Assembly (NCBI RefSeq): GCF_036013645.1
Contig: NZ_CP107869.1
Coordinates: 5,518,001-5,582,000 of the forward strand
Source of the DNA: Streptomyces sp. NBC_00490
Lineage (GTDB): Bacteria; Actinomycetota; Actinomycetes; Streptomycetales; Streptomycetaceae
DNA length: 64,000 bases
Direction: 5' to 3'
Part shown: piece after piece, positions 1 through 64,000 of the stretch
How positions within the stretch are numbered: position 1 is the stretch's first letter
Layout of the letters: every line of letters starts with the position of its first letter
Notes under the pieces: generated by a model
The model's input: the letters and a program-made list of their open reading frames with translations, nothing else
Databases searched by the model: none
What the model was told of the DNA's origin: nothing
Made by a program: the position numbers and the translations under genes

Positions 1-352
1 CTGGCTGGTGGCCACGCTCGCCGCGACGCTGGGCTTCGGCTATCACTACGGCGTCGACCTCGTCGCCGGCGTGGTGTTCGTGCTCACCATCGAGGCGGCC
101 CTGCGCACCTACGACCGCGCCTGGGACCGGTCGGGCCTCCAGCTGGTCGCCTACGGCGCCACGGTCTTCGCCGGACTCCTGCTGGCGTACCGATTCCTGC
201 CGGTGCAGATGGCCGAGCAGCCATGGCTCTACGGCCCACTGCTCCTGCTGGCGATGGCCTCGGTGATCTACGGCTACGTACGGACCACCGGCCAGTGGGA
301 GAAGGCACCCGCTCCGGTGGAACAGCCGCAACGCCAGTCCGAACCCGTCTGA
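1..352 (+). CDS. C-terminal part of a PAP2-type membrane phosphatase (5' end outside window)
   Basis: The reading frame is open from the window edge, so the gene starts upstream; the first in-window GTG is probably internal. The fragment contains the segment GYHYGVDLVAGVV, which resembles the last PAP2 phosphatase motif (Gly-x-His-xxx-Asp in a loop followed by a helix), and three or four hydrophobic segments. The last 20 residues are hydrophilic. PAP2 enzymes hydrolyse lipid phosphates at the membrane. The family call rests on one motif and on topology because the rest of the protein is not visible. Confidence 0.6.
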   Translation, partial: WLVATLAATLGFGYHYGVDLVAGVVFVLTIEAALRTYDRAWDRSGLQLVAYGATVFAGLLLAYRFLPVQMAEQPWLYGPLLLLAMASVIYGYVRTTGQWEKAPAPVEQPQRQSEPV

Positions 353-613
353 CCCCCGAGCGGATGGTCGTAGGCGGACCGTCCGGCGTCCCGTCGACGT
401 ACCGGTGAAGGCCCCCGCGTCCCGGACCACCGTTCCAGGGGGAGGTCATTCCCCCAGGTCAGACGCGTTTCAGGGGTTCCGGCGTCCCGAATACCCCGGC
501 AATCGTGGCGGTCGGGACGGATCACCGCGCAGGCTGTTGTCATCGAAGCGCGCCGCTCCCGGTATCCGGTCGAGCGGCCCATGCCAACACCCGTACCGCA
601 CAGGGGGATTCAC

Positions 614-1342
614 ATGTTCACTCGCACCCACCGCACCCGAATGCTCGCCGCCGCCGCACTCGCGGCCGCCACGCTCACGCTGACGGCGTGCAACAACGGA
701 GACGGCGTCGACGAGGGTGCGTCGACGGAGTCCGCCACCACGGCGACGGCCTCCACCACGGCCTCGCCCGAGGCGAGCGGGTCTTCCAAGGGCTCCACGG
801 GCGGCTCGGCCGGTTCGAGCGGTGGGACGGGTTCCTCGGGTTCCAGCGGTTCCACCGGCTCCTCGGGTACGTCGGGTTCCTCGGGCGTCACGGGTGGCTC
901 GGCGGACTCGGCGTCGGACTCGTCGGCCACCACCGTCGCCTGCGCCAAGACCTCCACCCGGACGACCGCCAAGGAGGTCTCCCGGCCGCTGAACCATCTT
1001 CTCCTCACCGTCACCAACACCGGCTCCAAGAACTGCACCCTCATCGACTACCCGGCCGTCCGCTTCGGCGAGGCCCAGTCCGTCCCGCCGGTCTTCGAGG
1101 ACTCCAAGCCGCAGGCGGTGGTCACGCTGGCCCCCGGCGAGTCGGGTTACGCGAGCGTCCTGCTCTCGGCGGCGGACGGCAGCGGCTCCAACGGCTACAC
1201 GGCCAAGTCCCTGGAGGTCTACTTCAACGCGGCCGCGAACACCGCCGCCACCCCCTCGCTGCCCGCGAAGGGCGTGTACGTCGACGACTCGATCCGTGTC
1301 TCGTACTGGCAGTCGACGATGGCCGACGCACTCACCTGGTGA
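614..1342 (+). CDS. DUF4232-type secreted lipoprotein
   Basis: A 242-residue protein. I start it at the ATG at 614 because GGGGG lies about eight bases upstream and a signal peptide begins there; an in-frame ATG at 581 has no such signal. The N-terminus carries Arg residues, a hydrophobic stretch and a lipobox ending LTAC near residue 28, so it should be a membrane-anchored lipoprotein. Residues about 45-110 are a Ser/Thr/Gly-rich linker. The C-terminal domain has two Cys (CAKTS, KNCTLIDYPAV) and the NHLLLTVTNTGS strand typical of DUF4232 proteins, common in Streptomyces, whose function is unknown. The nearest gene downstream is another secreted protein in the same direction, about 100 bases away. 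Confidence 0.75.
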   Translation: MFTRTHRTRMLAAAALAAATLTLTACNNGDGVDEGASTESATTATASTTASPEASGSSKGSTGGSAGSSGGTGSSGSSGSTGSSGTSGSSGVTGGSADSASDSSATTVACAKTSTRTTAKEVSRPLNHLLLTVTNTGSKNCTLIDYPAVRFGEAQSVPPVFEDSKPQAVVTLAPGESGYASVLLSAADGSGSNGYTAKSLEVYFNAAANTAATPSLPAKGVYVDDSIRVSYWQSTMADALTW

Positions 1343-1446
1343 CCCGGCGGCCCCTTGTGACGAACCTGTTGAACTAACAACGTGCTGAACCCTTGGCCAT
1401 CGCCTTAGGCTCCCTCTGATCACCAAAACTTCATGGGGGGACATCC

Positions 1447-2232
1447 ATGCGCGCAACCACGCGCCTCGCCCTGATCGGCACCAGCCTCGCGCTGGTCGCC
1501 GGTGTCACCGGTGCCACCGCCGCCCAGGCGGAGGACGGCAGCGCGGGCGACATCACGCTCGACAAGGTCGTCATCAACGGCGGCAAGCCGGTCGTCGTCG
1601 GCACCACCAACGCGGTGTCCGCCAAGGTCTCCGTGACCGCGACGGACAACTCGGGGATCGCCAAGGCCACGTACATCAGCGGGTGGGGTCCGAGTCCGAA
1701 CTTCGTGGACATCTGGTTCGACGACGGCGACATCACCTGCACCGAGGTCAGCGACACCACGTCGACCTGCACGGGCACGCTGACGTTCGACCCGCAGTGG
1801 GGCAACGGTGTCGTCAACAACGCCGCGGCGGCCACCTGGGACCTCGCCGTCTCGGTCAAGGCCAACGACCTCGACTACATCCACCGGGACGCGGCCACCA
1901 CGTTCAAGGTGCAGCGCGCCTCGAAGCTGACGGTCAACGCCTCGCCGGAACCGGTGGCGAAGGGCAAGACCGTCACGGTCACCGGCAAGCTGAGCCGCGC
2001 GAACTGGGAGACCGACAAGTACGCGGGGTACGCGACCCAGCCGGTGAAGCTGCAGTTCCGCAAGAAGGGCAGCACCACCTACACCACGGTCAAGACCATC
2101 AAGACCAACTCGACGGGCAACCTGAGCACCACCGTCAAGGCCTCGGTCGACGGCTACTACCGCTACAGCTTCGCGGGCACCGCCACGACCCCGGCGGTCA
2201 GCGCGGCCGGCGACTACGTGGACGTCAAGTAG
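1447..2232 (+). CDS. Secreted protein of unknown function, probably Ig-like/beta-rich
   Basis: A 261-residue protein with a strong ribosome site (GGGGGG) six bases before the ATG. Residues 1-28 form a Sec signal peptide ending AAQA. Most of the mature protein is Thr/Val-rich and looks like two beta-sandwich domains: residues about 35-155 with two Cys around DITCTE and TSTCTG that could form a disulfide, then residues about 160-260 starting SKLTVNASPEPVAKGKTVTVTGKL, like bacterial Ig-like repeats. No catalytic motif is seen. A strong hairpin follows at 2269-2296, so it probably ends a transcription unit. Confidence 0.75.
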   Translation: MRATTRLALIGTSLALVAGVTGATAAQAEDGSAGDITLDKVVINGGKPVVVGTTNAVSAKVSVTATDNSGIAKATYISGWGPSPNFVDIWFDDGDITCTEVSDTTSTCTGTLTFDPQWGNGVVNNAAAATWDLAVSVKANDLDYIHRDAATTFKVQRASKLTVNASPEPVAKGKTVTVTGKLSRANWETDKYAGYATQPVKLQFRKKGSTTYTTVKTIKTNSTGNLSTTVKASVDGYYRYSFAGTATTPAVSAAGDYVDVK

Positions 2233-2268
2233 CCACGTAAACAAAGCGGTTCAGCAGACATCCGACAC

Positions 2269-2296
2269 GGGCGCCGTCCACACCGGGACGGCGCCC
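2269..2296. terminator. Hairpin terminator after the secreted protein gene
   Basis: An 11-base-pair perfect stem (GGGCGCCGTCC / GGACGGCGCCC) with a six-base loop, 36 bases after the stop at 2232. No T-run follows, which is usual for Streptomyces terminators. Confidence 0.65.
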
Positions 2297-2594
2297 TCGT
2301 CGTACAGGCATCGCATACGAAGCCGACGGGGGGTTCTCACCAGGGTGAACCGGACCTAGGCTGGCTGTGTTCGGTCGCCCGCGGAAATCCGCTGGAACGC
2401 ACCTGTTCGGCAGCTGTCAGCTGCCCGTGCCCCATGACCCCGGGCAATCACCGATTCTCGTCCCACCACTCCTGCCTGCCCCTCGTCGCGAGGCTTGCGC
2501 GGTGCCTCCCGCGCTCCGTCGCACGGCCCGACGCGGGGTACCCGGCTCCCGGACGCGCGCCCGACTTGGGGGAACGGCCGCGTGCGGGAGCCCC
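2297..2594. other. Non-coding stretch between convergent genes
   Basis: No convincing gene in either direction; open frames here are low-complexity shadows rich in Arg and Pro. A possible promoter-like CCTAGGCT occurs near 2355, with no gene after it on either strand that I would support. Confidence 0.4.
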
Positions 2595-2636
2595 GACGGC
2601 CGCCGCCCGGGCCCGGACGCACGGACGGCGGCCGTC
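2595..2636 (-). terminator. Hairpin overlapping the stop of the GAF-ANTAR gene
   Basis: An 11-base-pair perfect stem (GACGGCCGCCG / CGGCGGCCGTC) with a 20-base loop. Its right arm overlaps the stop codon of the minus-strand gene ending at 2635, so it would act at the end of that transcript. Confidence 0.5.
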
Positions 2637-3402
2637 AGCCGAGCTGTTCCCCGGGACGCTCCGGCACCGGGGCCGGGATGGACGCGGTGTTGAAGCCGCC
2701 CGAGATGATCTGGGTGGCGAGGTCCGAAAGACGCAGGTGGTGGGCGCGGGCGTACGACCGGAAGGTGGCGAAGGCGTCGTCGACGGAGGTCTCCCAGCGT
2801 TCCGCCAGCACGCCCTTGACCTGCTCGATCAGGATGCGGCTGGTGAGCGCGTTCTGGAGCTGGCTGTTCTCGACGTGCGACCGCTCCAGGGTGCGCTGCT
2901 GCAGGATCGCGATGGTGGCCACGTCGGCGAGTGCCTGGGCGAGGGCGATGTCGTCGTCGCCCAGGTGGTGCGGGGTGGTCTGGAAGAGGTTCAGGGCGCC
3001 GACGACCCGGTGGCGCAGGCGCAGCGGGATGGCGTGGGTGGCCACGTACCCGGTCTCGCGGGCCCGTGCGGTGAAGCTCGGCCAGCCTGTGGTGTTCTCC
3101 GGCCGGGTCAGGTCGATGTTGGTGCGGGAGGTGCCGGTGCGGTAGCACTCGATGCAGGGGCCTTGGTCGTGCTGGAGCGCGAAGAGTTCCAGCAGGCGGG
3201 TGTGTTCGTCGGAGGCGGCGATGATCTGCAGTTCACCGTGCGCGTCCGCGAGCAGGATCCCGGCGGCCGAAACGTCGAGGAGCTCGACGCAGCGGGTGGA
3301 CAGTCGCTGCAGCAGGTCGATGACATCGAAATCCTCGACGAGGGAGTCAGCGACTTCCACGAAGATCTCGGCCAGACGTCGTTCGCGGGCCATGCCGATC
3401 AT
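2635..3402 (-). CDS. GAF-ANTAR RNA-binding antitermination regulator (second of pair)
   Basis: A protein of about 255 residues. The GAF domain occupies residues about 15-170 (DFDVIDLLQRLSTRCVELLDVSAAGILL to the VVGALNLF strand), and the ANTAR domain about 180-240 (LTSRILIEQVKGVLAERWETSVDDAF). ANTAR domains bind paired RNA hairpins and prevent termination; GAF binds a small ligand or forms dimers. I choose the ATG at 3402 because it overlaps the stop of the upstream gene as ATGA, which implies coupled translation; a second ATG at 3393 with AAGGG nine bases upstream is equally possible. It forms an operon with another GAF-ANTAR gene and probably the STAS gene. The ligand is unknown. Confidence 0.85.
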   Translation of the reverse strand: MIGMARERRLAEIFVEVADSLVEDFDVIDLLQRLSTRCVELLDVSAAGILLADAHGELQIIAASDEHTRLLELFALQHDQGPCIECYRTGTSRTNIDLTRPENTTGWPSFTARARETGYVATHAIPLRLRHRVVGALNLFQTTPHHLGDDDIALAQALADVATIAILQQRTLERSHVENSQLQNALTSRILIEQVKGVLAERWETSVDDAFATFRSYARAHHLRLSDLATQIISGGFNTASIPAPVPERPGEQLG

Positions 3403-4133
3403 CCCTTTCCACCGTCGGGCGAATGCGGCCCGCTCTTGTCGTCGTTGAATCGGAGCCGCCGGGCCACCACGTCCTGCGCCACTTCGCCGAGGGGGCGGTC
3501 GCCGGCGTAGGCGTGGGCCCGCAGCCGCAGGAGGGCGATCTCCATGGACACGCCCAGCTGGACGCTGATCATGCCGGTGGCCTGGTGTACGGCCGCGCGG
3601 TGCAGGAAGGACGTCTGCAGCTCGTTGAGGCCAGAGGTCCTGTGGTTCCGCCGGTCCGGGTGTTCCCCGTCCAGACAGGCCATGGTGAGTGCGGCGGCCA
3701 GGGCGGTCGCGTCGGCGTACTGCTGATCGTCCGGCGGCCGGGCCGGGTCGCACAGCATGGTCAGGACGCCGACGCGGATGGCCCCGATGCCCAGCGGGAA
3801 GCAGCACACCCCGTGCACGCCCATCTTCCGCGCGGCCGGCAGCAGCGCGGGCCACCGCTCGGGGCGGACCCGGGCCAGGTCCGGTTCCAGCACGGGTGCG
3901 CCGATGCGCATCGCGTCGGGTGCCGGGCCCTCGCCCAGCGTGAACTGCAGCTCCTCGAACCGCGCGCTCAGCTCCGGGTGGCACCACAGCGGTTCCGCCT
4001 GCCGGTCCGGTCCCACCAGCACCGACAGCGCGACGCCCTCGGCGCCCAGGGCCCGCGCGGACGCCTGGGCGGCACCATTCACCCCGCTCAGTCGTAGTGA
4101 GCGCAGGACCTCGGCCATGCCCTCGCTGATCAC
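3399..4133 (-). CDS. GAF-ANTAR regulator (first of pair)
   Basis: About 244 residues with a GTG start at 4133, picked because GGAG precedes it by four bases; an ATG at 4118 and a longer frame to 4250 also exist. The N-terminal GAF-like domain (residues about 20-150, including VALSVLVGPDRQ and CCFPLGIGAIRVGVLTML) is followed by an ANTAR domain with the diagnostic AVHQATGMISVQLGVSMEIALLRL. The stop overlaps the start of the downstream GAF-ANTAR gene. The two proteins are divergent in sequence, so this is an old pair rather than a recent duplication. A STAS-domain gene lies 64 bases upstream in the same direction. The pair may form a heteromeric RNA-binding regulator; this is inference. Confidence 0.82.
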   Translation of the reverse strand: MISEGMAEVLRSLRLSGVNGAAQASARALGAEGVALSVLVGPDRQAEPLWCHPELSARFEELQFTLGEGPAPDAMRIGAPVLEPDLARVRPERWPALLPAARKMGVHGVCCFPLGIGAIRVGVLTMLCDPARPPDDQQYADATALAAALTMACLDGEHPDRRNHRTSGLNELQTSFLHRAAVHQATGMISVQLGVSMEIALLRLRAHAYAGDRPLGEVAQDVVARRLRFNDDKSGPHSPDGGKG

Positions 4134-4197
4134 CGTGCTCCGTTCCGCAGCGGGCGGGGCTCCCAGGGGCGGGGCGCCGCCCGGCCAGCGCAGTACA

Positions 4198-4566
4198 TCA
4201 CGTATCCCGGGCCATCGCCGTACAGTCGGCGGGTACATCCAGCCAGGCATCGCCGACGTCGGCGTACCGGGGAAAACGGGCCAGCAGACCGACGGCGCGG
4301 AACACGAGTCCAGGCCCTCGGCCGGTGTGGACGACCCGTATCCAGCCGTCCCGTCCGCGGCAGTCGTGCCACGCCGCGCACAGCGGGTCCAGGACGCTTC
4401 CGTCCATGAAGGTCACGCCGCGCAGATCGACTATCAGGAACAGCCGGTCGTCGCCGCGGCGGGCTTTCTCCAGGTCGTGCGCGAAGGCCGGCGTGGTCGT
4501 CAGGTCCAGCTCACCGCTGGGCCGGACCAGTCGGCAGTCGTCGAACAGTTCCGGATGCGGGCTCAT
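4198..4566 (-). CDS. STAS-domain protein, anti-sigma-antagonist type, altered phosphosite
   Basis: A 122-residue single STAS domain: GELDLTTTPAFAHDLEKA, then FLIVDLRGVTFMDGSVLDPL. In SpoIIAA and relatives the motif is DSSG and the first Ser is phosphorylated by the anti-sigma kinase. Here that position is Gly56 (Asp55-Gly56-Ser57), so the classical switch is missing or displaced to Ser57. The RNA start has GGAAGAG about ten bases upstream of the ATG. It heads the same-strand group with the two GAF-ANTAR genes. No anti-sigma factor or sigma gene is adjacent, so its partner cannot be read from context. Confidence 0.8.
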   Translation of the reverse strand: MSPHPELFDDCRLVRPSGELDLTTTPAFAHDLEKARRGDDRLFLIVDLRGVTFMDGSVLDPLCAAWHDCRGRDGWIRVVHTGRGPGLVFRAVGLLARFPRYADVGDAWLDVPADCTAMARDT

Positions 4567-4774
4567 AGGGCCCCATCTCTTCCGTCATGGAATGGCTTGC
4601 GCCTGCGCAGGGCCTCTGTTGCGCGGGACGGACCTTCACGGAGAGGGCCGGGGTCACGGGCTGCCGTACGGCCAGCCTACTGCCGTACGGCATATCGACG
4701 GGGCACAGTTGCCAATTCGGCTCCCGGCCTATACAAGAGCCAGGCCCGGGCCTACGACCTGGGCCTTTGCTCCG

Positions 4775-6283
4775 TCAGCGGCCGGTTCCCCTGGTGGGAG
4801 TGGAACGGCGGCGGGCCTGGCCCGGACGGCCTCCGCGGCGGCTGCGCCGGGCGGCCGCCGACGGCTCGGGGCGCGTCTCGGTGACCGGCGGGGCGATGAC
4901 GACGGGTACGCCCGAAGGGGCCTGGGCGCCGGTGATGCGGCTGAGCTCGTCGCCGCCCGAGCGGACCCGGGTGGTCGTCGGGGTGATGCCGGCGTCGGTC
5001 ATCAGACGGGTCATGTCGCGGCGCTGGTGCGGCAGGACCAGGGTGACGACGGTGCCGGACTCGCCGGCGCGGGCGGTACGGCCGCCGCGGTGCAGGTAGT
5101 CCTTGTGGTCGACGGGCGGGTCGACGTTGACGACGAGGTCGAGGTCGTCGACGTGGATGCCGCGGGCGGCGACGTTGGTGGCGACCAGGGCGGTGATGTG
5201 ACCGTCCTTGAACTGGGCCAGGGCCCGGTTGCGCTGGGACTGCGACTTGCCGCCGTGCAGGGCGGCGGCGCGCACGCCGACGGCCAGGAGCTTCTTGGCC
5301 AGTCGGTCGGCGCCGTGCTTGCTGTCGATGAACATGATCACCCGTCCGTCACGGGCGGCGATCTCGGTCGTGGTGGCGTGCTTGTCGTCGTCCTCCACGT
5401 GCAGCACGTGGTGGTCCATCGTCACCACGGCACCCGCGGACGGGTCGACCGAGTGGACGACCGGGTCGTTCAGGTAGTTGCGCACCAGCTTGTCGATGTT
5501 GCGGTCCAGGGTCGCCGAGAACAGCAGCCGCTGGCCGCCGGGACGCACCTGGTCGAGCAGCGCGGTCACCTGCGGCATGAAGCCCATGTCGGCCATCTGG
5601 TCGGCCTCGTCCAGGACGGTGATCTCGACCCGGTCCAGGCGGCAGTCGTCCCGCTCGATGAGGTCCTTGAGGCGGCCGGGCGTCGCCACGACGACCTCGG
5701 CCCCGCCGCGCAGCGCACTCGCCTGCTTGCCGATCGACAGCCCGCCGACCACGGTGGCGAGCCGCAGCCGCAGCGCGCGGGCGTAGGGGGTGAGGGCGTC
5801 GGTGACCTGCTGGGCGAGTTCCCGGGTGGGGACGAGGACGAGGGCCAGCGGCTGCCGGGGCTCGGCGCGCTGTCCCGCCGTACGGGCCAGCAGGGCGAGA
5901 CCGAAGGCGAGCGTCTTGCCCGATCCGGTGCGGCCACGGCCCAGGACGTCACGGCCGGCCAGCGAGTTGGGGAGCGTCGCGCCCTGGATGGGGAACGGGG
6001 TGGTCACCCCTTCCGCGGCGAGGGTGGCCAGCATCTGCTTCGGCAGGTCGAGGTCGGTGAACGCCTCGACCGCCGGCAGCGCGGGGGTGACGGTGACCGG
6101 CAGTGCGAACTCCCCGCCGGGTGCCGGGGCACGGCCTCCGCGTCCGCCGCGGCCGGCCTTGGACGTGCCGTTCTTGGCCGCCGTGTTCTTGGCGGTGCGG
6201 GAGGGGGCGGCGCTCTGGCGGCCCGTCCCCTGCGCGCGGGTGCGGGAGGAGGAGCTGGGGTTCCTACGGGCGGGGCGGTTCAA
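4775..6283 (-). CDS. DEAD-box ATP-dependent RNA helicase (copy 1)
   Basis: A 502-residue superfamily 2 RNA helicase. I use the TTG at 6283 because GAGGAAGG sits seven bases before it, and because the second helicase in this window starts the same way (TTG-AAC, residues L/M-N-R). Motifs in order: the Q-motif region FPIQGATLPNSLAGRDVLGRGRTGSGKT (Walker A), PTRELAQQ, the DEAD box in VLDEADQMADMGF, SAT in LLFSATLD, and HRGGRTARAG. The N-terminal 70 residues are basic and disordered, as is the Arg-rich tail; both could bind RNA. Helicases of this group unwind structured mRNA in the cold. Its 5' leader contains a cold-shock-gene relic. Confidence 0.9.
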   Translation of the reverse strand: MNRPARRNPSSSSRTRAQGTGRQSAAPSRTAKNTAAKNGTSKAGRGGRGGRAPAPGGEFALPVTVTPALPAVEAFTDLDLPKQMLATLAAEGVTTPFPIQGATLPNSLAGRDVLGRGRTGSGKTLAFGLALLARTAGQRAEPRQPLALVLVPTRELAQQVTDALTPYARALRLRLATVVGGLSIGKQASALRGGAEVVVATPGRLKDLIERDDCRLDRVEITVLDEADQMADMGFMPQVTALLDQVRPGGQRLLFSATLDRNIDKLVRNYLNDPVVHSVDPSAGAVVTMDHHVLHVEDDDKHATTTEIAARDGRVIMFIDSKHGADRLAKKLLAVGVRAAALHGGKSQSQRNRALAQFKDGHITALVATNVAARGIHVDDLDLVVNVDPPVDHKDYLHRGGRTARAGESGTVVTLVLPHQRRDMTRLMTDAGITPTTTRVRSGGDELSRITGAQAPSGVPVVIAPPVTETRPEPSAAARRSRRGGRPGQARRRSTPTRGTGR

Positions 6284-6490
6284 TGGGGGACCTTCCTCTA
6301 TACGGCGGTGCACGCGTACGCGACCAGCGTCAGGCGGGGGCGATGTTCTCGGCCTGCGGCCCTTCTGGCCCGGCGTGACCCCCACGGGAAGATCTGAAAA
6401 GCCCCGGAAGGTCTTGAAACGAAAAGAGTGCCCGTCGACGAAGGTCGAAGAGCACTCAAAGCCTCTGATAACCAAAACTGCCACTTTACA
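6284..6490 (-). promoter_or_regulatory. AT-richer helicase leader with hairpin and a relic of a csp 3' end
   Basis: This stretch upstream of the helicase is clearly lower in GC than its surroundings. Read on the minus strand, 6332-6376 encodes GQKG then, after a one-base frameshift, AENIAPA and a stop, matching the C-terminus of the CspA protein at 18004 ([13 protein letters not shown]). Nothing convincing of the N-terminal half of a csp is visible. An imperfect hairpin with arms GAGTGC (6426-6431) and GCACTC (6452-6457) lies further upstream. Cold-shock mRNAs often have structured leaders, so a thermosensing role is possible but inferred. Confidence 0.5.
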
Positions 6491-6667
6491 TCAAGGTAGC
6501 ACAGGTCCACGTTCCTCGGCGCGGCCCGCCCGGACGCCCCGGGACGGGCGGTCCCCCGTGGAGGTGCCGCCGCCGCTTCTCGCCTCGAACCGGTGGAAGA
6601 GGCGGGTCGCGGCGACGATCAGGATCAGCAGGGCACTGACGGTCAGGGCGGTGACCACGGCGGTCAC
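6491..6667 (-). CDS. Small single-span membrane protein, coupled to the DUF5994 gene
   Basis: A 58-residue ORF whose GTG start overlaps the stop of the upstream gene as GTGA, a strong sign of coupled translation. Residues 3-22 (AVVTALTVSALLILIVAATR) form one transmembrane helix, followed by a basic, polar tail of about 35 residues that should face the cytoplasm or cell exterior depending on orientation. No family is recognised. Short genes like this are easy to miss; the overlap and the clean helix are the only support. Confidence 0.5.
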   Translation of the reverse strand: MTAVVTALTVSALLILIVAATRLFHRFEARSGGGTSTGDRPSRGVRAGRAEERGPVLP

Positions 6668-7218
6668 ATCCCCACGGCGTTGTGGTGGCTCAGGACGTGG
6701 GGCGGGAGGACGCCGTCGCCGAGGTCCGTGTCCGTGTCGGCCTGCGGGTGTTCCTGGCGGGCCCGTTCCGCCGTCATGAGCGCCGTCGCGGTGACCCGCG
6801 GGCCGGTGTCCGCGCTCGCGGCGGCCATCAGGCGGGCGGCCGAGGGGGCGCCGGTCTCCGGGGGCACGACCAGGAGGTTCCAGCGGCCCGCGGTGAAGGA
6901 CAGCAGCACGATCGCGTGCGGATCCAGCTCCGAGGTGAACCAACCGACCTTCACCACATGGCCGTTGACGTAGATCCTGGGCGGGAGGATCGGCCAGTTG
7001 CGGGGGTTGACCGCGATACGGGTGATCCGGCCCCACAGCGGATCCAGCATGTCCGCCAGGTCGGGGAGTTCGCTCGTCAGGTCACGGGAGCGAGGCCACC
7101 AGGCGCCGTCCAACTCGGTGGGCCCGCCGGAGCGGCTCGCGGACTTCAGCGCGAGGCGCGCGGTCGGGGGCCTGAAGGGAACGGCTCGGAGCGGGGTGGG
7201 CGAGCTGGTCGCGGACAT
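6664..7218 (-). CDS. DUF5994 family protein
   Basis: A 184-residue cytosolic protein. The region LDGAWWPRSRDLTSELPDLADMLDPLWGRITRIAVNPRNWP followed by a VKVGWFTSELDPHAIVLLS strand and RWNLLVVPP is the characteristic DUF5994 pattern found widely in Streptomyces; the function is not known to me. The C-terminal 50 residues are polar and probably flexible. It overlaps a 58-residue membrane ORF downstream by four bases, so the two are likely made together. Confidence 0.8.
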   Translation of the reverse strand: MSATSSPTPLRAVPFRPPTARLALKSASRSGGPTELDGAWWPRSRDLTSELPDLADMLDPLWGRITRIAVNPRNWPILPPRIYVNGHVVKVGWFTSELDPHAIVLLSFTAGRWNLLVVPPETGAPSAARLMAAASADTGPRVTATALMTAERARQEHPQADTDTDLGDGVLPPHVLSHHNAVGM

Positions 7219-7373
7219 CGCGCAAACCTGTCTCCGGACCCCTGCGGGAGGGCAGCCGCCCGGTGTTGTCGCTCACCGGGAACGACACCGGCGCCGGGGC
7301 CGGTGCGCGAAGTGCTCCCGATACGTTCACGCTACTCCCCGAAGGGGCCGGGCGGGGCGTTCCGGCTGCCGCT

Positions 7374-7625
7374 TCAGGTCCGCCGACCGGCTTCCTCAGG
7401 GGGTCCGCTGGTCTCCAGCCACGACCGTGCGGGTTCGGCGGCACGGGTGGTGTCCACGGTGAGCTGGAGACGGGTGCCGCCGTCGGCGGAGGCGGGGTAG
7501 CTGCGCTGCTCGCTGGCGGCGAAGCAGTGGCGGAGAACCTCCGCGACCCGGCGGGCGACCTCGGGCGAGGCGGCGACGATGCGGACTTCGGCATGCCCGT
7601 CCGAGGGCGTTGTCGTGGGCTGCAT
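7374..7625 (-). CDS. Small conserved-type cytosolic protein, function unknown
   Basis: An 83-residue acidic protein with the pattern AEVRIVAASPEVARRVAEVLRHCFAASEQ then TRLQLTVDT, a beta-alpha-beta arrangement ending in a Pro/Arg tail. I know similar small actinobacterial proteins but no function. It lies between the L,D-transpeptidase and DUF5994 genes on the same strand, with gaps over 100 bases on both sides, so it is probably transcribed alone. Confidence 0.6.
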   Translation of the reverse strand: MQPTTTPSDGHAEVRIVAASPEVARRVAEVLRHCFAASEQRSYPASADGGTRLQLTVDTTRAAEPARSWLETSGPPEEAGRRT

Positions 7626-7758
7626 GGCGACCTCGGAGTTCGATGTCCCGGTGTGACACGGGCCGGACCCCTCACTCTACTCCGGCGGGTCCCACGCCCC
7701 CCGCGAGCGACCGGCCGCCCGCCGAGCACCACGACCGTCCAGAAGTGCCGCACACATC

Positions 7759-8961
7759 TCAGCGCAGCGCGCTCTTCTCCTGCCACTCGGCCCAGGAGAG
7801 GTTCCACGCGCCGAAGCCGTTGCCGGGCGCGACCACGCCCTTGGTGTCCTTGCCGGTGATCTCGAACGGGTCGCCCGGCCGCACCTGGTCGTAGAACCAG
7901 GCCGCGTCCGCGTCGCTCATCCCTATGCAGCCGGAACTGTGGTTGGCCCTGCCGAAGAAGGCGGCGTTCCACGGGGCGGCGTGCGCGTACATGCCCGACC
8001 AGGTCAGCCGCATCGAGTGCTTGACCATCTTGTCGTAGGCGTTGCCGAGGCCCACCGTCTCGGAGTTCATGTTGACGGTGCCCTCCTTGGCCATGAGCAC
8101 GGCGGTTCCGCGCCAGGACCGCTTGTCCCCGCCGGGGGTGCCGCCGGAGACCGGTATACGGCGGACCGTCCTGCCGTCGCGGACCAGGGTGAGCTGGTGG
8201 CTGTCGAGGTCGACCTCGGCGATCTGCCGGGCGCCGATGGTGAAGGTGGTCGTGTAGTCGCGTACGAACCAGCCGCCGTTCGTGCCCGAGTCGGTGCCGT
8301 TCAGCTCGGCGTTCAGCGTGACCTTGGTGCCGGGCTTCCAGTACGACTTGGGCCGCCAGTCCACCCGGTCCCTGCCCGACCAGTCGGTCAGCCAGCCCCA
8401 GGAGCCCTCGGTGTCGTTCGAGGTGGTGATCCTGAGCTGCTTCTCGACCGCGGCCCGGTTCTTGACCGGGTTGTCGAAGACCAGGGAGATCGGCTGGGCG
8501 ACACCGACGGTGGTGTTCGTGCCCGGCCGCCAGTCGACCTTGTTGACCTTGTCCGCCGGAGCCGTGGTGAAGGAGGACTTGGTCGTCCGGACGGTTCCGG
8601 CCCCGGTCCGGGTCACCGCCGTCACCTTGTACGACGTACCGGGCACGGCCTTGCGGCCGGAGACCCACGAGCGGCCGTCGGCGGCGACCTCGCCGGCGAG
8701 CCTGCGGCCCTCGGCGTCGGTGACGGACACCGCGGTGAGCCTGCCGCCCGAGGCCGTGATCCGCACGGAGTCGCCCGCCCGGACCTGGTCCCCCTCGGGT
8801 GTGACGGTGACCTTGACCGGGCGGTCGTCGGCCCGGGGCGCCACCCGGGCGTCCGGGGCGCCGGAGGAGGCGGTCGACGAGCAGGCGGCGAGCGGTGCCA
8901 GCAGGGCGGCCACGACGGCGGCTCGGACGCGGGAATGGGCGAGTGCACGAGTGCGCGACAA
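7759..8961 (-). CDS. L,D-transpeptidase lipoprotein with Ig-like domain
   Basis: A 400-residue lipoprotein that would form 3-3 cross-links in peptidoglycan. I start at the TTG at 8961 because GGAGG lies five bases upstream; the signal peptide ends at the lipobox PLAAC near residue 27. Residues about 45-150 and 150-270 look like the Ig-like domains of mycobacterial LdtMt2-type enzymes, and the YkuD catalytic domain spans about 275-395. The catalytic motif reads HSSGCIGMSD with its nucleophilic Cys, and a conserved His (MYAHAAPWN) precedes it. The usual SHGC is SSGC here, common in actinobacterial enzymes. It is divergent from the FemX-MurJ block, which also builds the wall. Confidence 0.92.
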   Translation of the reverse strand: MSRTRALAHSRVRAAVVAALLAPLAACSSTASSGAPDARVAPRADDRPVKVTVTPEGDQVRAGDSVRITASGGRLTAVSVTDAEGRRLAGEVAADGRSWVSGRKAVPGTSYKVTAVTRTGAGTVRTTKSSFTTAPADKVNKVDWRPGTNTTVGVAQPISLVFDNPVKNRAAVEKQLRITTSNDTEGSWGWLTDWSGRDRVDWRPKSYWKPGTKVTLNAELNGTDSGTNGGWFVRDYTTTFTIGARQIAEVDLDSHQLTLVRDGRTVRRIPVSGGTPGGDKRSWRGTAVLMAKEGTVNMNSETVGLGNAYDKMVKHSMRLTWSGMYAHAAPWNAAFFGRANHSSGCIGMSDADAAWFYDQVRPGDPFEITGKDTKGVVAPGNGFGAWNLSWAEWQEKSALR

Positions 8962-9188
8962 CAGAACCTCCGGAAGGGAAGGAAAGGGCGACAAGGGGGT
9001 GGACGAGTCGGCGATATCGTGACTGTAGAGCCGGAAAACCCGAGGTCAGCCGCTATAGGGCAATGTGACGGCGACTGGTGAGGAACGGTCATGGTCCGGT
9101 CACATTCGCCGCGCGGAGCGGTCATGGACCGCTGTGAGCATCCTTTGCGTCCCCGCGACAGGTCCGGGGAGAAGGAGAGGCTCAGACT

Positions 9189-10400
9189 GTGTCAGCGCTG
9201 CTCGTTCCGCCCAGCCGCGTGTCCCCCGCACGGAACCGGGGCACGGCCCTGCGGACCATCACCGCGGAGACCTACCGCGCCTTCCTCGCCTCCCCCGACG
9301 GGGCCGCTCTCGGCGCCGGTTTCCTGCAATGCCCGTCCTGGGCCGACGTCAAGGAGGGCTGGCGGGCCCAACTGCTCGGCTGGGGACCGGATCCGGAGGC
9401 CGGGGCGCTGACGGGTGTGGCCGTGGTGCTGCTGCGGCAGTTCCCCGGCACCCGCAAGTACTTCGCCTACCTTCCCGAAGGGCCGGTCGCCGACTGGAAC
9501 GACCCCGACGTGGACGGCTGGCTCGGCCCGCTCCTCCAACACCTGCGCGGAGCGGGCGCCTTCGCCGTGCGCATCGGCCCCTCACCCGCCTACCGGCGCT
9601 GGGACGCCGCCCGGCTCAAGGCGCTCACCGGCCCGGGCCGGCGCCTCGGCGACGTCCTCGCCAGCGAGGTCGACCCGCTCGGCACCGCCGTCGCCGAGCG
9701 GCTGCGCGCCCGCGGCTGGCGGCGCTGCGGCGGTGACGGGACGGGAGGAGAGGGGACCGGCGGGGACGGGGGCGCCCAGCCCCGGCACGTCTTCCACGTA
9801 CCGCTCGCCGGACGCAGCACCGAGGACCTGTGGTCCGGGCTCAACCAGGAGTGGCGCCGCAATGTGCGCCGGGCCCGGAAGGAGGGCGTGGAGGTGGTGG
9901 TGGGCAGTACGGCCGAACTCCCCGAGTTCTACCGGCTCCTCGGCATCACCGAGCGCCGCGACGGCTTCCGGCTCGGCCGCTCGCTCGCCTACTACGAGCG
10001 CCAGTACGCGGCGCTCAACGCCGAGGAACCCGGCCGGATGAAGCTGTACCTCGCCCGCCACCGAGGCGAGATCCTGGCCGCCCACACGATGATCACGGTG
10101 GGCCGCCGGGCCTGGTACCAGACCGGCGCCTCGGCCGACCACCGTCGCGAGGTCCGCCCCTCCAACGCCCTGCAGTGGCGGATGATGCAGGACGCCCAGG
10201 CCCTCGGCGCCGACGTCTACGACATGCGCGGGGTACCCTCCACTCTCGATCCTGAGGAACGTGCGTACGGATTGTTGCGGTGGAAGCTCGGCACCGGGGG
10301 GCAGGTCGTCGAGACGCTGGGGGAATGGGAGAAACCATTGGGCGGCAGCGCCAACCACGCGCTCTACCGCGCCTTCCAGGCGTATCTGAACCGCCGATGA
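9189..10400 (+). CDS. FemX/FemAB-type aminoacyltransferase (peptidoglycan bridge formation)
   Basis: A 403-residue protein of the FemAB family, which transfers the first Gly (or another residue) from tRNA to the lipid II stem peptide. The GTG at 9189 has GGAGAGG eight bases upstream. The first GNAT-like half covers residues about 18-190 (FLQCPSWADVKEGW, YFAYLPEGPVADWNDP), then a Gly-rich insertion near 180-200, then the second half with DLWSGLNQEWRRNVRRARKEGVEV and LGADVYDMRGVPSTLDPEE. No coiled-coil arm of the FemA type is obvious. Its stop overlaps the murJ start (ATGA). Streptomyces bridges are single Gly, so FemX is the likely role. Confidence 0.85.
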   Translation: MSALLVPPSRVSPARNRGTALRTITAETYRAFLASPDGAALGAGFLQCPSWADVKEGWRAQLLGWGPDPEAGALTGVAVVLLRQFPGTRKYFAYLPEGPVADWNDPDVDGWLGPLLQHLRGAGAFAVRIGPSPAYRRWDAARLKALTGPGRRLGDVLASEVDPLGTAVAERLRARGWRRCGGDGTGGEGTGGDGGAQPRHVFHVPLAGRSTEDLWSGLNQEWRRNVRRARKEGVEVVVGSTAELPEFYRLLGITERRDGFRLGRSLAYYERQYAALNAEEPGRMKLYLARHRGEILAAHTMITVGRRAWYQTGASADHRREVRPSNALQWRMMQDAQALGADVYDMRGVPSTLDPEERAYGLLRWKLGTGGQVVETLGEWEKPLGGSANHALYRAFQAYLNRR

Positions 10401-12031
10401 CACAGACGACACCGACGCCGCCGACGACGCCGACCAGCACCGCGCCGAGGGACACGGCGGCACGCAGCAGTGCCGTCATGGCCGCCGGATCCATCGTGTC
10501 CCGGGCCACCGGCTTCGCCCGCTCCGCCGTGGTCGCGGCAGCGCTCGGCACCATCGGGCCGACCGCCGACGGCTACGCGGTCGGCAACGCCCTGCCCACC
10601 ATCGTCTACATCCTGCTCCTCGGCGGCGCGCTGAACGCCGTCTTCGTCCCCGAACTGGTCAAGGCCGCCAAGGAGCACGCCGACGGGGGCACCGCGTACA
10701 CCGACCGGCTCGTCACCGTGTGCGTCGTCGCGCTGCTGGCGATCACCGCGGCCGCCGTATGGGCGGCCCCCGCGATCGTCGACGCGTACACCGACTACAC
10801 CGGCCCGCAGGCGGCCATGACCACCGCGCTGGCCCGCTACTGCCTGCCCCAGATCTTCTTCCTCGGACTGTTCACGCTGCTCGGACAAGTCCTCAACGCA
10901 CGGGGCAGGTTCGGCGCGATGATGTGGGCGCCGGTCCTCAACAACCTCGTCGTCATGACCGTGTTCGGCCTTTACCTGGCGCTGGCCCTGGGCGGTGGCG
11001 ACACGCTCACCGCGACCGGGACCGCCGTCCTCGGCTGGGGCACGACCGCCGGTATCGCCGTCCAGGCACTCGCCCTCGTCCCCGCCCTGCGCGCCGCCCG
11101 CTTCCGCTGGCGGCCCCGCTTCGACTGGCGCGGCAGCGGACTGACCCGCCCGCTGCGCGCGGCCGGCTGGCTGGTGCTGCTGGTCCTCGCCAACCAGGCC
11201 GCCTACTGGGTCACCACCCGCCTGGCCACCACCGCGGGCCTCGACGGCGGCCCCGGCTACGGCGCGTACAACAACGCCTATGCCCTGTGGGTCGTACCGC
11301 ACGGCATCATCACGGTCTCCCTGGTGACCGCGCTGATGCCCCGGATGAGCGCGGCCGCCGCCGACGGGGACACCGCCGCCGTGCGACGCGACGTCTCCCA
11401 CGCCCTGCGCGTCAGCGCCTCGGCCGTCGTCCCCGCCGCCTGCGCCCTGTTCGCCCTCGCCCAGCCGGTGATGGCCCTCGTCTTCGGCTACGGCAGGACC
11501 GGCGCCGACGACACGGCCGCCATGGCCGGGATCCTGATGGCCTTCGCGCCGGGCCTGATCGCCCTGTCCGGCCAGTACGTCCTGTCCCGCACCTTCTACG
11601 CGCTCTCCGACACCCGTACGCCGTTCCTGCTCAACCTGCTGATCGTCGCCCTCAACGCGGGCCTGTCGCTGACCGCCGCCCACCTGCTGCCGGCCCGCTG
11701 GGCCGTGACCGGCATGGCGGGCGCGTACTCCCTGGCGCTGTGCGCGGGCTGGGTGGTGACCGGCCTGGTGCTGAGCCGCCGACTCGGTGTCGCCCGTCCT
11801 CTGCGCTCCTCCGCCGCCGGCGCCCACGTGCGGCTGCTGCTCGCCGCCGTCCCCGCCACCGTCCTCGGCCACCTCGCGGTCCTGGCCACGGCACGGGCGG
11901 GAGCCCTGGTCGCCGCAACTGCCGGGGCGCTCGCCGTCGTCCTCACCTTCGCCCTGCTCACCCGTCCGCTGCGACTCGTCGAACTCGACGCACTGCTCTC
12001 GCGCGTACGCCGCAGACGGACCCGGACCTGA
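10397..12031 (+). CDS. murJ: MurJ-type lipid II flippase
   Basis: A 544-residue MOP-superfamily membrane protein with about 14 transmembrane helices. The first helix region has the hallmark SSAVMAAGSIVSRATGFARSAVVAAALG, and LNARGRFGAMMWAPVLNN and RTFYALSDTRTPF are the paired family motifs. MurJ moves lipid II across the membrane for cell-wall synthesis. The ATG overlaps the femX stop as ATGA. The N-terminal 25 residues are Thr/Pro-rich and cytosolic; the large C-terminal kinase-like extension of the mycobacterial protein is absent. A two-component system follows 23 bases downstream. Streptomyces have several MurJ homologues, so this may not be the essential one. Confidence 0.87.
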   Translation: MTQTTPTPPTTPTSTAPRDTAARSSAVMAAGSIVSRATGFARSAVVAAALGTIGPTADGYAVGNALPTIVYILLLGGALNAVFVPELVKAAKEHADGGTAYTDRLVTVCVVALLAITAAAVWAAPAIVDAYTDYTGPQAAMTTALARYCLPQIFFLGLFTLLGQVLNARGRFGAMMWAPVLNNLVVMTVFGLYLALALGGGDTLTATGTAVLGWGTTAGIAVQALALVPALRAARFRWRPRFDWRGSGLTRPLRAAGWLVLLVLANQAAYWVTTRLATTAGLDGGPGYGAYNNAYALWVVPHGIITVSLVTALMPRMSAAAADGDTAAVRRDVSHALRVSASAVVPAACALFALAQPVMALVFGYGRTGADDTAAMAGILMAFAPGLIALSGQYVLSRTFYALSDTRTPFLLNLLIVALNAGLSLTAAHLLPARWAVTGMAGAYSLALCAGWVVTGLVLSRRLGVARPLRSSAAGAHVRLLLAAVPATVLGHLAVLATARAGALVAATAGALAVVLTFALLTRPLRLVELDALLSRVRRRRTRT

Positions 12032-12054
12032 CCATCACCGAGGGAGAACTGCCG

Positions 12055-12738
12055 ATGCCCCGCGTGCTCCTCATCGAGGACGACCCCTCCGTACGCGAAG
12101 GGGTCGAACTCGGTCTGCGCCGCCGCGGCCACGAGGTACGGGTGGCGGCGACCGGCGAGTCCGGCCTCGCCGCGCTGGCCGAGTTCCGCCCCGACCTGCT
12201 GCTGCTCGACCTGATGCTGCCCGGGATGAACGGCGTACAGGTCTGCCGGCAGGTCCGCGAGGAGAGCCAGCTGCCGATCATCATGCTCACCGCGCGCGGC
12301 GACGACTTCGACGTGGTCATCGGCCTGGAGGCGGGCGCCGACGACTACATCGTCAAGCCCGCCCGCCCCGAGGTGATCGAGGCCCGGATCCGTGCCGTGC
12401 TGCGCCGCCTGGACGACAGCGGCCCGGGCCGCCCGGCCATCGAGGTCTACGGCGGCCTCACCGTCGACCGCGTCGGGCTGACCGTCACCAAGGCCGGCCG
12501 CCCGCTGGCGCTCGCCCCCTCGGAGCTCAAGCTGCTGCTGCACCTCTGCGCCGCCCCCGAGCAGGTGTTCAGCAGGCAGCAACTGCTGGAGCACGTCTGG
12601 GACCACAGCTACCACGCCGACGCCCGCCTGGTCGACGCGTGCGTCCGCCGGCTGCGCGGCAAGATCGAGGACGAGGCCGGCAGCCCCCGCTACGTGCAGA
12701 CACTGCGGGGCTTCGGCTACCGCTTCGGGCCGCTGTGA
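12055..12738 (+). CDS. OmpR-family response regulator
   Basis: A 227-residue regulator. The receiver domain (residues 1-120) has acidic residues Glu8-Asp9-Asp10, phosphoacceptor Asp52 in LLLLDLMLP, the Thr in IIMLTAR and Lys in YIVKPARP. The winged-helix DNA-binding domain (about 130-225) includes PSELKLLLHLCAAPEQVFSRQQLLEHVW and YVQTLRGFGYRFG. An AGGGAG ribosome site precedes the ATG. The gene is 23 bases after murJ and overlaps the kinase gene (GTGA). The close link to murJ and femX suggests envelope stress or wall precursors as the signal; this is inference. Confidence 0.93.
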   Translation: MPRVLLIEDDPSVREGVELGLRRRGHEVRVAATGESGLAALAEFRPDLLLLDLMLPGMNGVQVCRQVREESQLPIIMLTARGDDFDVVIGLEAGADDYIVKPARPEVIEARIRAVLRRLDDSGPGRPAIEVYGGLTVDRVGLTVTKAGRPLALAPSELKLLLHLCAAPEQVFSRQQLLEHVWDHSYHADARLVDACVRRLRGKIEDEAGSPRYVQTLRGFGYRFGPL

Positions 12739-14207
12739 GCGGCGGCGAGCAGCGTTCGCGGGTCAGGGCGTTCGGGCTGCGCGCGCGGTTGTTGCTCGCC
12801 TTCCTGCTGGTCGCCGCCGTCAGCGCCGGCACGACGGCCGCGCTGACCTACCGTGAGGCCCGCAACTCGCTGCTGGTGACCGCCCAGGACACGGCGGTCA
12901 CCTCCTTCCGCGAACAGGTCCAGCAGACGGCGTTCGCCCTGCCCGTACAGAACGAGGGCATGGAGGAGGTCCTGCGGGACATCGCCCGCAAGGGCAAGCC
13001 GCACCCCTGGGTGGTCTTCGCCGAGTACGGCTCGCTCCGCGCCTCCTCCGGCGAGAACCCGGTCTCCACCGTCATCACCCCCGAACTGCGCCGCGCCGCA
13101 CGGGCCAACCCCCACGGCAGCTTCGAACGGGTCGTCAAGGACGGCGTCCCCTATCTGACCATCGCCATGCCCACCGTCTTCAAGACCAGCCCGGACAGCG
13201 TGCTGCCCACCGGGCTCGTCCTGTACGCCGTCATGCGGATGACGGACGAGCAGATCAACGTCGACGCGCTCCTCATCGCCGCCCGCGACGGCGCCCTGCC
13301 CGGCCTCGCCATCGCGCTGATACCCGCCCTGATCGCCGCGCGCAGCGTGCTGCGTCCGGTGCGGGAGCTGCGCCAGGCGGCCCGGAACATGGGCAGCGGC
13401 AGGCTCGACACCCGGATCCGGGTGCGCGGCAGCGACGAACTGGCCGACCTGGCACGCACGTTCAACGAGTCGACGGGCCAACTGGAGCGGTCCGTGCGGG
13501 AACTGCGCGAGGCCGAGGAGCGCGCCCGCCGCTTCGCCTCCGACGTCTCGCACGAACTGCGCACCCCGCTCGCCGGAATGCTCGCCGTCACCGAGGTCCT
13601 CGACGAGGACGCGGACGGCCTGGACCCGGACACCGCCCGGGCGGTCCGGCTGGTCAGCGCGGAGACCGGAAAGCTGGCCGTCCTCGTCGAGGACCTGATG
13701 GAGATCTCCCGCTTCGACGCCCGCGCGGCCGAGCTGAACGCCGACGAGGTCGACGTGGCCGTGGCCATCCGCAAGACCCTGCAGAACCGGCACTGGACCG
13801 ACGACCGGGTCCGCACCGAACTCCCCGAGGGCATCCGGGCGCGGCTGGACCCGCGCCGCTTCGACGTCGTGATCGCCAACCTCGTGGGCAACGCCCTGCG
13901 GCACGGGGGTACGCCCGTCACGGTACGGCTGCGCACCGAGGAACGCCTTCCGGGCCGGCCCGTGCTGATCACCGACGTGGTGGACAGCGGGCCCGGCATC
14001 CGCCCGGAATCGCTCCCGCACATCTTCGACCGCTTCTACAAGGCCGACGCGGCCCGTACCCGTTCGGCGGGCAGCGGCCTGGGACTGGCGATCACGCTGG
14101 AGAACGTGAAGCTGCACGGCGGCACGATCCACGCCGGGAACCGGCCCGGGGGCGGTGCCGTCTTCGCCGTCGAGATACCGCTTCACTCGGAGGGGGCCGG
14201 CGGATGA
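12735..14207 (+). CDS. Sensor histidine kinase
   Basis: A 490-residue membrane kinase. GTG start overlaps the regulator's stop (GTGA). First transmembrane helix at about residues 15-38 (LLLAFLLVAAVSAGTTAAL), an extracytoplasmic sensor of about 140 residues, a second helix about 180-200, then HAMP (LRPVRELRQAARNMGSGRLDTRI), HisKA with the phosphorylated His in SDVSHELRTPLAGM, and HATPase boxes NLVGNALRHGG, DSGPGIRPE and GSGLGLAI. The sensor domain has no recognisable ligand family. It is the cognate partner of the preceding regulator and is followed by an overlapping lipoprotein gene that may tune its sensing, as CseA does in the CseB/CseC system. Confidence 0.93.
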   Translation: MSGGEQRSRVRAFGLRARLLLAFLLVAAVSAGTTAALTYREARNSLLVTAQDTAVTSFREQVQQTAFALPVQNEGMEEVLRDIARKGKPHPWVVFAEYGSLRASSGENPVSTVITPELRRAARANPHGSFERVVKDGVPYLTIAMPTVFKTSPDSVLPTGLVLYAVMRMTDEQINVDALLIAARDGALPGLAIALIPALIAARSVLRPVRELRQAARNMGSGRLDTRIRVRGSDELADLARTFNESTGQLERSVRELREAEERARRFASDVSHELRTPLAGMLAVTEVLDEDADGLDPDTARAVRLVSAETGKLAVLVEDLMEISRFDARAAELNADEVDVAVAIRKTLQNRHWTDDRVRTELPEGIRARLDPRRFDVVIANLVGNALRHGGTPVTVRLRTEERLPGRPVLITDVVDSGPGIRPESLPHIFDRFYKADAARTRSAGSGLGLAITLENVKLHGGTIHAGNRPGGGAVFAVEIPLHSEGAGG

Positions 14208-14842
14208 GGCGACGTGTGTCGGCCGTGGTGTTCGCCGTCGCGGCCGGCGTACCGCTGCTCGGTGGCTGCGGTATCCAGGAGACCGACGTCATCGGGGCGG
14301 GTGGTCCCGCCAGCGTTCAGGCCTTCCTCAACCGCGAGGACGACATGCTGCTCTTCTTCCGTTCCCCCGACGGAGGGCTGAGCCCGGTGATCAGGTCGCC
14401 CGGGCCCTCCACCGTGTCCGACGGCGGAGTCTTCCACACGGCGACCGCCGGGGACCAGGAGTCGAACGGGCCCGTGCCGACGGAGAAGGTCGTCGCGGCG
14501 CTCCTCGCCGGACCGGGGGACGTGGACCGTGCCGCGGGCCTGACCACGGCCCTCCCCGCCGCCGACCGCGGCAGCGTCGTCAAGGTCGACACCTCCGTGA
14601 ACGGCAGGGTCACGGCCCGCCTTCCCCTCGCCCTGGAGGGGCTGGATGCCATCGCCCTGCGCCAGCTCACCTGCACGATCGCCTACAGCCAGGACGCCGA
14701 GGGCCGGATCGTCGTGGAGCTGCGAGGCCAGGACGGGGCGTCGAGGTCGGGCACCTGCGGACTCGCTCCCGGCAGTGCGGGGAACGTACCCACGGTGACC
14801 GGGACCCGGGGAGCGGGCCCGTCGTCCGGCGCGAGCGGCTGA
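14204..14842 (+). CDS. Lipoprotein of the two-component operon (GerMN-like domain possible)
   Basis: A 212-residue lipoprotein; ATG overlaps the kinase stop (ATGA). Signal peptide ends in lipobox PLLGGC at about residue 22. The mature part includes KVVAALLAGPGDVDRAAGLTTALP and LRQLTCTIAYS, a pattern reminiscent of GerMN/sporulation-type domains in other actinobacterial lipoproteins such as LpqB, but the match is partial. Two Cys (TCTIAYS and TCGLAP) could pair. The strict overlap suggests it modulates the adjacent kinase outside the membrane; that is inference from position. Confidence 0.75.
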   Translation: MRRRVSAVVFAVAAGVPLLGGCGIQETDVIGAGGPASVQAFLNREDDMLLFFRSPDGGLSPVIRSPGPSTVSDGGVFHTATAGDQESNGPVPTEKVVAALLAGPGDVDRAAGLTTALPAADRGSVVKVDTSVNGRVTARLPLALEGLDAIALRQLTCTIAYSQDAEGRIVVELRGQDGASRSGTCGLAPGSAGNVPTVTGTRGAGPSSGASG

Positions 14843-14952
14843 GGCGGCGTCGCAGGGGGCGGCCAGGTGTCGGGGGGAGCGAGGACGAGATCATCGGGCA
14901 GGCGATTCACCTCGCGGCGGCCTTCCGGGTACTCGACCTTCCGTCCACATGA

Positions 14953-15306
14953 TCAACTCGTACCGGGTACGGACCCGCCGTGCGCCTCGGTTCCGGCACG
15001 GCGGCGGTACTCGGCGTTGATGCGCTGAGCCTCCTCGAGCTGGTCCTCGAGGATGACGATGCGGCACGCGGCCTCGATCGGGGTGCCCTTGTCGACGAGC
15101 TCGCGGGCGCGCGCCGCGATCCGCAGCTGGTAGCGCGAGTACCGGCGGTGACCGCCCTCCGAGCGCAGCGGAGTGATCAGCCGAGCCTCGCCGAGGGCTC
15201 GCAGGAAGGCCGGGGTGGTGCCGAGCATCTCGGCGGCCCGCCCCATCGTGTATGCGGGGTAGTCGTCGTCGTCGAGACGATTACCGAGGGGGGTATCTGC
15301 TGTCAT
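14953..15306 (-). CDS. MerR-type HTH regulator (short)
   Basis: A 117-residue regulator starting at the ATG at 15306, preceded by GAGGTGAC. The MerR winged helix is complete: YTMGRAAEMLGTTPAFLRALGEARLITPLRSEGGHRRYSRYQLRIAARARELVDKGTPIEAACRIVILEDQL. A short helix (QLEEAQRINAEYRRR) replaces the long dimerisation coil and effector domain of classical MerR proteins. No metal-binding Cys are seen. Relatives are abundant in Streptomyces; targets are unknown. A long hairpin separates it from the small ORF upstream, so it has its own promoter. Confidence 0.82.
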   Translation of the reverse strand: MTADTPLGNRLDDDDYPAYTMGRAAEMLGTTPAFLRALGEARLITPLRSEGGHRRYSRYQLRIAARARELVDKGTPIEAACRIVILEDQLEEAQRINAEYRRRAGTEAHGGSVPGTS

Positions 15307-15331
15307 GTCACCTCGTAGGACAACGCGTCGA

Positions 15332-15363
15332 GGGGCCCTGGTGCCGTACGGCACCAGGGCCCC
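15332..15363 (-). terminator. 32-base perfect palindrome between the MerR gene and a small ORF
   Basis: Two 16-base arms beginning GGGGCCCTGGTGCC with no mismatch. It lies just after the stop of the minus-strand ORF at 15373, so it fits a terminator for that transcript. It is also upstream of the MerR start and could be an operator, though the GC content favours termination. Confidence 0.6.
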
Positions 15364-15372
15364 GAAGGAAAT

Positions 15373-15627
15373 TCAACACCATCTGTCGGCTCTTGTGCTG
15401 TGCCGACCTGCTGTTTCCGCTACCGGCCCTGCTGGAGGGGGTGCGGGGATCGCGGCTGCGTGACCGGGGACCACCTTCCAATCCGGGGTCTTGCGGTACC
15501 CGGCCGAGTACTGCTCCGACCGGGCGATCCTGATGGCGTCCGTCCTCCGTCCTTGCTCTGTATCCACCACTTGGCCTGCGAACTTCAGGTACTGCAATCC
15601 CGCCAGTTCGTGTCTGCCGGGTGTCAC
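15373..15627 (-). CDS. Small ORF of unknown function with atypical codon use
   Basis: An 84-residue frame with a GTG start. The middle (QYLKFAGQVVDTEQ, DAIRIARSEQYSAGYRKTPDWKVVPGH) looks like a folded, conserved-type protein, while the Ala/Pro-rich end does not. Only about 70 percent of codons end in G or C, well below the neighbours, which suggests recent arrival or weak selection. A perfect hairpin follows the stop, supporting a real transcript, and a TAGGCT element lies about 20 bases upstream. I do not recognise a family. Confidence 0.45.
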   Translation of the reverse strand: MTPGRHELAGLQYLKFAGQVVDTEQGRRTDAIRIARSEQYSAGYRKTPDWKVVPGHAAAIPAPPPAGPVAETAGRHSTRADRWC

Positions 15628-15796
15628 TGATCCGTCTTCGATGAGAAAAGCCTAACCGTGTCGGAGCCCAATGTCTACTCCGGCAAGGACAGATTTCAGC
15701 TTCTTGGAGGGGCAGGTAGTTTCGTTCCGTCACTAAGGGTGACGTGCCTCTCCCCTCCGCCTCCCCGTGGCGGCGAAAACGGGCGTCCAGACAGCA

Positions 15797-15834
15797 GTGC
15801 GGGCCCTGCCGACGTGTGTCGGCAGGGCCCGCAC
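15797..15834 (-). terminator. Strong hairpin after the CBS-domain gene
   Basis: A 17-base-pair perfect stem (GTGCGGGCCCTGCCGAC and its complement) around a four-base loop, 24 bases beyond the stop of the minus-strand gene at 15858. It should end the csp/helicase/CBS transcript. Confidence 0.75.
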
Positions 15835-15857
15835 CGGGATCCTGAAGGTGGTTCTTC

Positions 15858-16196
15858 TCAGCCGAGGCGAACCAGGGCCCGCCCGTGCTCCGCGACGACG
15901 GTGCGCCGAGAGACGGGCGAGGTGATCGCCGCGTCGAGGACGTCCCGCAGCCGGACCCGGTCCGTGTACGCGGAACTCTCGCGGTGAGCGGCGAGTTCGG
16001 CGCGCGTGACCGAGCCGGTGCATTGGTCGTCCCCGTCGACCAGGAGGAGGAACTCGACACGGGCACCGGCCATGACGGACAGCGCGACCTCGACGGTCAT
16101 GTCGTCCCGGACCCGGGGCCCGGACGTGTCCATGACGTCGACCACGGCCAGGTGAGCCGGGTTCGCGTGCTGTCGTTGTGTCCGTACCGGTGTCAA
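15858..16196 (-). CDS. Single CBS-pair-like small protein
   Basis: A 112-residue protein. The TTG start at 16196 is well supported by GAGGAGG five bases upstream. DVMDTSGPRVRDDMTVEVALSVMAGARVEFLLLVDGDDQCTGSVTRAELAAHRE is one CBS motif, and a degenerate second half follows (RLRDVLDAAITS). CBS domains bind adenine nucleotides and regulate partner proteins. It lies 53 bases after the DEAD helicase gene on the same strand and before a strong terminator, so it is probably co-expressed with the cold-shock unit. A role in sensing energy state during cold adaptation is only a guess. Confidence 0.75.
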   Translation of the reverse strand: MTPVRTQRQHANPAHLAVVDVMDTSGPRVRDDMTVEVALSVMAGARVEFLLLVDGDDQCTGSVTRAELAAHRESSAYTDRVRLRDVLDAAITSPVSRRTVVAEHGRALVRLG

Positions 16197-16249
16197 AGGT
16201 GCCTCCTCGGAGATGGGGAGCTGCTGGACGATGCTGCGAGCCGCAGGGG

Positions 16250-17758
16250 TCAGGCCGCGGTGTCGAGGGCGGGCCGCTGCGCACGGCGCCGTCCCGCTCC
16301 TCCGGCGGCGCGTCCACGACCGGAGCGGTCCTGACGGCCTCGGGACGAGGGGGCCCCGGAGGACCCGGTGCGGCGGGGACGGTCCACGACCGGTGCCTTG
16401 ATGACGACCGGGACACCGGAAGGGGCCTGGGCGCCGGTGATCCGCGTCAGTTCCGCCTCACCGGACCGCACGGAGGCGATCTGCGGGGTGATGCCGGCCG
16501 AGACCATCAACCGGGTCATGCCACGGCGCTGGCCGGGCGTCACGAGGGTGACGACGCTGCCGGACTCGCCGGCACGGGCGGTACGGCCGCCGCGGTGCAG
16601 GTAGTCCTTGGGGTCGGTCGGCGGATCCACGTTGACGACCAGGTCGAGGTTGTCGACGTGGATGCCGCGGGCCGCGACGTTGGTCGCCACCAGCACCGTC
16701 ACATGCCCGGTCTTGAACTGGGCGAGGGTCCGGGTGCGCTGCGGCTGGGACTTGCCACCGTGCAGAGCCGCGGCGCGGACGCCGCTGTTCAGCAGGTGCT
16801 GGGTCAGCCGGTCCACGGCGTGCTTGGTGTCCAGGAACATCAGGACCCGGCCCTCGCGTGCCGCGATCTCGGTGGTCGTGCGGTGCTTGTCCGACTCGGG
16901 CACGTGGAGCACGTGGTGCTCCATCGTGGTGACCGCACCCGCCGACGGGTCGACGGAGTGGACGACCGGGTCGGACAGGTACTGGCGGACCAGCCGGTCG
17001 ACGTTGCGGTCCAGGGTGGCCGAGAAGAGCATCCGCTGCCCCCCGGGACGTACCTGGTCGAGCAGGGCGGTGACCTGGGGCATGAAGCCCATGTCGGCCA
17101 TCTGGTCGGCCTCGTCGAGGACGGTGATGTCGACGTCGTCCAGGCGGCAGTCGCCACGGTCGATGAGGTCCTTGAGCCGTCCCGGTGTCGCGACGACGAT
17201 CTCCACACCGGCCCGCAGGGCGCGCGTCTGCTTGCTCATCGGCATGCCGCCGACCACGGTGGTCAGCCGGAGCTTCACGGAGCGGGCGTACGGGGTGAGC
17301 GCGTCGGTCACCTGCTGGGCGAGCTCGCGGGTGGGGACGAGGACCAGGGCGAGCGGCTGCCCCGGCTCCGCGCGGCGGCCCGTCGTACGGGCCAGCACCG
17401 CGAGGCCGAAGGCGAGGGTCTTGCCGGACCCGGTACGGCCGCGGCCGAGCACGTCACGTCCGGCGAGGGAGTTCGGCAGCGTCGCGCCCTGGATGGGGAA
17501 CGGCACCGTCATGCCCTCGCGTCCGAGCGCGGCCAGCAGGGGCGTCGGCATGGCGAGGTCGGAGAACGACTCGACCGCGGGCAGTGCGGGAGTGATCGTC
17601 ACCGGGAGGGCGAACTCGCCCTGGAGCGGGGCCGGCCGGCGCCCGCTGTTGCCGCTGGAACGCCGCGGAGCACCGGAGCGCTGGGCGGAAGAGCTCCAGG
17701 AGGTCCGGGTCGGGCGGGAGGTGGTGCGGGCAGTGCGGGCGGTGCGTGCGCGGTTCAA
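16250..17758 (-). CDS. DEAD-box ATP-dependent RNA helicase (copy 2)
   Basis: A 502-residue helicase, exactly as long as copy 1 at 4775, with the same motif order: GRGRTGSGKT, PTRELAQQ, DEADQMADMGF, LLFSATLD, HRGGRTARAG. The TTG start at 17758 has GAGGAAAGG six bases upstream. The two copies differ mainly in the basic N-terminal 60 residues and C-terminal tail; the helicase cores are very close, so they arose by duplication. Here a complete csp gene precedes the helicase and a CBS gene follows it. Expected role: resolving RNA structure, particularly in cold. Confidence 0.9.
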   Translation of the reverse strand: MNRARTARTARTTSRPTRTSWSSSAQRSGAPRRSSGNSGRRPAPLQGEFALPVTITPALPAVESFSDLAMPTPLLAALGREGMTVPFPIQGATLPNSLAGRDVLGRGRTGSGKTLAFGLAVLARTTGRRAEPGQPLALVLVPTRELAQQVTDALTPYARSVKLRLTTVVGGMPMSKQTRALRAGVEIVVATPGRLKDLIDRGDCRLDDVDITVLDEADQMADMGFMPQVTALLDQVRPGGQRMLFSATLDRNVDRLVRQYLSDPVVHSVDPSAGAVTTMEHHVLHVPESDKHRTTTEIAAREGRVLMFLDTKHAVDRLTQHLLNSGVRAAALHGGKSQPQRTRTLAQFKTGHVTVLVATNVAARGIHVDNLDLVVNVDPPTDPKDYLHRGGRTARAGESGSVVTLVTPGQRRGMTRLMVSAGITPQIASVRSGEAELTRITGAQAPSGVPVVIKAPVVDRPRRTGSSGAPSSRGRQDRSGRGRAAGGAGRRRAQRPALDTAA

Positions 17759-17946
17759 GCGGAACCTTTCCTCGATGTGAGCACGTAGGCACGTAGCAAG
17801 GAGTTTCCGCAGCAAAAGGAACGGCGCAGATAATCACGAGAACGGCCCGGTGATGATGAGCGCCGAATCGGATCGACGGGGGAATGCATCACCGTCAGGT
17901 GATGCGATGGAGCCTTCCCGTCACGCGCTCTGAAAAGCAGCGAGCC

Positions 17947-17974
17947 GGGGCCCGCACCCCAAGGTGCGGGCCCC
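17947..17974 (-). terminator. Terminator after the cold-shock gene
   Basis: A 12-base-pair perfect stem (GGGGCCCGCACC / GGTGCGGGCCCC) with a four-base loop, 30 bases beyond the csp stop. Read-through could still reach the helicase gene. A second small hairpin (GCATCACC / GGTGATGC, 17886-17905) lies in the helicase leader. Confidence 0.75.
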
Positions 17975-18003
17975 AGCTGCGAAGAATGTGTTGCTGCCGG
18001 TGG

Positions 18004-18207
18004 TCAGGCCGGAACGATGTTCTCGGCCGTCGGGCCCTTCTGGCCCTGCGCGATGTCGAACGACACCTTCTGACCTTCCAGGAGCTCGCGGAAGCCCTGG
18101 GCGGCGATGTTGGAGTAGTGGGCGAAGACGTCGGCGCCGCCGCCGTCCTGCTCGATGAAGCCGAAGCCCTTTTCCGCGTTGAACCACTTCACGGTGCCAG
18201 TAGCCAT
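18004..18207 (-). CDS. CspA-type cold-shock protein
   Basis: A 67-residue single cold-shock domain. Start at the ATG at 18207, preceded by AAGGAG. The RNP1 motif KGFGFI and RNP2-like DVFAHY are intact, and the ends [14 protein letters not shown] and AENIVPA are typical of actinobacterial CspA. Such proteins bind single-stranded RNA or DNA and melt secondary structure. The gene is followed by its own terminator and then by a DEAD helicase on the same strand, a functional pairing because both remodel RNA. The upstream region is over 400 bases without a gene, leaving room for a long structured leader. Confidence 0.95.
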
Positions 18208-18618
18208 GTCAATTCTCCTTCGGAGACGATTTCCGGAATTCACCCTGTGTGGATTCCGCGTCGCCCGTGCTGATTAACCCGTCGGAAAATGAACCCTCTG
18301 GCAACCACACCTGCAACTGACAACGACATTAGCATGCCGCGATCGACCCTGTGCGGTCTGTAATTCCACTGGGGTTGACGGGCGAGGAATACTCGCAGTG
18401 CACCGCAGCCATTTCTCACTTCACGGATACAGATATTGACCCGCGCGGGCGGGCTGTTTTCTGGCGAACGTTTCCGCCCGCAGCGCCATGACCTCCGGCG
18501 ATGGGCCGCACGCCGCTCCCGGCGCCCTCGCCGGACGGGACACCGGCGAACGCGCCCGGGCCCCGCTGACGCAACGAATGTCACATCCGCCGCACGAGGC
18601 GACACCGACGTGCGGCAT
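18208..18618. other. Gene-free region upstream of csp
   Basis: No convincing coding frame. On the minus strand it should hold the csp promoter and leader; the interval 18210-18470 is AT-richer than its surroundings, with a TAATGT element near 18333 that could serve as a -10 box. Long leaders are known for cspA genes. The right-hand end is the tail side of the DUF5990 gene. Confidence 0.4.
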
Positions 18619-19062
18619 CTACCCGGCGTGCGCCGCGGTCCAGGTGATCAGCGGGGGCTCGACCCGCGCGCACAGCGGCCCGCCCCGCGCGTCGGTCAGC
18701 CCGAGCCGCCCGACCAGCAGTCCGTCGCGCGCGGCGGCGGCGAGCGTGTCGGCGGGGATGACGTCGAGCAGGAGCTTGGCGCGCCGGAACATCGTGAACA
18801 TGCCCGACTCGTCGACCGTGCCCCACGACAGATAGATGAACCGCCGCCCCAGACGGTTCTGCACATAGGGGCCCGTGACCTCGGTACCGGCCGGCGAGGA
18901 GCTGGTGCTGCACTCCAGGGTCCACGTCGCGGACGGCGCGTCCCCGGGCTGCGGCTCGAGAAGCTCGGCCGGACGGTCGCGGCGTTGCACGGCGACATGG
19001 ACGTTGTCGTAGGCGGGGTGGGTGCGGCCGGGCAGGTCGATGGCGTCGATGCGGATGCGCAT
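18619..19062 (-). CDS. DUF5990 family protein
   Basis: A 147-residue cytosolic protein, MRIRIDAIDLPGRTHPAYDNVHVAVQRRDRPAELLEP and FIYLSWGTVDESGMFTMFRRAKLLLDVIP, a pattern I associate with DUF5990. The family has no described function. The ribosome site is weak for all candidate starts: ATG at 19062 fits the usual family N-terminus, and ATGs at 19074 and 19071 are alternatives. It lies between the csp upstream region and a tRNA gene. Confidence 0.7.
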   Translation of the reverse strand: MRIRIDAIDLPGRTHPAYDNVHVAVQRRDRPAELLEPQPGDAPSATWTLECSTSSSPAGTEVTGPYVQNRLGRRFIYLSWGTVDESGMFTMFRRAKLLLDVIPADTLAAAARDGLLVGRLGLTDARGGPLCARVEPPLITWTAAHAG

Positions 19063-19148
19063 GGCCGCCATCATCCGGCATCGCCCCAAGCTCCCTCGGC
19101 TGCAAGCGGGTTGTGCCCTTCGAGTGCGCCCAGGTTCTGCGCACGAAA

Positions 19149-19175
19149 AAGCCCCAGGTCGTCGACCTGGGGCTT
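19149..19175 (-). terminator. Terminator after tRNA-Gly
   Basis: A 12-base-pair stem (AAGCCCCAGGTC / GACCTGGGGCTT) with a three-base loop and then a T-run on the minus strand, immediately beyond the 3' end of the tRNA. This is one of the few classical U-tailed terminators in the window. Confidence 0.85.
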
Positions 19176-19180
19176 CGATA

Positions 19181-19254
19181 TGGAGCGGGTGACGAGAATC
19201 GAACTCGCACTCTCAGCTTGGGAAGCTGATGTTCTACCACTAAACTACACCCGC
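19181..19254 (-). tRNA. tRNA-Gly (anticodon CCC)
   Basis: The minus strand folds as a cloverleaf: acceptor GCGGGTG pairs with CACCCGC, the D-arm contains AGTGGTAGAAC, the anticodon stem TCAGC/GCTGA encloses TTCCCAA giving anticodon CCC, and the T-arm includes GTTCGATTC. The CCA end is encoded (19181-19183). Length is 74 with CCA. Confidence 0.95.
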
Positions 19255-19528
19255 GTAAGACGCCGATTTGAGACCGGTGTCGGAACGCTCTGTCACTCTA
19301 CCTCATGCCAGACCCCCGGCGCCGGAGCCGTGGGGTCTGAGTGCGTTTCAGGGGAGCGATGGGGCTGCGGGGCGCCGGAGTTGGGGCGTACGGTGGAGAG
19401 GTGGGAGAGGGTCCGGGAGAGGTCGGAGTGCCGCCTGGAGACTCGTTCCTTCCATCCCGTAATGTGGCTTTTGTCGTCCGGCGAGCAGCAGCCGGACGCG
19501 GCTCTTGGGGAAGGGACTCCAGAACTTG

Positions 19529-19687
19529 ATGGAGCGCACTGTCGTCCGTTGTGCCGATGGGCACGTGTTCAGCACCGCTTCGTTCCCGATGCAGCAGGCC
19601 GAGCGGCTCGGTCCCGGGCGACTCGTCCGATGCCCTCGGTGTGCCCGGCTTCGCAACGTCGTTCCGGTGACCTTGGAGAAGCAGTAA
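19529..19687 (+). CDS. Small zinc-ribbon-like protein
   Basis: A 52-residue protein with Cys-x-x-Cys pairs: RCADGH near the start and VRCPRCARLR near the end, so it could bind one zinc. GGAAGGGA lies about 14 bases upstream of the ATG, rather far; an upstream TTG at 19526 is an alternative. It is conserved in form in Streptomyces next to dcd. A long hairpin follows, so it is transcribed alone. Function unknown. Confidence 0.65.
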   Translation: MERTVVRCADGHVFSTASFPMQQAERLGPGRLVRCPRCARLRNVVPVTLEKQ

Positions 19688-19700
19688 AGGAGTAGTACCC

Positions 19701-19740
19701 AGGCGCGCGGACCGTCCGATGGTGGCCGGTCCGCGCGCCT
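19701..19740 (+). terminator. Terminator between the zinc-ribbon gene and dcd
   Basis: A 14-base-pair perfect stem (AGGCGCGCGGACCG and its complement) with a 12-base loop. It ends five bases before the -10 element of dcd, so the two genes are insulated. Confidence 0.7.
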
Positions 19741-19744
19741 TGCG

Positions 19745-19756
19745 TATCCTCGGGGC
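19745..19756 (+). promoter_or_regulatory. -10 element for a probable leaderless dcd mRNA
   Basis: TATCCT (19745-19750) followed by six bases and the GTG start. In actinobacteria TANNNT about seven bases before the start codon predicts transcription beginning at the start codon itself. Confidence 0.6.
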
Positions 19757-20332
19757 GTGCTTCTCTCAGACAAGGACATCCGGGCCGAGATCGATTCCGG
19801 GCGAGTGCGGATCGATCCCTACGACGAATCCATGGTGCAGCCGTCCAGCGTCGACGTGCGCCTCGATCGCTTCTTCCGGGTGTTCGAGAACCACCGCTAC
19901 CCCCACATCGACCCCTCCGTCGAGCAGGCGGACCTCACGCGCCTCGTGGAGCCGGAGGGCGACGAGCCCTTCATCCTCCACCCCGGCGAGTTCGTCCTCG
20001 CCTCGACGTACGAGGTCATCACCCTCCCCGACGACCTCGCCTCGCGCCTGGAGGGCAAGTCCTCCCTCGGCCGCCTGGGCCTCGTCACCCACTCCACCGC
20101 CGGCTTCATCGACCCCGGCTTCTCCGGGCACGTGACGTTGGAGCTCTCCAACCTCGCCACCCTCCCCATCAAGCTCTGGCCCGGCATGAAGATCGGCCAG
20201 CTCTGCCTGTTCCGGCTCTCCTCGCCGGCGGAGTTCCCCTACGGCAGTGAGCGCTACGGCTCCCGCTACCAGGGCCAGCGCGGCCCGACGGCCTCCCGTT
20301 CCTTCCTCAACTTCCACAGGACGCAGGTATGA
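19757..20332 (+). CDS. dcd: dCTP deaminase
   Basis: A 191-residue enzyme converting dCTP to dUTP, the first step in making dTMP. The signature [22 protein letters not shown] and the active-site region [30 protein letters not shown] are complete; the catalytic Glu in the [19 protein letters not shown] part is present. The length is normal. The GTG start has no ribosome site but is preceded by TATCCT and exactly six bases, so the mRNA is probably leaderless. It overlaps the next gene by four bases. Confidence 0.97.
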
Positions 20333-20826
20333 GCGACGTACGGGAGAACCTGACGTACGAGCGGTTCGGCGTCGCCGTCCGTGAACTCGCGCAGACCATC
20401 GCCGACGACGGCTACGAGCCCGACATCGTCCTCTCCATCGCCCGCGGCGGCGTGTTTGTCGCGGGCGGCCTGGCGTACGCGCTGGACTGCAAGAACATCC
20501 ACCTGGTCAACGTGGAGTTCTACACCGGCGTGGGCACCACCCTCGACATGCCCGTCATGCTCGCGCCCGTCCCCAACGTCATCGACTTCTCCTCCAAAAA
20601 GGTCCTCATCACGGACGACGTCGCCGACACCGGCAAGACCCTCAAGCTGGTCCGCGACTTCTGCCTCGACACCGTCGCCGAGGTCCGCAGCGCCGTCATC
20701 TACGAGAAGACGCAGTCGCTGGTGAAGTGCGAGTACGTGTGGAAGCGGACGGACGACTGGATCAACTTCCCGTGGTCCGTCGAACCTCCCGTGATCAAGC
20801 GGTCCGGGCAGGTGCTCGACGCCTGA
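20329..20826 (+). CDS. Phosphoribosyltransferase
   Basis: A 165-residue type I PRTase. The PRPP-binding loop [15 protein letters not shown] is textbook, and [20 protein letters not shown] is the upstream loop. The closest described relatives are xanthine-guanine or hypoxanthine-type enzymes, but the hood region is not diagnostic, so the base used is uncertain. ATG overlaps the dcd stop (ATGA). Pairing with dCTP deaminase suggests nucleotide salvage or balance. It ends before a strong bidirectional terminator. Confidence 0.85.
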
Positions 20827-20845
20827 GCAGGTTGGCGTGACGAAG

Positions 20846-20874
20846 AAGGGGCTCCCCGTCGTGGGGAGCCCCTT
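20846..20874. terminator. Bidirectional terminator
   Basis: A 12-base-pair stem (AAGGGGCTCCCC / GGGGAGCCCCTT) with a five-base loop, flanked by T-rich sequence. It sits between the convergent phosphoribosyltransferase and YIP1-like genes and can serve both. Confidence 0.85.
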
Positions 20875-20899
20875 TTCGGTGTGTGCGGAGGGGTGGCTT

Positions 20900-21766
20900 C
20901 TAGAAGGTGCCCAGTTTCACGATCGACAGGAGGGCGATCAGTTGGATCGATGCCGCGCCGAGGGCCTTGGGCCAGGGGAGGTCGTGGGACTTGGAGGCCA
21001 TCAGGGTGAGGAGGGCGCCCGCGGCCACCCAGGTCGCCCAGCCGACGGCCTGGACGAAGGTGGCGTCGCCGCCGAAGAACATGGCGAGGACGAGGCGGGG
21101 CGCGTCCGTCAGGGACATGATCAGCATGGAGAGGCCGACCGTGGGCTGCCAGGCGCCGTCGCCGCCGAGCTGGCGGGCCAGGGTGTGGGTGACCACGCCC
21201 AGCACGAAGGAGGACAGGACCATCGCGACCGCCGTCGTCAGGACGATCGGGACCGCGTTGGAGAGGGTGGCGTTGATCGCGTCCTCGCGGGCGCCGTCGA
21301 AGCCGAAGACGGCGAGCAGGCCGTAGAGGAACGTCACGATCAGGGCAGGGCCCCACATCGTGTAGTCGCGCATCTGGAGGAAGGTCCGGTTGGGGGCCGT
21401 GACGATGCCCCTCAGGAGGTCCTTCCAGTGGAGGCGGGGGCCCACCGGGCCGGCCGGCGGGGTCGAGCCCGCGCGGTACGTGCCGCCCTGGTTGTAGGGG
21501 TCCTCGTTGACGGAGAACGCCTGGGTGTGACCCGGGTTGTTCGCCGCGTACGGGTCGTGGCCGCCGTCGCCGAAGTACTCCGGCTCGTCGTAGCCGCCGC
21601 CCTGGGGGCCGCCGTACTGCTGCTGCCCCGGGTGCGGGGGCGCGGGCGGCGCGGGGTAGCCGCCGTACGACGGTCCCTGCGGGGCCTGCTGCCCGTACGG
21701 AGGTTGTTGCGGTCGCGTGTGAGGAGCGCCGTTGTCCCGGCCGCGTCCGATCCTGAATCCAGCCAC
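20900..21766 (-). CDS. YIP1-family integral membrane protein
   Basis: A 288-residue protein. I start at the GTG at 21766 (MAGFRIGRGRD), near a CGAAGG; a longer ATG start at 21847 has no usable ribosome site. The first 120 residues are Pro/Gln/Gly/Tyr-rich and disordered (repeats such as PPYGQQ). The C-terminal 180 residues contain five transmembrane helices, starting LHWKDLLRGIVTAPNRTF, typical of the YIP1 domain, followed by TLARQLGGDGAWQPT. The role in bacteria is unknown. It is convergent with dcd and its partner. Confidence 0.75.
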   Translation of the reverse strand: MAGFRIGRGRDNGAPHTRPQQPPYGQQAPQGPSYGGYPAPPAPPHPGQQQYGGPQGGGYDEPEYFGDGGHDPYAANNPGHTQAFSVNEDPYNQGGTYRAGSTPPAGPVGPRLHWKDLLRGIVTAPNRTFLQMRDYTMWGPALIVTFLYGLLAVFGFDGAREDAINATLSNAVPIVLTTAVAMVLSSFVLGVVTHTLARQLGGDGAWQPTVGLSMLIMSLTDAPRLVLAMFFGGDATFVQAVGWATWVAAGALLTLMASKSHDLPWPKALGAASIQLIALLSIVKLGTF

Positions 21767-21890
21767 GCCTTCGAACGTACCTGGTCCCGGCGAGCCGCGT
21801 GCCGGGCCCGGGGGTTCGGGCCCGGCTTTGCTGCCGAGCTGTGACATCCCCTAAGGGGTTGTCATGACTGTCCCTGACACGTCGTGAGGG

Positions 21891-22184
21891 TCAGCCCGTG
21901 ATCGGTGTACCGAGCTCCGGCTGGGGGTGTGCGCCCAGGCCGATCGAGCCCGCGCCGAAGCTCACCACGCCCTTCGTCCTCAGCCGGGTCGAGGTGCCCT
22001 TCAGGAACCACCCGGCGCCGTCCCCCGCGTTCTCACCGGGGGCGCCGGCGGTGTCCTGCTGGTAGCCGTACGACGTGCCGGGCGACAGGCCCTTCTTACC
22101 GGCCGGGACGATCGTGAGCGAGCCGGCGTTCTCCTTGCCGCCGATCGTCTCGAGCAGGGCCGCGAGCGTCGTACGGATGCGCAC
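21891..22184 (-). pseudogene. Deleted remnant of an FG-GAP propeller gene
   Basis: A 97-codon frame whose C-terminal part matches the end of the neighbouring propeller proteins: AGSLTIVPAGKKGL, then SYGYQQDTAGAPG, then ENAGDGAGWFLKGTST and a final FGAGSIGLG. Compared with the complete copy at 22188, the segment encoding the seventh blade (DIDNNGRTELVTSASG in that copy) is missing between APG and ENAG, and everything before blade six is gone, with a short Met-Arg-Ile-Arg start fused on. No signal peptide. It follows the intact copy directly. Confidence 0.7.
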
Positions 22185-22187
22185 GGG

Positions 22188-23639
22188 TCAGCCCACCAGG
22201 ACGTCGCCGAAGTTCGCGTCGCCGGTGGGGCCGCCCAGGGTCGGGCCGCTGAAGGACTTCGAACCGGTGGCGGTGATGCCGGAGGTGGTGGACTTCAGGA
22301 ACCAGACGGCGCCGTCGCTGCTGTTCTCGCCGGAGGCGGAGGTCACCAGTTCCGTACGGCCGTTGTTGTCGATGTCCGTGAGGTGGACCGCGTAGCCGAA
22401 GTGGTCGTAGGACTCGGCCGTGCCGGGGACGTTCGCCGTGTTCTGGGAGTAGGACTTCGAGCCGGTGCCGGTCAGGCCGGAGGCCGCGCCGCGCAGGATC
22501 GTGACCGTGCCCGCGTGCTTCGCCGAGCCGATGGTCTCCTGCTCGGAGCCGACCGCGATGTCGGTGTAACCGTCGCCGTTGACGTCGCCGGCCGACAGGC
22601 TCCAGCCGAAGAAGTCGAACTTCTCGGCCGTGCCGGGGACGCTCGCCGAGTCCTGGGTGAACTTCACCGGCGTACGGGTCGACAGGCCCGTGGACGCGCC
22701 GTACGTCACCGTCACCGCGCCGCCGAGGCCGCCGTTGGGCTCGGACGCCGACTTCTCCATGAAGTTGCCGGTGACGATGTCGCCGTAGCCGTCCTTGTTC
22801 ACGTCGGCGATGACGCCGGCGTAGCCGCCCGCGAGCTTCTTGCCGACCTTGAGGGTGGTGGTGGCGTCGCCCGTGTAGAGGACGCTGCGGGTGCGGTAGT
22901 CGCCCGTGCTGGTCTCCTCCTGGCCCATGACCAGCAGGTCGGTGCGGCCGTCGGCGTTGACCTCGCCCGCGACGAGGCCCTCGGGGTAGATCGTGGTCTG
23001 GTCGACCGTGTCGACGCCGACGAGCGAAGCGGCCTTGCCGGTACGGGAGACCGGGCCGCGGAAGATGTTCAGGGACGGTGAGGCGTTGTTGCCGGCGGCC
23101 AGGTCGGTGTGGCCGTCGCCGTCGAAGTCGCCGGCCGCGAGGGACCAGCCCAGCTCGTTGCGGTACTCCGGCAGCGGGGAGGAGATGTCGGTGCCGGACT
23201 TGATGCCGGTCGCGCCGCCCCACAGCACGGTCAGCGCGCCGTAGGAGTCGGTGGAGCCGATCCTCTCGCCGTGCACGCCGACCACGAGGTCCGTGTAGCC
23301 GTCGCCGTCCATGTCGCCCGTGGTGAGTCGGTCGCCGAAGTACTCGCTGGTCTCCGGGGTGCCGGGGATACCGTCCGTGGCCTGGCTGATGATCTGGCGC
23401 TTGGTGGTGTCCAGGCCGCTCTTGGTGCCGTAGACGACGGCGACATAGCCCGCGCCGGTCTTGCCGGAGACCTTGGCGATCGGGGCGGCGATCGCGACAT
23501 CGCGGTAGCCGTCGCCGTTGAAGTCGCCGTCCAGGCCGGAGGGGGCGGCGGTCGCGGTCGTCGCGGCCGAGAGGGTGAGCAGACCGCCGGTGAGGGTGGC
23601 CGCGACGGCGGTCGCGAGGGTGGTTCTGAGGTGACGCAT
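22188..23639 (-). CDS. Secreted FG-GAP/VCBS seven-bladed propeller protein (A)
   Basis: A 483-residue exported protein; signal peptide 1-32 ending ATAAP. Seven calcium-type blades can be counted from their DxDxDGxxD loops: DFNGDGYRDVA, DMDGDGYTDLV, DFDGDGHTDLA, EVNADGRTDLL, DVNKDGYGDIV, DVNGDGYTDIA, DIDNNGRTELV. This is the integrin alpha N-terminal type fold; the loops bind Ca2+. There are no catalytic residues, so it is likely an adhesive or binding protein on the outside. It is last but one in an array of five related genes on the same strand. Confidence 0.88.
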   Translation of the reverse strand: MRHLRTTLATAVAATLTGGLLTLSAATTATAAPSGLDGDFNGDGYRDVAIAAPIAKVSGKTGAGYVAVVYGTKSGLDTTKRQIISQATDGIPGTPETSEYFGDRLTTGDMDGDGYTDLVVGVHGERIGSTDSYGALTVLWGGATGIKSGTDISSPLPEYRNELGWSLAAGDFDGDGHTDLAAGNNASPSLNIFRGPVSRTGKAASLVGVDTVDQTTIYPEGLVAGEVNADGRTDLLVMGQEETSTGDYRTRSVLYTGDATTTLKVGKKLAGGYAGVIADVNKDGYGDIVTGNFMEKSASEPNGGLGGAVTVTYGASTGLSTRTPVKFTQDSASVPGTAEKFDFFGWSLSAGDVNGDGYTDIAVGSEQETIGSAKHAGTVTILRGAASGLTGTGSKSYSQNTANVPGTAESYDHFGYAVHLTDIDNNGRTELVTSASGENSSDGAVWFLKSTTSGITATGSKSFSGPTLGGPTGDANFGDVLVG

Positions 23640-23708
23640 CGGGTTCTCCTGGAAGAAAGCGCAGAAAACAAAGAAGCGAAGAAGGCGAAGGAAGCGCAGG
23701 GGAAAGCG

Positions 23709-25073
23709 TCAGTCGAGGAAGCCGCCGCCGTACTCCGGCAGGTGGATGGAGCCCGTCGCGGTCGGTGTGGTGCTCGTGCCGCGCATGAGCAGCGCGTCGC
23801 CGTTCGCGCCCACCGTCAGGTCGGCCTTGCCGTCGCGGTCGAGGTCGTGCAGCCGGACCGGGGAGCCGAAGGAGACGTAGGAGTCGGCCGGGCCGATCAC
23901 CGTCTGCGGGATCCACGTGGAGCGGGTGCCGGTCAGACCGCCGGAGCCGCCGCGGAAGACGGTGACGCCGCCCTGGTCCTCCTTGCCGGCCACGTCCTCC
24001 TGCGGCACGCCGACCGCGAGGTCCGCGTAGCCGTCGCCGTTGGTGTCGCCGGCCGAGACGCAGTAGCCGAAGTTGTCGCCCGCCTCGAGGCTGCCGGGGA
24101 CACCGGAGGAGGCCTGGTTGTACGTCATCGAGCCGCTCGGCCCGGAGGACGTCCCGTGCCAGACGCTGACGATGCCCCTGCCGTCGTTGTTGTCGGGCAG
24201 GCCGACCGCGATGTCTCCGTACCCGTTCTTGTCGAAGTCGCCGATCGCGGCACTCCACGGCTCACTGGCGTACGTCTTGGAGGCGCCCGAAGTCAGGCCC
24301 GACGAGGCGCCCTTGAGGTACCAGATGCGGTTGGCGGGCTGGTCGCCGACGAACTGCGTGCCGAGGACGACCAGGTCCGTCTTCCCGTCGCCGTTGACCT
24401 TGCCGGCGGCGAGGCCGTGCGAGTACCAGCCCTGGTCCACCTTGTCGATCTTGCTGACGCCGCCCGTCGTACCGAACTTGGTGAACGGGCCGCGGTACAG
24501 CCATGTCTCGCTGCCGCCGATGACGGCGAGGTCGGGCGAGCCGTCGCCGTTGAAGTCGCCGGTGGCGAGCTCGCTGCCGAAGTGGGACTGGGAGCCGCTC
24601 GCGCCGGACTTCGGGGCGAGGGTGGTGCCGCCGGACAGGCCCGTCCTGGAACCCCAGACGATGGTGACCGTCCCGCGGTACCGCGCGCTGCCCACGTGCT
24701 CCGTGTCGTTGCCGACGACCAGGTCCGCGTAGCCGTCCTTGTTGAGGTCGGCGCTGGTGATCGACTCGCCGAAGTAGTCGTCCTCCTCGCCGGTCCCGGG
24801 GATGCCGGGGCTGTCCTGGTGGACGACCTGGGTGCGCGTCGTGTCGAGGCCGCTCGCGCCGCCGTAGACGATGTTGACGGCGCCGCCGGTCCAGCCGTCG
24901 TCGCCGGAGATGCCCGAGTAGTAGTGGCTGTACGCCAGGTCCCGGTAGCCGTCGCCGTTGAAGTCGTCGTAGTGCTTGGCGACCGCCGCCGAGGCGGGGG
25001 CGGCGAGGAACAGCGGGGTGAGGCCTGTCGCCACGAGGGTGACGGTCAGGGCGGCCGCGGTGCTGCTGCGCAT
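23709..25073 (-). CDS. Secreted FG-GAP propeller protein (B)
   Basis: A 454-residue protein with a signal peptide ending APASAA. Seven blades: DFNGDGYRDLA, DLNKDGYADLV, DFNGDGSPDLA, KVNGDGKTDLV, DFDKNGYGDIA, DTNGDGYADLA, DLDRDGKADLT. The fourth lacks the first Asp. It begins only 18 bases after the stop of propeller C and so is probably co-transcribed with it. It is the most diverged member of the four secreted copies. Function unknown; the fold suggests Ca2+-dependent binding of carbohydrate or protein at the cell surface. Confidence 0.87.
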   Translation of the reverse strand: MRSSTAAALTVTLVATGLTPLFLAAPASAAVAKHYDDFNGDGYRDLAYSHYYSGISGDDGWTGGAVNIVYGGASGLDTTRTQVVHQDSPGIPGTGEEDDYFGESITSADLNKDGYADLVVGNDTEHVGSARYRGTVTIVWGSRTGLSGGTTLAPKSGASGSQSHFGSELATGDFNGDGSPDLAVIGGSETWLYRGPFTKFGTTGGVSKIDKVDQGWYSHGLAAGKVNGDGKTDLVVLGTQFVGDQPANRIWYLKGASSGLTSGASKTYASEPWSAAIGDFDKNGYGDIAVGLPDNNDGRGIVSVWHGTSSGPSGSMTYNQASSGVPGSLEAGDNFGYCVSAGDTNGDGYADLAVGVPQEDVAGKEDQGGVTVFRGGSGGLTGTRSTWIPQTVIGPADSYVSFGSPVRLHDLDRDGKADLTVGANGDALLMRGTSTTPTATGSIHLPEYGGGFLD

Positions 25074-25091
25074 GGGTATCGCTCCTGTGGG

Positions 25092-26525
25092 TCAGCCGAT
25101 GAGGCCGGCGCCGAACGCGCCGTAGCCGCTGGACATGCCGAGGGAACCGGGTCCGAAGGAACGGATGCCGGCGGTGGTGATGCCGCTCGTCGTGCCGCGC
25201 AGCGACCAGACGGCGCCGGTGCCCTCGTTCTCGAAGCCGGCGGTCACCGTGTAGTCGGCGCGGCCGTCGCCGTTGACGTCGGAGAGGAGGACGTCCGAGC
25301 CGAAGTAGTCGGTGGACTCCGAGGTGCCGGGGACGTCGTAGGTGTCCTGCGAGATCGCGCGGCCGCCTTCGAGACGCGGGCCGACCAGCACCACGGAGGC
25401 GCCGGCGTCCTCGGCCTGGGTGGTGTCCTCGAAGGGAACGCCGATCGCGAGGTCGCCGTGGCCGTCGGCGTTGAAGTCGCCGATGGAGACCGCGCCGCCG
25501 AACCCGTCGCCGGCCTCGTCCGTGCCCGCGACCCCCTCGGAGCTCTGGGTGAGTTCGGCCATCGGCGCGTCCCCGTTGACGGGTCCGCCCGCCGAACCGC
25601 GGATGACGACGACCCGGCCGCCGAGGCTGCCGGACTGGTCGTCCTCCTCGGTGAGGACGTTGCCGAGGGCGATCTCGTCGTAGCCGTCGCCGTCGATGTC
25701 GCCGAGCGCGATCGACGTGCCGCCGTTCAGGGGGCGCGGCGAGCTGGTGTCGGGGCCGGCGGCGGATCCGAGGTAGGCGACGCCCCTGGACCAACTGCCC
25801 GAGGCGTGCAAGGTGTTGTGGGTGCGGTAGGTGAGGACCAGGTCGGACTTCTTGTCACCGTCGGTGTCGCCCGCCTTCATGGCGTCGACGGAGTACGCCG
25901 TCTCCGGCAGCCCGATCCTCTTCACCGAGCCGGTCGCGCCGGACCTGGTGAAACCGCCCCGGATCACATACGACTTGGTGCCGCCCGTGCCGACGGCGAG
26001 GTCCGCCCTGGCGTCGCCGTCGAAGTCGCCGGTGGTGAGGAGGCTGCCCCAGTTGTCGTGGGCGGAGACCGCAGGGTCCTTGACGGTGGTGCCGCCCTTG
26101 ACGCCGCTCGCGGATCCCCACAGCACGGTGACGGAACCGCCGTCGACGTCAGTGGCGACGTCCTCGCCGGGGGCGCCGACTGCGAGGTCGGTGTAGCCGT
26201 CCTTGTCGAGGTCGGCGATCGCGAGAGCCTCGCCGAAGGTGTCCTCGGCCTCGGCGGTGCCGGGCACGCCCGTGGTGTTCTGGCTGAGGACGGTGCGCTT
26301 GGCGGGGTCGAGGCCGTTCTTGGTGCCGTAGAGGACGGCGACGTAGCCGGCCATGCCCTTGCCGCCGACCTTCGCGTACGGCGCGGCGAACGCGATGTCG
26401 CCGTAGCCGTCGCCGTTGAAGTCCGCGGTGTACTGCTTCGTCGGGGCCGCCGTCGCGGCCGGGGCCGCGAGGGTGAGCAGGCCTGCGGTGAGCGCCACCG
26501 CGGTGGCGATGCGCAGAAGTCGCAT
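25092..26525 (-). CDS. Secreted FG-GAP propeller protein (C)
   Basis: A 477-residue protein; signal peptide ending AATAAP. Seven blades: DFNGDGYGDIA, DLDKDGYTDLA, DFDGDARADLA, DTDGDKKSDLV, DIDGDGYDEIA, DFNADGHGDLA, DVNGDGRADYT. Blades three and four have altered Ca2+ loops (DARAD, DKKSD). The region before blade two, AKRTVLSQNTTGVPGTAE, is shared nearly word for word with propeller D, showing that array members come from duplication. Confidence 0.87.
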   Translation of the reverse strand: MRLLRIATAVALTAGLLTLAAPAATAAPTKQYTADFNGDGYGDIAFAAPYAKVGGKGMAGYVAVLYGTKNGLDPAKRTVLSQNTTGVPGTAEAEDTFGEALAIADLDKDGYTDLAVGAPGEDVATDVDGGSVTVLWGSASGVKGGTTVKDPAVSAHDNWGSLLTTGDFDGDARADLAVGTGGTKSYVIRGGFTRSGATGSVKRIGLPETAYSVDAMKAGDTDGDKKSDLVLTYRTHNTLHASGSWSRGVAYLGSAAGPDTSSPRPLNGGTSIALGDIDGDGYDEIALGNVLTEEDDQSGSLGGRVVVIRGSAGGPVNGDAPMAELTQSSEGVAGTDEAGDGFGGAVSIGDFNADGHGDLAIGVPFEDTTQAEDAGASVVLVGPRLEGGRAISQDTYDVPGTSESTDYFGSDVLLSDVNGDGRADYTVTAGFENEGTGAVWSLRGTTSGITTAGIRSFGPGSLGMSSGYGAFGAGLIG

Positions 26526-26601
26526 GGGGTTCTTTCGTTTCGGGGTACGTCGAGGTCGTACGGCACCGGGGCACCGGGCCGCGGACCGGCCCGGTGGGTG
26601 A

Positions 26602-26646
26602 GTGGCCGAGCGGCCGAGCGGCGGAGTGGTTCAGCCGCTCAGCCAC
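26602..26646 (-). terminator. Imperfect long hairpin after propeller D
   Basis: Arms GTGGCCGAGCGGC (26602 on) and GCCGCTCAGCCAC (to 26646), one mismatch, in a zone of short GCCGAGCG repeats just after the stop at 26655. It may end the propeller D transcript or dampen read-through to C. Confidence 0.5.
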
Positions 26647-26654
26647 CCAGCCGC

Positions 26655-28139
26655 TCAGTCCGCGAAGTTGGCGCTGAAGGCCGGGCTGCCCGTCGTCGAG
26701 ACGCCCGACGTGCTCGGGGAGATGGTGCGGGAGCCGGTCGTGGTGATCTTCGTGCCGTTGGAGGGCAGGTAGAGAACCGCGCCGTTGCCGTCGTTCTCGT
26801 AGGAGCCCGCGATCAGGTCGGCGCGGCCGTCGCCGGTGACGTCGTCGAGCTTGACGTCGGCGCCGAGCGCGTCGTTCTTCTCGTCCTCGCCGGGCACGCC
26901 CGCGGTGGACTGGGCGAAGGACTGGGCGCCGGTGGAGGTGTTCAGACCGGAGGCGGAGCCGTACAGGACGGTGACCATGCCGGTGTCGGTGGCGCTGCCG
27001 ATGTTCTCGCCGGCGACGCCGACCACGAGGTCCTGGAAGCCGTCGCCGTTGATGTCGCCGAGGTCCAGCTCGTAGCCGAACCAGTCGTTCTTCTCGGAGG
27101 TACCGGGCACGTTGCCGGTGTTCTGCGTGATGCCGGTGACCGAGCCGGCGCCGCTCGCGGAGCCGTAGGTGATCCAGACCTTGCCGCCGTCGGCGCCGCC
27201 CGGGAAGGTGACGCTGCCGTCGTCGGTGGTCCTGTTCCAGTACATGCCGGAGACGATGTCGCCGAAGCCGTCGGCGTTGATGTCGCCGATCGCGGTGATG
27301 GCACCGGGCTTGAGGGTCTGCGCGGACGCGACGGACAGACCGCTCGCGGTGCCGGGGACCAGGTAGTTGGTGTTCCAGCCGTAGTCGGTCTCGGTCTCGA
27401 AGCCGTCGACCACCAGGTCGGTGCGGCCGTCGCCGTTGACGTCGCCCGCGGTGAGGTTGAGCGGGCCGCGGGCGCTGCCGCCGGACTGGATCGGCGGCTT
27501 GATGCTGGAGCGGCCGCCCACCGCGGTGCCGGAGGCGCTGATGCCGCCCTTGTAGACGTAGATCGTGCTGGAGGTGTTGCCCACCGCGAGGTCGTCCGTG
27601 CCGTCGCCGTCGTAGTCGCCGGCGGCGAGGTTCTTGCCCCAGGTGTCGTGCGAGGAGGGGGCCGGGTCGGCGATGGTCACGCCGGTGCCGGTGATGCCCT
27701 TCACGGAGCCCCACAGCACGGCCAGAGTGCCGCCGTCGGTGTCGCTGCCGACGTCCTCCCAGGGGGCGGAGACGGCGATGTCGTCGTAGCCGTCGTTGTT
27801 GAAGTCGCCGTAGGCGCTCTCCGCGCCGAAGAAGTCGCTCGTCTCGGCGGTGCCGGGCACGCCCGTGGTGTTCTGGCTGATGACGGAGCGCTTCGCGGAC
27901 GACACCCCGGTGCCGGTGCCGTACAGGACGACGAGCTGGCCGGCGCCCTTCTTGCCGTTGACGTACGCGCCGGCGGCCGAGAAGGCCACGTCGCCGATGC
28001 CGTCACCGTTGAAGTCGGCCTTCGCTACGACCGTCGAGTCCGCGGCCGTCGCCGTCGCGGCCGAGAAGGTGAGCAGACCGCCCGTCAGCGCGGCAGCGGT
28101 GGCCGTCGCGAGGGCGAGTCGCAGATGGTGCTGGTGCAT
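26655..28139 (-). CDS. Secreted FG-GAP propeller protein (D)
   Basis: A 494-residue protein starting at the ATG at 28139 (GGAG upstream); the longer frame to 28184 lacks a signal peptide start. Signal peptide ends TATAAD. Seven blades: DFNGDGIGDVA, DFNNDGYDDIA, DYDGDGTDDLA, DVNGDGRTDLV, DINADGFGDIV, DINGDGFQDLV, DVTGDGRADLI. All loops look competent for Ca2+. First of four consecutive secreted copies in transcription order. Confidence 0.88.
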   Translation of the reverse strand: MHQHHLRLALATATAAALTGGLLTFSAATATAADSTVVAKADFNGDGIGDVAFSAAGAYVNGKKGAGQLVVLYGTGTGVSSAKRSVISQNTTGVPGTAETSDFFGAESAYGDFNNDGYDDIAVSAPWEDVGSDTDGGTLAVLWGSVKGITGTGVTIADPAPSSHDTWGKNLAAGDYDGDGTDDLAVGNTSSTIYVYKGGISASGTAVGGRSSIKPPIQSGGSARGPLNLTAGDVNGDGRTDLVVDGFETETDYGWNTNYLVPGTASGLSVASAQTLKPGAITAIGDINADGFGDIVSGMYWNRTTDDGSVTFPGGADGGKVWITYGSASGAGSVTGITQNTGNVPGTSEKNDWFGYELDLGDINGDGFQDLVVGVAGENIGSATDTGMVTVLYGSASGLNTSTGAQSFAQSTAGVPGEDEKNDALGADVKLDDVTGDGRADLIAGSYENDGNGAVLYLPSNGTKITTTGSRTISPSTSGVSTTGSPAFSANFAD

Positions 28140-28348
28140 GCGGGTTCTCCTGCGGCATGCGGGGACGCCCGGCGGGGCGTCCACAGTCGATGGGGGCGGA
28201 CCGGCCGTGTTCGCCGGGAGTACTCCTCGGCCACACAGGTCGGTCGGCGCTCAGGAGACCTCTGTCGGGACGTAAGGGTTGTACGTGTGTTCGGTAAATT
28301 TTTGTGACCCTTGTGTCCCCTGTGACGGCCGGGGACGACCCGGGGTTC

Positions 28349-29665
28349 TCAGTCGGCTTCCAGGAACTCCGAGGTGGAGAAGGTGACCGTCGGCTCGCTG
28401 CTCAGGAGCCCCTTCTTGGCCCCGGAGAAGACCGCGACGCTGTCCTTGGTCTCGCCCTGGTACGTCCGCACCGCGAGGTCCGCCCGGCCGTCCCCGTCGA
28501 AGTCGCCGACCGAGAGGACCCGGGTGGTGCCCACGGCGTCCGGCTCGACGGTGACCATGCCCGAGGCCGACAGTCCGGCCGTACGGCCTCGGAACACCTT
28601 GAGCCGCGACCCGCTGGAGACGAGCTCGCTCAGCCCGTCGCCGTCGAAGTCGGCCGCGTCGAGCACGGAGCCGGGGGAGGAGAGGGTGGCGCGGGCGGCG
28701 CTCGGCAGGTCGTAGCGCAGGGCGGTGCCGCCCATCGCGCCGATCGCCGCGTCCAGGGCCCTGCCCTTGCCGAAGCGGCCGAGTGCGACGTCGATGCCGG
28801 CCGGCAGGAGGGTGCCGGTGCGGGTCGGGCCGGCGGGGCCGCCGAGGACGAGGGCGGAGGTGGCGGTGCCGTCCGCGGTACGGACGACCAGGTCGTCGTA
28901 TCCGTCGCGGTTCACGTCGGTGGCCGGGCCCGTGGGGAGCTCGCCGGGGGCGGGGACGGGCGCGTTGGCCGCCTTCGGGGCGCCCTTCTGGGTGAAAGGG
29001 CCGCGCAGATAGGTGAGTCGGGAGCCCGAGGCGTGCAGGACGAGGTCCTGGGCGTCGTCCCCGTCGAAGTCCCCGCACACCGGCTGGTCCGGCCAGTCGT
29101 TGCCGGCCCGGGCGCGTGCCGGGACGACGAGCTTGACGGCCTTGCCGGTGAGGCCGGACGGGGAGCCGAAGAGGACCTGGAGGGGGACCGGCGGCTGTCC
29201 CTGGCCGTCGTAGGGCGGGTCGGTCGACACGACGAGGTCCGTGAAGCCGTCCCCGTCGAGGTCGCAGGTGGCCTCCGCCTCGAACACGGCGGGCAGTTGC
29301 CCCTTGGTGGCGACGGCCTGCTTCGCCGGACTCAGCAACTGCCGCGCGCCCGGCGTCAGTCCGCGCGCGCTCCCGTAGACGATCCCGATGCCCGCGTCGT
29401 CCGCGTGCGCCTGCGCCTTGACCAGGTCGTCGAGTACGAGGTCCCGGTGGCCGTCGCCGTTGAAGTCGTCGGCGACATCACTGCCCTTGCCGCGCGGGAC
29501 GGGCAGCTTCGCGGGGGCGTTCGCGGCGCGCACGGGCGGCGTGCCGCGGGCGGCGCTCCCGGTGTGCTGGGTGGGTCCGCAGGAGACGAGCAGGAGGGCG
29601 CCGCAGAGCACCGCCGTACCCGCCCCGGCTATTCGCACGCGCACCGCACACCTCGTCAGCATCAT
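28349..29665 (-). CDS. FG-GAP propeller lipoprotein (E)
   Basis: A 438-residue lipoprotein: signal segment ending at the lipobox LLLVSC near residue 28, then a short linker and the propeller. ATG at 29665 is chosen over 29692 because the signal peptide starts there and GAGG precedes it. Blades: DFNGDGHRDLV, DLDGDGFTDLV, DFDGDDAQDLV, DVNRDGYDDLV, a degenerate fifth (GRFGKGRALDAAI), DFDGDGLSELV, DFDGDGRADLA. It is the only membrane-anchored member, so it could hold or localise the secreted ones; this is inference. It lies 209 bases upstream of propeller D. Confidence 0.85.
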   Translation of the reverse strand: MMLTRCAVRVRIAGAGTAVLCGALLLVSCGPTQHTGSAARGTPPVRAANAPAKLPVPRGKGSDVADDFNGDGHRDLVLDDLVKAQAHADDAGIGIVYGSARGLTPGARQLLSPAKQAVATKGQLPAVFEAEATCDLDGDGFTDLVVSTDPPYDGQGQPPVPLQVLFGSPSGLTGKAVKLVVPARARAGNDWPDQPVCGDFDGDDAQDLVLHASGSRLTYLRGPFTQKGAPKAANAPVPAPGELPTGPATDVNRDGYDDLVVRTADGTATSALVLGGPAGPTRTGTLLPAGIDVALGRFGKGRALDAAIGAMGGTALRYDLPSAARATLSSPGSVLDAADFDGDGLSELVSSGSRLKVFRGRTAGLSASGMVTVEPDAVGTTRVLSVGDFDGDGRADLAVRTYQGETKDSVAVFSGAKKGLLSSEPTVTFSTSEFLEAD

Positions 29666-29806
29666 CGACAACGAACCTCGGTAATGATGCACGCGTTCGA
29701 GCCCGGGGTTAAGGGGGAGTTCAGCCGGGGTTCGCGAGCAAGGGCCCGGGCGCCGTGACGGCGTCGTCGCGGCGCTGGTCCGGGCAGGCCCGCCGGGGCG
29801 TGGGTG

Positions 29807-30724
29807 TCACGGTGTGTTCCGCACCTCGCGGTGGACCGCCCAGGGGTCCGCCACGGGGCCCAGGTGCCGGAGCTTGTCGGGGTTGATGACGTTGCGGATC
29901 GTCCGGATCCGCCCGTCGCGGACGTCGAGGACCATGGTGTGGAGCACCTTGCCGTCCCGGTCCCGGAAGACCGCCCCCGGCTCGCCGTTGACCTCGTGCG
30001 GCTCGAAGGTCACCGCGGCCCGGGCCATCCGCGGGAAGACGTCGGCCAGCAGCCGGGCCACGTTCCGCGCGCCGGCGACGGCCCTGGCCAGCTGCGGGGC
30101 CTTGCCGCCGCCGTCGCCGACCAGCGTCACCTCGGCGGCGAGCAGTTCCTGGAGGCTGTCCACATCGCCCTCGCGCAGCGCCTGGAAGAACCGCGACGCC
30201 AGTTCCGTGCGCTCCTTGCGGCTCGCCTCGAACCGGGGCCGGCCCTCGGCCATGTGGCGCCGCGCCCGCACCACCAGCTGGCGGCACGCCGCCTCGGAGC
30301 GCCCCACCGCCGACGCGACCTCGGGGAAGCCGAAGTCGAACACCTCCCGCAGCACGAACACCGCCCGCTCCAGCGGGGACAGCCGCTCCAGCAGCAACAG
30401 GGCCGCCGTCGACACCGAGTCCGCCAGCTCCGCCGACCGCTCCGGGTCCTGGTAGGGGTCGGCGAGCAGCGGCTCGGGGAACCACGGACCGACGTAGGCC
30501 TCGCGCCGGACGCGGGCGGAGCGGAGCACGTTGATCGAGACCCGGGTCACCGCGGCCGAGAGATAGGCCTTGGCCGAGCGGGGCTCGGTCGGTGCCGCCT
30601 CGTAGCGCAGCCAGGTCTCCTGGACGGCGTCCTCGGCCTCGCTGACGCTGCCGAGGATCCGGTAGGCGATCGAGAAGAGCAGCGGCCGCAGTTCCTGGAA
30701 CTCCTCGGTCCTGGTCCTGCTCAT
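29807..30724 (-). CDS. ECF41-type sigma factor with C-terminal SnoaL-like domain
   Basis: A 305-residue sigma factor. Sigma2 (LLFSIAYRILGSVSEAEDAVQETWLRY) and sigma4 (LSPLERAVFVLREVFDFGFPEVASAVGRSEAACRQLVVRARRHM) are complete. The C-terminal domain of about 110 residues is SnoaL-like, as in ECF41/SigJ, where it controls activity in place of an anti-sigma factor; the linker motif YVGPWFPEPL and the closing NPDKLRH are diagnostic. A GAGGGGAG ribosome site precedes the ATG. ECF41 sigma genes usually sit next to a small oxidoreductase, carboxymuconolactone decarboxylase or DoxX gene, and a DoxX-like gene lies directly upstream here. Confidence 0.93.
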   Translation of the reverse strand: MSRTRTEEFQELRPLLFSIAYRILGSVSEAEDAVQETWLRYEAAPTEPRSAKAYLSAAVTRVSINVLRSARVRREAYVGPWFPEPLLADPYQDPERSAELADSVSTAALLLLERLSPLERAVFVLREVFDFGFPEVASAVGRSEAACRQLVVRARRHMAEGRPRFEASRKERTELASRFFQALREGDVDSLQELLAAEVTLVGDGGGKAPQLARAVAGARNVARLLADVFPRMARAAVTFEPHEVNGEPGAVFRDRDGKVLHTMVLDVRDGRIRTIRNVINPDKLRHLGPVADPWAVHREVRNTP

Positions 30725-30767
30725 GCCGCTCCCCTCGGCCGACGGTGTGCCCCATTCTCGCGCCCTG

Positions 30768-31151
30768 TCAGCCGGTGAACGACTCGGGGCCGAAGCGGCC
30801 CCAGGCGATGAACACCGCGAGCACGAGGTAGACCGTGTTCAGCGCCACGAACTTCGCCTCGCCGAGCCGGCCGTGGGTGATCATCGCACCGGCCATCAGC
30901 AGGATCCAGCAGACGGCGGTCACCGGCACCAGGGCCGGGGCGATGTCGACCACGGCGGGCAGGACCAGGCCGACGGCGGCCAGCAGTTCGAGGACACCGA
31001 GGCTCTTGAGGAAGCCGACGCTCACCTGTGCCGTCCAGGCCCCGCCGGGGGCCGCGGCCAGCTTCTCCCGCGGTACGAAGGTCTTGGTGACGCCACCGGT
31101 CAGGGCTACCGCGGCGAGCAGTGCGGCACCGATCCACAGCGCGAGGTTCAT
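30768..31151 (-). CDS. DoxX-like membrane protein, ECF41 partner
   Basis: A 127-residue protein with four transmembrane helices: residues 3-22, about 45-65, 68-92 and 102-120. AAGGAG precedes the ATG at 31151. The pattern VTKTFVPREKLAAAP and SVGFLKSLGVLELLAAVGLVLP fits the DoxX-like group. Its stop is 43 bases from the start of the ECF41 sigma gene on the same strand. Known ECF41 sigma factors control exactly such neighbouring genes, so this is probably a target as well as an operon partner. Confidence 0.85.
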   Translation of the reverse strand: MNLALWIGAALLAAVALTGGVTKTFVPREKLAAAPGGAWTAQVSVGFLKSLGVLELLAAVGLVLPAVVDIAPALVPVTAVCWILLMAGAMITHGRLGEAKFVALNTVYLVLAVFIAWGRFGPESFTG

Positions 31152-31252
31152 CGTCCACTCCTTGAGTCCTTGAGCGAGGTTGCCGTCGCCCCTAGGACAA
31201 GGCGGCGGCCTCGCCAGTGACATCGCCGAGCACCTGGGCCGCACCGAACAGC

Positions 31253-31288
31253 GACGCCCCCCAGGCCCGGGTGGGCGTGGGGGGCGTC
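31253..31288 (-). terminator. Terminator after the EtfD-like gene
   Basis: A 10-base-pair stem (GACGCCCCCC / GGGGGGCGTC) with a 16-base loop, 18 bases beyond the stop at 31307. Confidence 0.65.
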
Positions 31289-31306
31289 GGAGTGCCGTAC
31301 GGGCTG

Positions 31307-33574
31307 CTACTTCACCGGTTCCGATTCCGGGGCGGGTTCCGTCTCCGTCGCGTCCTGCGGGTCCACCGGGGTCTTCACGGACTCCAGCAGGAGCTGGGCC
31401 ACGTCGACGACCGTGACGGACTCCTTGGCCTTGCCCTCGTTCTTCTTGCCGTTGACCGAGTCGGTCAGCATGACGAGGCAGAACGGGCAGGCCGTGGAGA
31501 CGATGTCGGGGTTGAGGGAGAGGGCTTCGTCGACGCGCTCGTTGTTGATGCGCTTGCCGATCCGCTCCTCCATCCACATCCGCGCACCACCGGCGCCGCA
31601 GCAGAAGCCGCGCTCCTTGTGGCGGTGCATCTCCTGCTGGCGCAGGCCCGGGACGGCCGACATGATCTCGCGCGGGGGCGTGTAGATCTTGTTGTGACGG
31701 CCCAGGTAGCAGGGGTCGTGGTAGGTGATGAGGCCGTCCACCGGGGTCACCGGGAGCAGCTTGCCCTCGTCGATGAGGTGCTGGAGCAGCTGGGTGTGGT
31801 GGATGGTCTCGTAGTCGCCGCCGAGCTGCGGGTACTCGTTGCCGATCGTGTTCAGGCAGTGCGGGCAGGTCGCGACGATCTTCTTCGCCGACCGCGGCTT
31901 CTTCGTCGCCGGGTCCTCGTCGTCCTCGCCGAAGGCCATGTTCAGCGCGGCGACGTTCTCCATGCCCAGTTCCTGGAACAGGGGCTCGTTGCCGAGGCGG
32001 CGGGCCGAGTCACCGGTGCACTTCTCGTCGCCGCCCATGATCGCGAACTTGACGCCCGCGATGTGGAGCAGTTCCGCGAAGGCCTTGGTGGTCTTCTTGG
32101 CGCGGTCCTCCAGGGAGCCCGCGCAGCCGACCCAGTACAGGTACTCGACCTCGGACAGGTCCTCGATGTCCTTGCCGACGACCGGGACCTCGAAGTCGAG
32201 TTCCTTGAGCCACTCCAGGCGCTGCTTCTTGGCCAGGCCCCAGGGGTTGCCCTTCTTCTCCAGGTTCTTGAGCATCGTGCCCGCCTCGGACGGGAACGCG
32301 GACTCGATCATCACCTGGTAGCGGCGCATGTCGACGATGTGGTCGACGTGCTCGATGTCGACGGGGCACTGCTCGACACAGGCGCCGCAGGTGGTGCAGG
32401 ACCACAGGACGTCCGGGTCGATGACGCCGTTCTCCTCGGCGGTGCCGATCAGCGGGCGCTCGGCCTCCGCCAGAGCCGCGGCGGGCACATTGGCCAGCTG
32501 CTCCTCGGACGCCTTCTCCTCGCCCTCCATCGTCTTGCCGCCGCCCGCCAGCAGGTAGGGCGCCTTGGCGTGCGAGTGGTCCCGCAGCGACATGATCAGC
32601 AGCTTCGGGGAGAGCGGCTTGCCGGTGTTCCAGGCCGGGCACTGCGACTGGCAGCGACCGCACTCGGTGCAGGTCGAGAAGTCGAGGAGGCCCTTCCAGG
32701 AGAACTGCTCGACCTGGGAGACGCCGAAGACGTCGTCCTCGCCCGGGTCGGTGAAGTCGATCGGCTTGCCGGCGGAGGTCATGGGCTGGAGGCCGCCGAG
32801 TGCGGTGGAGCCGTCCGCGTTGCGCTTGAACCAGATGTTCGGGAACGCGAGGAAGCGGTGCCAGGCGACGCTCATGTTGGCGTTCAGCGAGACGACGATC
32901 ATCCAGATGAACGAGACGCTGACCTTGATGCCGGCGAAGAGGTAGACCAGCGTCTGGAGCGTGGAGACGTCGAGCGTCCGGAAGGCGGCGACCAGCGGGT
33001 ACGAGGCGAAGAACGCGGCCTCGTAGTGGTCCACGTGGTGCATCGCGCCCTCGAGGCCGCGCAGTACGTAGATCACGATGCCGATGGTGAGGATGACGTA
33101 CTCGACGAAGTACGCCTGCCAGGCCTTGGAGCCCGCGAAGCGGGACTTGCGGCCGGGGCGCGAGGGCAGGTTCAGCAGGCGGATCGCGATGAGCACGGCG
33201 ATGCCGAGGCCGGTCATCACGGTGATGAACTCGACGTACATCTCCCAGGGCAGCCAGCCGCCGATGACCGGGAGGACGAAGTCGGCCTGGAAGAGCTGGC
33301 CCAGGGCCTGGCCCAGGATCGGGATCAGCGTCAGGAAGCCCATCGCCACGAACCAGTGGGCGAAGCCCACGATCCCCCAGCGGTTCATCCGCGTGTGGCC
33401 GAGGAACTCCTTCACCAGCGTCACACTGCGCTGGTAGGGGTTGTCGATCCGGGTCCCGGCGGGCAGGGGCTGGCCGAGCATGAAAAACCGGACGAACTGC
33501 GCGATGACGCGTGCGAACAATGCCGCGCCGACCACGGTCAGGACCAGCGACACGATGATCGCGGCGAGTTGCAT
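31307..33574 (-). CDS. EtfD-like membrane Fe-S oxidoreductase (CCG-domain)
   Basis: A 755-residue membrane protein. Residues 1-240 hold about six transmembrane helices with conserved His (GFAHWFVAMGF, GAMHHVDHY, VAWHRFLAFP) that could bind haem. Two [4Fe-4S] ferredoxin sets follow (CTECGRCQSQCP, CTTCGACVEQCP), then two CCG/heterodisulfide-reductase-type modules (CAGSLED, CPHCLNTIGNEYP, HDPCYLGRHN, GFCCGAGGARMW). The layout matches mycobacterial Rv0338c (EtfD), which passes electrons from ETF and fatty-acid oxidation to menaquinone. GAGGAG precedes the ATG. A TTAC-N6-GTAA inverted repeat upstream may be its operator. The acidic tail is not conserved. Confidence 0.85.
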   Translation of the reverse strand: MQLAAIIVSLVLTVVGAALFARVIAQFVRFFMLGQPLPAGTRIDNPYQRSVTLVKEFLGHTRMNRWGIVGFAHWFVAMGFLTLIPILGQALGQLFQADFVLPVIGGWLPWEMYVEFITVMTGLGIAVLIAIRLLNLPSRPGRKSRFAGSKAWQAYFVEYVILTIGIVIYVLRGLEGAMHHVDHYEAAFFASYPLVAAFRTLDVSTLQTLVYLFAGIKVSVSFIWMIVVSLNANMSVAWHRFLAFPNIWFKRNADGSTALGGLQPMTSAGKPIDFTDPGEDDVFGVSQVEQFSWKGLLDFSTCTECGRCQSQCPAWNTGKPLSPKLLIMSLRDHSHAKAPYLLAGGGKTMEGEEKASEEQLANVPAAALAEAERPLIGTAEENGVIDPDVLWSCTTCGACVEQCPVDIEHVDHIVDMRRYQVMIESAFPSEAGTMLKNLEKKGNPWGLAKKQRLEWLKELDFEVPVVGKDIEDLSEVEYLYWVGCAGSLEDRAKKTTKAFAELLHIAGVKFAIMGGDEKCTGDSARRLGNEPLFQELGMENVAALNMAFGEDDEDPATKKPRSAKKIVATCPHCLNTIGNEYPQLGGDYETIHHTQLLQHLIDEGKLLPVTPVDGLITYHDPCYLGRHNKIYTPPREIMSAVPGLRQQEMHRHKERGFCCGAGGARMWMEERIGKRINNERVDEALSLNPDIVSTACPFCLVMLTDSVNGKKNEGKAKESVTVVDVAQLLLESVKTPVDPQDATETEPAPESEPVK

Positions 33575-33627
33575 GTCGGGGCTCCTCGGGCCTGCGATGG
33601 GGTTCTTTCGAGCGGGGTCGAGCGAGA

Positions 33628-33641
33628 TTACTAAGCGGTAA
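33628..33641. promoter_or_regulatory. Inverted repeat TTAC-N6-GTAA, candidate operator
   Basis: TTACTAAGCGGTAA sits 54 bases upstream of the EtfD-like start in an otherwise AT-rich promoter zone. Such short TTAC/GTAA repeats are typical of TetR-family operators on fatty-acid catabolism genes. The regulator is not in the window. Confidence 0.45.
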
Positions 33642-33769
33642 CTTATGCAGTTCTACGAGAGTACCCGCATCGTCTCTCGCACTGTAGCCAGGCGTGCGGT
33701 GATCTATGTCGCTGAGGGTTGCCTTAAGAACTGACCGTGTTATTCGTACCAAATTGATACATTCGCCCC

Positions 33770-33781
33770 TAATTTAGACCT
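33770..33781 (+). promoter_or_regulatory. -10 element for a probable leaderless mRNA
   Basis: TAATTT (33770-33775), six bases, then GTG. No ribosome site is present. Confidence 0.55.
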
Positions 33782-34762
33782 GTGCTCTACGGGATCGCAG
33801 CCGCCACGACCGCCCTCCTCCTCTCCGCCGTCCTCACCGCACTGCTCCGCACGGCCGCCCTGCGGCTCGGGGTCGTCGACCGGCGGTGGCAGCACCGCAA
33901 GGTGCCGCTGTTCGGGGGTGTGGCGGTGGTGCTCGCGACCTGCCTGGTGGCGGTCGCGGGGGACCGGACCGGTGTCGCGCCCCTCGGCTCCGGCGTCGGC
34001 GGGCTGCTCGTCGCCGGGGCCGTGCTCGCCGCGCTGGGGCTCTTCGCGGACGTACGGCGGGTCAAGGCGCGGGCGCTGGTCGCCGGTACGGCGGTGGCGG
34101 CGGCCTGTGTCGTGCCGTACGCGGAGACCGGTGTCGCCGGAGGACTCCTCGCCGTCTGCTGGATCGTCCTCGTCACCGTCGGCTTCCGGGCCCTGGACCA
34201 TGCCGACGGTCTCGCGGGGGCCGTCGGGGTCGTCACCGCCTTCGGGGCCGGCGCCTGTGCCGCGGCGGAGGTGATGGACGGGCTCGCGGTGCTGCTGAGC
34301 GTGCTGGCCGCCGCGCTGACCGGGTTCCTCATGCACAACTGGCCGCCCGCGCGCGTGGGGCTCGGTTCGTGCGGCTCGCTCTTCGCCGGGTTCGTGCTCG
34401 CCTCGGCCGCGGTGGAGACCCGGGCCGGCTACGGGCTCGGCTCCAGCGCGGCGGTGCTGTTCGCGCTGACGGCGCTGATCGCCGCCGAGGTCCTCCTGGT
34501 CGCCCTGACCCGCCGCGGCACCGGCCCCGGCCACCTCGCCCACCGGCTCAGGCGGCTCGGGCTCACCCCGCAGGGAGTGATCGTCGTCCTCGGTGCGGGA
34601 GCCTTCTGCGGGGTACTCGTCGGGGTCCTCGTGCACCTCGGGTGGCTCGCGGAGTCCGGGGCCCTCTGGGTGGCCGCGGGTGCCCTGATCGTGGTCCTCG
34701 CGCTCCTCCGTGCGAAGCCGTCCGCGCAGGTCAGAGCTCGGTTGCGTGTAAGGAACGGATAA
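33782..34762 (+). CDS. MraY/WecA-like membrane protein with degraded active site
   Basis: A 326-residue protein with about ten transmembrane helices. It aligns with polyprenyl-phosphate HexNAc-1-phosphate transferases through GVVDRRWQHRKVPLFGGVAVV (residues 30-50), GLFADVRR (86-93), FRALDHADGLAG (135-146) and GSCGSLFAGF (195-204). In active enzymes the second is GxxDDR, the fourth FxGDxGS. Here one Asp of the DD pair is Ala89 and the GD Asp is Ser196, and the cytosolic His motif is not seen. It is therefore likely a pseudoenzyme, perhaps binding polyprenyl-phosphate. It is transcribed toward dnaK but ends before the HAIR sites. Confidence 0.75.
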   Translation: MLYGIAAATTALLLSAVLTALLRTAALRLGVVDRRWQHRKVPLFGGVAVVLATCLVAVAGDRTGVAPLGSGVGGLLVAGAVLAALGLFADVRRVKARALVAGTAVAAACVVPYAETGVAGGLLAVCWIVLVTVGFRALDHADGLAGAVGVVTAFGAGACAAAEVMDGLAVLLSVLAAALTGFLMHNWPPARVGLGSCGSLFAGFVLASAAVETRAGYGLGSSAAVLFALTALIAAEVLLVALTRRGTGPGHLAHRLRRLGLTPQGVIVVLGAGAFCGVLVGVLVHLGWLAESGALWVAAGALIVVLALLRAKPSAQVRARLRVRNG

Positions 34763-34764
34763 GA

Positions 34765-34785
34765 GTTGAGCCTCCACGACTCAGG
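34765..34785. promoter_or_regulatory. Imperfect HAIR site, HspR operator
   Basis: GTTGAGC-N7-ACTCAGG, eleven of fourteen arm positions as in the HspR consensus CTTGAGT-N7-ACTCAAG. It lies 52 bases upstream of the perfect copy. Confidence 0.65.
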
Positions 34786-34793
34786 TCTGTTGA

Positions 34794-37336
<2,543 letters not shown>

Positions 37337-37378
37337 GGTCACCACTGAGCGGGACACCAGGAAGGGGGCGCGTCGAGG

Positions 37379-38563
37379 ATGAGCACCAAGGACTTCATCG
37401 AGAAGGACTTCTACAAGGTCCTCGGCGTCCCCAAGGACGCCACCGAGGCCGAGATCAAGAAGGCGTACCGGAAGCTCGCCCGCGAGTTCCACCCGGACGC
37501 CAACAAGGGCAACGTCAAGGCCGAGGAGCGCTTCAAGGAGATCTCCGAGGCGAACGACGTCCTCGGTGACCCCAAGAAGCGCAAGGAGTACGACGAGGCC
37601 CGCGCCCTCTTCGGCAACGGCGGCTTCCGCCCGGGGCCGGGCGCGGGCGGCGGCTCCTTCAACTTCGACCTGGGCGATCTCTTCGGCGGCGGCGCGCAGG
37701 GCGGTGGCGCCGGGGGTTCCGGCGGCTTCGGCGGCGGGATCGGCGACGTGTTCGGGGGCCTGTTCAACCGGGGCGGTACGGGCACGACCCGGACCCAGCC
37801 CCGGCGCGGCCAGGACATCGACACCGAGGTCACGCTGAGCTTCACCGAGGCCATCGAGGGCGCCACGGTGCCGCTGCGGATGTCCTCGCAGTCCCCGTGC
37901 AAGGCCTGCTCCGGCACCGGCGACAAGAACGGCACACCGCGCGTGTGCCCGACCTGTGTCGGCACCGGCCAGGTGGCGCGGGGCTCCGGCGGCGGCTTCT
38001 CCCTCACCGACCCCTGCCCGGACTGCAAGGGCCGCGGACTGATGGCCGAGCACCCCTGCCTGGAGTGCAACGGCAGCGGCCGCGCCAAGTCCTCCCGGAC
38101 CATGCAGGTCCGCATCCCCGCCGGGGTGACGGACGGTCAGCGGATCCGGCTGCGCGGCAAGGGCGCACCGGGCGAGCGCGGCGGCCCGGCCGGCGACCTG
38201 TATGTCACCGTGCACGTCGACACGCACCCGGTCTTCGGCCGCAAGGACGACAACCTCACGGTCACCGTCCCCGTCACGTTCACCGAGGCGGCCCTCGGCG
38301 GCGAGGTGAGGGTCCCCACCCTCGGCGGCCCCGCCGTCACGCTGAAGCTGCCGCCGGGTACGCCCAACGGCCGCACCATGCGCGCCCGGGGCAAGGGCGC
38401 GGTCCGCAAGGACGGCACCCGCGGCGACCTCCTGGTCACCGTCGAGGTGAGTGTCCCGACGGACCTGACGGGGAAGGCTCGTGACGCCCTCGAGGCGTAT
38501 CGCGAGGCGACCGCGGGTGAGGACCCGCGGGCGGAGCTGTTCCAGGCGGCGAAGGGAGCTTGA
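37379..38563 (+). CDS. dnaJ: Hsp40 co-chaperone DnaJ
   Basis: A 394-residue protein. J-domain with HPD (EFHPDANKG), a Gly/Phe-rich segment (residues about 85-140, FGNGGFRPGPGAGGG to FGGGIGDVFGG), four CxxCxGxG zinc repeats (CKACSGTG, CPTCVGTG, CPDCKGRG, CLECNGSG), then C-terminal client-binding domains. The ATG has GAGG just upstream. It follows grpE by 42 bases and is followed by hspR. This is the DnaJ1 type used with DnaK. Confidence 0.98.
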   Translation: MSTKDFIEKDFYKVLGVPKDATEAEIKKAYRKLAREFHPDANKGNVKAEERFKEISEANDVLGDPKKRKEYDEARALFGNGGFRPGPGAGGGSFNFDLGDLFGGGAQGGGAGGSGGFGGGIGDVFGGLFNRGGTGTTRTQPRRGQDIDTEVTLSFTEAIEGATVPLRMSSQSPCKACSGTGDKNGTPRVCPTCVGTGQVARGSGGGFSLTDPCPDCKGRGLMAEHPCLECNGSGRAKSSRTMQVRIPAGVTDGQRIRLRGKGAPGERGGPAGDLYVTVHVDTHPVFGRKDDNLTVTVPVTFTEAALGGEVRVPTLGGPAVTLKLPPGTPNGRTMRARGKGAVRKDGTRGDLLVTVEVSVPTDLTGKARDALEAYREATAGEDPRAELFQAAKGA

Positions 38564-38568
38564 TCGAG

Positions 38569-39015
38569 ATGGACGGCCGTCGACGCAATCCGTATGAACT
38601 GACCGAGGAGACCCCGGTCTACGTCATCTCGGTGGCGGCCCAGCTCTCGGGCCTGCATCCGCAGACCCTGCGCCAGTACGACCGCCTGGGTCTGGTCTCC
38701 CCGGACCGCACCCCCGGCCGGGGCCGCCGCTACTCGGCCCGCGACATCGAACTGCTCCGCGCGGTGCAGGCGTTGTCGCAGGACGAGGGCATCAACCTCG
38801 CCGGTATCAAGCGCATCATCGAGCTGGAGAACCAGGTCGCCGCGCTGCAGTCCCGCGTCGCCGAGATGGAGGCCGCCCTCGACGGCGCCGCCGCGGCGAT
38901 GCAGCAGCGGGAGGCGGCGGTGCACGCGTCGTACCGCCGTGACCTGGTGCCGTATCAGGAAGTGCAGCAGACCAGCGCGTTGGTGGTGTGGCGTCCCAAG
39001 GGGCGGCAGGACTGA
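38569..39015 (+). CDS. hspR: Heat-shock repressor HspR
   Basis: A 148-residue MerR-family repressor. I start at the ATG at 38569 (AAGGGAG ten bases upstream); a TTG at 38560 overlapping the dnaJ stop is possible. Winged helix: YVISVAAQLSGLHPQTLRQYDRLGLVSPDRTPGRGRRYSARDIELLRAVQ. The coil AALQSRVAEMEAALDGAAAAMQQRE allows dimerisation, and the end SALVVWRPK is typical. It binds HAIR sites with DnaK as corepressor and controls the dnaK operon and clpB; both sets of sites are visible in this window. Confidence 0.98.
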   Translation: MDGRRRNPYELTEETPVYVISVAAQLSGLHPQTLRQYDRLGLVSPDRTPGRGRRYSARDIELLRAVQALSQDEGINLAGIKRIIELENQVAALQSRVAEMEAALDGAAAAMQQREAAVHASYRRDLVPYQEVQQTSALVVWRPKGRQD

Positions 39016-39033
39016 CGACGCGGGTATGTGAGA

Positions 39034-39063
39034 GGGGCCCGGAGGGATGAACCTCCGGGCCCC
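39034..39063. terminator. Bidirectional terminator after hspR
   Basis: A 12-base-pair perfect stem (GGGGCCCGGAGG / CCTCCGGGCCCC) with a six-base loop, placed between hspR and the convergent FnIII gene. Confidence 0.85.
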
Positions 39064-39078
39064 TTCACATGCGCGGGC

Positions 39079-41511
39079 TCAGAGCCAGGAGTCCCAGATG
39101 CCGTACGCCATCGGCGTGGACGCGGCCTCCGCGCCGGCGGCGTCCAGGCGGACGACGCGGTAGTAGTACAGGCCCAGCGTGTCCTCGTGGACCGTCTCGT
39201 CCTTGTGGAACACGGCGTCGTACATCGTGCCCTCGGTGAGGGTGACATAGGCGGCCGAGGCCGGGTCCCAGCGCTCCACGCGGTAGCTCGCGAACCGGCC
39301 GCAGTCGCCGAGGCCGGAGCTCTCGGAGCAGCCGACGTACAGCTCCGGGTACTGGTCCTCACGGATCTCGGTCCCCGTCCAGCCCGGCGGCCGGGTGTCG
39401 GGCAGGGTGACGGAGAGCTCGGCGGCGTGGAAGGCCTCGGGCCCCGCCCACCCGTCGATCAGGGGGGAGCCGTCCGTGGCGGCCACCTTGTAGGTGTGCG
39501 CGGCACCGTCGGGGACCGTCGGGCAGAGGATCTCGGTGTCGGCCAGGGAGTCGCCGGTCCAGCAGTTCTGGTCCCAGACCGTCTCGCCGGTCTCCGGGTC
39601 CGTGACGCCCTGCCACACCTTGTAGCCCGTGACGTCGTCGTCGGCCGGTGGCGTCCAGGTCAGGCGTACCCCGAGCGGGATCCGCTCGGCGGCCAGGTTC
39701 TGCACCGGGGCCGGGCGCTCGGTGTCCGGGGTGGTCGCGGTGGCGGCGGGGCCGGGCTGCGACTCGTGGCCGTACGGGTCGACCGTCACGACCGTGTAGT
39801 CGTACGTCGTCTCGGAGGCACCGGAGACGTCCCAGCAGACGCCGTTGATCTGCCGGGCGCCGGCGTAGTCGGGGGCGTCGCCGGTGTTCCAGGTCCAGTA
39901 CGTCCTGGGGTCCGTCAGCGGCAGGTCCTGCGAGTCGTTGGGCTTGCAGGCGGTCACCGTGCTGCTCTCGCCGGTCGCCTTGTCGGTGCGGACGATCCGG
40001 TAGGTGAGCAGCGGCTTGTCCTCGCCGAAGGTCCACGGGTCGGCGCTGCTCCACTCGATCATCACCCCCTCGTCGAACCTGTCCGCGGTGGTGCTGAACG
40101 GGGCGATCGCCCCCGGCCGGTCCGCCATCGTCAGCGTGACCTCCACCGGGGCGGCCGCGTTGCCCTTCGCGTCCACCGAGCGCACGGCGTACCGGTAGCT
40201 GTCGGCGACCGCGACCAGCTGGCGCGGCACCACGTCGGTCCCGGTGGTGGTGGTCGGGGTGTCGCCGGTGGCGCCGGGCAGCGCGTCGAGCCAGCCGCCG
40301 GTCTCCGCGTCGTACTGCAGGACCTGGTAGGAGGCGGCCCCCTCGACGGGTGACCACAGCACGTGCGGAACGCCCGACCGGTACGCGACGCGCGCGTCGG
40401 CCGCGGTCGCGGGCGGTGTCCGGTCCGAGGTGGTGAAGGTGGCGGCGGGCGAGTACGCCGACCAGTTCCCGACGGCGTCCCGGGCCCGGCCCCGATAGGT
40501 GACCTTGCTGCCGTCGGCGGCGTAGCCGGTGTCGCAGATCGCGCCCTTGGTGCCGGTGTAGACGGTGGCCCAGGTGTTGGTGGCGGGGTTGAGGCGCTGC
40601 ATCTCGTACAAGGCGATGTCGGCCTTGTTCGCCGCGGTCGTGACGAGCTCGGGGGCCGCGTAGGGCTGGTCCACCGGGCAGGCGTCCATCTCGACGAACG
40701 GCGCGGCGGGCGGGGTGGTGTCCACGCTGGTGACCGCCTGGTCGGCGGTGCCGGCCGAGACGTTGCCCGCCTTGTCGTGGGCGCGGACCTCGTAGTAGTA
40801 GCTCGCGCCGGTGGGCGGAGGGGTGTCCGTGTACGAGGTGGAGGTGGTCGTGGCGAGCGCCGTGCCGCCGAAGGAGGCGCCCTTGAGCCGCCGGTAGACC
40901 TTGTACCCGGCGAGGTCCATCTCCTTGTTCCTCGCCCAGGTGAGCTTGGCCTTGTTGCCGCTCTTGTCGTACGAGACGGAGATCCCGGCCGGGGTGAGGG
41001 GCTTGGTCTTGTCGACGGTGGCCGAGGTGCGGGGCGTGTAGCCGAACTTGACCTTGGCGGAGCCGGTCCAGTTGACGTAGTCGACGCGCAGGGTGTGCTT
41101 GCCGGAGGGGATGGTCACGTTGACGGTCTTGGAGACGGTCGACGAGACGTTCTTCCAGAGGTCGATTCTGCGGACGCCGTCGACGTAGACCCGGATGCCG
41201 TCCAGCCCGGAGGCGGCGAGGGCGAAGGGGCCGCCGGAGCCGAAGTCGCGGGTCACGGACCAGCGGACGCCGAAGTTGTTCGAGGGCAGGCCGGAGGCGG
41301 GGGCTCCGCTCCAGCTCTGGTCGATCGCGCTGTCGCAGTCCGTCTTCTTCGGGGTGCCGGAGAAGCTCGTGTTCGCGAAGAGCTGCCGCTTGAAGACCGG
41401 CGAGGCGCAGGTGGTCGCGGCGGAGGCGGGCGTGAGCGTGAGCAGGGTGCCCGCGGTGGCGAGGACGACGGCGGTCGCGGCAGCCGCGGTCGTACGTCTG
41501 GCTGGGTTCAT
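39079..41511 (-). CDS. Secreted PA14-FnIII multidomain protein (1)
   Basis: An 810-residue secreted protein. Start at the ATG at 41511 with GAAGGA upstream; signal peptide ends TPASAA. A PA14-like domain occupies residues about 33-190 (LFANTSFSGTPKKTDCDSAIDQSWSGAPA, with FALAASGLDGIRVYVDGVRRIDLW and HTLRVDYVNWTGSAKVKFGY). After it come about six fibronectin type III modules beginning KLTWARNKEMDLAGYKVYRRL, several with paired Cys in the later part. PA14 domains bind glycans, and FnIII modules are spacers. No catalytic domain is seen. The 5' third is almost identical to the paralogue at 42213. Confidence 0.85.
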   Translation of the reverse strand: MNPARRTTAAAATAVVLATAGTLLTLTPASAATTCASPVFKRQLFANTSFSGTPKKTDCDSAIDQSWSGAPASGLPSNNFGVRWSVTRDFGSGGPFALAASGLDGIRVYVDGVRRIDLWKNVSSTVSKTVNVTIPSGKHTLRVDYVNWTGSAKVKFGYTPRTSATVDKTKPLTPAGISVSYDKSGNKAKLTWARNKEMDLAGYKVYRRLKGASFGGTALATTTSTSYTDTPPPTGASYYYEVRAHDKAGNVSAGTADQAVTSVDTTPPAAPFVEMDACPVDQPYAAPELVTTAANKADIALYEMQRLNPATNTWATVYTGTKGAICDTGYAADGSKVTYRGRARDAVGNWSAYSPAATFTTSDRTPPATAADARVAYRSGVPHVLWSPVEGAASYQVLQYDAETGGWLDALPGATGDTPTTTTGTDVVPRQLVAVADSYRYAVRSVDAKGNAAAPVEVTLTMADRPGAIAPFSTTADRFDEGVMIEWSSADPWTFGEDKPLLTYRIVRTDKATGESSTVTACKPNDSQDLPLTDPRTYWTWNTGDAPDYAGARQINGVCWDVSGASETTYDYTVVTVDPYGHESQPGPAATATTPDTERPAPVQNLAAERIPLGVRLTWTPPADDDVTGYKVWQGVTDPETGETVWDQNCWTGDSLADTEILCPTVPDGAAHTYKVAATDGSPLIDGWAGPEAFHAAELSVTLPDTRPPGWTGTEIREDQYPELYVGCSESSGLGDCGRFASYRVERWDPASAAYVTLTEGTMYDAVFHKDETVHEDTLGLYYYRVVRLDAAGAEAASTPMAYGIWDSWL
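41151..41511 (-). repeat. Long direct repeat, copy 1 (5' part of FnIII gene 1)
   Basis: Over 360 bases from the start codon on, this segment is almost the same as 43556-43916, offset 2405 bases, with only scattered substitutions. Stretches above 100 bases show no difference. Similarity continues further downstream at a lower level. Confidence 0.85.
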
Positions 41512-41600
41512 GCGGTCCTTCGGTCCTGATTCGACGACGGGAGAGATCACCGTCGTCGAATCAGGACCGGCAAGGGCACCGATTGGTTGTACGAAGTTCC

Positions 41601-42116
41601 TCAGGGAAACACGTCGAAGACCAGGTCGGCGGCCGTCGCCCACATCGACTCCGCGCCCGTGCCGAACGCGGCGGCCAGCGCGTAGCCGACGGCCGCGTCC
41701 ATGGCGTCCGGCTTGGCGTCCGACCGCCACTCGGCCGCCTTCACCTCGCCGCCGCCCCTCGAGTGGAAGTCGCCCAGCCGCCGCCCGTCGCGCAGGAGGC
41801 GGCTGTCCGGCATGGAGTGGGGCACCAGCCGCCAGTGCCGGCCCGCGTGCCGGACGTCGACCCGGTACGAACGCCGGATCAGCCGTCCCCGGCCGGGTGC
41901 CAGCGCGGCCGCCTCACCGCCGACGCTGAGGACGAGCAGACCGGCGTTCCGGGTACCGATGGGGGTCTCCCCGTCGTCCTTGGTGCCGGTCGCCCGGCTC
42001 AGCACGACCCGCGGTATCGCCTCACCCTCGACGACGACTTCACCCCGCCAGGAGTTCAGGCGGACGGTGAGCGGGCCGAAGAGGGTGTCCGTGACAGAGC
42101 TTTCGCTGATGGTCAT
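41601..42116 (-). CDS. Protein of unknown function between the FnIII paralogues
   Basis: A 171-residue cytosolic-type protein without a signal peptide; GAGG precedes the ATG. The first half has LFGPLTVRLNSWRGEVVVEGEAIPRVVLSRATG and RSYRVDVRHAGRHWRLVPHS, looking beta-rich; the end (DAAVGYALAAAFGTGAESMWATAADLVFDVFP) is a helical segment that could be membrane-associated. I recognise no family. It lies inside the duplicated pair, so it may have been caught between the copies. Confidence 0.65.
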   Translation of the reverse strand: MTISESSVTDTLFGPLTVRLNSWRGEVVVEGEAIPRVVLSRATGTKDDGETPIGTRNAGLLVLSVGGEAAALAPGRGRLIRRSYRVDVRHAGRHWRLVPHSMPDSRLLRDGRRLGDFHSRGGGEVKAAEWRSDAKPDAMDAAVGYALAAAFGTGAESMWATAADLVFDVFP

Positions 42117-42212
42117 ACGGTCCTCGTGGGGTCGTCAGAAGTTCGGTGCTCTGACTGTCCAGTCGCCCGGGGGAGCGGGTTCGGTTCCATCGGAGGCCAC
42201 GGCGGAGACGGT

Positions 42213-43916
42213 TCATCCGGTGTTCTCCGGGTCCGCGAGGGGCTCGGTGACCGTGACGTAGGAGAAGTCCTCGCCGCTGGTGAGACGTGAGTTGCCGGCT
42301 TCGTCCACGGCGACGACGGCCCAGCGGACGGTCTCGCCCCGGGGGTCGTAGATCTCGTGGGAGTAGTACAGGGTCGGCTCGTCCAGCCAGGGCTGCCGGA
42401 CCTCGCCCCACAGTTCGTACTGCCAGTCGCCGTCGACGAGAACGCCCCGGTGAACGGTGTAGTGGTCGACGTCCTCCTCGGTGCTGCGCTGCCAGGCGAG
42501 TTCGATGTCGGTGCCGTTGACCGCGCCGCGCAGACCGCCGACGGCGGCCGGGGTGAGACCGGTGGCGGGCGCGGTACCGGTGACCGGGGCCGACGGAGCG
42601 GATTCCTGGTCCTGGGTGTCCACGGCGGTCACCGTGTACGTGTAGGAGGCGCCCTGCCGGACGTCCGAGTCCGTGTACGAGGTCTTCGTGGCGCCGACCT
42701 CGTCGACGAGCAGGCCGTCGCAGTAGATCCGGAAGTGGCCGAGGTCGCGGGTGACCGGGCTGGTGGGTGCCTTCCAGGACAGCGTGACGCCCGTGCCCGC
42801 CTGTGTCGTGGCGGTGAGGCCGGTGGGCGCGGACGGCGCCCAGTCGCCCCGTTCCAGGCCGGTGGACGCGGACCTGGCGGACCTGTTCCCGGCGGCGTCG
42901 ACCGCGGTGACCCAGTAGCTGTACATGAGGCGTTCCTCGACCTTGGTGTCGAGCCATGAGGTGCCGCTGACCCTGGCCACCTGCACCACCGGTTCGTCCT
43001 GGCCGTCGGTGTCCCAGCGCCGGTGCACGAGGTACTCCGCCGCCCCCGCGACCGCGTTCCAGGACACCGTGACGCCCGGCTGGCCGTCGGCGGCCCCGAC
43101 TCCGGCGGGCTTCGTGGGCGCGGCTCTGTCGGCCGTGGTGACGGACCTGTCGGCGCTGCCCGCGGACTCGTTGCCGGTCTTGTCGTAGGCGCGGACCTCG
43201 TAAACGTAGGTCGCGCCGGTCGTGGGCGGAGCGTCCGTGTACGAGCCCGCCGTGGTCGTGGTCAGCTTCTTCCAGCTGTCGTCGCCCTTGAGCCGCCGGT
43301 AGACCTTGTACCCGGCGAGGTCCATCTCCTTGTTCTTCGCCCAGGTGAGCTTGGCCTTGCCGGTGGCCGTGTCGTACGAGGCGGCGATGCCGGTCGGGAC
43401 GAGGGGCCTGACCGTGTCGACGGTGGCCGAGGTGCGGGGCGTGTAGCCGAACTTGACCTTGGCGGAGCCGGTCCAGTTGACGTAGTCGATCCGGAGGGTG
43501 TGCTTGCCCTGGGGAATCGTCACGTTGACGGTCTTGCTCACCGTGGTCGAGACGTTCTTCCAGAGGTCGATTCTGCGGACGCCGTCGACGTAGACCCGGA
43601 TGCCGTCCAGCCCGGAGGCGGCGAGGGCGAAGGGGCCGCCGGAGCCGAAGTCGCGGGTGACGGTCCAGCGGACGCCGAAGTTGTTCGAGGGCAGGCCGGA
43701 GGCGGGGGCTCCGCTCCAGCTCTGGTCGATCGCGCTGTCGCAGTCCGTCTTCTTCGGGGTGCCGGAGAAGCTCGTGTTCGCGAAGAGCTGCCGCTTGAAG
43801 ACCGGCGAGGTGCAGGTGGTCGCGGCGGAGGCGGGCGTGAGCGTGAGCAGGGTGCCCGCGGTGGCGAGGACGACGGTGGTGGCGGCCAGGGCCGTCGTAC
43901 GTCTGGCTGGGTTCAT
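42213..43916 (-). CDS. Secreted PA14-FnIII multidomain protein (2)
   Basis: A 567-residue paralogue of the protein encoded at 39079. Start at the ATG at 43916; signal peptide ends TPASAA. One PA14-like domain (about 33-190) is followed by four FnIII modules: KLTWAKNKEMDLAGYKVYRRL, APTKPAGVGAADGQPGVTVSW, APSAPTGLTATTQAGTGVTLSW and a last one with IELAWQRSTEEDVDHYTVHRG. The PA14 part differs from paralogue 1 at only a few residues, while the FnIII parts have diverged. The last module ends near the C-terminus, and no enzyme domain is present. Confidence 0.85.
   Translation of the reverse strand: MNPARRTTALAATTVVLATAGTLLTLTPASAATTCTSPVFKRQLFANTSFSGTPKKTDCDSAIDQSWSGAPASGLPSNNFGVRWTVTRDFGSGGPFALAASGLDGIRVYVDGVRRIDLWKNVSTTVSKTVNVTIPQGKHTLRIDYVNWTGSAKVKFGYTPRTSATVDTVRPLVPTGIAASYDTATGKAKLTWAKNKEMDLAGYKVYRRLKGDDSWKKLTTTTAGSYTDAPPTTGATYVYEVRAYDKTGNESAGSADRSVTTADRAAPTKPAGVGAADGQPGVTVSWNAVAGAAEYLVHRRWDTDGQDEPVVQVARVSGTSWLDTKVEERLMYSYWVTAVDAAGNRSARSASTGLERGDWAPSAPTGLTATTQAGTGVTLSWKAPTSPVTRDLGHFRIYCDGLLVDEVGATKTSYTDSDVRQGASYTYTVTAVDTQDQESAPSAPVTGTAPATGLTPAAVGGLRGAVNGTDIELAWQRSTEEDVDHYTVHRGVLVDGDWQYELWGEVRQPWLDEPTLYYSHEIYDPRGETVRWAVVAVDEAGNSRLTSGEDFSYVTVTEPLADPENTG
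43556..43916 (-). repeat. Long direct repeat, copy 2 (5' part of FnIII gene 2)
   Basis: Partner of 41151-41511; see that entry. The two copies are in the same orientation, so recombination between them would delete the gene at 41601 and fuse the two FnIII genes. Confidence 0.85.
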
Positions 43917-44070
43917 TCGATCCTCTGAGCGGAGTGGGAACGGCGGGCGTGGACCGTCGTGATCACGACTCGTGAGGAACGGAGTTGGTTGTGTGGCGTT
44001 GCGCACTTTTCAAAGCCCCGCAGGCTGAGCCGACGGCTCAACCGCCCTGCATCTGCACAGAAGCTACACG

Positions 44071-44078
44071 CGTTAACG
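44071..44078. promoter_or_regulatory. CGTTAACG palindrome upstream of the sugar-binding gene
   Basis: A perfect 8-base palindrome in an AT-richer stretch about 105 bases before the start of the solute-binding lipoprotein. LacI/ROK-type operators often have such GTTAAC cores; the regulator is unknown. Confidence 0.3.
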
Positions 44079-44183
44079 TTGCTATCTCATTTGACGGTTG
44101 CTTCTTGACTGATACGTGAAGGCCGCGTTGGCTTCCTTCACCTGGGTGCGCAATATGCGCCCGAGTCCGGAAGGCACCAGATA

Positions 44184-45302
44184 GTGAGCTCCCCAATGCG
44201 TCGTACCACCCTGTGCGTGGCCGTGTCATCGATGGCCCTCTCGCTCTCCGCCTGCGGGGCGCTGGGAGTCTCGGGGGACAGTGCCGACGCGACTCCCACC
44301 AAGGGCGACGACGTCACCGTGGGCGTGCTGATGCCGGAGCGGACCAACTCGCGCTACGAGGAGTTCGACTACCCGATCATCCAGAAGAAGGTCGCCGAGC
44401 TCACCGACAAGAAGGGCAACACGGTCTACGCCAACGGCGAGGCCGACGCGGACAAGCAGGCGACCCAGATGCAGAAGATGATCGACGACAGGGTCGACGT
44501 CATCCTGCTGGACGCCGTGGACTCCAAGAAGATCGCGTCGACGGTGAAGAAGGCGAAGGACGCGGGCATCCCCGTCATCGCCTACGACCGTCTCGCCGAG
44601 GGTCCCATCGACGCGTACGTCTCCTTCGACAACGAGCTCGTCGGTGAGGTGCAGGGCCGCACCCTCGTCGAGTCGCTGGGCTCGGACATCGACACCTCCG
44701 AGAAGATCGTGATGATCAACGGCTCGCCCTCCGACCCGAACGCGGGCCAGTTCAAGGCGGGCGCGCTCTCCGAGATCAACGGCAAGGTGACGATCGCCAA
44801 GAAGTACGACGTCGACGGCTGGAAGCCGGAGATCGCCAAGAAGGACATGACCGAGGCGATCGAGGCGATCGGCAAGGACAACATCGCCGCCGTCTACTCC
44901 GCCAACGACGCCATGGCCGGCGCCGCCATCGAGGCCATGGAGGAGGCGGGCATCACCAAGCTGCCGCCGATCACCGGTCAGGACGCGGAACTGCCCGCCG
45001 TGCAGCGGATCGTCGCCGGCGAGCAGTACATGAGCGTGTACAAGTCCTACCCGCTGGAGGCCGAGGCCGCCGCGGAGATGGCCGTCGCCAAGGTCCAGGG
45101 CAAGGACATCCTGTTCGACTCCCTCACCCAGGACTCCGTCGACAGCCCCACCGACAAGGGCATCCCGGCGCAGCTGGTGACCGTGTCCGCGCTGACGCGG
45201 GCGAACATCAAGAGCACGGTCGTCGCGGACGGCATCTACACGGTGGACCAGATCTGCACCGCCAAGTACGCGGCGGACTGCGCGGCGATCAAGCTCAAGT
45301 AG
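44184..45302 (+). CDS. Sugar-binding lipoprotein of an ABC transporter (XylF-like)
   Basis: A 372-residue lipoprotein; GTG with GGAAGG nine bases upstream. Lipobox SLSAC near residue 24. The periplasmic-binding fold (Peripla_BP_4) starts VTVGVLMPERTNSRYEEFDYPIIQKKV and continues with VDVILLDAVDSKKIASTVKKAKDAGIPVIAYDRL, YVSFDNELVGEVQG, INGSPSDPNAGQFKAGAL and VYSANDAMAGAAIEAMEEAG. This matches D-xylose-type binding proteins, although the exact sugar is uncertain. No permease or ATPase gene is near, so it is an orphan binding protein. It ends eight bases before the convergent lipoprotein gene. Confidence 0.88.
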   Translation: MSSPMRRTTLCVAVSSMALSLSACGALGVSGDSADATPTKGDDVTVGVLMPERTNSRYEEFDYPIIQKKVAELTDKKGNTVYANGEADADKQATQMQKMIDDRVDVILLDAVDSKKIASTVKKAKDAGIPVIAYDRLAEGPIDAYVSFDNELVGEVQGRTLVESLGSDIDTSEKIVMINGSPSDPNAGQFKAGALSEINGKVTIAKKYDVDGWKPEIAKKDMTEAIEAIGKDNIAAVYSANDAMAGAAIEAMEEAGITKLPPITGQDAELPAVQRIVAGEQYMSVYKSYPLEAEAAAEMAVAKVQGKDILFDSLTQDSVDSPTDKGIPAQLVTVSALTRANIKSTVVADGIYTVDQICTAKYAADCAAIKLK

Positions 45303-45311
45303 GCCGGCCGC

Positions 45312-45869
45312 TCAGTTGCCGGCCAGCGGCTTCATCGGCACCAGCACCCCGTTCGGCGCCCGTCCGATCGGCTTGGTGCTGGTGAAGCTGGACGGGTCGT
45401 TGTCCCCCGAGACGCGCAGACCGGTGGCCTTCGCGTCCTTGGGGACGTCGTACCAGAGCTCGACCTCCATGAGGGTGTGGCCGCCGAGCTTCACCGTGTC
45501 CGACTGACGCCGTACCGCCATCGCGAAGGAATCGGGCCGGGCCCGGTCGCCGCTGACGCCCGCGAGGTGCTGCCGTGCCGACTCGTAGACGTGGTAGTTC
45601 GGGTCCCGGTTCTCCACCCGCAGCCGGGCGGCACAGAACTGCCCCTGCGGCGGCGCGTCGGCGTGCGACCCGGTCACCCCGGTGATGCCGCAGCGCAACG
45701 ACAGGACGGTGAAGGTGAGATGGCCGTCCTTGTACGCCCGTGAGGGGCTCTGGGAGGGGGACGCGGAGGACGGCGTCGACCCGCCGGAGTCCCCGCCCCC
45801 GCAGCCCGTGAGCAGCAGCAGGGCGAGCACGGGGGCGGCCGTACGGCGGATCAGGCGTGCGGTCGGCAT
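45312..45869 (-). CDS. Secreted lipoprotein, DUF4352-like
   Basis: A 185-residue lipoprotein. Signal peptide ends at the lipobox LLLTGC near residue 22, followed by a Ser/Gly/Pro linker. The mature domain has HLTFTVLSLRCGITGVTGSHADAPPQGQFCAARLRVENRD, LMEVELWYDVPKDAKATGLRVSGD; this strand order and the paired Cys fit DUF4352-type immunoglobulin-like lipoproteins. Its stop is just beyond the convergent sugar-binding gene; a short GGCCGG/CCGGCC hairpin overlaps both stops. Function unknown. Confidence 0.75.
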   Translation of the reverse strand: MPTARLIRRTAAPVLALLLLTGCGGGDSGGSTPSSASPSQSPSRAYKDGHLTFTVLSLRCGITGVTGSHADAPPQGQFCAARLRVENRDPNYHVYESARQHLAGVSGDRARPDSFAMAVRRQSDTVKLGGHTLMEVELWYDVPKDAKATGLRVSGDNDPSSFTSTKPIGRAPNGVLVPMKPLAGN

Positions 45870-46128
45870 AGGGGCGATTGTGCGCCCCGGGCGGGGAGAA
45901 GTGAACGTCCCCGTGTGCGAGACATGACGGTCGGCATCCTGGACCGGTTCTTGATCCTGGCTTCACCGCTGCGGCTCCCGCGGGCCGAAGCGCCCGGAAA
46001 GCCGGTGGCGAGCGGCCCGGCGTACCAGGGCGCCGCCCTGTCGGCGGCACGGACGACGGCTTCTTCGTCTTCGCACCGGCGTGACCGGGGGCGCAGGGCC
46101 GGATCCGCCGTCCGGCCCTGTCTCCCGT

Positions 46129-46971
46129 TCACGCCACCCGGGTGAACTCCACCGTCACCTCCGGCGGTCCGCCCGGCACGCCCCGGTAGATGCCCTTGTG
46201 GGGCGTCACGTCGTCGTAGTCCCGGCCGCGCCCCACGACCACGTGCGTCTCGTCGGCCCGCGTCCGGTTGGTGGGGTCGTAGCCGCACCAGTCGCCCGCC
46301 CAGTACTCGATCCAGGCGTGGCTCTCCCCGGCGACCGGCCGGTGGAGTTCCGCGTCCCGTTCGGGGTGGAGGTAGCCGGAGACGTACCGGGACGGCAGCC
46401 CCACGCCCCGCAGCAGGGCGACGGTGAGGTGGGTGATGTCCTGGCAGACGCCCGCGCCCTGCTCCCAGGCCTCGGCGGCGGAGGTGTTCACGCTGGTGGC
46501 GCCGGGGAGGTAGGAGACCCGGTCGGCGACCAGGGCGGAGACGGCGACGGCGGCCTCGTGCGGGTCGAGGCCCACCGCGGCCTTCCGCGCCTTCTTCAGC
46601 AGCTTGGGCGGGACCGTCGTACGGACCGTGGGGCCGGCGAACTCCAACAGGCGCGAGCTCCTGGCCCGTTCGGCCACCTCCGGCCAGCCGGGAGCGGCTG
46701 GCAGCGGTTCCGGCGGGGACGTCTCGACCAGGCTGGAGGCCGTGATGGTGAGGTCCGCGTGGGGGTCCATCAGGTCGAAGCCGGTGACCTGGGTGCCCCA
46801 GTAGTCCCAGTACGACCAGGTCGCGGTGGCCGGGGTGACGGTGACCCGGGAGTCCAGCGTGGTCTGCCCCGGCAGCGTCAGCGGCGTCATACGGACCTCG
46901 TTGTGCGAGGAGACGGCGGCCTGGGCGTACGCGACGCGGGTGATGTGCTTGATGCGGAGGCGACGGGTCAT
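46129..46971 (-). CDS. Transglutaminase-like protein
   Basis: A 280-residue protein. Catalytic triad: Cys in GAGVCQDITHLTVALLRGVGLPSRYVSGY, His in SHAWIEYWAGDWCGYDPTN, and the Asp in YDPTN. The N-terminal domain (RLRIKHITRVAYAQAAVSSHNEVRMTPL) is the bacterial Tgl N-terminal region. It is last in a three-gene operon with an alpha-E protein and a circularly permuted ATP-grasp protein, whose stop and start touch. Across actinobacteria these three occur together; the reaction is probably peptide ligation followed by cleavage or cross-linking, but no substrate is established. Confidence 0.92.
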   Translation of the reverse strand: MTRRLRIKHITRVAYAQAAVSSHNEVRMTPLTLPGQTTLDSRVTVTPATATWSYWDYWGTQVTGFDLMDPHADLTITASSLVETSPPEPLPAAPGWPEVAERARSSRLLEFAGPTVRTTVPPKLLKKARKAAVGLDPHEAAVAVSALVADRVSYLPGATSVNTSAAEAWEQGAGVCQDITHLTVALLRGVGLPSRYVSGYLHPERDAELHRPVAGESHAWIEYWAGDWCGYDPTNRTRADETHVVVGRGRDYDDVTPHKGIYRGVPGGPPEVTVEFTRVA

Positions 46972-46972
46972 G

Positions 46973-47905
46973 TCAGGCTCCTTCCTGGGCCCACACCACG
47001 GGCCCCTGGTACGGGAAGAACCGCTCCGCGACCCCCTCTGCCGAGTGCAGACAGGCCTGCTGCAAGTCCTGGAGCAGGTCGGGGAGTTGATCCTGGAGGG
47101 CGTGCGAGTCGAGGTACTCCAGGCGGGTGCGCAGCCGGCCGATCGGGCGGCGCGCCGGGTCCTGGCGGGGGCGGCCCAGCGCGCTGAGGCACTCCTCCGC
47201 GGTGGTCAGCGCGTGCAGTGCCGAGCGCGGGAAGCCCCGGTCCAGGAGCAGGAACTCGGCGACCCGGGCGCTGTCGCCGAAGCCGCTGTGCACGCGCGCG
47301 TACGCCTCGTCGGCACCGGACGCGCTCAGCAGCGTCGTCCAGTCGGGCGCGTGCGCGGCGTCCAGCACCCGCACGGACAGCAGCCGTACGGTCATGTCCA
47401 CCCGTTCGAGGCTGCGCCCCAGCACCACGAACCGCCAGCTGTCGTCCCGGCTCATCGTGGAGTCGGCGAGCCCGAAGAACAGCGCGGCACGCGCGCGTAC
47501 CAGCTCCAGATAGCCGTACGGGCCCGTACGGCGGGCCGCGCGCCGCTGGTCGGCGAGCGCGTGCCAGGTGGAGTTGAGGCACTCCCACATCTCGGAGGAG
47601 ACGGCCTCACGGGCGCTGCGGGCGTTCAGCCGCGCCGCGCCCAGCGCGCCCTCGATCGAGCAGGTCGAGCGGGCGTCGAAGGCGAGCTGGTCGAGGACCT
47701 GCTGCATGTCGACGCGCTCGTCGCCCGCGTCGACGCCGAGGATCGCGTACAGCGACCGGCAGGCCACGTCCTCGTCGCGCCAGGGGTCCTCCAGCATGCG
47801 GTGAAGATACGCGTCGAGGATGCGCCCGGTGGCGTCCGCCCGCTCGACATACCGCCCGGTCCAGGTCAGTGCCTCGGCTATCCGGGAGAGGATCACGTCG
47901 CTCAT
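46973..47905 (-). CDS. Alpha-E domain protein
   Basis: A 310-residue all-helical protein with the alpha-E signature: LSRIAEALTWTGRYVERADATGRILDAYLHRMLEDPW, DVACRSLYAILG, NSTWHALADQRRAARRTGPYGYLELVRARAALFFGLADSTMSRDDSWRFVVLGRSLERVDMTVRLL. Alpha-E domains are found only in this operon type and are thought to assist the neighbouring ATP-grasp enzyme. The start overlaps the ATP-grasp stop by four bases, and the stop is one base from the transglutaminase start. Confidence 0.93.
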   Translation of the reverse strand: MSDVILSRIAEALTWTGRYVERADATGRILDAYLHRMLEDPWRDEDVACRSLYAILGVDAGDERVDMQQVLDQLAFDARSTCSIEGALGAARLNARSAREAVSSEMWECLNSTWHALADQRRAARRTGPYGYLELVRARAALFFGLADSTMSRDDSWRFVVLGRSLERVDMTVRLLSVRVLDAAHAPDWTTLLSASGADEAYARVHSGFGDSARVAEFLLLDRGFPRSALHALTTAEECLSALGRPRQDPARRPIGRLRTRLEYLDSHALQDQLPDLLQDLQQACLHSAEGVAERFFPYQGPVVWAQEGA

Positions 47906-49449
47906 TGCTGCTGCGCTCCTTCCTGTACGGCGGCGGGGGCGCCGTCGGGACCCAGCTGACGTGGTGCGACGCCCGGCACGGCCGTCCCGGCGCTCGGTTC
48001 CTCGGGATGCTCGGCGGGCCCCTCGGCGAGGACCCAGGTGTCCTTGGAGCCGCCGCCCTGACTGGAGTTGACGATCAGGTTGCCCTCCTGGAGGGCGACC
48101 CGGGTGAGGCCGCCGGGCAGGACCCAGATGTCGTCGCCGTCGTTGACCGCGAAGGGTCTGAGGTCGATGTGGCGGGGTGCCATGCGTTCACCGGCGAGGG
48201 TGGGGGAGGTGGACAGGGCGACGGGCCGCTGGGCGATGTAGCCGCGCGGGTCGGCGATGACGGCCTTCCTGGTCCGCTCCAGGGTTGCCTGGTCCGCCTT
48301 GGGCCCGATGACGATGCCCTGGCCGCCGGCGCCGTCGACGGGCTTGATGACGAGCTCGCCGATCTGGTCGAGGACGGCGTCCAGTTGCCCCGGCTCGTCG
48401 GGCCGGAAGGACTCCACGTTGGGCAGCACGGGCTCCTCGCCGAGGTAGTACCGGATCAGGTCCGGCACGTACGTGTAGAGCAGCTTGTCGTCCGCGATGC
48501 CGTTGCCGACGGCGTTGGCGAGGGTGACGTTGCCCGCCATGGCCGCGTTCATGATCCCCGGGCAGCCGATCACCGAGTCGGGCCGGAAGTGCAGCGGATC
48601 GAGGAAGTCGTCGTCGAGGCGCCGGTATACGACATGGACCGGCATCTCGCCGCGGGTGGTCCGCATCCACACCCGGTTGTTCCGGCACGCCAGATCGTGC
48701 CCCTCGACGAGCTGCACCCCCATCAGCCGGGCCAGCAGGGCGTGTTCGAAGTAGGCCGCGTTGCTGGGCCCCGGGGTGAGCACGACGACCCGGGGGTCCG
48801 CCGTACCGCCGGGGGCGGCGGCGCGCAGGGCGGCGAGCAGCTTCTGCCCGTACCCGTCGACGGGCAGGACGTGCTGCTCGGCGAAGAGGGAGGGGAAGAC
48901 CCGGGTCATGGCACGCCGGTTCTCGATGACGTATGACACCCCGCTGGGCACCCGCACGTTGTCCTCGAGCACCCGGAAGTCCCCGGCCTCGTCCCGGACG
49001 AGATCGATTCCGGCCACATGGATCCGTACCCCGCCGGGTGGTTCGACCCCGTGGGCCGCGCGGTGGAAGTGGGGTGAGTTGAGCAGCAGCCGCCAGGGCA
49101 CGACGCCGTCCTCGAAGGCCCGGCAGTGTCCGTAGGCGTCGGCGAGATAGGCCTCCAGGGCCCGCACCCGCTGGCTCACCCCGCGTTGTACGAGGTCCCA
49201 TTCGAGGGCCTCGAGGATCCTCGGCACCAGGTCCAGCGGCCAGGGCCGCTCCTCGCCCGCGAAGGCGTACGTCACGCCCCGGTCGGTGAACGCCCGGGCC
49301 ATCTGGTCGGCCCGGAAGCGCAGTTCGCTCGGCTCGATCGGCTGCAGGGCCGCCAGCACCGGCTCGTAGGCGGTCCTGACCTCACCCGGCCGCACAAACA
49401 TCTCGTCCCACGCGTCGGCCAACGCGTACGCGTCAAATATGTCCGCCAT
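47902..49449 (-). CDS. Circularly permuted ATP-grasp protein
   Basis: A 515-residue protein of the CP_ATPgrasp_1 family. Recognisable parts are YLADAYGHCRAFEDGVVPWRLLLNSPHF, the VPSGVSYVIENRRAMTRVFP segment, GPSNAAYFEHALLARLMGVQLVEGHDL and the nucleotide-binding LVIKPVDGAGGQGIVIGP. It should form an amide bond in an ATP-dependent way, likely making or modifying a peptide that the partner transglutaminase handles. First gene of the operon. The ATG at 49449 has no ribosome site; TAACGT lies exactly six bases upstream, so the mRNA is probably leaderless. The last 50 residues are an Ala/Pro-rich tail. Confidence 0.92.
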   Translation of the reverse strand: MADIFDAYALADAWDEMFVRPGEVRTAYEPVLAALQPIEPSELRFRADQMARAFTDRGVTYAFAGEERPWPLDLVPRILEALEWDLVQRGVSQRVRALEAYLADAYGHCRAFEDGVVPWRLLLNSPHFHRAAHGVEPPGGVRIHVAGIDLVRDEAGDFRVLEDNVRVPSGVSYVIENRRAMTRVFPSLFAEQHVLPVDGYGQKLLAALRAAAPGGTADPRVVVLTPGPSNAAYFEHALLARLMGVQLVEGHDLACRNNRVWMRTTRGEMPVHVVYRRLDDDFLDPLHFRPDSVIGCPGIMNAAMAGNVTLANAVGNGIADDKLLYTYVPDLIRYYLGEEPVLPNVESFRPDEPGQLDAVLDQIGELVIKPVDGAGGQGIVIGPKADQATLERTRKAVIADPRGYIAQRPVALSTSPTLAGERMAPRHIDLRPFAVNDGDDIWVLPGGLTRVALQEGNLIVNSSQGGGSKDTWVLAEGPAEHPEEPSAGTAVPGVAPRQLGPDGAPAAVQEGAQQQ

Positions 49450-49461
49450 GAAACGACGTTA
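49450..49461 (-). promoter_or_regulatory. -10 element for the leaderless ATP-grasp operon
   Basis: On the minus strand TAACGT, six bases, then ATG at 49449. Confidence 0.55.
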
Positions 49462-49759
49462 GAGGCGCCACGTGACGCGACGATCACCCGTGGATTTCGG
49501 GCAGCGTACGCGGAGAGCGGGATTCCCTTTGCGGAGGCCTTCTGTGGGTAGTGCCCACCAGCATCAGCTTGTTGCAACCCGACGGGCGGAGGCGCGGATA
49601 ATCGGGGGCATACAGGTGGTTTCCCTCGGTCACAGGGGACGGAGCCGTGTTGCGGAGCAGGAGCGGTCCGCGCATAGTTGCGGACCCGTAGGGGTGTGTC
49701 GGTGCCACGAGCGCGCGCACGCCGGGCACGAGAGGCTGGATACGGGGGTGGGCTGGGCG
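49462..49759. promoter_or_regulatory. Divergent promoter region with a 7-base inverted repeat
   Basis: No gene. GGTCCGC-N8-GCGGACC (49665-49686) is a perfect inverted repeat whose spacer contains CATAGT, a -10-like element, 74 bases before the LuxR gene start. It could be the operator for that regulator. An in-frame extension of the LuxR ORF to 49472 has poor codon use and is not part of the gene. Confidence 0.45.
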
Positions 49760-50791
49760 ATGGCCGGGCACGGGACGGACGAGCACCCACACGGTGCTGA
49801 CCGACTGTGCGAGGCCGGGGATCGCGTGTATTCCCGGGCCGTACGGCGCGGCCGCGTGCCGCGCGAGGACGCCGGGCCGGTGCCCTGCCTGCTGGAGCTG
49901 GCGCTGCTGCACCCGGACCCCGACGACATGGACTGGCTCGTGCCGACCTCCCCGCAGGAGGTCATGACGCGGCTGCTGCGCGGGGTCCACGAGGAGGTGA
50001 GCGCGAGCCAGCGGCGGATGGGGTCGGCGGTGGCCGCCTTCGAGTGGTACGCGGGACTGGCGCCGCAGCAGCGCTCCTCGGCCGCGGAGGGCTCCTCGAT
50101 CCGGGTCCTGGACGGCCTCTCCCGGATCCAGGCCGCGATGGACGCGGCGACGGAGGCGTGCACGACGGAGGTCCTGACCGTGCAGCCGGGCGGTATCCGC
50201 CCCGAACACGAGCTGACGGAGGGCCTGCACCGGGCGCTGGCGCTGCGCGGCCGGGGTGTGCGGATGCGGGACCTCTACACGCATGTGGCGCGGCACGGGC
50301 AGGGCCTGCTGAACTATCTGGAGCTGATGGGCGACGCGGTGGAGGCCAGGACCCTCGACGAGGTCATCGACCGGCTGATCCTCTTCGACCGCACGGTCGC
50401 CTTCATCCCGGCGAGCCCGGACCGCACGCTGGCCCTGGAGCTGCGCCACCCGGCGCTGGTGAACTACCTGTTCACGACCTTCGAGCGGCTGTGGCGGCTC
50501 GCGATCCCGCTGACCGCTCCGCTCCCCGACACGGGCATCGAGGGCATCTCCCACCGCGAGCAGTCCATCGCGGCACTCCTGGCGGAGGGCCACCAGGACG
50601 CGGTGATCGCGGAACGGCTCGGCATCAGCGTCCGCACCTGCCGGGCGCACATCGCGCGGCTGTCGGAGACGCTGGGCGCGGCGAGCCGGACGCAGCTGGG
50701 CGTACGCATCGCGCAGGTGGGCCTGGACGGCCCCCGGGACGCGGGCCCGTACCTCAGTGTTCCCGGTCAGGGGTCTCCGACGGTCCGCTGA
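49760..50791 (+). CDS. LuxR-type regulator with TrmB/PLD-like N-terminal domain (1)
   Basis: A 343-residue regulator. I place the start at the ATG at 49760 because the predicted N-terminus (HPHGADRLCEAG) then aligns with that of the paralogue at 50816 (HPHAVTTLCEEG); a GTG at 49748 is possible. Residues about 20-100 contain RGRVPREDAGPVPCLLELALLHPDPDD; 120-250 form the PLD-like sensor (TEVLTVQPGGIRPEHELTEGLHRALALRGRGVRMRDLY, DRTVAFIPASPDRTLALELRHPALVNYL). The C-terminal LuxR HTH reads HREQSIAALLAEGHQDAVIAERLGISVRTCRAHIARLSETLGA. It converges on its paralogue, ending 24 bases from it. Confidence 0.85.
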   Translation: MAGHGTDEHPHGADRLCEAGDRVYSRAVRRGRVPREDAGPVPCLLELALLHPDPDDMDWLVPTSPQEVMTRLLRGVHEEVSASQRRMGSAVAAFEWYAGLAPQQRSSAAEGSSIRVLDGLSRIQAAMDAATEACTTEVLTVQPGGIRPEHELTEGLHRALALRGRGVRMRDLYTHVARHGQGLLNYLELMGDAVEARTLDEVIDRLILFDRTVAFIPASPDRTLALELRHPALVNYLFTTFERLWRLAIPLTAPLPDTGIEGISHREQSIAALLAEGHQDAVIAERLGISVRTCRAHIARLSETLGAASRTQLGVRIAQVGLDGPRDAGPYLSVPGQGSPTVR

Positions 50792-50815
50792 GGCAGCCCG
50801 GGCCGGGCCCGGCTG

Positions 50816-51826
50816 TCACGAGGGGCGCTCTCCCCCTGTCGTCGGCTGGTCCGACTTGAGGATTCCGGACTCGGCTATGAGGAAGCCGAGCTGGGCGCGG
50901 CTGCCACTGCCCAGGGCCGCGGCCAGCTTGGCGATGTGCGCACGGCAGGTGCGCACGTTCATGCCCAGCCGGCGCGCGATGGCCTCGTCGACATGGCCTT
51001 CCACCAGGAGTTTGGCGATGGAGTGCTGGATGTCGGTGATGCCGTCCGCGGCGGTCTCGTAGGGGGCCCCGGCGCTCAGCGGGACCGAGCGGCCCCACAT
51101 GAACTCGAAGACCTTGATCAGGTAGCGGACCAGGCCCGGGTGGCGCAGTTCCAGGGCGACTTCCTGGTCGTCGCGGGTGGGGATGAAGGCGACGGTCTCG
51201 TCGCAGATGATGAGGCGCTCGACCAGCTCGTCGATGGTGCGGTACTCCACCTTGCCCTTGGAGAGCTGTTCCACGTAGGCCAGCTTCTCGGGGCTGTACC
51301 TGGCGGTGTGCTGGTAGAGGGTCCGGATGCGCACACCACGTTCGATCAGCGTCGTGTCTCGTTCCAGCCCCTGGACGAGGCTGCGTTCGGTTCTGCGGTT
51401 GCTGGGCTGGACGGTGAGCATCTCCACCTGGCACTGGCCCGCGGCCAGGTTGAGCGCGGCGTTGATCCGGTCGCGGCCCTCCAGCACCGTGATGGAGTGC
51501 GTGGGTGTCGTCGCCTGGGCGCTGAGCGCCATGAACGGCTTGAAAACATCTGCCAGTTCGATCGACAGCTGCCTGCGCTCGGTGATCTCGTGCTCTATGG
51601 GGTTGAGCCGCTGCGCCAGGGCGATCGCCGGAGGCACCGGGCGCAGCCAGCTCGGATCGTCGGGATCCGGGTGCAGCAGGTCGAACTCGATCAAGCAGGG
51701 TGCGGCCTCCACGTCCGAGCGCGCGACGCGTCCTGTGCGCAGAGCGTTCGCATAAAGCAGGCCACCTTCCTCACACAGCGTGGTCACCGCGTGTGGATGT
51801 GTCGCGCTTGTCCCCTTTGTTGTCAA
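50816..51826 (-). CDS. LuxR-type regulator with TrmB/PLD-like N-terminal domain (2)
   Basis: A 336-residue paralogue of the preceding regulator. TTG start at 51826, with GGGGGGTGGAG just upstream. Same architecture: RSDVEAAPCLIEFDLLHPDPDD, then QVEMLTVQPSNRRTERSLVQGLERDTTLIERGVRIRTLYQHTARYSPEKLAYVEQL, DETVAFIPTRDDQEVALELRHPGLVRYLIKVFEFMW, and HTH (IQHSIAKLLVEGHVDEAIARRLGMNVRTCRAHIAKLAAALGSGSRAQLGFLI). It is divergent from the DSAW peptide gene, sharing a 114-base promoter region, which makes the peptide gene its most likely target. Confidence 0.85.
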   Translation of the reverse strand: MTTKGTSATHPHAVTTLCEEGGLLYANALRTGRVARSDVEAAPCLIEFDLLHPDPDDPSWLRPVPPAIALAQRLNPIEHEITERRQLSIELADVFKPFMALSAQATTPTHSITVLEGRDRINAALNLAAGQCQVEMLTVQPSNRRTERSLVQGLERDTTLIERGVRIRTLYQHTARYSPEKLAYVEQLSKGKVEYRTIDELVERLIICDETVAFIPTRDDQEVALELRHPGLVRYLIKVFEFMWGRSVPLSAGAPYETAADGITDIQHSIAKLLVEGHVDEAIARRLGMNVRTCRAHIAKLAAALGSGSRAQLGFLIAESGILKSDQPTTGGERPS

Positions 51827-51843
51827 ATCTCCACCCCCCAGGG

Positions 51844-51859
51844 TCCTGAACGTGCAGGA
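51844..51859. promoter_or_regulatory. Inverted repeat between divergent LuxR and peptide genes
   Basis: TCCTG-N6-CAGGA, a perfect 5-base inverted repeat, 18 bases upstream of the regulator start and 82 bases before the peptide start. A plausible site for the adjacent LuxR protein. A TTATCT element near 51912 could be the -10 box of the peptide gene. Confidence 0.4.
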
Positions 51860-51940
51860 ACATGATGCATCGATTGTGTGGCCATGACGTGCCCGAATGA
51901 GCCATCGTCTTATCTCACGGGGTGAAGAGGGGACCTTCAA

Positions 51941-52156
51941 GTGAGGACGAAGCCGACTATGCAGAAGAAATTGCTTCGCTCGGTGCTTGCCGCTGCTTTT
52001 TCCGCCGTTTTGGCCTTCGGAGCGTTGAGCGGCTTGTCCGAAGCGAAGGGCGACATTCAGGCGGACAGCGCCTGGCGCGTCGCAGCCGCCTCCACGCCGC
52101 TGCCTGACGACAGCGCCTGGAAGGTCGACGACAGTGCCTGGGCGGTCGAGAGCTGA
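51941..52156 (+). CDS. Short secreted peptide with three DSAW repeats
   Basis: A 71-residue precursor. GTG start is supported by AGAGGGGA seven bases upstream; the inner ATG has no such site. Residues 1-35 form a Sec signal peptide ending LSEA. The remaining 36 residues contain DSAWRV (42-47), DSAWKV (57-62) and DSAWAV (64-69). There is no Cys, so lanthionine or disulfide chemistry is excluded. The signal-peptide codons are AT-richer at third positions than the repeat codons. One base separates its stop from the next start. I do not recognise it as a described peptide; candidate pheromone, binding partner or RiPP-like precursor. Confidence 0.8.
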   Translation: MRTKPTMQKKLLRSVLAAAFSAVLAFGALSGLSEAKGDIQADSAWRVAAASTPLPDDSAWKVDDSAWAVES

Positions 52157-52157
52157 C

Positions 52158-52493
52158 ATGACCACTCCGCCCGACGATCGCTCATTCCGTCGCGAGATGG
52201 CCACGGCCTACCGCTCCGGCTGGCACTTCATCGACCTGGTCACCGCGATCCCCCACGCCGGTGACTCGTTGATGGTGACCGTGTTCGGTGAGCCGGTGGT
52301 CGTCACGCGGGACGAGGACGAGGACCTGCGGGCGTACCGGTGTCTGCGGCGGCCTCGGGGGGCGCCGCAGCCAGTGCGGTGTGCCATTCGGTACGGAATG
52401 ATCTTTGTGAATCTCGACCAACGAGACCATCGGCTGGTGGAACCCGAATCCCCCACCTCACGGGCCATCCCAGCCACCCCCCGCAGTGCCTGA
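52158..52493 (+). CDS. Rieske-like protein without iron ligands
   Basis: A 111-residue cytosolic protein. The order WHFIDLVTAIPHAGDSLMVTVFGEPVVVTRDEDEDLRAYRCLRR and RYGMIFVNLDQRD follows the Rieske domain of ring-hydroxylating oxygenases (entry strand, GEPVVVTRD, then RAYxCxxR, then Y/F-G-x-I-F-V-N-L-D). The two Cys-x-His / Cys-x-x-His pairs that bind the 2Fe-2S cluster are absent: CLRRPRG replaces CPHRG and the second set is lost. It is therefore probably a structural or binding relic. Only one base separates it from the DSAW peptide, so the two are coexpressed. Confidence 0.65.
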   Translation: MTTPPDDRSFRREMATAYRSGWHFIDLVTAIPHAGDSLMVTVFGEPVVVTRDEDEDLRAYRCLRRPRGAPQPVRCAIRYGMIFVNLDQRDHRLVEPESPTSRAIPATPRSA

Positions 52494-52537
52494 CGCGATT
52501 CCCCCGTCGTAACAGATCGCGCAGGTGCTTCCCCCCG

Positions 52538-52576
52538 CAGCGGCGTCACCGTGACCTGAACACGGTGACGCCGCTG
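52538..52576. terminator. Bidirectional terminator after the Rieske-like gene
   Basis: A 16-base-pair perfect stem (CAGCGGCGTCACCGTG and its complement) with a seven-base loop, between convergent genes. Confidence 0.85.
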
Positions 52577-52644
52577 TGTTTCCGGGGACATTTCCGGGTA
52601 TCCACCCAATCGATCACTGGCCGGAAAAGATCGCTCGCACGTCC

Positions 52645-53076
52645 TCACCCGTGACCGAGCGCCCGCGTCACCTCGATCTCGATCACCACCCGCGCGGAAT
52701 TGGGCCGCGGCTCCCGCTCGTAGCGCTGCGCGTACCGGCGCACCGCCTCCGCGACCCGGTCCGGCTCCGTGCGGACCCGGGCCCGCCCCTCCAGCGTCGC
52801 CCACCGCCGGCCCGCCGTCTGGCACACCGCCACCCGCGCTCCCTCCGGCCCGGCCGCCAGCACGTTGCGCGCCTTCTTGCTCGACCCGCTCGTGATCACC
52901 CGGGCGAGTCCGGTCTCCCGGTCGTACGTCACCCCGACCGGCACGACATGCGGGCTGCCGTCCGGGCGCAGGGTCGTCAGCGTGCACAGGTGCCGCTCCC
53001 GCCAGAAGCTGAGATACGTCTCGTCGTCGAGGGCAGTCAGATCCTGGGGGCGTGCTGTCGTGGGAGGAGTCGTCAT
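52645..53076 (-). CDS. PPOX/split-barrel F420- or FMN-binding protein
   Basis: A 143-residue split-barrel protein: YLSFWRERHLCTLTTLRPDGSPHVVPVGVTYDRETGLARVITSGSSKKARNVLAAGPEGARVAVCQTAGRRWATLEGRARV. This pattern matches the PPOX-class F420-dependent family (Rv1155-like), which reduces small substrates with F420H2 or FMNH2. The substrate is unknown. It is divergent from clpB; its own promoter region contains the HAIR site, so HspR could affect both. TAACTT lies seven bases before the ATG. Confidence 0.82.
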   Translation of the reverse strand: MTTPPTTARPQDLTALDDETYLSFWRERHLCTLTTLRPDGSPHVVPVGVTYDRETGLARVITSGSSKKARNVLAAGPEGARVAVCQTAGRRWATLEGRARVRTEPDRVAEAVRRYAQRYEREPRPNSARVVIEIEVTRALGHG

Positions 53077-53115
53077 GGCCTGGAAGTTAACCCCTCCAAG
53101 GCTCCCGCACCCCGC

Positions 53116-53136
53116 CTTGAGTGGAATAGACTCAAC
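53116..53136. promoter_or_regulatory. HAIR site, HspR operator of clpB
   Basis: CTTGAGT-N7-ACTCAAC, one position off the perfect consensus, 60 bases upstream of the clpB start. It links clpB to the HspR regulon whose gene lies 14 kb away. Confidence 0.92.
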
Positions 53137-53196
53137 TTTGTGTACGTTGACTGAGTCAGTCCAGGGAGAGCCCATACCGAGGAGGAGTACGCGAAC

Positions 53197-55794
53197 GTGG
53201 ACGCCGAGCTGACCAACCGGAGCCGGGACGCGATCAACGCGGCCGAGAAGCGGGCCGCCACCGAGGGACACCCCGATCTCACCCCCGCTCACCTGCTCCT
53301 CGCTCTGCTCCAGGGGCAGGACAACGAGAACATCGTCGATCTGCTGGCCGCGGCCGAGGCCGACCAGGCCGCCGTGCGGGCCGGCGCGGAGAAGATCCTC
53401 GCCGGGCTCCCCAGCGTGACCGGGTCCACCGTCGCGCCCCCGCAGCCCAGCCGTGACCTGCTCGCCGTGGTCGCCGACGCCGGCGCCCGCGCCAAGGACC
53501 TCGGTGACGAGTACCTCTCCACCGAGCATCTCCTCATGGGCATCGCCGCGAAGGGCGGCCAGGCCGCGGACGTACTCTCCTCGCAGGGCGCGAACGCCAG
53601 GAAGTTGCAGGAGGCGTTCCAGAAGGCCAGGGGAGGACGCCGGGTGACCACACCCGATCCGGAGGGGCAGTACAAGGCCCTGGAGAAGTTCGGCACCGAT
53701 TTCACCGCCGCGGCCCGCGAGGGCAAGCTCGACCCCGTCATCGGGCGGGACCAGGAGATCCGGCGGGTCGTCCAGGTCCTGTCCCGGCGCACCAAGAACA
53801 ACCCGGTCCTCATCGGTGAGCCCGGCGTCGGCAAGACCGCCGTCGTCGAGGGGCTCGCCCAGCGGATCGTGAAGGGGGACGTGCCCGAGTCCCTCAAGAA
53901 CAAGCGGCTCGTCGCCCTCGACCTGGGCGCGATGGTCGCCGGGGCCAAGTACCGCGGTGAGTTCGAGGAGCGGCTCAAGACCGTCCTCGCCGAGATCAAG
54001 GCCTCCGACGGGCAGATCGTCACCTTCATCGACGAGCTGCACACCGTCGTGGGCGCCGGGGCCGGCGGCGACTCCGCCATGGACGCCGGCAACATGCTCA
54101 AGCCCATGCTCGCCCGCGGTGAGCTGCGCATGGTCGGCGCGACGACGCTGGACGAGTACCGGGAGCGGATCGAGAAGGACCCGGCCCTGGAGCGCCGCTT
54201 CCAGCAGGTGCTGGTCGCCGAGCCGACGGTCGAGGACACCATCGCGATCCTGCGCGGACTCAAGGGCCGCTACGAGGCCCACCACAAGGTCCAGATCGCC
54301 GACGCCGCCCTCGTCGCCGCCGCCACCCTCTCCGACCGGTACATCACCTCCCGCTTCCTGCCCGACAAGGCCATCGACCTCGTCGACGAATCCGCCTCCC
54401 GCCTCCGTATGGAGATCGACTCCTCACCTCTGGAGATCGACGAACTCCAGCGCGCCGTCGACCGGTTGAAGATGGAGGAGCTCGCCCTGGACAAGGAGAC
54501 CGACCCGGCCTCCCGCGAGCGCCTGGAGCGGCTGCGCCGCGATCTCGCCGACAAGGAGGAGGAGCTGCGGGGCCTGACCGCCCGCTGGGAGAAGGAGAAG
54601 CAGTCCCTCAACCGCGTCGGTGAGCTGAAGGAACGCCTCGACGACCTGCGCGGCCAGGCCGAACGCGCCCAGCGCGACGGCGACTTCGACACCGCCAGCA
54701 AGCTGCTCTACGGCGAGATCCCCACCCTGGAAAGGGACTTGGCGGAAGCCTCCCAGGCCGAGGAGGAGGTCTCCAAGGACACCATGGTCAAGGAGGAGGT
54801 CGGCCCGGACGACATCGCCGACGTCGTCGCCGCCTGGACCGGCATCCCCGCCGGCCGCCTCATGGAGGGCGAGACGCAGAAACTCCTGCGCATGGAGGAG
54901 GAGTTGGGGCGCCGGCTGATCGGCCAGGCGCAGGCCGTGCAGGCGGTCTCCGACGCCGTGCGCCGCACCCGGGCCGGCATCGCCGACCCGGACCGCCCCA
55001 CCGGCTCCTTCCTCTTCCTCGGCCCGACGGGCGTCGGCAAGACCGAACTCGCCAAGGCGCTCGCCGACTTCCTCTTCGACGACGAGCGGGCCATGATCCG
55101 CATCGACATGAGCGAGTACGGCGAGAAGCACAGCGTCGCCCGGCTCGTCGGCGCGCCTCCCGGCTACATCGGCTACGAGGAGGGCGGCCAGCTGACGGAG
55201 GCCGTCCGCAGGCGGCCGTACAGCGTGGTGCTGCTGGACGAGGTGGAGAAGGCGCACCCGGAGGTCTTCGACATCCTGCTCCAGGTGCTGGACGACGGGC
55301 GTCTGACGGACGGCCAGGGCCGCACCGTCGACTTCCGCAACACCATCCTGGTGCTGACGTCGAACCTCGGCAGCCAGTTCCTGGTCGACCCGATCACCAG
55401 TGAGACGGAGAAGAAGGAACAGGTGCTGGAGGTGGTGCGGTCCAGCTTCAAGCCGGAGTTCCTGAACCGCCTCGACGACCTGGTCGTCTTCTCGGCCCTG
55501 AACAAGGACGAGCTGGGCCGGATCGCCCGCCTGCAGATCGACCGGCTCGCGAGGCGCCTCGCGGAACGCCGGCTCACCCTGGTGGTCACCGACGAGGCCC
55601 TGACCTGGCTCGCCGACGAGGGCAACGATCCGGCGTACGGTGCCCGGCCGCTGCGTCGCCTCGTCCAGACCGCGATCGGCGACCGCCTCGCCAAGGAGAT
55701 CCTCTCCGGCGAGGTCAAGGACGGCGACACGGTCCGGGTGGACGCCTTCGGGGACGGGCTGATCGTCGGACCGGCGACCGGCAAGACGCTCTGA
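53197..55794 (+). CDS. clpB: ClpB disaggregase
   Basis: An 865-residue Hsp100 chaperone. GTG start with GAGGAGGAG upstream. The N domain starts [33 protein letters not shown]; first AAA domain has Walker [14 protein letters not shown] and Walker [13 protein letters not shown]; the middle coiled coil (about 410-530) includes [21 protein letters not shown]; second AAA domain has [14 protein letters not shown], the [26 protein letters not shown] loop and [11 protein letters not shown]. It works with DnaK to rescue aggregated proteins. The HAIR site shows HspR control. Confidence 0.99.
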
Positions 55795-55830
55795 TCCATG
55801 ATCGAGGGGGTCCGTCCGGGGCCCCCTCGG

Positions 55831-55962
55831 TCACCCGACCAGCACCCAGGCCGCCATCATCGCGAGGAGGCCGAACAAAAGCAGCGCGGGCAGTCCCAGG
55901 ATGGCGGCCACCACCCCCCACCTGGTACGTCCCGTCGTTTCGCCGTTCTGTGCCATCGCCAT
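55831..55962 (-). CDS. Small single-span membrane protein
   Basis: A 43-residue protein starting at the ATG at 55962 (GGGGCGGG upstream; second Met at 55956 possible). Residues 18-42 form one transmembrane helix with GVVAAILGLPALLLFGLLAMMAAWVLV; the first 15 residues are polar. The frame continues upstream to 56097 without a start that makes sense. It is divergent from the YbjN gene and convergent with clpB. No family recognised. Confidence 0.6.
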   Translation of the reverse strand: MAMAQNGETTGRTRWGVVAAILGLPALLLFGLLAMMAAWVLVG

Positions 55963-56089
55963 GAGTCCCGCCCCTTCGCGCCCCGCCGACCGGTTCCTGT
56001 CAGCTGTCGGCTGACAGTACCCGTCGGGGTTGCCACGCCCCTCCCCGTATGGGGGAGGATGAAGGAATCCGTACGAAGGGAAATTCACG

Positions 56090-56620
56090 GTGACCATCGA
56101 TCCGTCCTCGATTCCGAACTTCGGGGGCCAGCAGCCCGAGCCGCAGCCCCAAGGACCGGCGGGTCCCGTCGTCCCGGATCAGGACCTCGTGAAGCAGCTC
56201 CTCGAACAGATGGAGCTGAAGTACGTCGTCGACGAAGAGGGTGACCTCGCAGCGCCGTGGGAGCAGTTCCGTACGTACTTCATGTTCCGTGGCGAGGGTG
56301 ACCAGCAGGTCTTCTCGGTGCGGACGTTCTACGACCGGCCCCACCAGATCGACGAGAAGCCGCACCTGCTGGAGTCCATCGACGACTGGAACCGCCGCAC
56401 CCTGTGGCCCAAGGTCTACACGCACACCCATGACGACGGCACCGTCCGTCTGATCGGTGAGGCGCAGATGCTGATCGGCACCGGCGTCAGCCTGGAGCAC
56501 TTCGTCTCCTCGACGGTCAGCTGGGTGCGGGCCGCCATCGAGTTCGACAAGTGGCTCGTCGAGCAGCTCGGCCTCGAGCAGGAGGTCAATGACGCGGAGA
56601 AGCCCGAGGACGAGGAGTAG
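56090..56620 (+). CDS. YbjN-domain protein
   Basis: A 176-residue protein; GTG with AAGGGA nine bases upstream. Residues about 35-165 match YbjN: QDLVKQLLEQMELKYVVDEEGDLAAPWEQFRTYFMFRGEGDQQVFSVRTFYDR, then NDWNRRTLWPKVYT-like IDDWNRRTLWPKV and GVSLEHFVSSTVSWVRAAIEFDKWL. YbjN in Escherichia coli is a stress-related regulator; actinobacterial members are uncharacterised. The Pro/Gln-rich first 30 residues and acidic tail are probably flexible. Confidence 0.85.
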   Translation: MTIDPSSIPNFGGQQPEPQPQGPAGPVVPDQDLVKQLLEQMELKYVVDEEGDLAAPWEQFRTYFMFRGEGDQQVFSVRTFYDRPHQIDEKPHLLESIDDWNRRTLWPKVYTHTHDDGTVRLIGEAQMLIGTGVSLEHFVSSTVSWVRAAIEFDKWLVEQLGLEQEVNDAEKPEDEE

Positions 56621-56646
56621 ATCCTCAGCCACCCTCGGCACCCCGA

Positions 56647-57876
56647 CTACAGGGGCGTACCGGCGAGTACGACCAGATACGCGCCGTAGCCGAACGAGAG
56701 CCCGGCCAGGGCGCAGGCCAGTACGGCCGCGTGCCAGGGCCGGGCTCTCGCCGTCCGCACCAGCGCCCGCGCGAGCGGCAGCAGGAGCGGGAAGGCGGGG
56801 AGCAGGAAGCGGGGCTTCGACGCGAAGAAGCCCGAGCCGCCCAGTGTGATCAGCAGGAGGACACCGCTGTAGACCAGCAGGGGCAGCGGGGCGCGGTCGG
56901 CCAGCAGCAGCGCGTACAGCACGACCGCCGCCGCGACGATCAGCAGCGCCATGGGGAAGACCAGCCGGTCGCCCTGGAGCAGCAGACGGCGCACGACGTG
57001 CAGGGAACCCCGGCCGAAGTCGAAGCGTGAGCCCCAGCGGCGCTGCACCTCGAAGTAGCCGCCGAGCAGGTCGCCCTCGCGGTGCCCGACCCACAGCACG
57101 TACGCGCACCAGCCGAGCGGGGCGAGCGCGGCGCCCGTCCACAGCCTGTGGGTAACTTTTCCACGCCGCCTGCCGATCTCGCAGGCCGCCGTCACCAGCA
57201 CCGCCGCCGCGACCGCGAACCCGTTCGGCCGGGCCAGGCCCGCCAGCGTGGCGAGCGTGCCCGCCCACAGCCAGCGGCCGGTGAGCACGGCGTACAGGGA
57301 CCAGGCGGCGAACGCGGTCAGCAGGGGTTCGGTGTACGCCATCGACAGCACGACCGAGTGCGGCAGCAGGCCCCAGAGCAGGACGAGGGTCGCGGCGACA
57401 GCCCGGCCGTGGAGGTGTGCGCCGAGCGCGTAGAGGCCGGCGGCGGCGACGGCCGCGGCGGTCCAGGAGACCAGCAGGCCCGCCGCGCCGCCGCTCAGCG
57501 GGCTCAGCGCGGTCACCGCCCGCACCAGCGCCGGGTAGAGCGGGAAGAAGGCCAGGTCGCTGAAGACCAGGTCCGGGGGGACGCGCAGGGCGCGGCCGTA
57601 GCCGTGCTCGGCGATGCCCAGGTACCAGCGGGAGTCCCAGGACCGCCCGAGCAGGGCGAGCGGCCGGTGCCCGGTGGCCCAGGCGGTCGCCGCGAGCACG
57701 GCGGCGCCGGTGAGCCGGGCGAGCGCGAACAGGCCGAGAGCCGTACCGAGCGTCGCCGCGCGGGGGGCGCGCGGGGCGGCCCGCCCGGCGGCGGTGTGTG
57801 TGACGGCGGGCGGTGCGAGGGTACTGGCGTGAGTCACATCCGCACATTGCAGGGGAAAGCGGTCATAAGCGAGCAT
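56647..57876 (-). CDS. Mannosyltransferase-family integral membrane protein (PIG-V-like)
   Basis: A 409-residue protein with about ten transmembrane helices. WDSRWYLGIAEHGYG near residue 80 is the conserved WDx-YxxIAxxGY loop of GPI-mannosyltransferase-like GT-C proteins, and FFPLYPALVRA and SMAYTEPLLTAFAAWSLYA are typical following motifs. These enzymes use polyprenyl-phosphate mannose on the outer face. The ATG at 57876 has no clear ribosome site; a GTG at 57837 is possible. A long hydrophobic C-terminal part follows. It is the downstream gene of an aminotransferase, 125 bases apart. Confidence 0.78.
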   Translation of the reverse strand: MLAYDRFPLQCADVTHASTLAPPAVTHTAAGRAAPRAPRAATLGTALGLFALARLTGAAVLAATAWATGHRPLALLGRSWDSRWYLGIAEHGYGRALRVPPDLVFSDLAFFPLYPALVRAVTALSPLSGGAAGLLVSWTAAAVAAAGLYALGAHLHGRAVAATLVLLWGLLPHSVVLSMAYTEPLLTAFAAWSLYAVLTGRWLWAGTLATLAGLARPNGFAVAAAVLVTAACEIGRRRGKVTHRLWTGAALAPLGWCAYVLWVGHREGDLLGGYFEVQRRWGSRFDFGRGSLHVVRRLLLQGDRLVFPMALLIVAAAVVLYALLLADRAPLPLLVYSGVLLLITLGGSGFFASKPRFLLPAFPLLLPLARALVRTARARPWHAAVLACALAGLSFGYGAYLVVLAGTPL

Positions 57877-58001
57877 TGAGCGCCCGGGCGGGTGGGGATT
57901 CACCGCGCCCGGCGTGGCGGCGTGACGCGGCCCGCCGCCGACGTCACCGGGCTCCGGGGTCCGGCCCCTCGGACCGCGGACCCTGACCCCGCGTCGGCGC
58001 G

Positions 58002-59162
58002 CTACCGCAGAAGACGGGCGGCGGCGTCGCGCAGCACCTCGTCCCGCTTGCAGAACGCGAACCGCACCTGGCTGCGGCCGGCCTCCTTGTCGTCGTAGAA
58101 GACCGAGTTGGGGACGGCGACCACACCGGAGCGTTCCGGCAGGCCGCGGCAGAAGGCCAGCGCGTCCTTCTCGCCGAGCGCGGCGATGTCGGTGGTGATG
58201 AAGTACGTGCCCTGCGGCCGGAAGACCTCGAAGCCCGCCGCGGTGAGCCCGTCGGCGAGGATGTCGCGCTTGCCGCGCAGCTCCTCGCGGAAGCCGGTGA
58301 AGTAGCTGTCCGGCAGCCGCAGCGCCTCCGCGATCGCGTACTGGAACGGCCCGGACGACACATACGTCAGGAACTGCTTCGCCGTACGGACGGCGGCGAT
58401 CAGCGGCGCGGCCGCGGTGATCCAGCCGACCTTCCAGCCGGTGAAGGAGAACGTCTTGCCCGCGGAGGAGATGGAGACCGTACGGTCGCGCATCCCCGGC
58501 AGCGAGATCAGCGGGATGTGCTCGGCGTCGTCGTAGGTCAGGTGCTCGTACACCTCGTCGGTCACCACGAGCAGATCCCGCTCGACCGCCAGCTCGGCGA
58601 TGGCCGTCAGCTCCTCGCGGGTCAGCACCATGCCGGTCGGGTTGTGCGGGGAGTTGAGCAGCAGCAGCCGGGTGCGGTCGGTCACCGCGTCCCGGAGCGC
58701 GTCGAGGTCCGGGCGGAAGTCGGGGGCGCGCAGGGTCAGCGGGACGCGGGTGGCGCCGGCCATGCTGATGCACGCCGCGTAGGAGTCGTAGTACGGCTCG
58801 AAGGCGATGACCTCGTCGCCCGGCTCGAGGAGCGCGAGCATCGTGGCCGCGATGGCCTCCGTCGCGCCCGCGGTGACCAGGACCTCCGTGTCGGGGTCGA
58901 AGGTCAGGCCGTAGAAGCGGTGCTGGTGGTCGGTGACGGCCGTGCGCAGCTCGGGGACGCCGGGCCCGGGCGGGTACTGGTTGCCCCGCCCCTCGCGCAG
59001 CGCCCGCACCGCCGCCTCCCGTACGGCCTCGGGGCCGTCCGTGTCCGGGAAACCCTGCCCGAGGTTGATCGCGCCGGTCCGTACGGCCAGAGCCGACATC
59101 TCCGCGAAGATCGTCGTGCCGAATCCGTCCAGCCTGCGGTTCAGCAGCGCCCTGTCGCCCAT
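58002..59162 (-). CDS. Class I/II PLP-dependent aminotransferase
   Basis: A 386-residue fold-type I aminotransferase. GGAGAAGG precedes the ATG at 59162. Motifs: AINLGQGFPDTDGPE, GNQYPPGPGVPELRTA, SPHNPTGMVLTREE, the Tyr/Asp region VVTDEVYEHLTYD, and the PLP lysine in SSAGKTFSFTGWKVGW. This set is like kynurenine-oxoglutarate or methionine aminotransferase (YbdL-type) enzymes rather than aspartate aminotransferase. The substrate cannot be told from sequence. Its nearest downstream neighbour on the same strand is the mannosyltransferase-like gene. Confidence 0.9.
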   Translation of the reverse strand: MGDRALLNRRLDGFGTTIFAEMSALAVRTGAINLGQGFPDTDGPEAVREAAVRALREGRGNQYPPGPGVPELRTAVTDHQHRFYGLTFDPDTEVLVTAGATEAIAATMLALLEPGDEVIAFEPYYDSYAACISMAGATRVPLTLRAPDFRPDLDALRDAVTDRTRLLLLNSPHNPTGMVLTREELTAIAELAVERDLLVVTDEVYEHLTYDDAEHIPLISLPGMRDRTVSISSAGKTFSFTGWKVGWITAAAPLIAAVRTAKQFLTYVSSGPFQYAIAEALRLPDSYFTGFREELRGKRDILADGLTAAGFEVFRPQGTYFITTDIAALGEKDALAFCRGLPERSGVVAVPNSVFYDDKEAGRSQVRFAFCKRDEVLRDAAARLLR

Positions 59163-59375
59163 GTCCCAGCCTTCTCCTCGCACGTCTCGCCGGCCGCCCG
59201 CACCGGCCCGCCCTCTCGCCGGTGCGGGAGAAGGCCGTCGCGGTCATCCTGCGCCCAAGCTCTGGATTCCCTCAACTCTGCTTTGGCTGGTGAGACACGG
59301 GGGCATCTCCCTCGCACGCACAACGCGAGGCGCCCACGGGGGGTCGTCTCGGGGAAACGGAAGGAGGGTGACGCC

Positions 59376-59666
59376 ATGGTCATCGGCATCATCCTGGCGA
59401 TTGCCGCAGTACTCGTCGTCGTACGCCTCAGTGTTCGGGGGGACAGGAGGGCCGCGCGGAGCCGGGCCGGGGCGCGGGGGCGCCGCCGGAGCGGGAACAG
59501 CAGTGGCAGCTGGTGGGCCGGGGGCGGGGCGAGCGGCGGTGTCGGCTCGTCGTGCGGCTCGTCCGGGTCATCCTCCTGTGGCAGCAGCTCCTCCTGTGGC
59601 AGCAGCTCGTCCTGCGGGGGCGGGTCCTCCTGCGGCGGCGGGGGCGGCTGCGGCGGCGGCAGCTGA
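59376..59666 (+). CDS. Mini membrane protein with Cys/Gly/Ser-rich tail (1)
   Basis: A 96-residue protein; AAGGAGG precedes the ATG. Residues 2-20 form a transmembrane helix, followed by a basic stretch (DRRAARSRAGARGRRR), then a low-complexity tail with seven Cys in SSCGSS and GGGGCGGG units. Such Cys-Gly repeats are unusual in Streptomyces. They may bind metal, form disulfides or act as a structural anchor. A related gene follows 21 bases later. Confidence 0.6.
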   Translation: MVIGIILAIAAVLVVVRLSVRGDRRAARSRAGARGRRRSGNSSGSWWAGGGASGGVGSSCGSSGSSSCGSSSSCGSSSSCGGGSSCGGGGGCGGGS

Positions 59667-59687
59667 GCCGCGGAAGAGGGGGACGTC

Positions 59688-59918
59688 ATGCCCATGGCTC
59701 TCGGGATCATCGTGCTGGTTGTGTTCCTGGCCCTGCTCCTGATGGCCATCGCGGGGTCCGACCGCCGGCAGCCGGGTCACCGGTCGTCCGGCGGCAGCAA
59801 CAACGGCAGCGGCAGCAGCGACAGCTGGGCCGACGCAGGAGACAGCGGCGGTTCGTCCTGCGGAGGCGGGTCGTCCTGCGGAGGGGGCGGTGGGGGCGGA
59901 TGCGGTGGAGGCAGCTGA
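59688..59918 (+). CDS. Mini membrane protein with Cys/Gly/Ser-rich tail (2)
   Basis: A 76-residue sibling of the preceding gene. Residues 4-22 (ALGIIVLVVFLALLLMAIA) form a transmembrane helix, then a Ser/Asn/Gly linker, then SSCGGGSSCGGGGGGGCGGGS. Both proteins end in GCGGGS. GGGGGA lies about nine bases upstream of the ATG. It overlaps no gene and is followed by a terminator. Confidence 0.6.
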   Translation: MPMALGIIVLVVFLALLLMAIAGSDRRQPGHRSSGGSNNGSGSSDSWADAGDSGGSSCGGGSSCGGGGGGGCGGGS

Positions 59919-59953
59919 CACGGGGCAGCTGAGCTTTCCGCATCCGGAACACG

Positions 59954-59988
59954 AGAGCCGGGCCCGCACGGGGGTGGGGCCCGGCTCT
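59954..59988 (+). terminator. Terminator after the Cys/Gly-rich pair
   Basis: A 12-base-pair perfect stem (AGAGCCGGGCCC / GGGCCCGGCTCT) with an 11-base loop, 36 bases after the stop at 59918. Confidence 0.8.
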
Positions 59989-60301
59989 TCGTGTGCCGCG
60001 AGCACCCGGTCGCTCCGGCGCACGCTCTGGCGGGCCTGGCGTGCGCCGTAGTTGAACAGTTGAACTGTGGAGCCCTCTGAGGGATGGAAACCGCACGAAG
60101 TTGGGTAAAAACGCTGTGACGGCGCCACAGTTCATGATTCTCTCTAAATCACCTGACGCAGCGGCCCTTCGGACGTCCCAGAGCCACCCCTGCCGATCTT
60201 CCGACCGGGCCGACCGGGCCGAATCCCCGCCGGTGTCGACCCGAGCGCGTCGGACCCACACCCTCCCTTTTCTTCCTTTGTGTGCCTAGCGGAGCCGATC
60301 C
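59989..60301. other. Intergenic region with long-range inverted repeats
   Basis: No gene supported. TGAACTGTGG (60061-60070) and CCACAGTTCA (60125-60134) are perfect inverted copies 54 bases apart, and AGTTGAAC is repeated directly at 60050-60065. It probably holds the promoter of the DUF2617 gene. Confidence 0.5.
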
Positions 60302-60838
60302 ATGCTCACGACCCTGACAACCTCGTACACCGACACGCGCGCGGCCGACCTCGCCTGGGCCCTGGGGCGCGAACCGCTCCCCGCACTGGCGACCCTCGAC
60401 CTCGCGTTCGATGGCACGAAGCTGGAACTGAGACTCCTCGGAGCGTCCCATCAGGTGCTCCTGGAGGAGGAGCGGGGCACCTGTTCGGAGACGGTGGCGT
60501 GCATCCCGGGCAGCAGCACCCCGCTCCCCCTGGGCGTCGCCAAGCGGGTCGGCAACTGGGAGTACGAGTTCGCGGCCCGGGTGGAGGTCCTCTCGCCGGG
60601 CCAGTTCGCGGGCCGCGCCCAGGAGTTGCTGGCCCTCGTCTCCGACCACCCGCACGGCCTCGCCGGCGTCTTCCCCGGCAGCCCGCACGCCTTCACCGCA
60701 CTGCTGGCCCAGCGCCAGGAGGGGCAGGTGCTGTGGCGGACCTGGCACGCCTACCCGCAGGACGGACAGCTGGTGGCGACCAGGACCCGGGTGGGGGTGA
60801 GAGCCCCCGCGGGCCGGCTCAGCCCGAGCGGCGTCTGA
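60302..60838 (+). CDS. DUF2617 family protein
   Basis: A 178-residue protein; [56 protein letters not shown] and [21 protein letters not shown] match DUF2617, which is conserved in actinobacteria with unknown function. A start near GCGGAG is acceptable. It is followed by a spermidine-synthase-like gene on the same strand, but that gene has its own promoter signal. Confidence 0.85.
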
Positions 60839-60951
60839 CGGCACGCCCGGGATCCCGGGCGAGATCACCCTTCACGTCGTACAAACGCCACGCGCCCGAT
60901 CGACCCGCAGTTCCACACGTGTGGGTGACGAAGCGTGAACCGGGCATGACG

Positions 60952-60963
60952 TACCGTCGCAAC
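60952..60963 (+). promoter_or_regulatory. -10 element for a probable leaderless mRNA
   Basis: TACCGT (60952-60957), six bases, then GTG at 60964. No ribosome site is present. Confidence 0.5.
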
Positions 60964-62595
60964 GTGATCGAACCGCACGCGCCCGCTCCACCCGGCACCA
61001 CGCCGCCCTGGGCCGGGCCCGCGCGGCTTCCCGTCCGGCCCGGGATCGGCAGGTTCCTGGTCCTCGCCTGCGTCTTCGTCTGCGCCGCGTGCGGACTGGT
61101 GTACGAACTCGAACTGGTCGCCCTCGCCTCGTACTTGATCGGCGACTCGGTCACCCAGGCCTCCGTCGTGCTGTCCGTCATGGTCTTCGCGATGGGCATC
61201 GGCTCGCTCCTCGCCAAGCGGCTGCGCTGGCACGCGGCCGCCGCCTTCGGCGCGATCGAGGCCGCCCTCGCCCTCGTGGGCGGCCTCAGCGCGATGGCCC
61301 TGTACGCCGCCTTCGCCTGGACCGGCGACTGGGGCGGCATCTGGGCGAACGGCTCGCGCTGCCTCCTCGTCGCCTTCTCCCTCGCCATCGGTCTGCTGAT
61401 CGGCGCCGAGGTCCCGCTGCTGATGGAGCTCATCCAGCGCGTCCGCCGCCAGGACCCGGGCGGCGCGGTGGCGGACCTGTTCGCGGCGGACTACGTGGGC
61501 GCGCTGGTCGGGGGCCTGGCCTTCCCGTTCCTGCTGCTGCCGCTGCTGGGCCAGCTGACGGGCGCCCTGATCACCGGCACGGTGAACGTGATCGTGGGCG
61601 GCGCGCTGGTGCTGGGCCTCTTCCGCCGGGACCTGTCCTGCCGGGCCCGCTGTCTGCTGCTGATCACCAACCTCGTCGTGCTCGGCACCCTGGCCGCGGC
61701 CGCCGTCCTGGTCGACGACTTCGAACGGGCGGCCCGTCAGGCGGTGTACGGCGACGACGTACGCGTGGCCCTCCAGACCGACGTCCAGGAGGTCGTCCTC
61801 ACCGGCGGCACGCGAGGGCGTCCCCTCGACCTCTTCCTCGACGGCCGGCTGCGGGTCAGCGGCCGCGACGAACACCGCTACCACGAGGCGCTGGTCCACC
61901 CCGCGATGCACGGCGAGCACGCGCGCGTACTGATCCTGGGCGGCGGGGACGGCCTGGCGGCCCGCGAGGTGCTGCGCCATCCGGATGTGCACCGGGTGGA
62001 CGTCGTGGAACTCGACGCGGGGGTGGTGCGGCTGGCCCGCGAGGACCCGGCACTGTCCGCGCTCAACGGACACGCGTACGACGACCGGCGCGTCCAGGTC
62101 ACCACGGGCGACGCCTTCAACTGGCTGCGGGGAGCGCCGCGGGGCGTCTACGACGTGGTGATCGCGGACCTGCCCGACCCCGGGATCACGGCCAGCACGA
62201 AGCTGTACTCCCAGGAGTTCTACGGCCTGGTCAGGCGGGCGCTGGCTCCGGGCGGCCGCGTGGTGGTGCACGCCGGTCCGGTGTCGAGCCGCCCCCGCGC
62301 CTTCTGGACTGTGGACAGGACGATCCGCGCGGCGGGGCTGAGGACGGTGCCGTACTGCGTGGGCGGCCGCGACTCCGGCTTCGCGGCGGGCCCGGACCGC
62401 ACGACGGGGGCGAGCCGGGCGCCGCGGGACTGGGGGTTCGTCCTGGCCTCCACTCACCGCCCGGACCTCCGGCTCGACGCCGAGGGGTCGGAGCGGACGC
62501 TGACCCGGGCGGGCCTGGAGGCGGACAGGAGGGCGGCGGAGAAGACGCGGGTCAGGGGGTCGGAGGTGTCGACGCTGGTGCATCCGCGCTATTGA
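60964..62595 (+). CDS. Membrane-anchored spermidine-synthase-like protein
   Basis: A 543-residue protein. Residues about 20-230 contain six or seven transmembrane helices ([55 protein letters not shown]). The C-terminal half is a SpeE-like methyltransferase-fold domain: [83 protein letters not shown]. It should move an aminopropyl-type group; the substrate is uncertain. I choose the GTG at 60964 because of the TANNNT-N6-GTG pattern; an ATG at 60946 would add six residues. Confidence 0.85.
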
Positions 62596-62669
62596 GGCCC
62601 GCGCCGACGCGCGGTCACTTTCAACCAACCAGGGTGCGCGGCGGCGCCCACTGGGTAGGCTCGGTGACC

Positions 62670-63893
62670 ATGGAGCATGAGGTGTTCGTTCCGGTTCCGG
62701 CCGAGCGGCTCAGGGAGGCGCTGGCCGATCCCGTTCGGTTCGCCCGGGCTGTTCCCGGGCTCCAGCAGGACGCAGGCGCCGAGCCCGTCAGCGGGCGGCT
62801 GAAAGTACGCGTCGGCGGCCACACCATCACCTACCGCGGCTCGGCCCGCCTCTCCGCCCGGGACGACGGTTCCCACGTCGTCGAGGGCGACGCCACCGAG
62901 GCCCGTGGCACCGGCGTGGTGAAACTCGCCCTCACTCTGAGGGTGGACGAGGCCGACGGCGGCTCCCGGCTCACCTTCTCCGGCACCGCCTCCGCCGACG
63001 GTCGCATCAAGGAGCTTCCGGCGGATGCCGTCACCTCGGCCGTCACCCGCCTGCTGAACCGTTTCGCGGAGCACCTGGGCTCGACGACGGAACCCAAACG
63101 GGGCCCGCAGCCCGCACACACCACCGACCCGACCGAGCCTCCGGCCGACGGGGACGCAAAGCAGGCCGAACCTTCGGCCGCCGAGACCCCCGGGCGCGAC
63201 GAGCCTGCGGCTGGCGGGGGTGCGGAGCAGGACGAGCCTTCGGCCGCCGAGTCGCGGACGGCCAAGGGCACCGAGTCCCCGGCCGCCGAGAGTGCCGGGC
63301 GTGACGGGCCTTCGACCGCCGAGAACACCGGGCGCGACGAGCCTGCGGCTGGCGGGGGTGCGGAGCAGGACGGGCCTTCGGCCGCCGAGCCGTCGACAGC
63401 CAAGGGCACCGAGTCCTCGGCCGCCGAAGGCGCCGGCGTTCCGGACTCCGCCGACGCCGGCCCGGCGGCGACTCAGGACGGCGACACCACCGGGCCCGCC
63501 GCCCCCCTCGCCCCCGAAGCCACCGGAGACTCCGCACCCTCCGCGACGGGCGACTCCGAGGCCGGTCCCGACGCCGACGGCACACCCGCCACCCCCGAAG
63601 CCCCGCACACCCCGGACGCCCTCGACGAGCCCGCCCCCGTACCCGTCGAACCCGAACCCGCCCCCGTCGGCTTCACCCCCGACCTCCCCGCCGAAGCCGC
63701 GCACGCGCGCCGCACGATGATCGGCCGGAGTGCGGAGGAGGTCGACCACGCCCCGCCGCGCGGCCGGTACGCGCCCGTGCCCGCTCCGCACACCGGTGCC
63801 CCGCACTCCGCCCTGCGCTGGGCGGCCCCCGCGGCGGCCGTCGTCGTCGCGTCGGCGATCGTCGTCAGCCGGGTGCTGCGCAAGCGGCACTGA
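62670..63893 (+). CDS. CoxG/SRPBCC-domain protein with long disordered linker and C-terminal anchor
   Basis: A 407-residue protein. Residues 1-145 are an SRPBCC fold of the CoxG type (MEHEVFVPVPAERLREALADPVRFARAVPGLQQ, GSARLSARDDGSHVVEGDATEARGTGVVKLALTLRVDE, SGTASADGRIKELP). Residues about 150-340 are Ala/Glu/Pro/Ser-rich with an internal 46-residue repeat. A transmembrane helix (ALRWAAPAAAVVVASAIVVSRVL) ends the chain with a basic tail, so the SRPBCC domain is tethered to the inner membrane face. TAGGCT lies eight bases before the ATG. Confidence 0.8.
   Translation: MEHEVFVPVPAERLREALADPVRFARAVPGLQQDAGAEPVSGRLKVRVGGHTITYRGSARLSARDDGSHVVEGDATEARGTGVVKLALTLRVDEADGGSRLTFSGTASADGRIKELPADAVTSAVTRLLNRFAEHLGSTTEPKRGPQPAHTTDPTEPPADGDAKQAEPSAAETPGRDEPAAGGGAEQDEPSAAESRTAKGTESPAAESAGRDGPSTAENTGRDEPAAGGGAEQDGPSAAEPSTAKGTESSAAEGAGVPDSADAGPAATQDGDTTGPAAPLAPEATGDSAPSATGDSEAGPDADGTPATPEAPHTPDALDEPAPVPVEPEPAPVGFTPDLPAEAAHARRTMIGRSAEEVDHAPPRGRYAPVPAPHTGAPHSALRWAAPAAAVVVASAIVVSRVLRKRH
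63191..63426 (+). repeat. Tandem 138-base repeat inside the CoxG-like gene
   Basis: Two units (63191-63288 and 63329-63426) are spaced 138 bases apart and differ by a few bases. Each encodes GRDEPAAGGGAEQD...SAAE...TAKGTES. The spacing keeps the reading frame, so unit gain or loss changes only linker length. Confidence 0.8.
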
Positions 63894-63934
63894 GGAATCG
63901 GGGATGGCCGGAAGCACCCCCTTGATCACCGCAG

Positions 63935-63946
63935 TAGGGTCGTCCC
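63935..63946 (+). promoter_or_regulatory. -10 element for a probable leaderless mRNA
   Basis: TAGGGT (63935-63940), six bases, then GTG at 63947. Confidence 0.55.
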
Positions 63947-64000
63947 GTGAGTAACGAACCCATCACGCTGACCGCGGGCGACGCGGAGGTGACCGTGCTG
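63947..64000 (+). CDS. Start of an aldose-1-epimerase-like gene (3' end outside window)
   Basis: Only 18 codons are in the window. They read from a GTG as Val/Met-Ser-Asn-Glu-Pro-Ile-Thr-Leu-Thr-Ala-Gly-Asp-Ala-Glu-Val-Thr-Val-Leu. This resembles the N-terminal strand of actinobacterial aldose-1-epimerase-like proteins, but the length is too small to be sure. The TANNNT-N6-GTG arrangement supports the start. Confidence 0.45.
   Translation, partial: MSNEPITLTAGDAEVTVL

Follow-up and report, generated by a model that had tools for sequence, protein, structure and literature searches.

A probable multi-copy tetrapeptide signal with a dedicated TrmB-fold/LuxR-type receptor-regulator in Streptomyces

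Introduction

Streptomyces species are a main source of antibiotics. Their best known cell-to-cell signals are the gamma-butyrolactones (in part from PMC4748050), and the bld261 signal of S. coelicolor, imported through BldK, is presented in PMC11303876 as an oligopeptide taken up by a Streptomyces permease. Among described systems, the closest to the locus reported here are the RRNPPA quorum-sensing systems of Bacillota (Rap-Phr, PlcR-PapR, Rgg-SHP and AimR-AimP), with which it shares a small adjacent precursor gene with a signal-like N-terminus, a cytoplasmic regulator and a strain-specific match between ligand and receptor. Some RRNPPA propeptides repeat the pheromone one to four times, as described in PMC11343458. 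On our reading the locus would act in the manner of these systems, yet it falls outside their group: RRNPPA receptors are TPR-repeat proteins, whereas the regulator LuxB combines a TrmB-like sensor of phospholipase-D fold with a LuxR-type helix-turn-helix (HTH), and the tetrapeptide core, the up to 11 copies, the Streptomyces host and the presence of the RSK gene in the set are further differences.

LuxB shares its sensor fold with the archaeal regulators TrmB and TrmBL2, and its C-terminal GerE/LuxR-type HTH with the LuxR-type quorum-sensing regulators. In TrmB the HTH is N-terminal and the ligands are sugars, whereas in LuxB the HTH is C-terminal and of LuxR type, and the protein appears to read a peptide. 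Unlike the LuxR-type receptors for AHLs, neither LuxB nor its paralogue LuxA has a reported autoinducer-binding domain. The ligand motif of Rieske clusters is C-x-H ... C-x2-H; RSK differs from the Rieske ring-hydroxylating oxygenases in having 111 aa, with the ligands replaced or missing and no catalytic domain.

A literature search that reached few subscription papers found no description of such a system, which is no proof of novelty but agrees with the initial annotation of this DNA, where no described system with these parts was known. We consider it likely that the locus represents an undescribed class of peptide signalling across Streptomyces, with multi-copy tetrapeptide pheromones in at least 40 pherotypes, TrmB-LuxR receptors, a one-residue code (Ser-Met, Thr-Val and Pro-Leu at position 2) and an inactive Rieske protein that is either the obligate partner or the output.

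Results and Discussion

Organization and distribution of the locus

The window analysed is a stretch of 64,000 nucleotides from Streptomyces sp. NBC_00490 (positions 5,518,001 to 5,582,000 of NZ_CP107869.1), in which the following features were considered.

49760-50791, plus strand: LuxA, a paralogue of LuxB (46% identical), neighbouring gene, not peptide-tracking
50816-51826, minus strand: LuxB, TrmB-like sensor domain and C-terminal LuxR-type HTH; peptide-tracking regulator on the basis of covariation, model/fold match and profile match
51356-51358, minus strand: codon of LuxB residue 157
51419-51421, minus strand: codon of LuxB residue 136
51844-51868, no strand assigned: conserved intergenic block, candidate operator; dyad TCCTG-N6-CAGGA, then AACATGATGC
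51959-52156, plus strand: peptide precursor, 65 aa, with a signal-peptide-like N-terminus (by eye) and three DSAW copies
52064-52075, plus strand: DSAW copy 1
52109-52120, plus strand: DSAW copy 2
52130-52141, plus strand: DSAW copy 3, which differs in a synonymous codon
52158-52493, plus strand: RSK, a 111-aa remnant of a Rieske-like protein, with Arg64/Pro66 in place of the first ligand pair and a conserved tail, ATPRSA

LuxA and LuxB are convergent and lie 24 bases apart, with the stop end of LuxB at 50816 on the minus strand and its start most likely at the TTG of 51826, as judged from the sequence. The peptide gene is divergent from LuxB, and RSK follows downstream, a single base separating the peptide stop from the RSK start at 52158. 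The initial annotation had described this same four-gene layout, and all four genes were found where it had placed them.

An RSK match was detected in 327 of 392 Streptomyces genomes. The fetched loci numbered 220 (some sharing one genome), of which 217 formed the LuxB set; 200 were distinct, and 199 carried the [DEN]xxW motif, L140 being the locus that has no LuxB and L209 the one that has no such motif. Of the 220 fetched loci, 219 have LuxB upstream of RSK at a distance of no more than 603 nt, and LuxB, peptide and RSK co-occur as a set. The co-occurrence in other genomes, which had been left to be checked, is therefore conserved, and the arrangement is not due to chance, because it recurs in nearly every locus fetched. 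The intergenic block is a candidate operator by its sequence; a regulon search with it gave five other matches (2-3 mismatches) versus four for the control, and no wide regulon was found.

The peptide precursor

The frame that opens at GTG 51941 runs to 52156 on the plus strand and contains the three DSAW copies. The start of the precursor is, however, most likely the ATG at 51959, because an alignment of 36 loci shows the GTG frame interrupted in L117 by the loss of 1 nt, with GTA instead in L100, and missing from the L091-L099 and L127 types, whereas the ATG and the GAGG stretch that precedes it are retained; the 65-aa version is also present in the protein database (P0121). The repeats and the apparent export that had been annotated for this gene stand, and only its start is moved, from 51941 to 51959. 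As seen by eye, the N-terminus is basic and then hydrophobic, and it is conserved; against the Phr leader model the precursor scores 14.9 bits, below the 25-bit threshold.

The predicted mature region carries 1 to 11 copies of a tetrapeptide, [D/E/N]-x-x-W, of which 40 kinds were found across the loci; 43 of 199 precursors have a single copy. In locus L113, whose RSK is 99% identical to SVEN_3427 of S. venezuelae, the precursor contains four EPSW units. Where several copies are present, the tetrapeptide is uniform inside the precursor in 148 of 156 cases and mixed in the other 8, compared with 6.5 uniform cases expected by shuffling (largest value 15 in 2000 shuffles), and further multi-copy precursors behaved alike, with uniform repeats in 35 of 37. 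Recent duplication alone is unlikely to lie behind this uniformity, since in 125 of 151 cases the copies are written with different synonymous codons. The codon identity between copies is nevertheless slightly above that under independence (0.797 versus 0.716), and a shared origin may therefore account for some of the uniformity.

Covariation of LuxB with the tetrapeptide

A structural model of LuxB matched TrmB/phospholipase-D folds (TrmBL2, E 3e-13; TrmB sugar-binding domain, 1e-5), and in profile searches TrmBL2 covered residues 49-249, with a GerE/LuxR-type HTH at the C-terminus. The Pfam score of this HTH is sub-threshold in LuxB (16.4 versus a cut-off of 23.5) and above the cut-off in LuxA. 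Pfam matches up to E 1 included no autoinducer-binding domain for either protein, and the Pfam scan no TPR family.

LuxB residue 136 follows position 2 of the tetrapeptide, in such a way that Ser is paired with Met in 105 of 105 loci, Thr with Val in 43 of 43, Pro with Leu in 12 of 12 and Val with Val in 8 of 8. Residue 157 is Asp in all 148 loci with Ser or Thr and in none of the 51 others. Co-changes numbered 37 on the flank tree, with 12.3 expected, and 17 on the LuxB tree, with 2.0 expected. Where independent pairs of loci differed by Ser/Thr, residue 136 always differed by Met/Val (29 of 29 and 16 of 16 pairs), and the exchange that came second in consistency reached 11 and 6. Hypervariable columns likewise vary within many of the pairs (up to 28 of 29), though with no constant exchange. 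All columns with a mutual-information z of at least 4 fall within LuxB residues 109-221, none being in the HTH or in RSK. For tetrapeptide positions 1 and 3 the tree method gave weaker signals, the lowest P values among some 330 columns being 9e-5 and 3e-4.

The rule was applied to new loci and fitted 49 of 50, and 33 of 34 among those read once it was written. These came from 81 further loci, of which 31 were dropped as duplicates, L209 included; if L209 is counted as a misfit, the figure becomes 49 of 51. The rule permits Ala in place of Leu, which was needed for L242. The misfit L313 has NTQW with Leu136, and L209 has ITEW, outside the standard motif, also with Leu136.

Covariation could also reflect mere co-inheritance, as the genes are adjacent and inherited together, but we give this very little credence: the switches are repeated and independent and bring the same exchange in a single LuxB column, a tree built from other DNA shows this too, and LuxA and RSK are equally linked yet do not follow the peptide. 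Peptide recognition by LuxB is thus strongly implied by these sequence comparisons.

LuxA was considered as a second receptor of the same peptide and rejected, because its specificity positions stay constant regardless of the tetrapeptide: Val136 occurs in 85 of 87 loci, and Ala157 in the same number. Of the sensor pair proposed in the initial annotation, the idea of a regulator sensing the peptide is supported for LuxB, which tracks the tetrapeptide, whereas the pairing with LuxA is not. A LuxA-like gene on the plus strand was present in 102 of the 159 loci longer than 5.9 kb, some possibly being lost at stretch ends. Around six more distant LuxB paralogues of the source genome (L223-L228, about 1.5 kb on each side), no small ORF with repeated xxxW was found among the filtered ORFs.

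Proposed mechanism

The repeats, their amino acid uniformity, the linkage of three genes and one LuxB residue covarying with the tetrapeptide are read from the sequences; that LuxB binds the peptide directly, that the precursor is exported and cleaved and its product taken up again, that the dyad is an operator and that RSK is an accessory or an output is what we infer. With good confidence, we interpret the locus as a multi-copy peptide signal with LuxB as its dedicated TrmB-fold/LuxR-type receptor-regulator. Export of the precursor would be directed by its predicted signal peptide, and cleavage would release several short, equivalent peptides based on D-S-A-W here and on other tetrapeptides in other strains, which would return to the cell, most likely by an oligopeptide permease. 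There the peptide would bind LuxB, presumably a cytoplasmic protein, at its TrmB-like sensor domain, with residues 136 and 157 reading position 2 and residues within roughly 109-153, 181 and 221 reading the other positions. Binding would alter the action of LuxB at the conserved dyad that separates its gene from that of the peptide. Expression of the peptide and RSK genes would thereby come under feedback, as perhaps would further targets, and each lineage would hold a private peptide-receptor match, or pherotype.

LuxB might instead bind the repeats in the intracellular precursor before export, monitoring peptide synthesis or export while the exported peptide acts otherwise. LuxB looks cytoplasmic, no importer would be needed, the repeats could provide avidity, and covariation requires contact, not export and return. 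Still, the many independent strain-specific switches look like signal privacy, and export-import peptide-receptor pairs are common in Bacillota, according to PMC11343458; we regard binding before export as unlikely.

If the signalling interpretation is true, most Streptomyces species would have a peptide channel with a lineage-private word and a receptor code that can be read, and with it a further level at which development or antibiotic production is controlled. It would offer a concrete candidate for the peptides taken up by permeases such as BldK, and the bld261 signal and this peptide may possibly be identical. The loci also form a natural data set on ligand-receptor co-evolution, with many independent switches, and the code can be tested directly with synthetic tetrapeptides and single-residue receptor exchanges.

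The Rieske-like protein

RSK matches the N-terminal Rieske region of ring-hydroxylating oxygenases. The first C-x-H pair of nitrotoluene dioxygenase aligns to Arg64 and Pro66, both invariant in 47 aligned sequences, which bears out the earlier claim that the iron ligands are lost, and the stretch bearing the second pair appears to be missing from the sequence. As to the suggestion in the initial annotation that the Rieske-like protein might bind or modify the peptide, no strong covariation with the tetrapeptide was found in RSK, the best columns having z values of 2.1 and 2.6.

The repeated cores with an invariant Trp and the obligate co-translated partner would also suit a RiPP. Each repeat would then be the core of a peptide that undergoes modification and may be an antibiotic; RSK would assist maturation or confer immunity, and LuxB would sense the product. 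This appears quite improbable, considering that scans of the four proteins of the locus revealed no recognisable modifying enzyme, that RSK has no cluster ligands and does not noticeably covary with the cores, and that a Sec-type N-terminus is atypical for RiPP leaders. In the signalling interpretation, RSK would be an accessory or an output.

In a search for homologues beyond Streptomyces, 29 of 345 genomes of the class matched RSK, and 27 of these are Streptomyces. The matches in the other two lie inside longer open frames, one of 611 and one of 496 aa, which presumably encode complete oxygenases.

Gene Layout and Start of the Peptide Gene

The positions given to the four genes by the initial annotation were confirmed in the window and are listed here, LuxA and LuxB being paralogous LuxR-type regulators and RSK a Rieske-like remnant:

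49760-50791, + strand, LuxA
51826-50816, - strand, LuxB, TTG start
51959 (ATG) to 52156, + strand, peptide gene, encoding a precursor with three DSAW copies
52158-52493, + strand, RSK, one base after the peptide gene

LuxA and LuxB are convergent, 24 bases apart and 46% identical. The peptide gene lies where it had been placed, but the start proposed for it, GTG 51941, is the less likely one. A 36-locus alignment shows a break in the GTG frame in L117, GTA instead of GTG in L100 and no such frame in seven loci (L091, L093, L094, L095, L098, L099 and L127), while the ATG and the GAGG stretch preceding it are retained; ATG 51959 is therefore favoured. The 65-aa form of the peptide is also present in the protein database (P0121). 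Among the named genomes examined, the nearest is Streptomyces canus V4I20 (locus L143; LuxB 99%, LuxA 100%). Upstream of LuxA (46129-49449, - strand), three genes resemble, by eye, transglutaminase-like, alpha-E and ATP-grasp-type proteins.

Distribution and Linkage of the Set

RSK matches (E <= 1e-10) were found in 327 of 392 Streptomyces genomes, a few of them weak and at least one (G048, open frame of 414 aa) resembling an ordinary oxygenase. Class-wide, 29 of 345 genomes had a match, 27 of them Streptomyces and the other two within long frames. The proposed association of the genes was borne out across genomes: among 220 loci fetched via peptide or RSK matches, some from one genome, 219 have a LuxB-type gene on the opposite strand, with its start 277-603 nt upstream of RSK. 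The lone exception, L140 (6495-6818), is a second RSK copy in genome G023, with neither LuxB nor repeat peptide alongside and far from the main locus of that genome (L139), which holds the full set. The precursor stop falls at -10 to +8 relative to the RSK start in 217 of 219 loci, most commonly at -4 (95) or +1 (65), a spacing that, judged from the sequence, resembles that of translationally coupled genes.

We also examined 26 Streptomyces genomes that lack an RSK orthologue (20 of the 25 genomes negative in one search, five negative in another, and G086, with a single weak match in a long protein). LuxB matches (E <= 1e-30) were detected in 12 of them, all at 41% identity or less, which is the paralogue level of this genome (42% and less, LuxA aside). 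LuxA is less constant, with a LuxA-like gene on the + strand in 102 of the 159 loci longer than 5.9 kb, some stretches being perhaps too short. LuxB is often followed by another LuxB-like gene, in 28 loci alongside LuxA and in 14 without it. In the distant loci L246, L247 and L248, LuxB-like genes stand in tandem arrays of three or four, and the precursors have one DPAWD or DPTWG only, at the very end.

Uniform Repeats in the Precursor

The 220 loci gave 217 in the LuxB set, 200 of them distinct and all but one with the motif. In these 199 loci, [D/E/N]-x-x-W occurs in 1 to 11 copies per precursor (572 in total, 40 main kinds), and 148 of the 156 precursors with at least two copies contain a single kind, compared with a mean of 6.5 and a maximum of 15 when copies were shuffled among precursors 2000 times. 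Identity between copies of one precursor is 1.00, 1.00, 0.99 and 1.00 at the four tetrapeptide residues, against 0.35 at the residue directly before and 0.60 directly after. Synonymous codons differ among copies in 125 of the 151 precursors in which the main motif occurs at least twice, so that uniformity is maintained at the amino-acid level. In the other 26 the copies are codon-identical, with 17.8 expected under independent codon choice (range 8-32). Pairwise codon identity is slightly high, however (0.797 vs 0.716), and part of the uniformity perhaps comes from shared origin. Uniform repeats are what one expects if one precursor yields several equivalent ligands. The eight mixed precursors (L193, L205, L181, L211, L190, L089, L093 and L100) are possible snapshots of an ongoing tetrapeptide switch.

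Covariation of the Tetrapeptide with LuxB

LuxB columns changing on the same branches as the tetrapeptide were sought by parsimony on two trees. For tetrapeptide position 2, residue 136 stood out: it co-changed in 37 cases vs 12.3 expected (P 1e-8) on a tree built from RSK and the DNA downstream of it (flank tree), and in 17 vs 2.0 (P 4e-11) on the LuxB tree. The pairs are Ser-Met (105/105), Thr-Val (43/43), Pro-Leu (12/12) and Val-Val (8/8), together with Ile-Val (17), Ile-Ile (2), Leu-Val (10), Leu-Ala (1) and Leu-Ile (1), and residue 157 is Asp in all 148 Ser/Thr loci and in none of the 51 others. A Met/Val switch accompanied the Ser/Thr switch in 16/16 cases (LuxB tree) and 24/26 (flank tree), counts obtained with alphabetical tie-breaking, which could favour agreement. 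In a tie-free test on independent Ser/Thr leaf pairs with non-overlapping paths, Met/Val was exchanged in 29/29 pairs (flank tree) and 16/16 (LuxB tree); the runner-up in consistency showed another exchange in 11 and 6, respectively, and hypervariable LuxB columns differed in as many as 28 of the 29 pairs without a constant exchange. Chemically, a bigger ligand residue would be met by a smaller receptor residue, with Asp opposite the hydroxyl.

This pairing rule was fixed in writing and further loci were read afterwards (81, of which 31 duplicates were dropped). It fits 49 of the 50 scored, which are related to the earlier loci and thus not a fully independent test: 16/16 with residue 136 already seen and 33/34 read after the rule was fixed, some of the latter having been retrieved earlier but left unread until then. 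The distant L246-L248 (RSK about 40%, LuxB about 53% identical), with DPAW or DPTW and Leu136, agree with it, and the single misfit is L313 (NTQW with Leu136). Repeats are uniform in 35 of 37 newly read loci too. A second oddity, L209 (6690-7040), is a full locus with Leu136 in LuxB whose peptide has ITEW and no standard [DEN]xxW repeat, possibly a decayed locus or a new type.

LuxA does not follow the tetrapeptide, keeping Val136 in 85/87 and Ala157 in 85/87 whatever its sequence. LuxC, the tandem LuxB-like gene behind LuxB (33 loci, e.g., L146:4637-5647), tracks it partly at 157 and not at 136, and may read the same ligand or another one.

Corrected mutual information was calculated against 60 random columns, taking z of 4 or more. 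The LuxB columns obtained were 109, 110, 145, 146 and 152 for position 1; 136 and 157 for position 2; 143 and 145 for position 3; and 118, 143, 145, 149, 181 and 221 for position +1, the residue after the tetrapeptide. All lie within the sensor domain; the HTH and RSK contain no such column, the best z in RSK being 2.1 and 2.6. With about 330 columns compared, the tree method gave positions 1 and 3 best P values of 9e-5 and 3e-4, weaker than position 2, and the LuxB contacts for these two positions are suggestions.

Fold of LuxB and Proposed Mechanism

In the structural model of LuxB (pLDDT 85, pTM 0.60), the effector domain is TrmB-like, with a phospholipase-D fold (TrmBL2 E 3e-13; Nuc 4e-6; TrmB 1e-5), and the C-terminal HTH matches DevR and NarL. 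That LuxB recognises the peptide sequence is well supported. Upstream and downstream of this step, the precursor would be exported and then cut, the units would re-enter via a permease, and LuxB would bind the tetrapeptide, possibly extended by one residue, and then act at the conserved block 51844-51868. This block has one mismatch-free occurrence in the genome and five further matches with 2-3 mismatches, about the same as the four of the control. If it is the LuxB site, LuxB may directly control nothing beyond this locus, which would make RSK a candidate output.

Systems of the same logic exist in Bacillota, some with propeptides of 1-4 repeated pheromones (PMC11343458). On this reading, the peptide-LuxB system would share the working logic of Bacillota RRNPPA signalling but has a different receptor, so it would work like those systems without being a member. 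No description of it was found in searches of an open-access library, which is not proof of absence.

The Rieske-Like Remnant

RSK can be aligned to the Rieske portion at the N-terminus of ring-hydroxylating dioxygenases (E 7e-5). Its Pfam Rieske match, at 15.9 bits, is under the cut-off of 20.3, and the best Foldseek match to its model (pLDDT 69) has E 3e-3. Invariant Arg64 and Pro66 stand in place of the first ligand pair, and the stretch that would carry the second pair seems to be absent, so that RSK can hardly hold a normal cluster. Since it is translated together with the peptide, it may be a partner, a brake or an output. After a variable linker, its C-terminus ends in a conserved ATPRSA tail (52473-52490), which might serve as a tag for binding or degradation.
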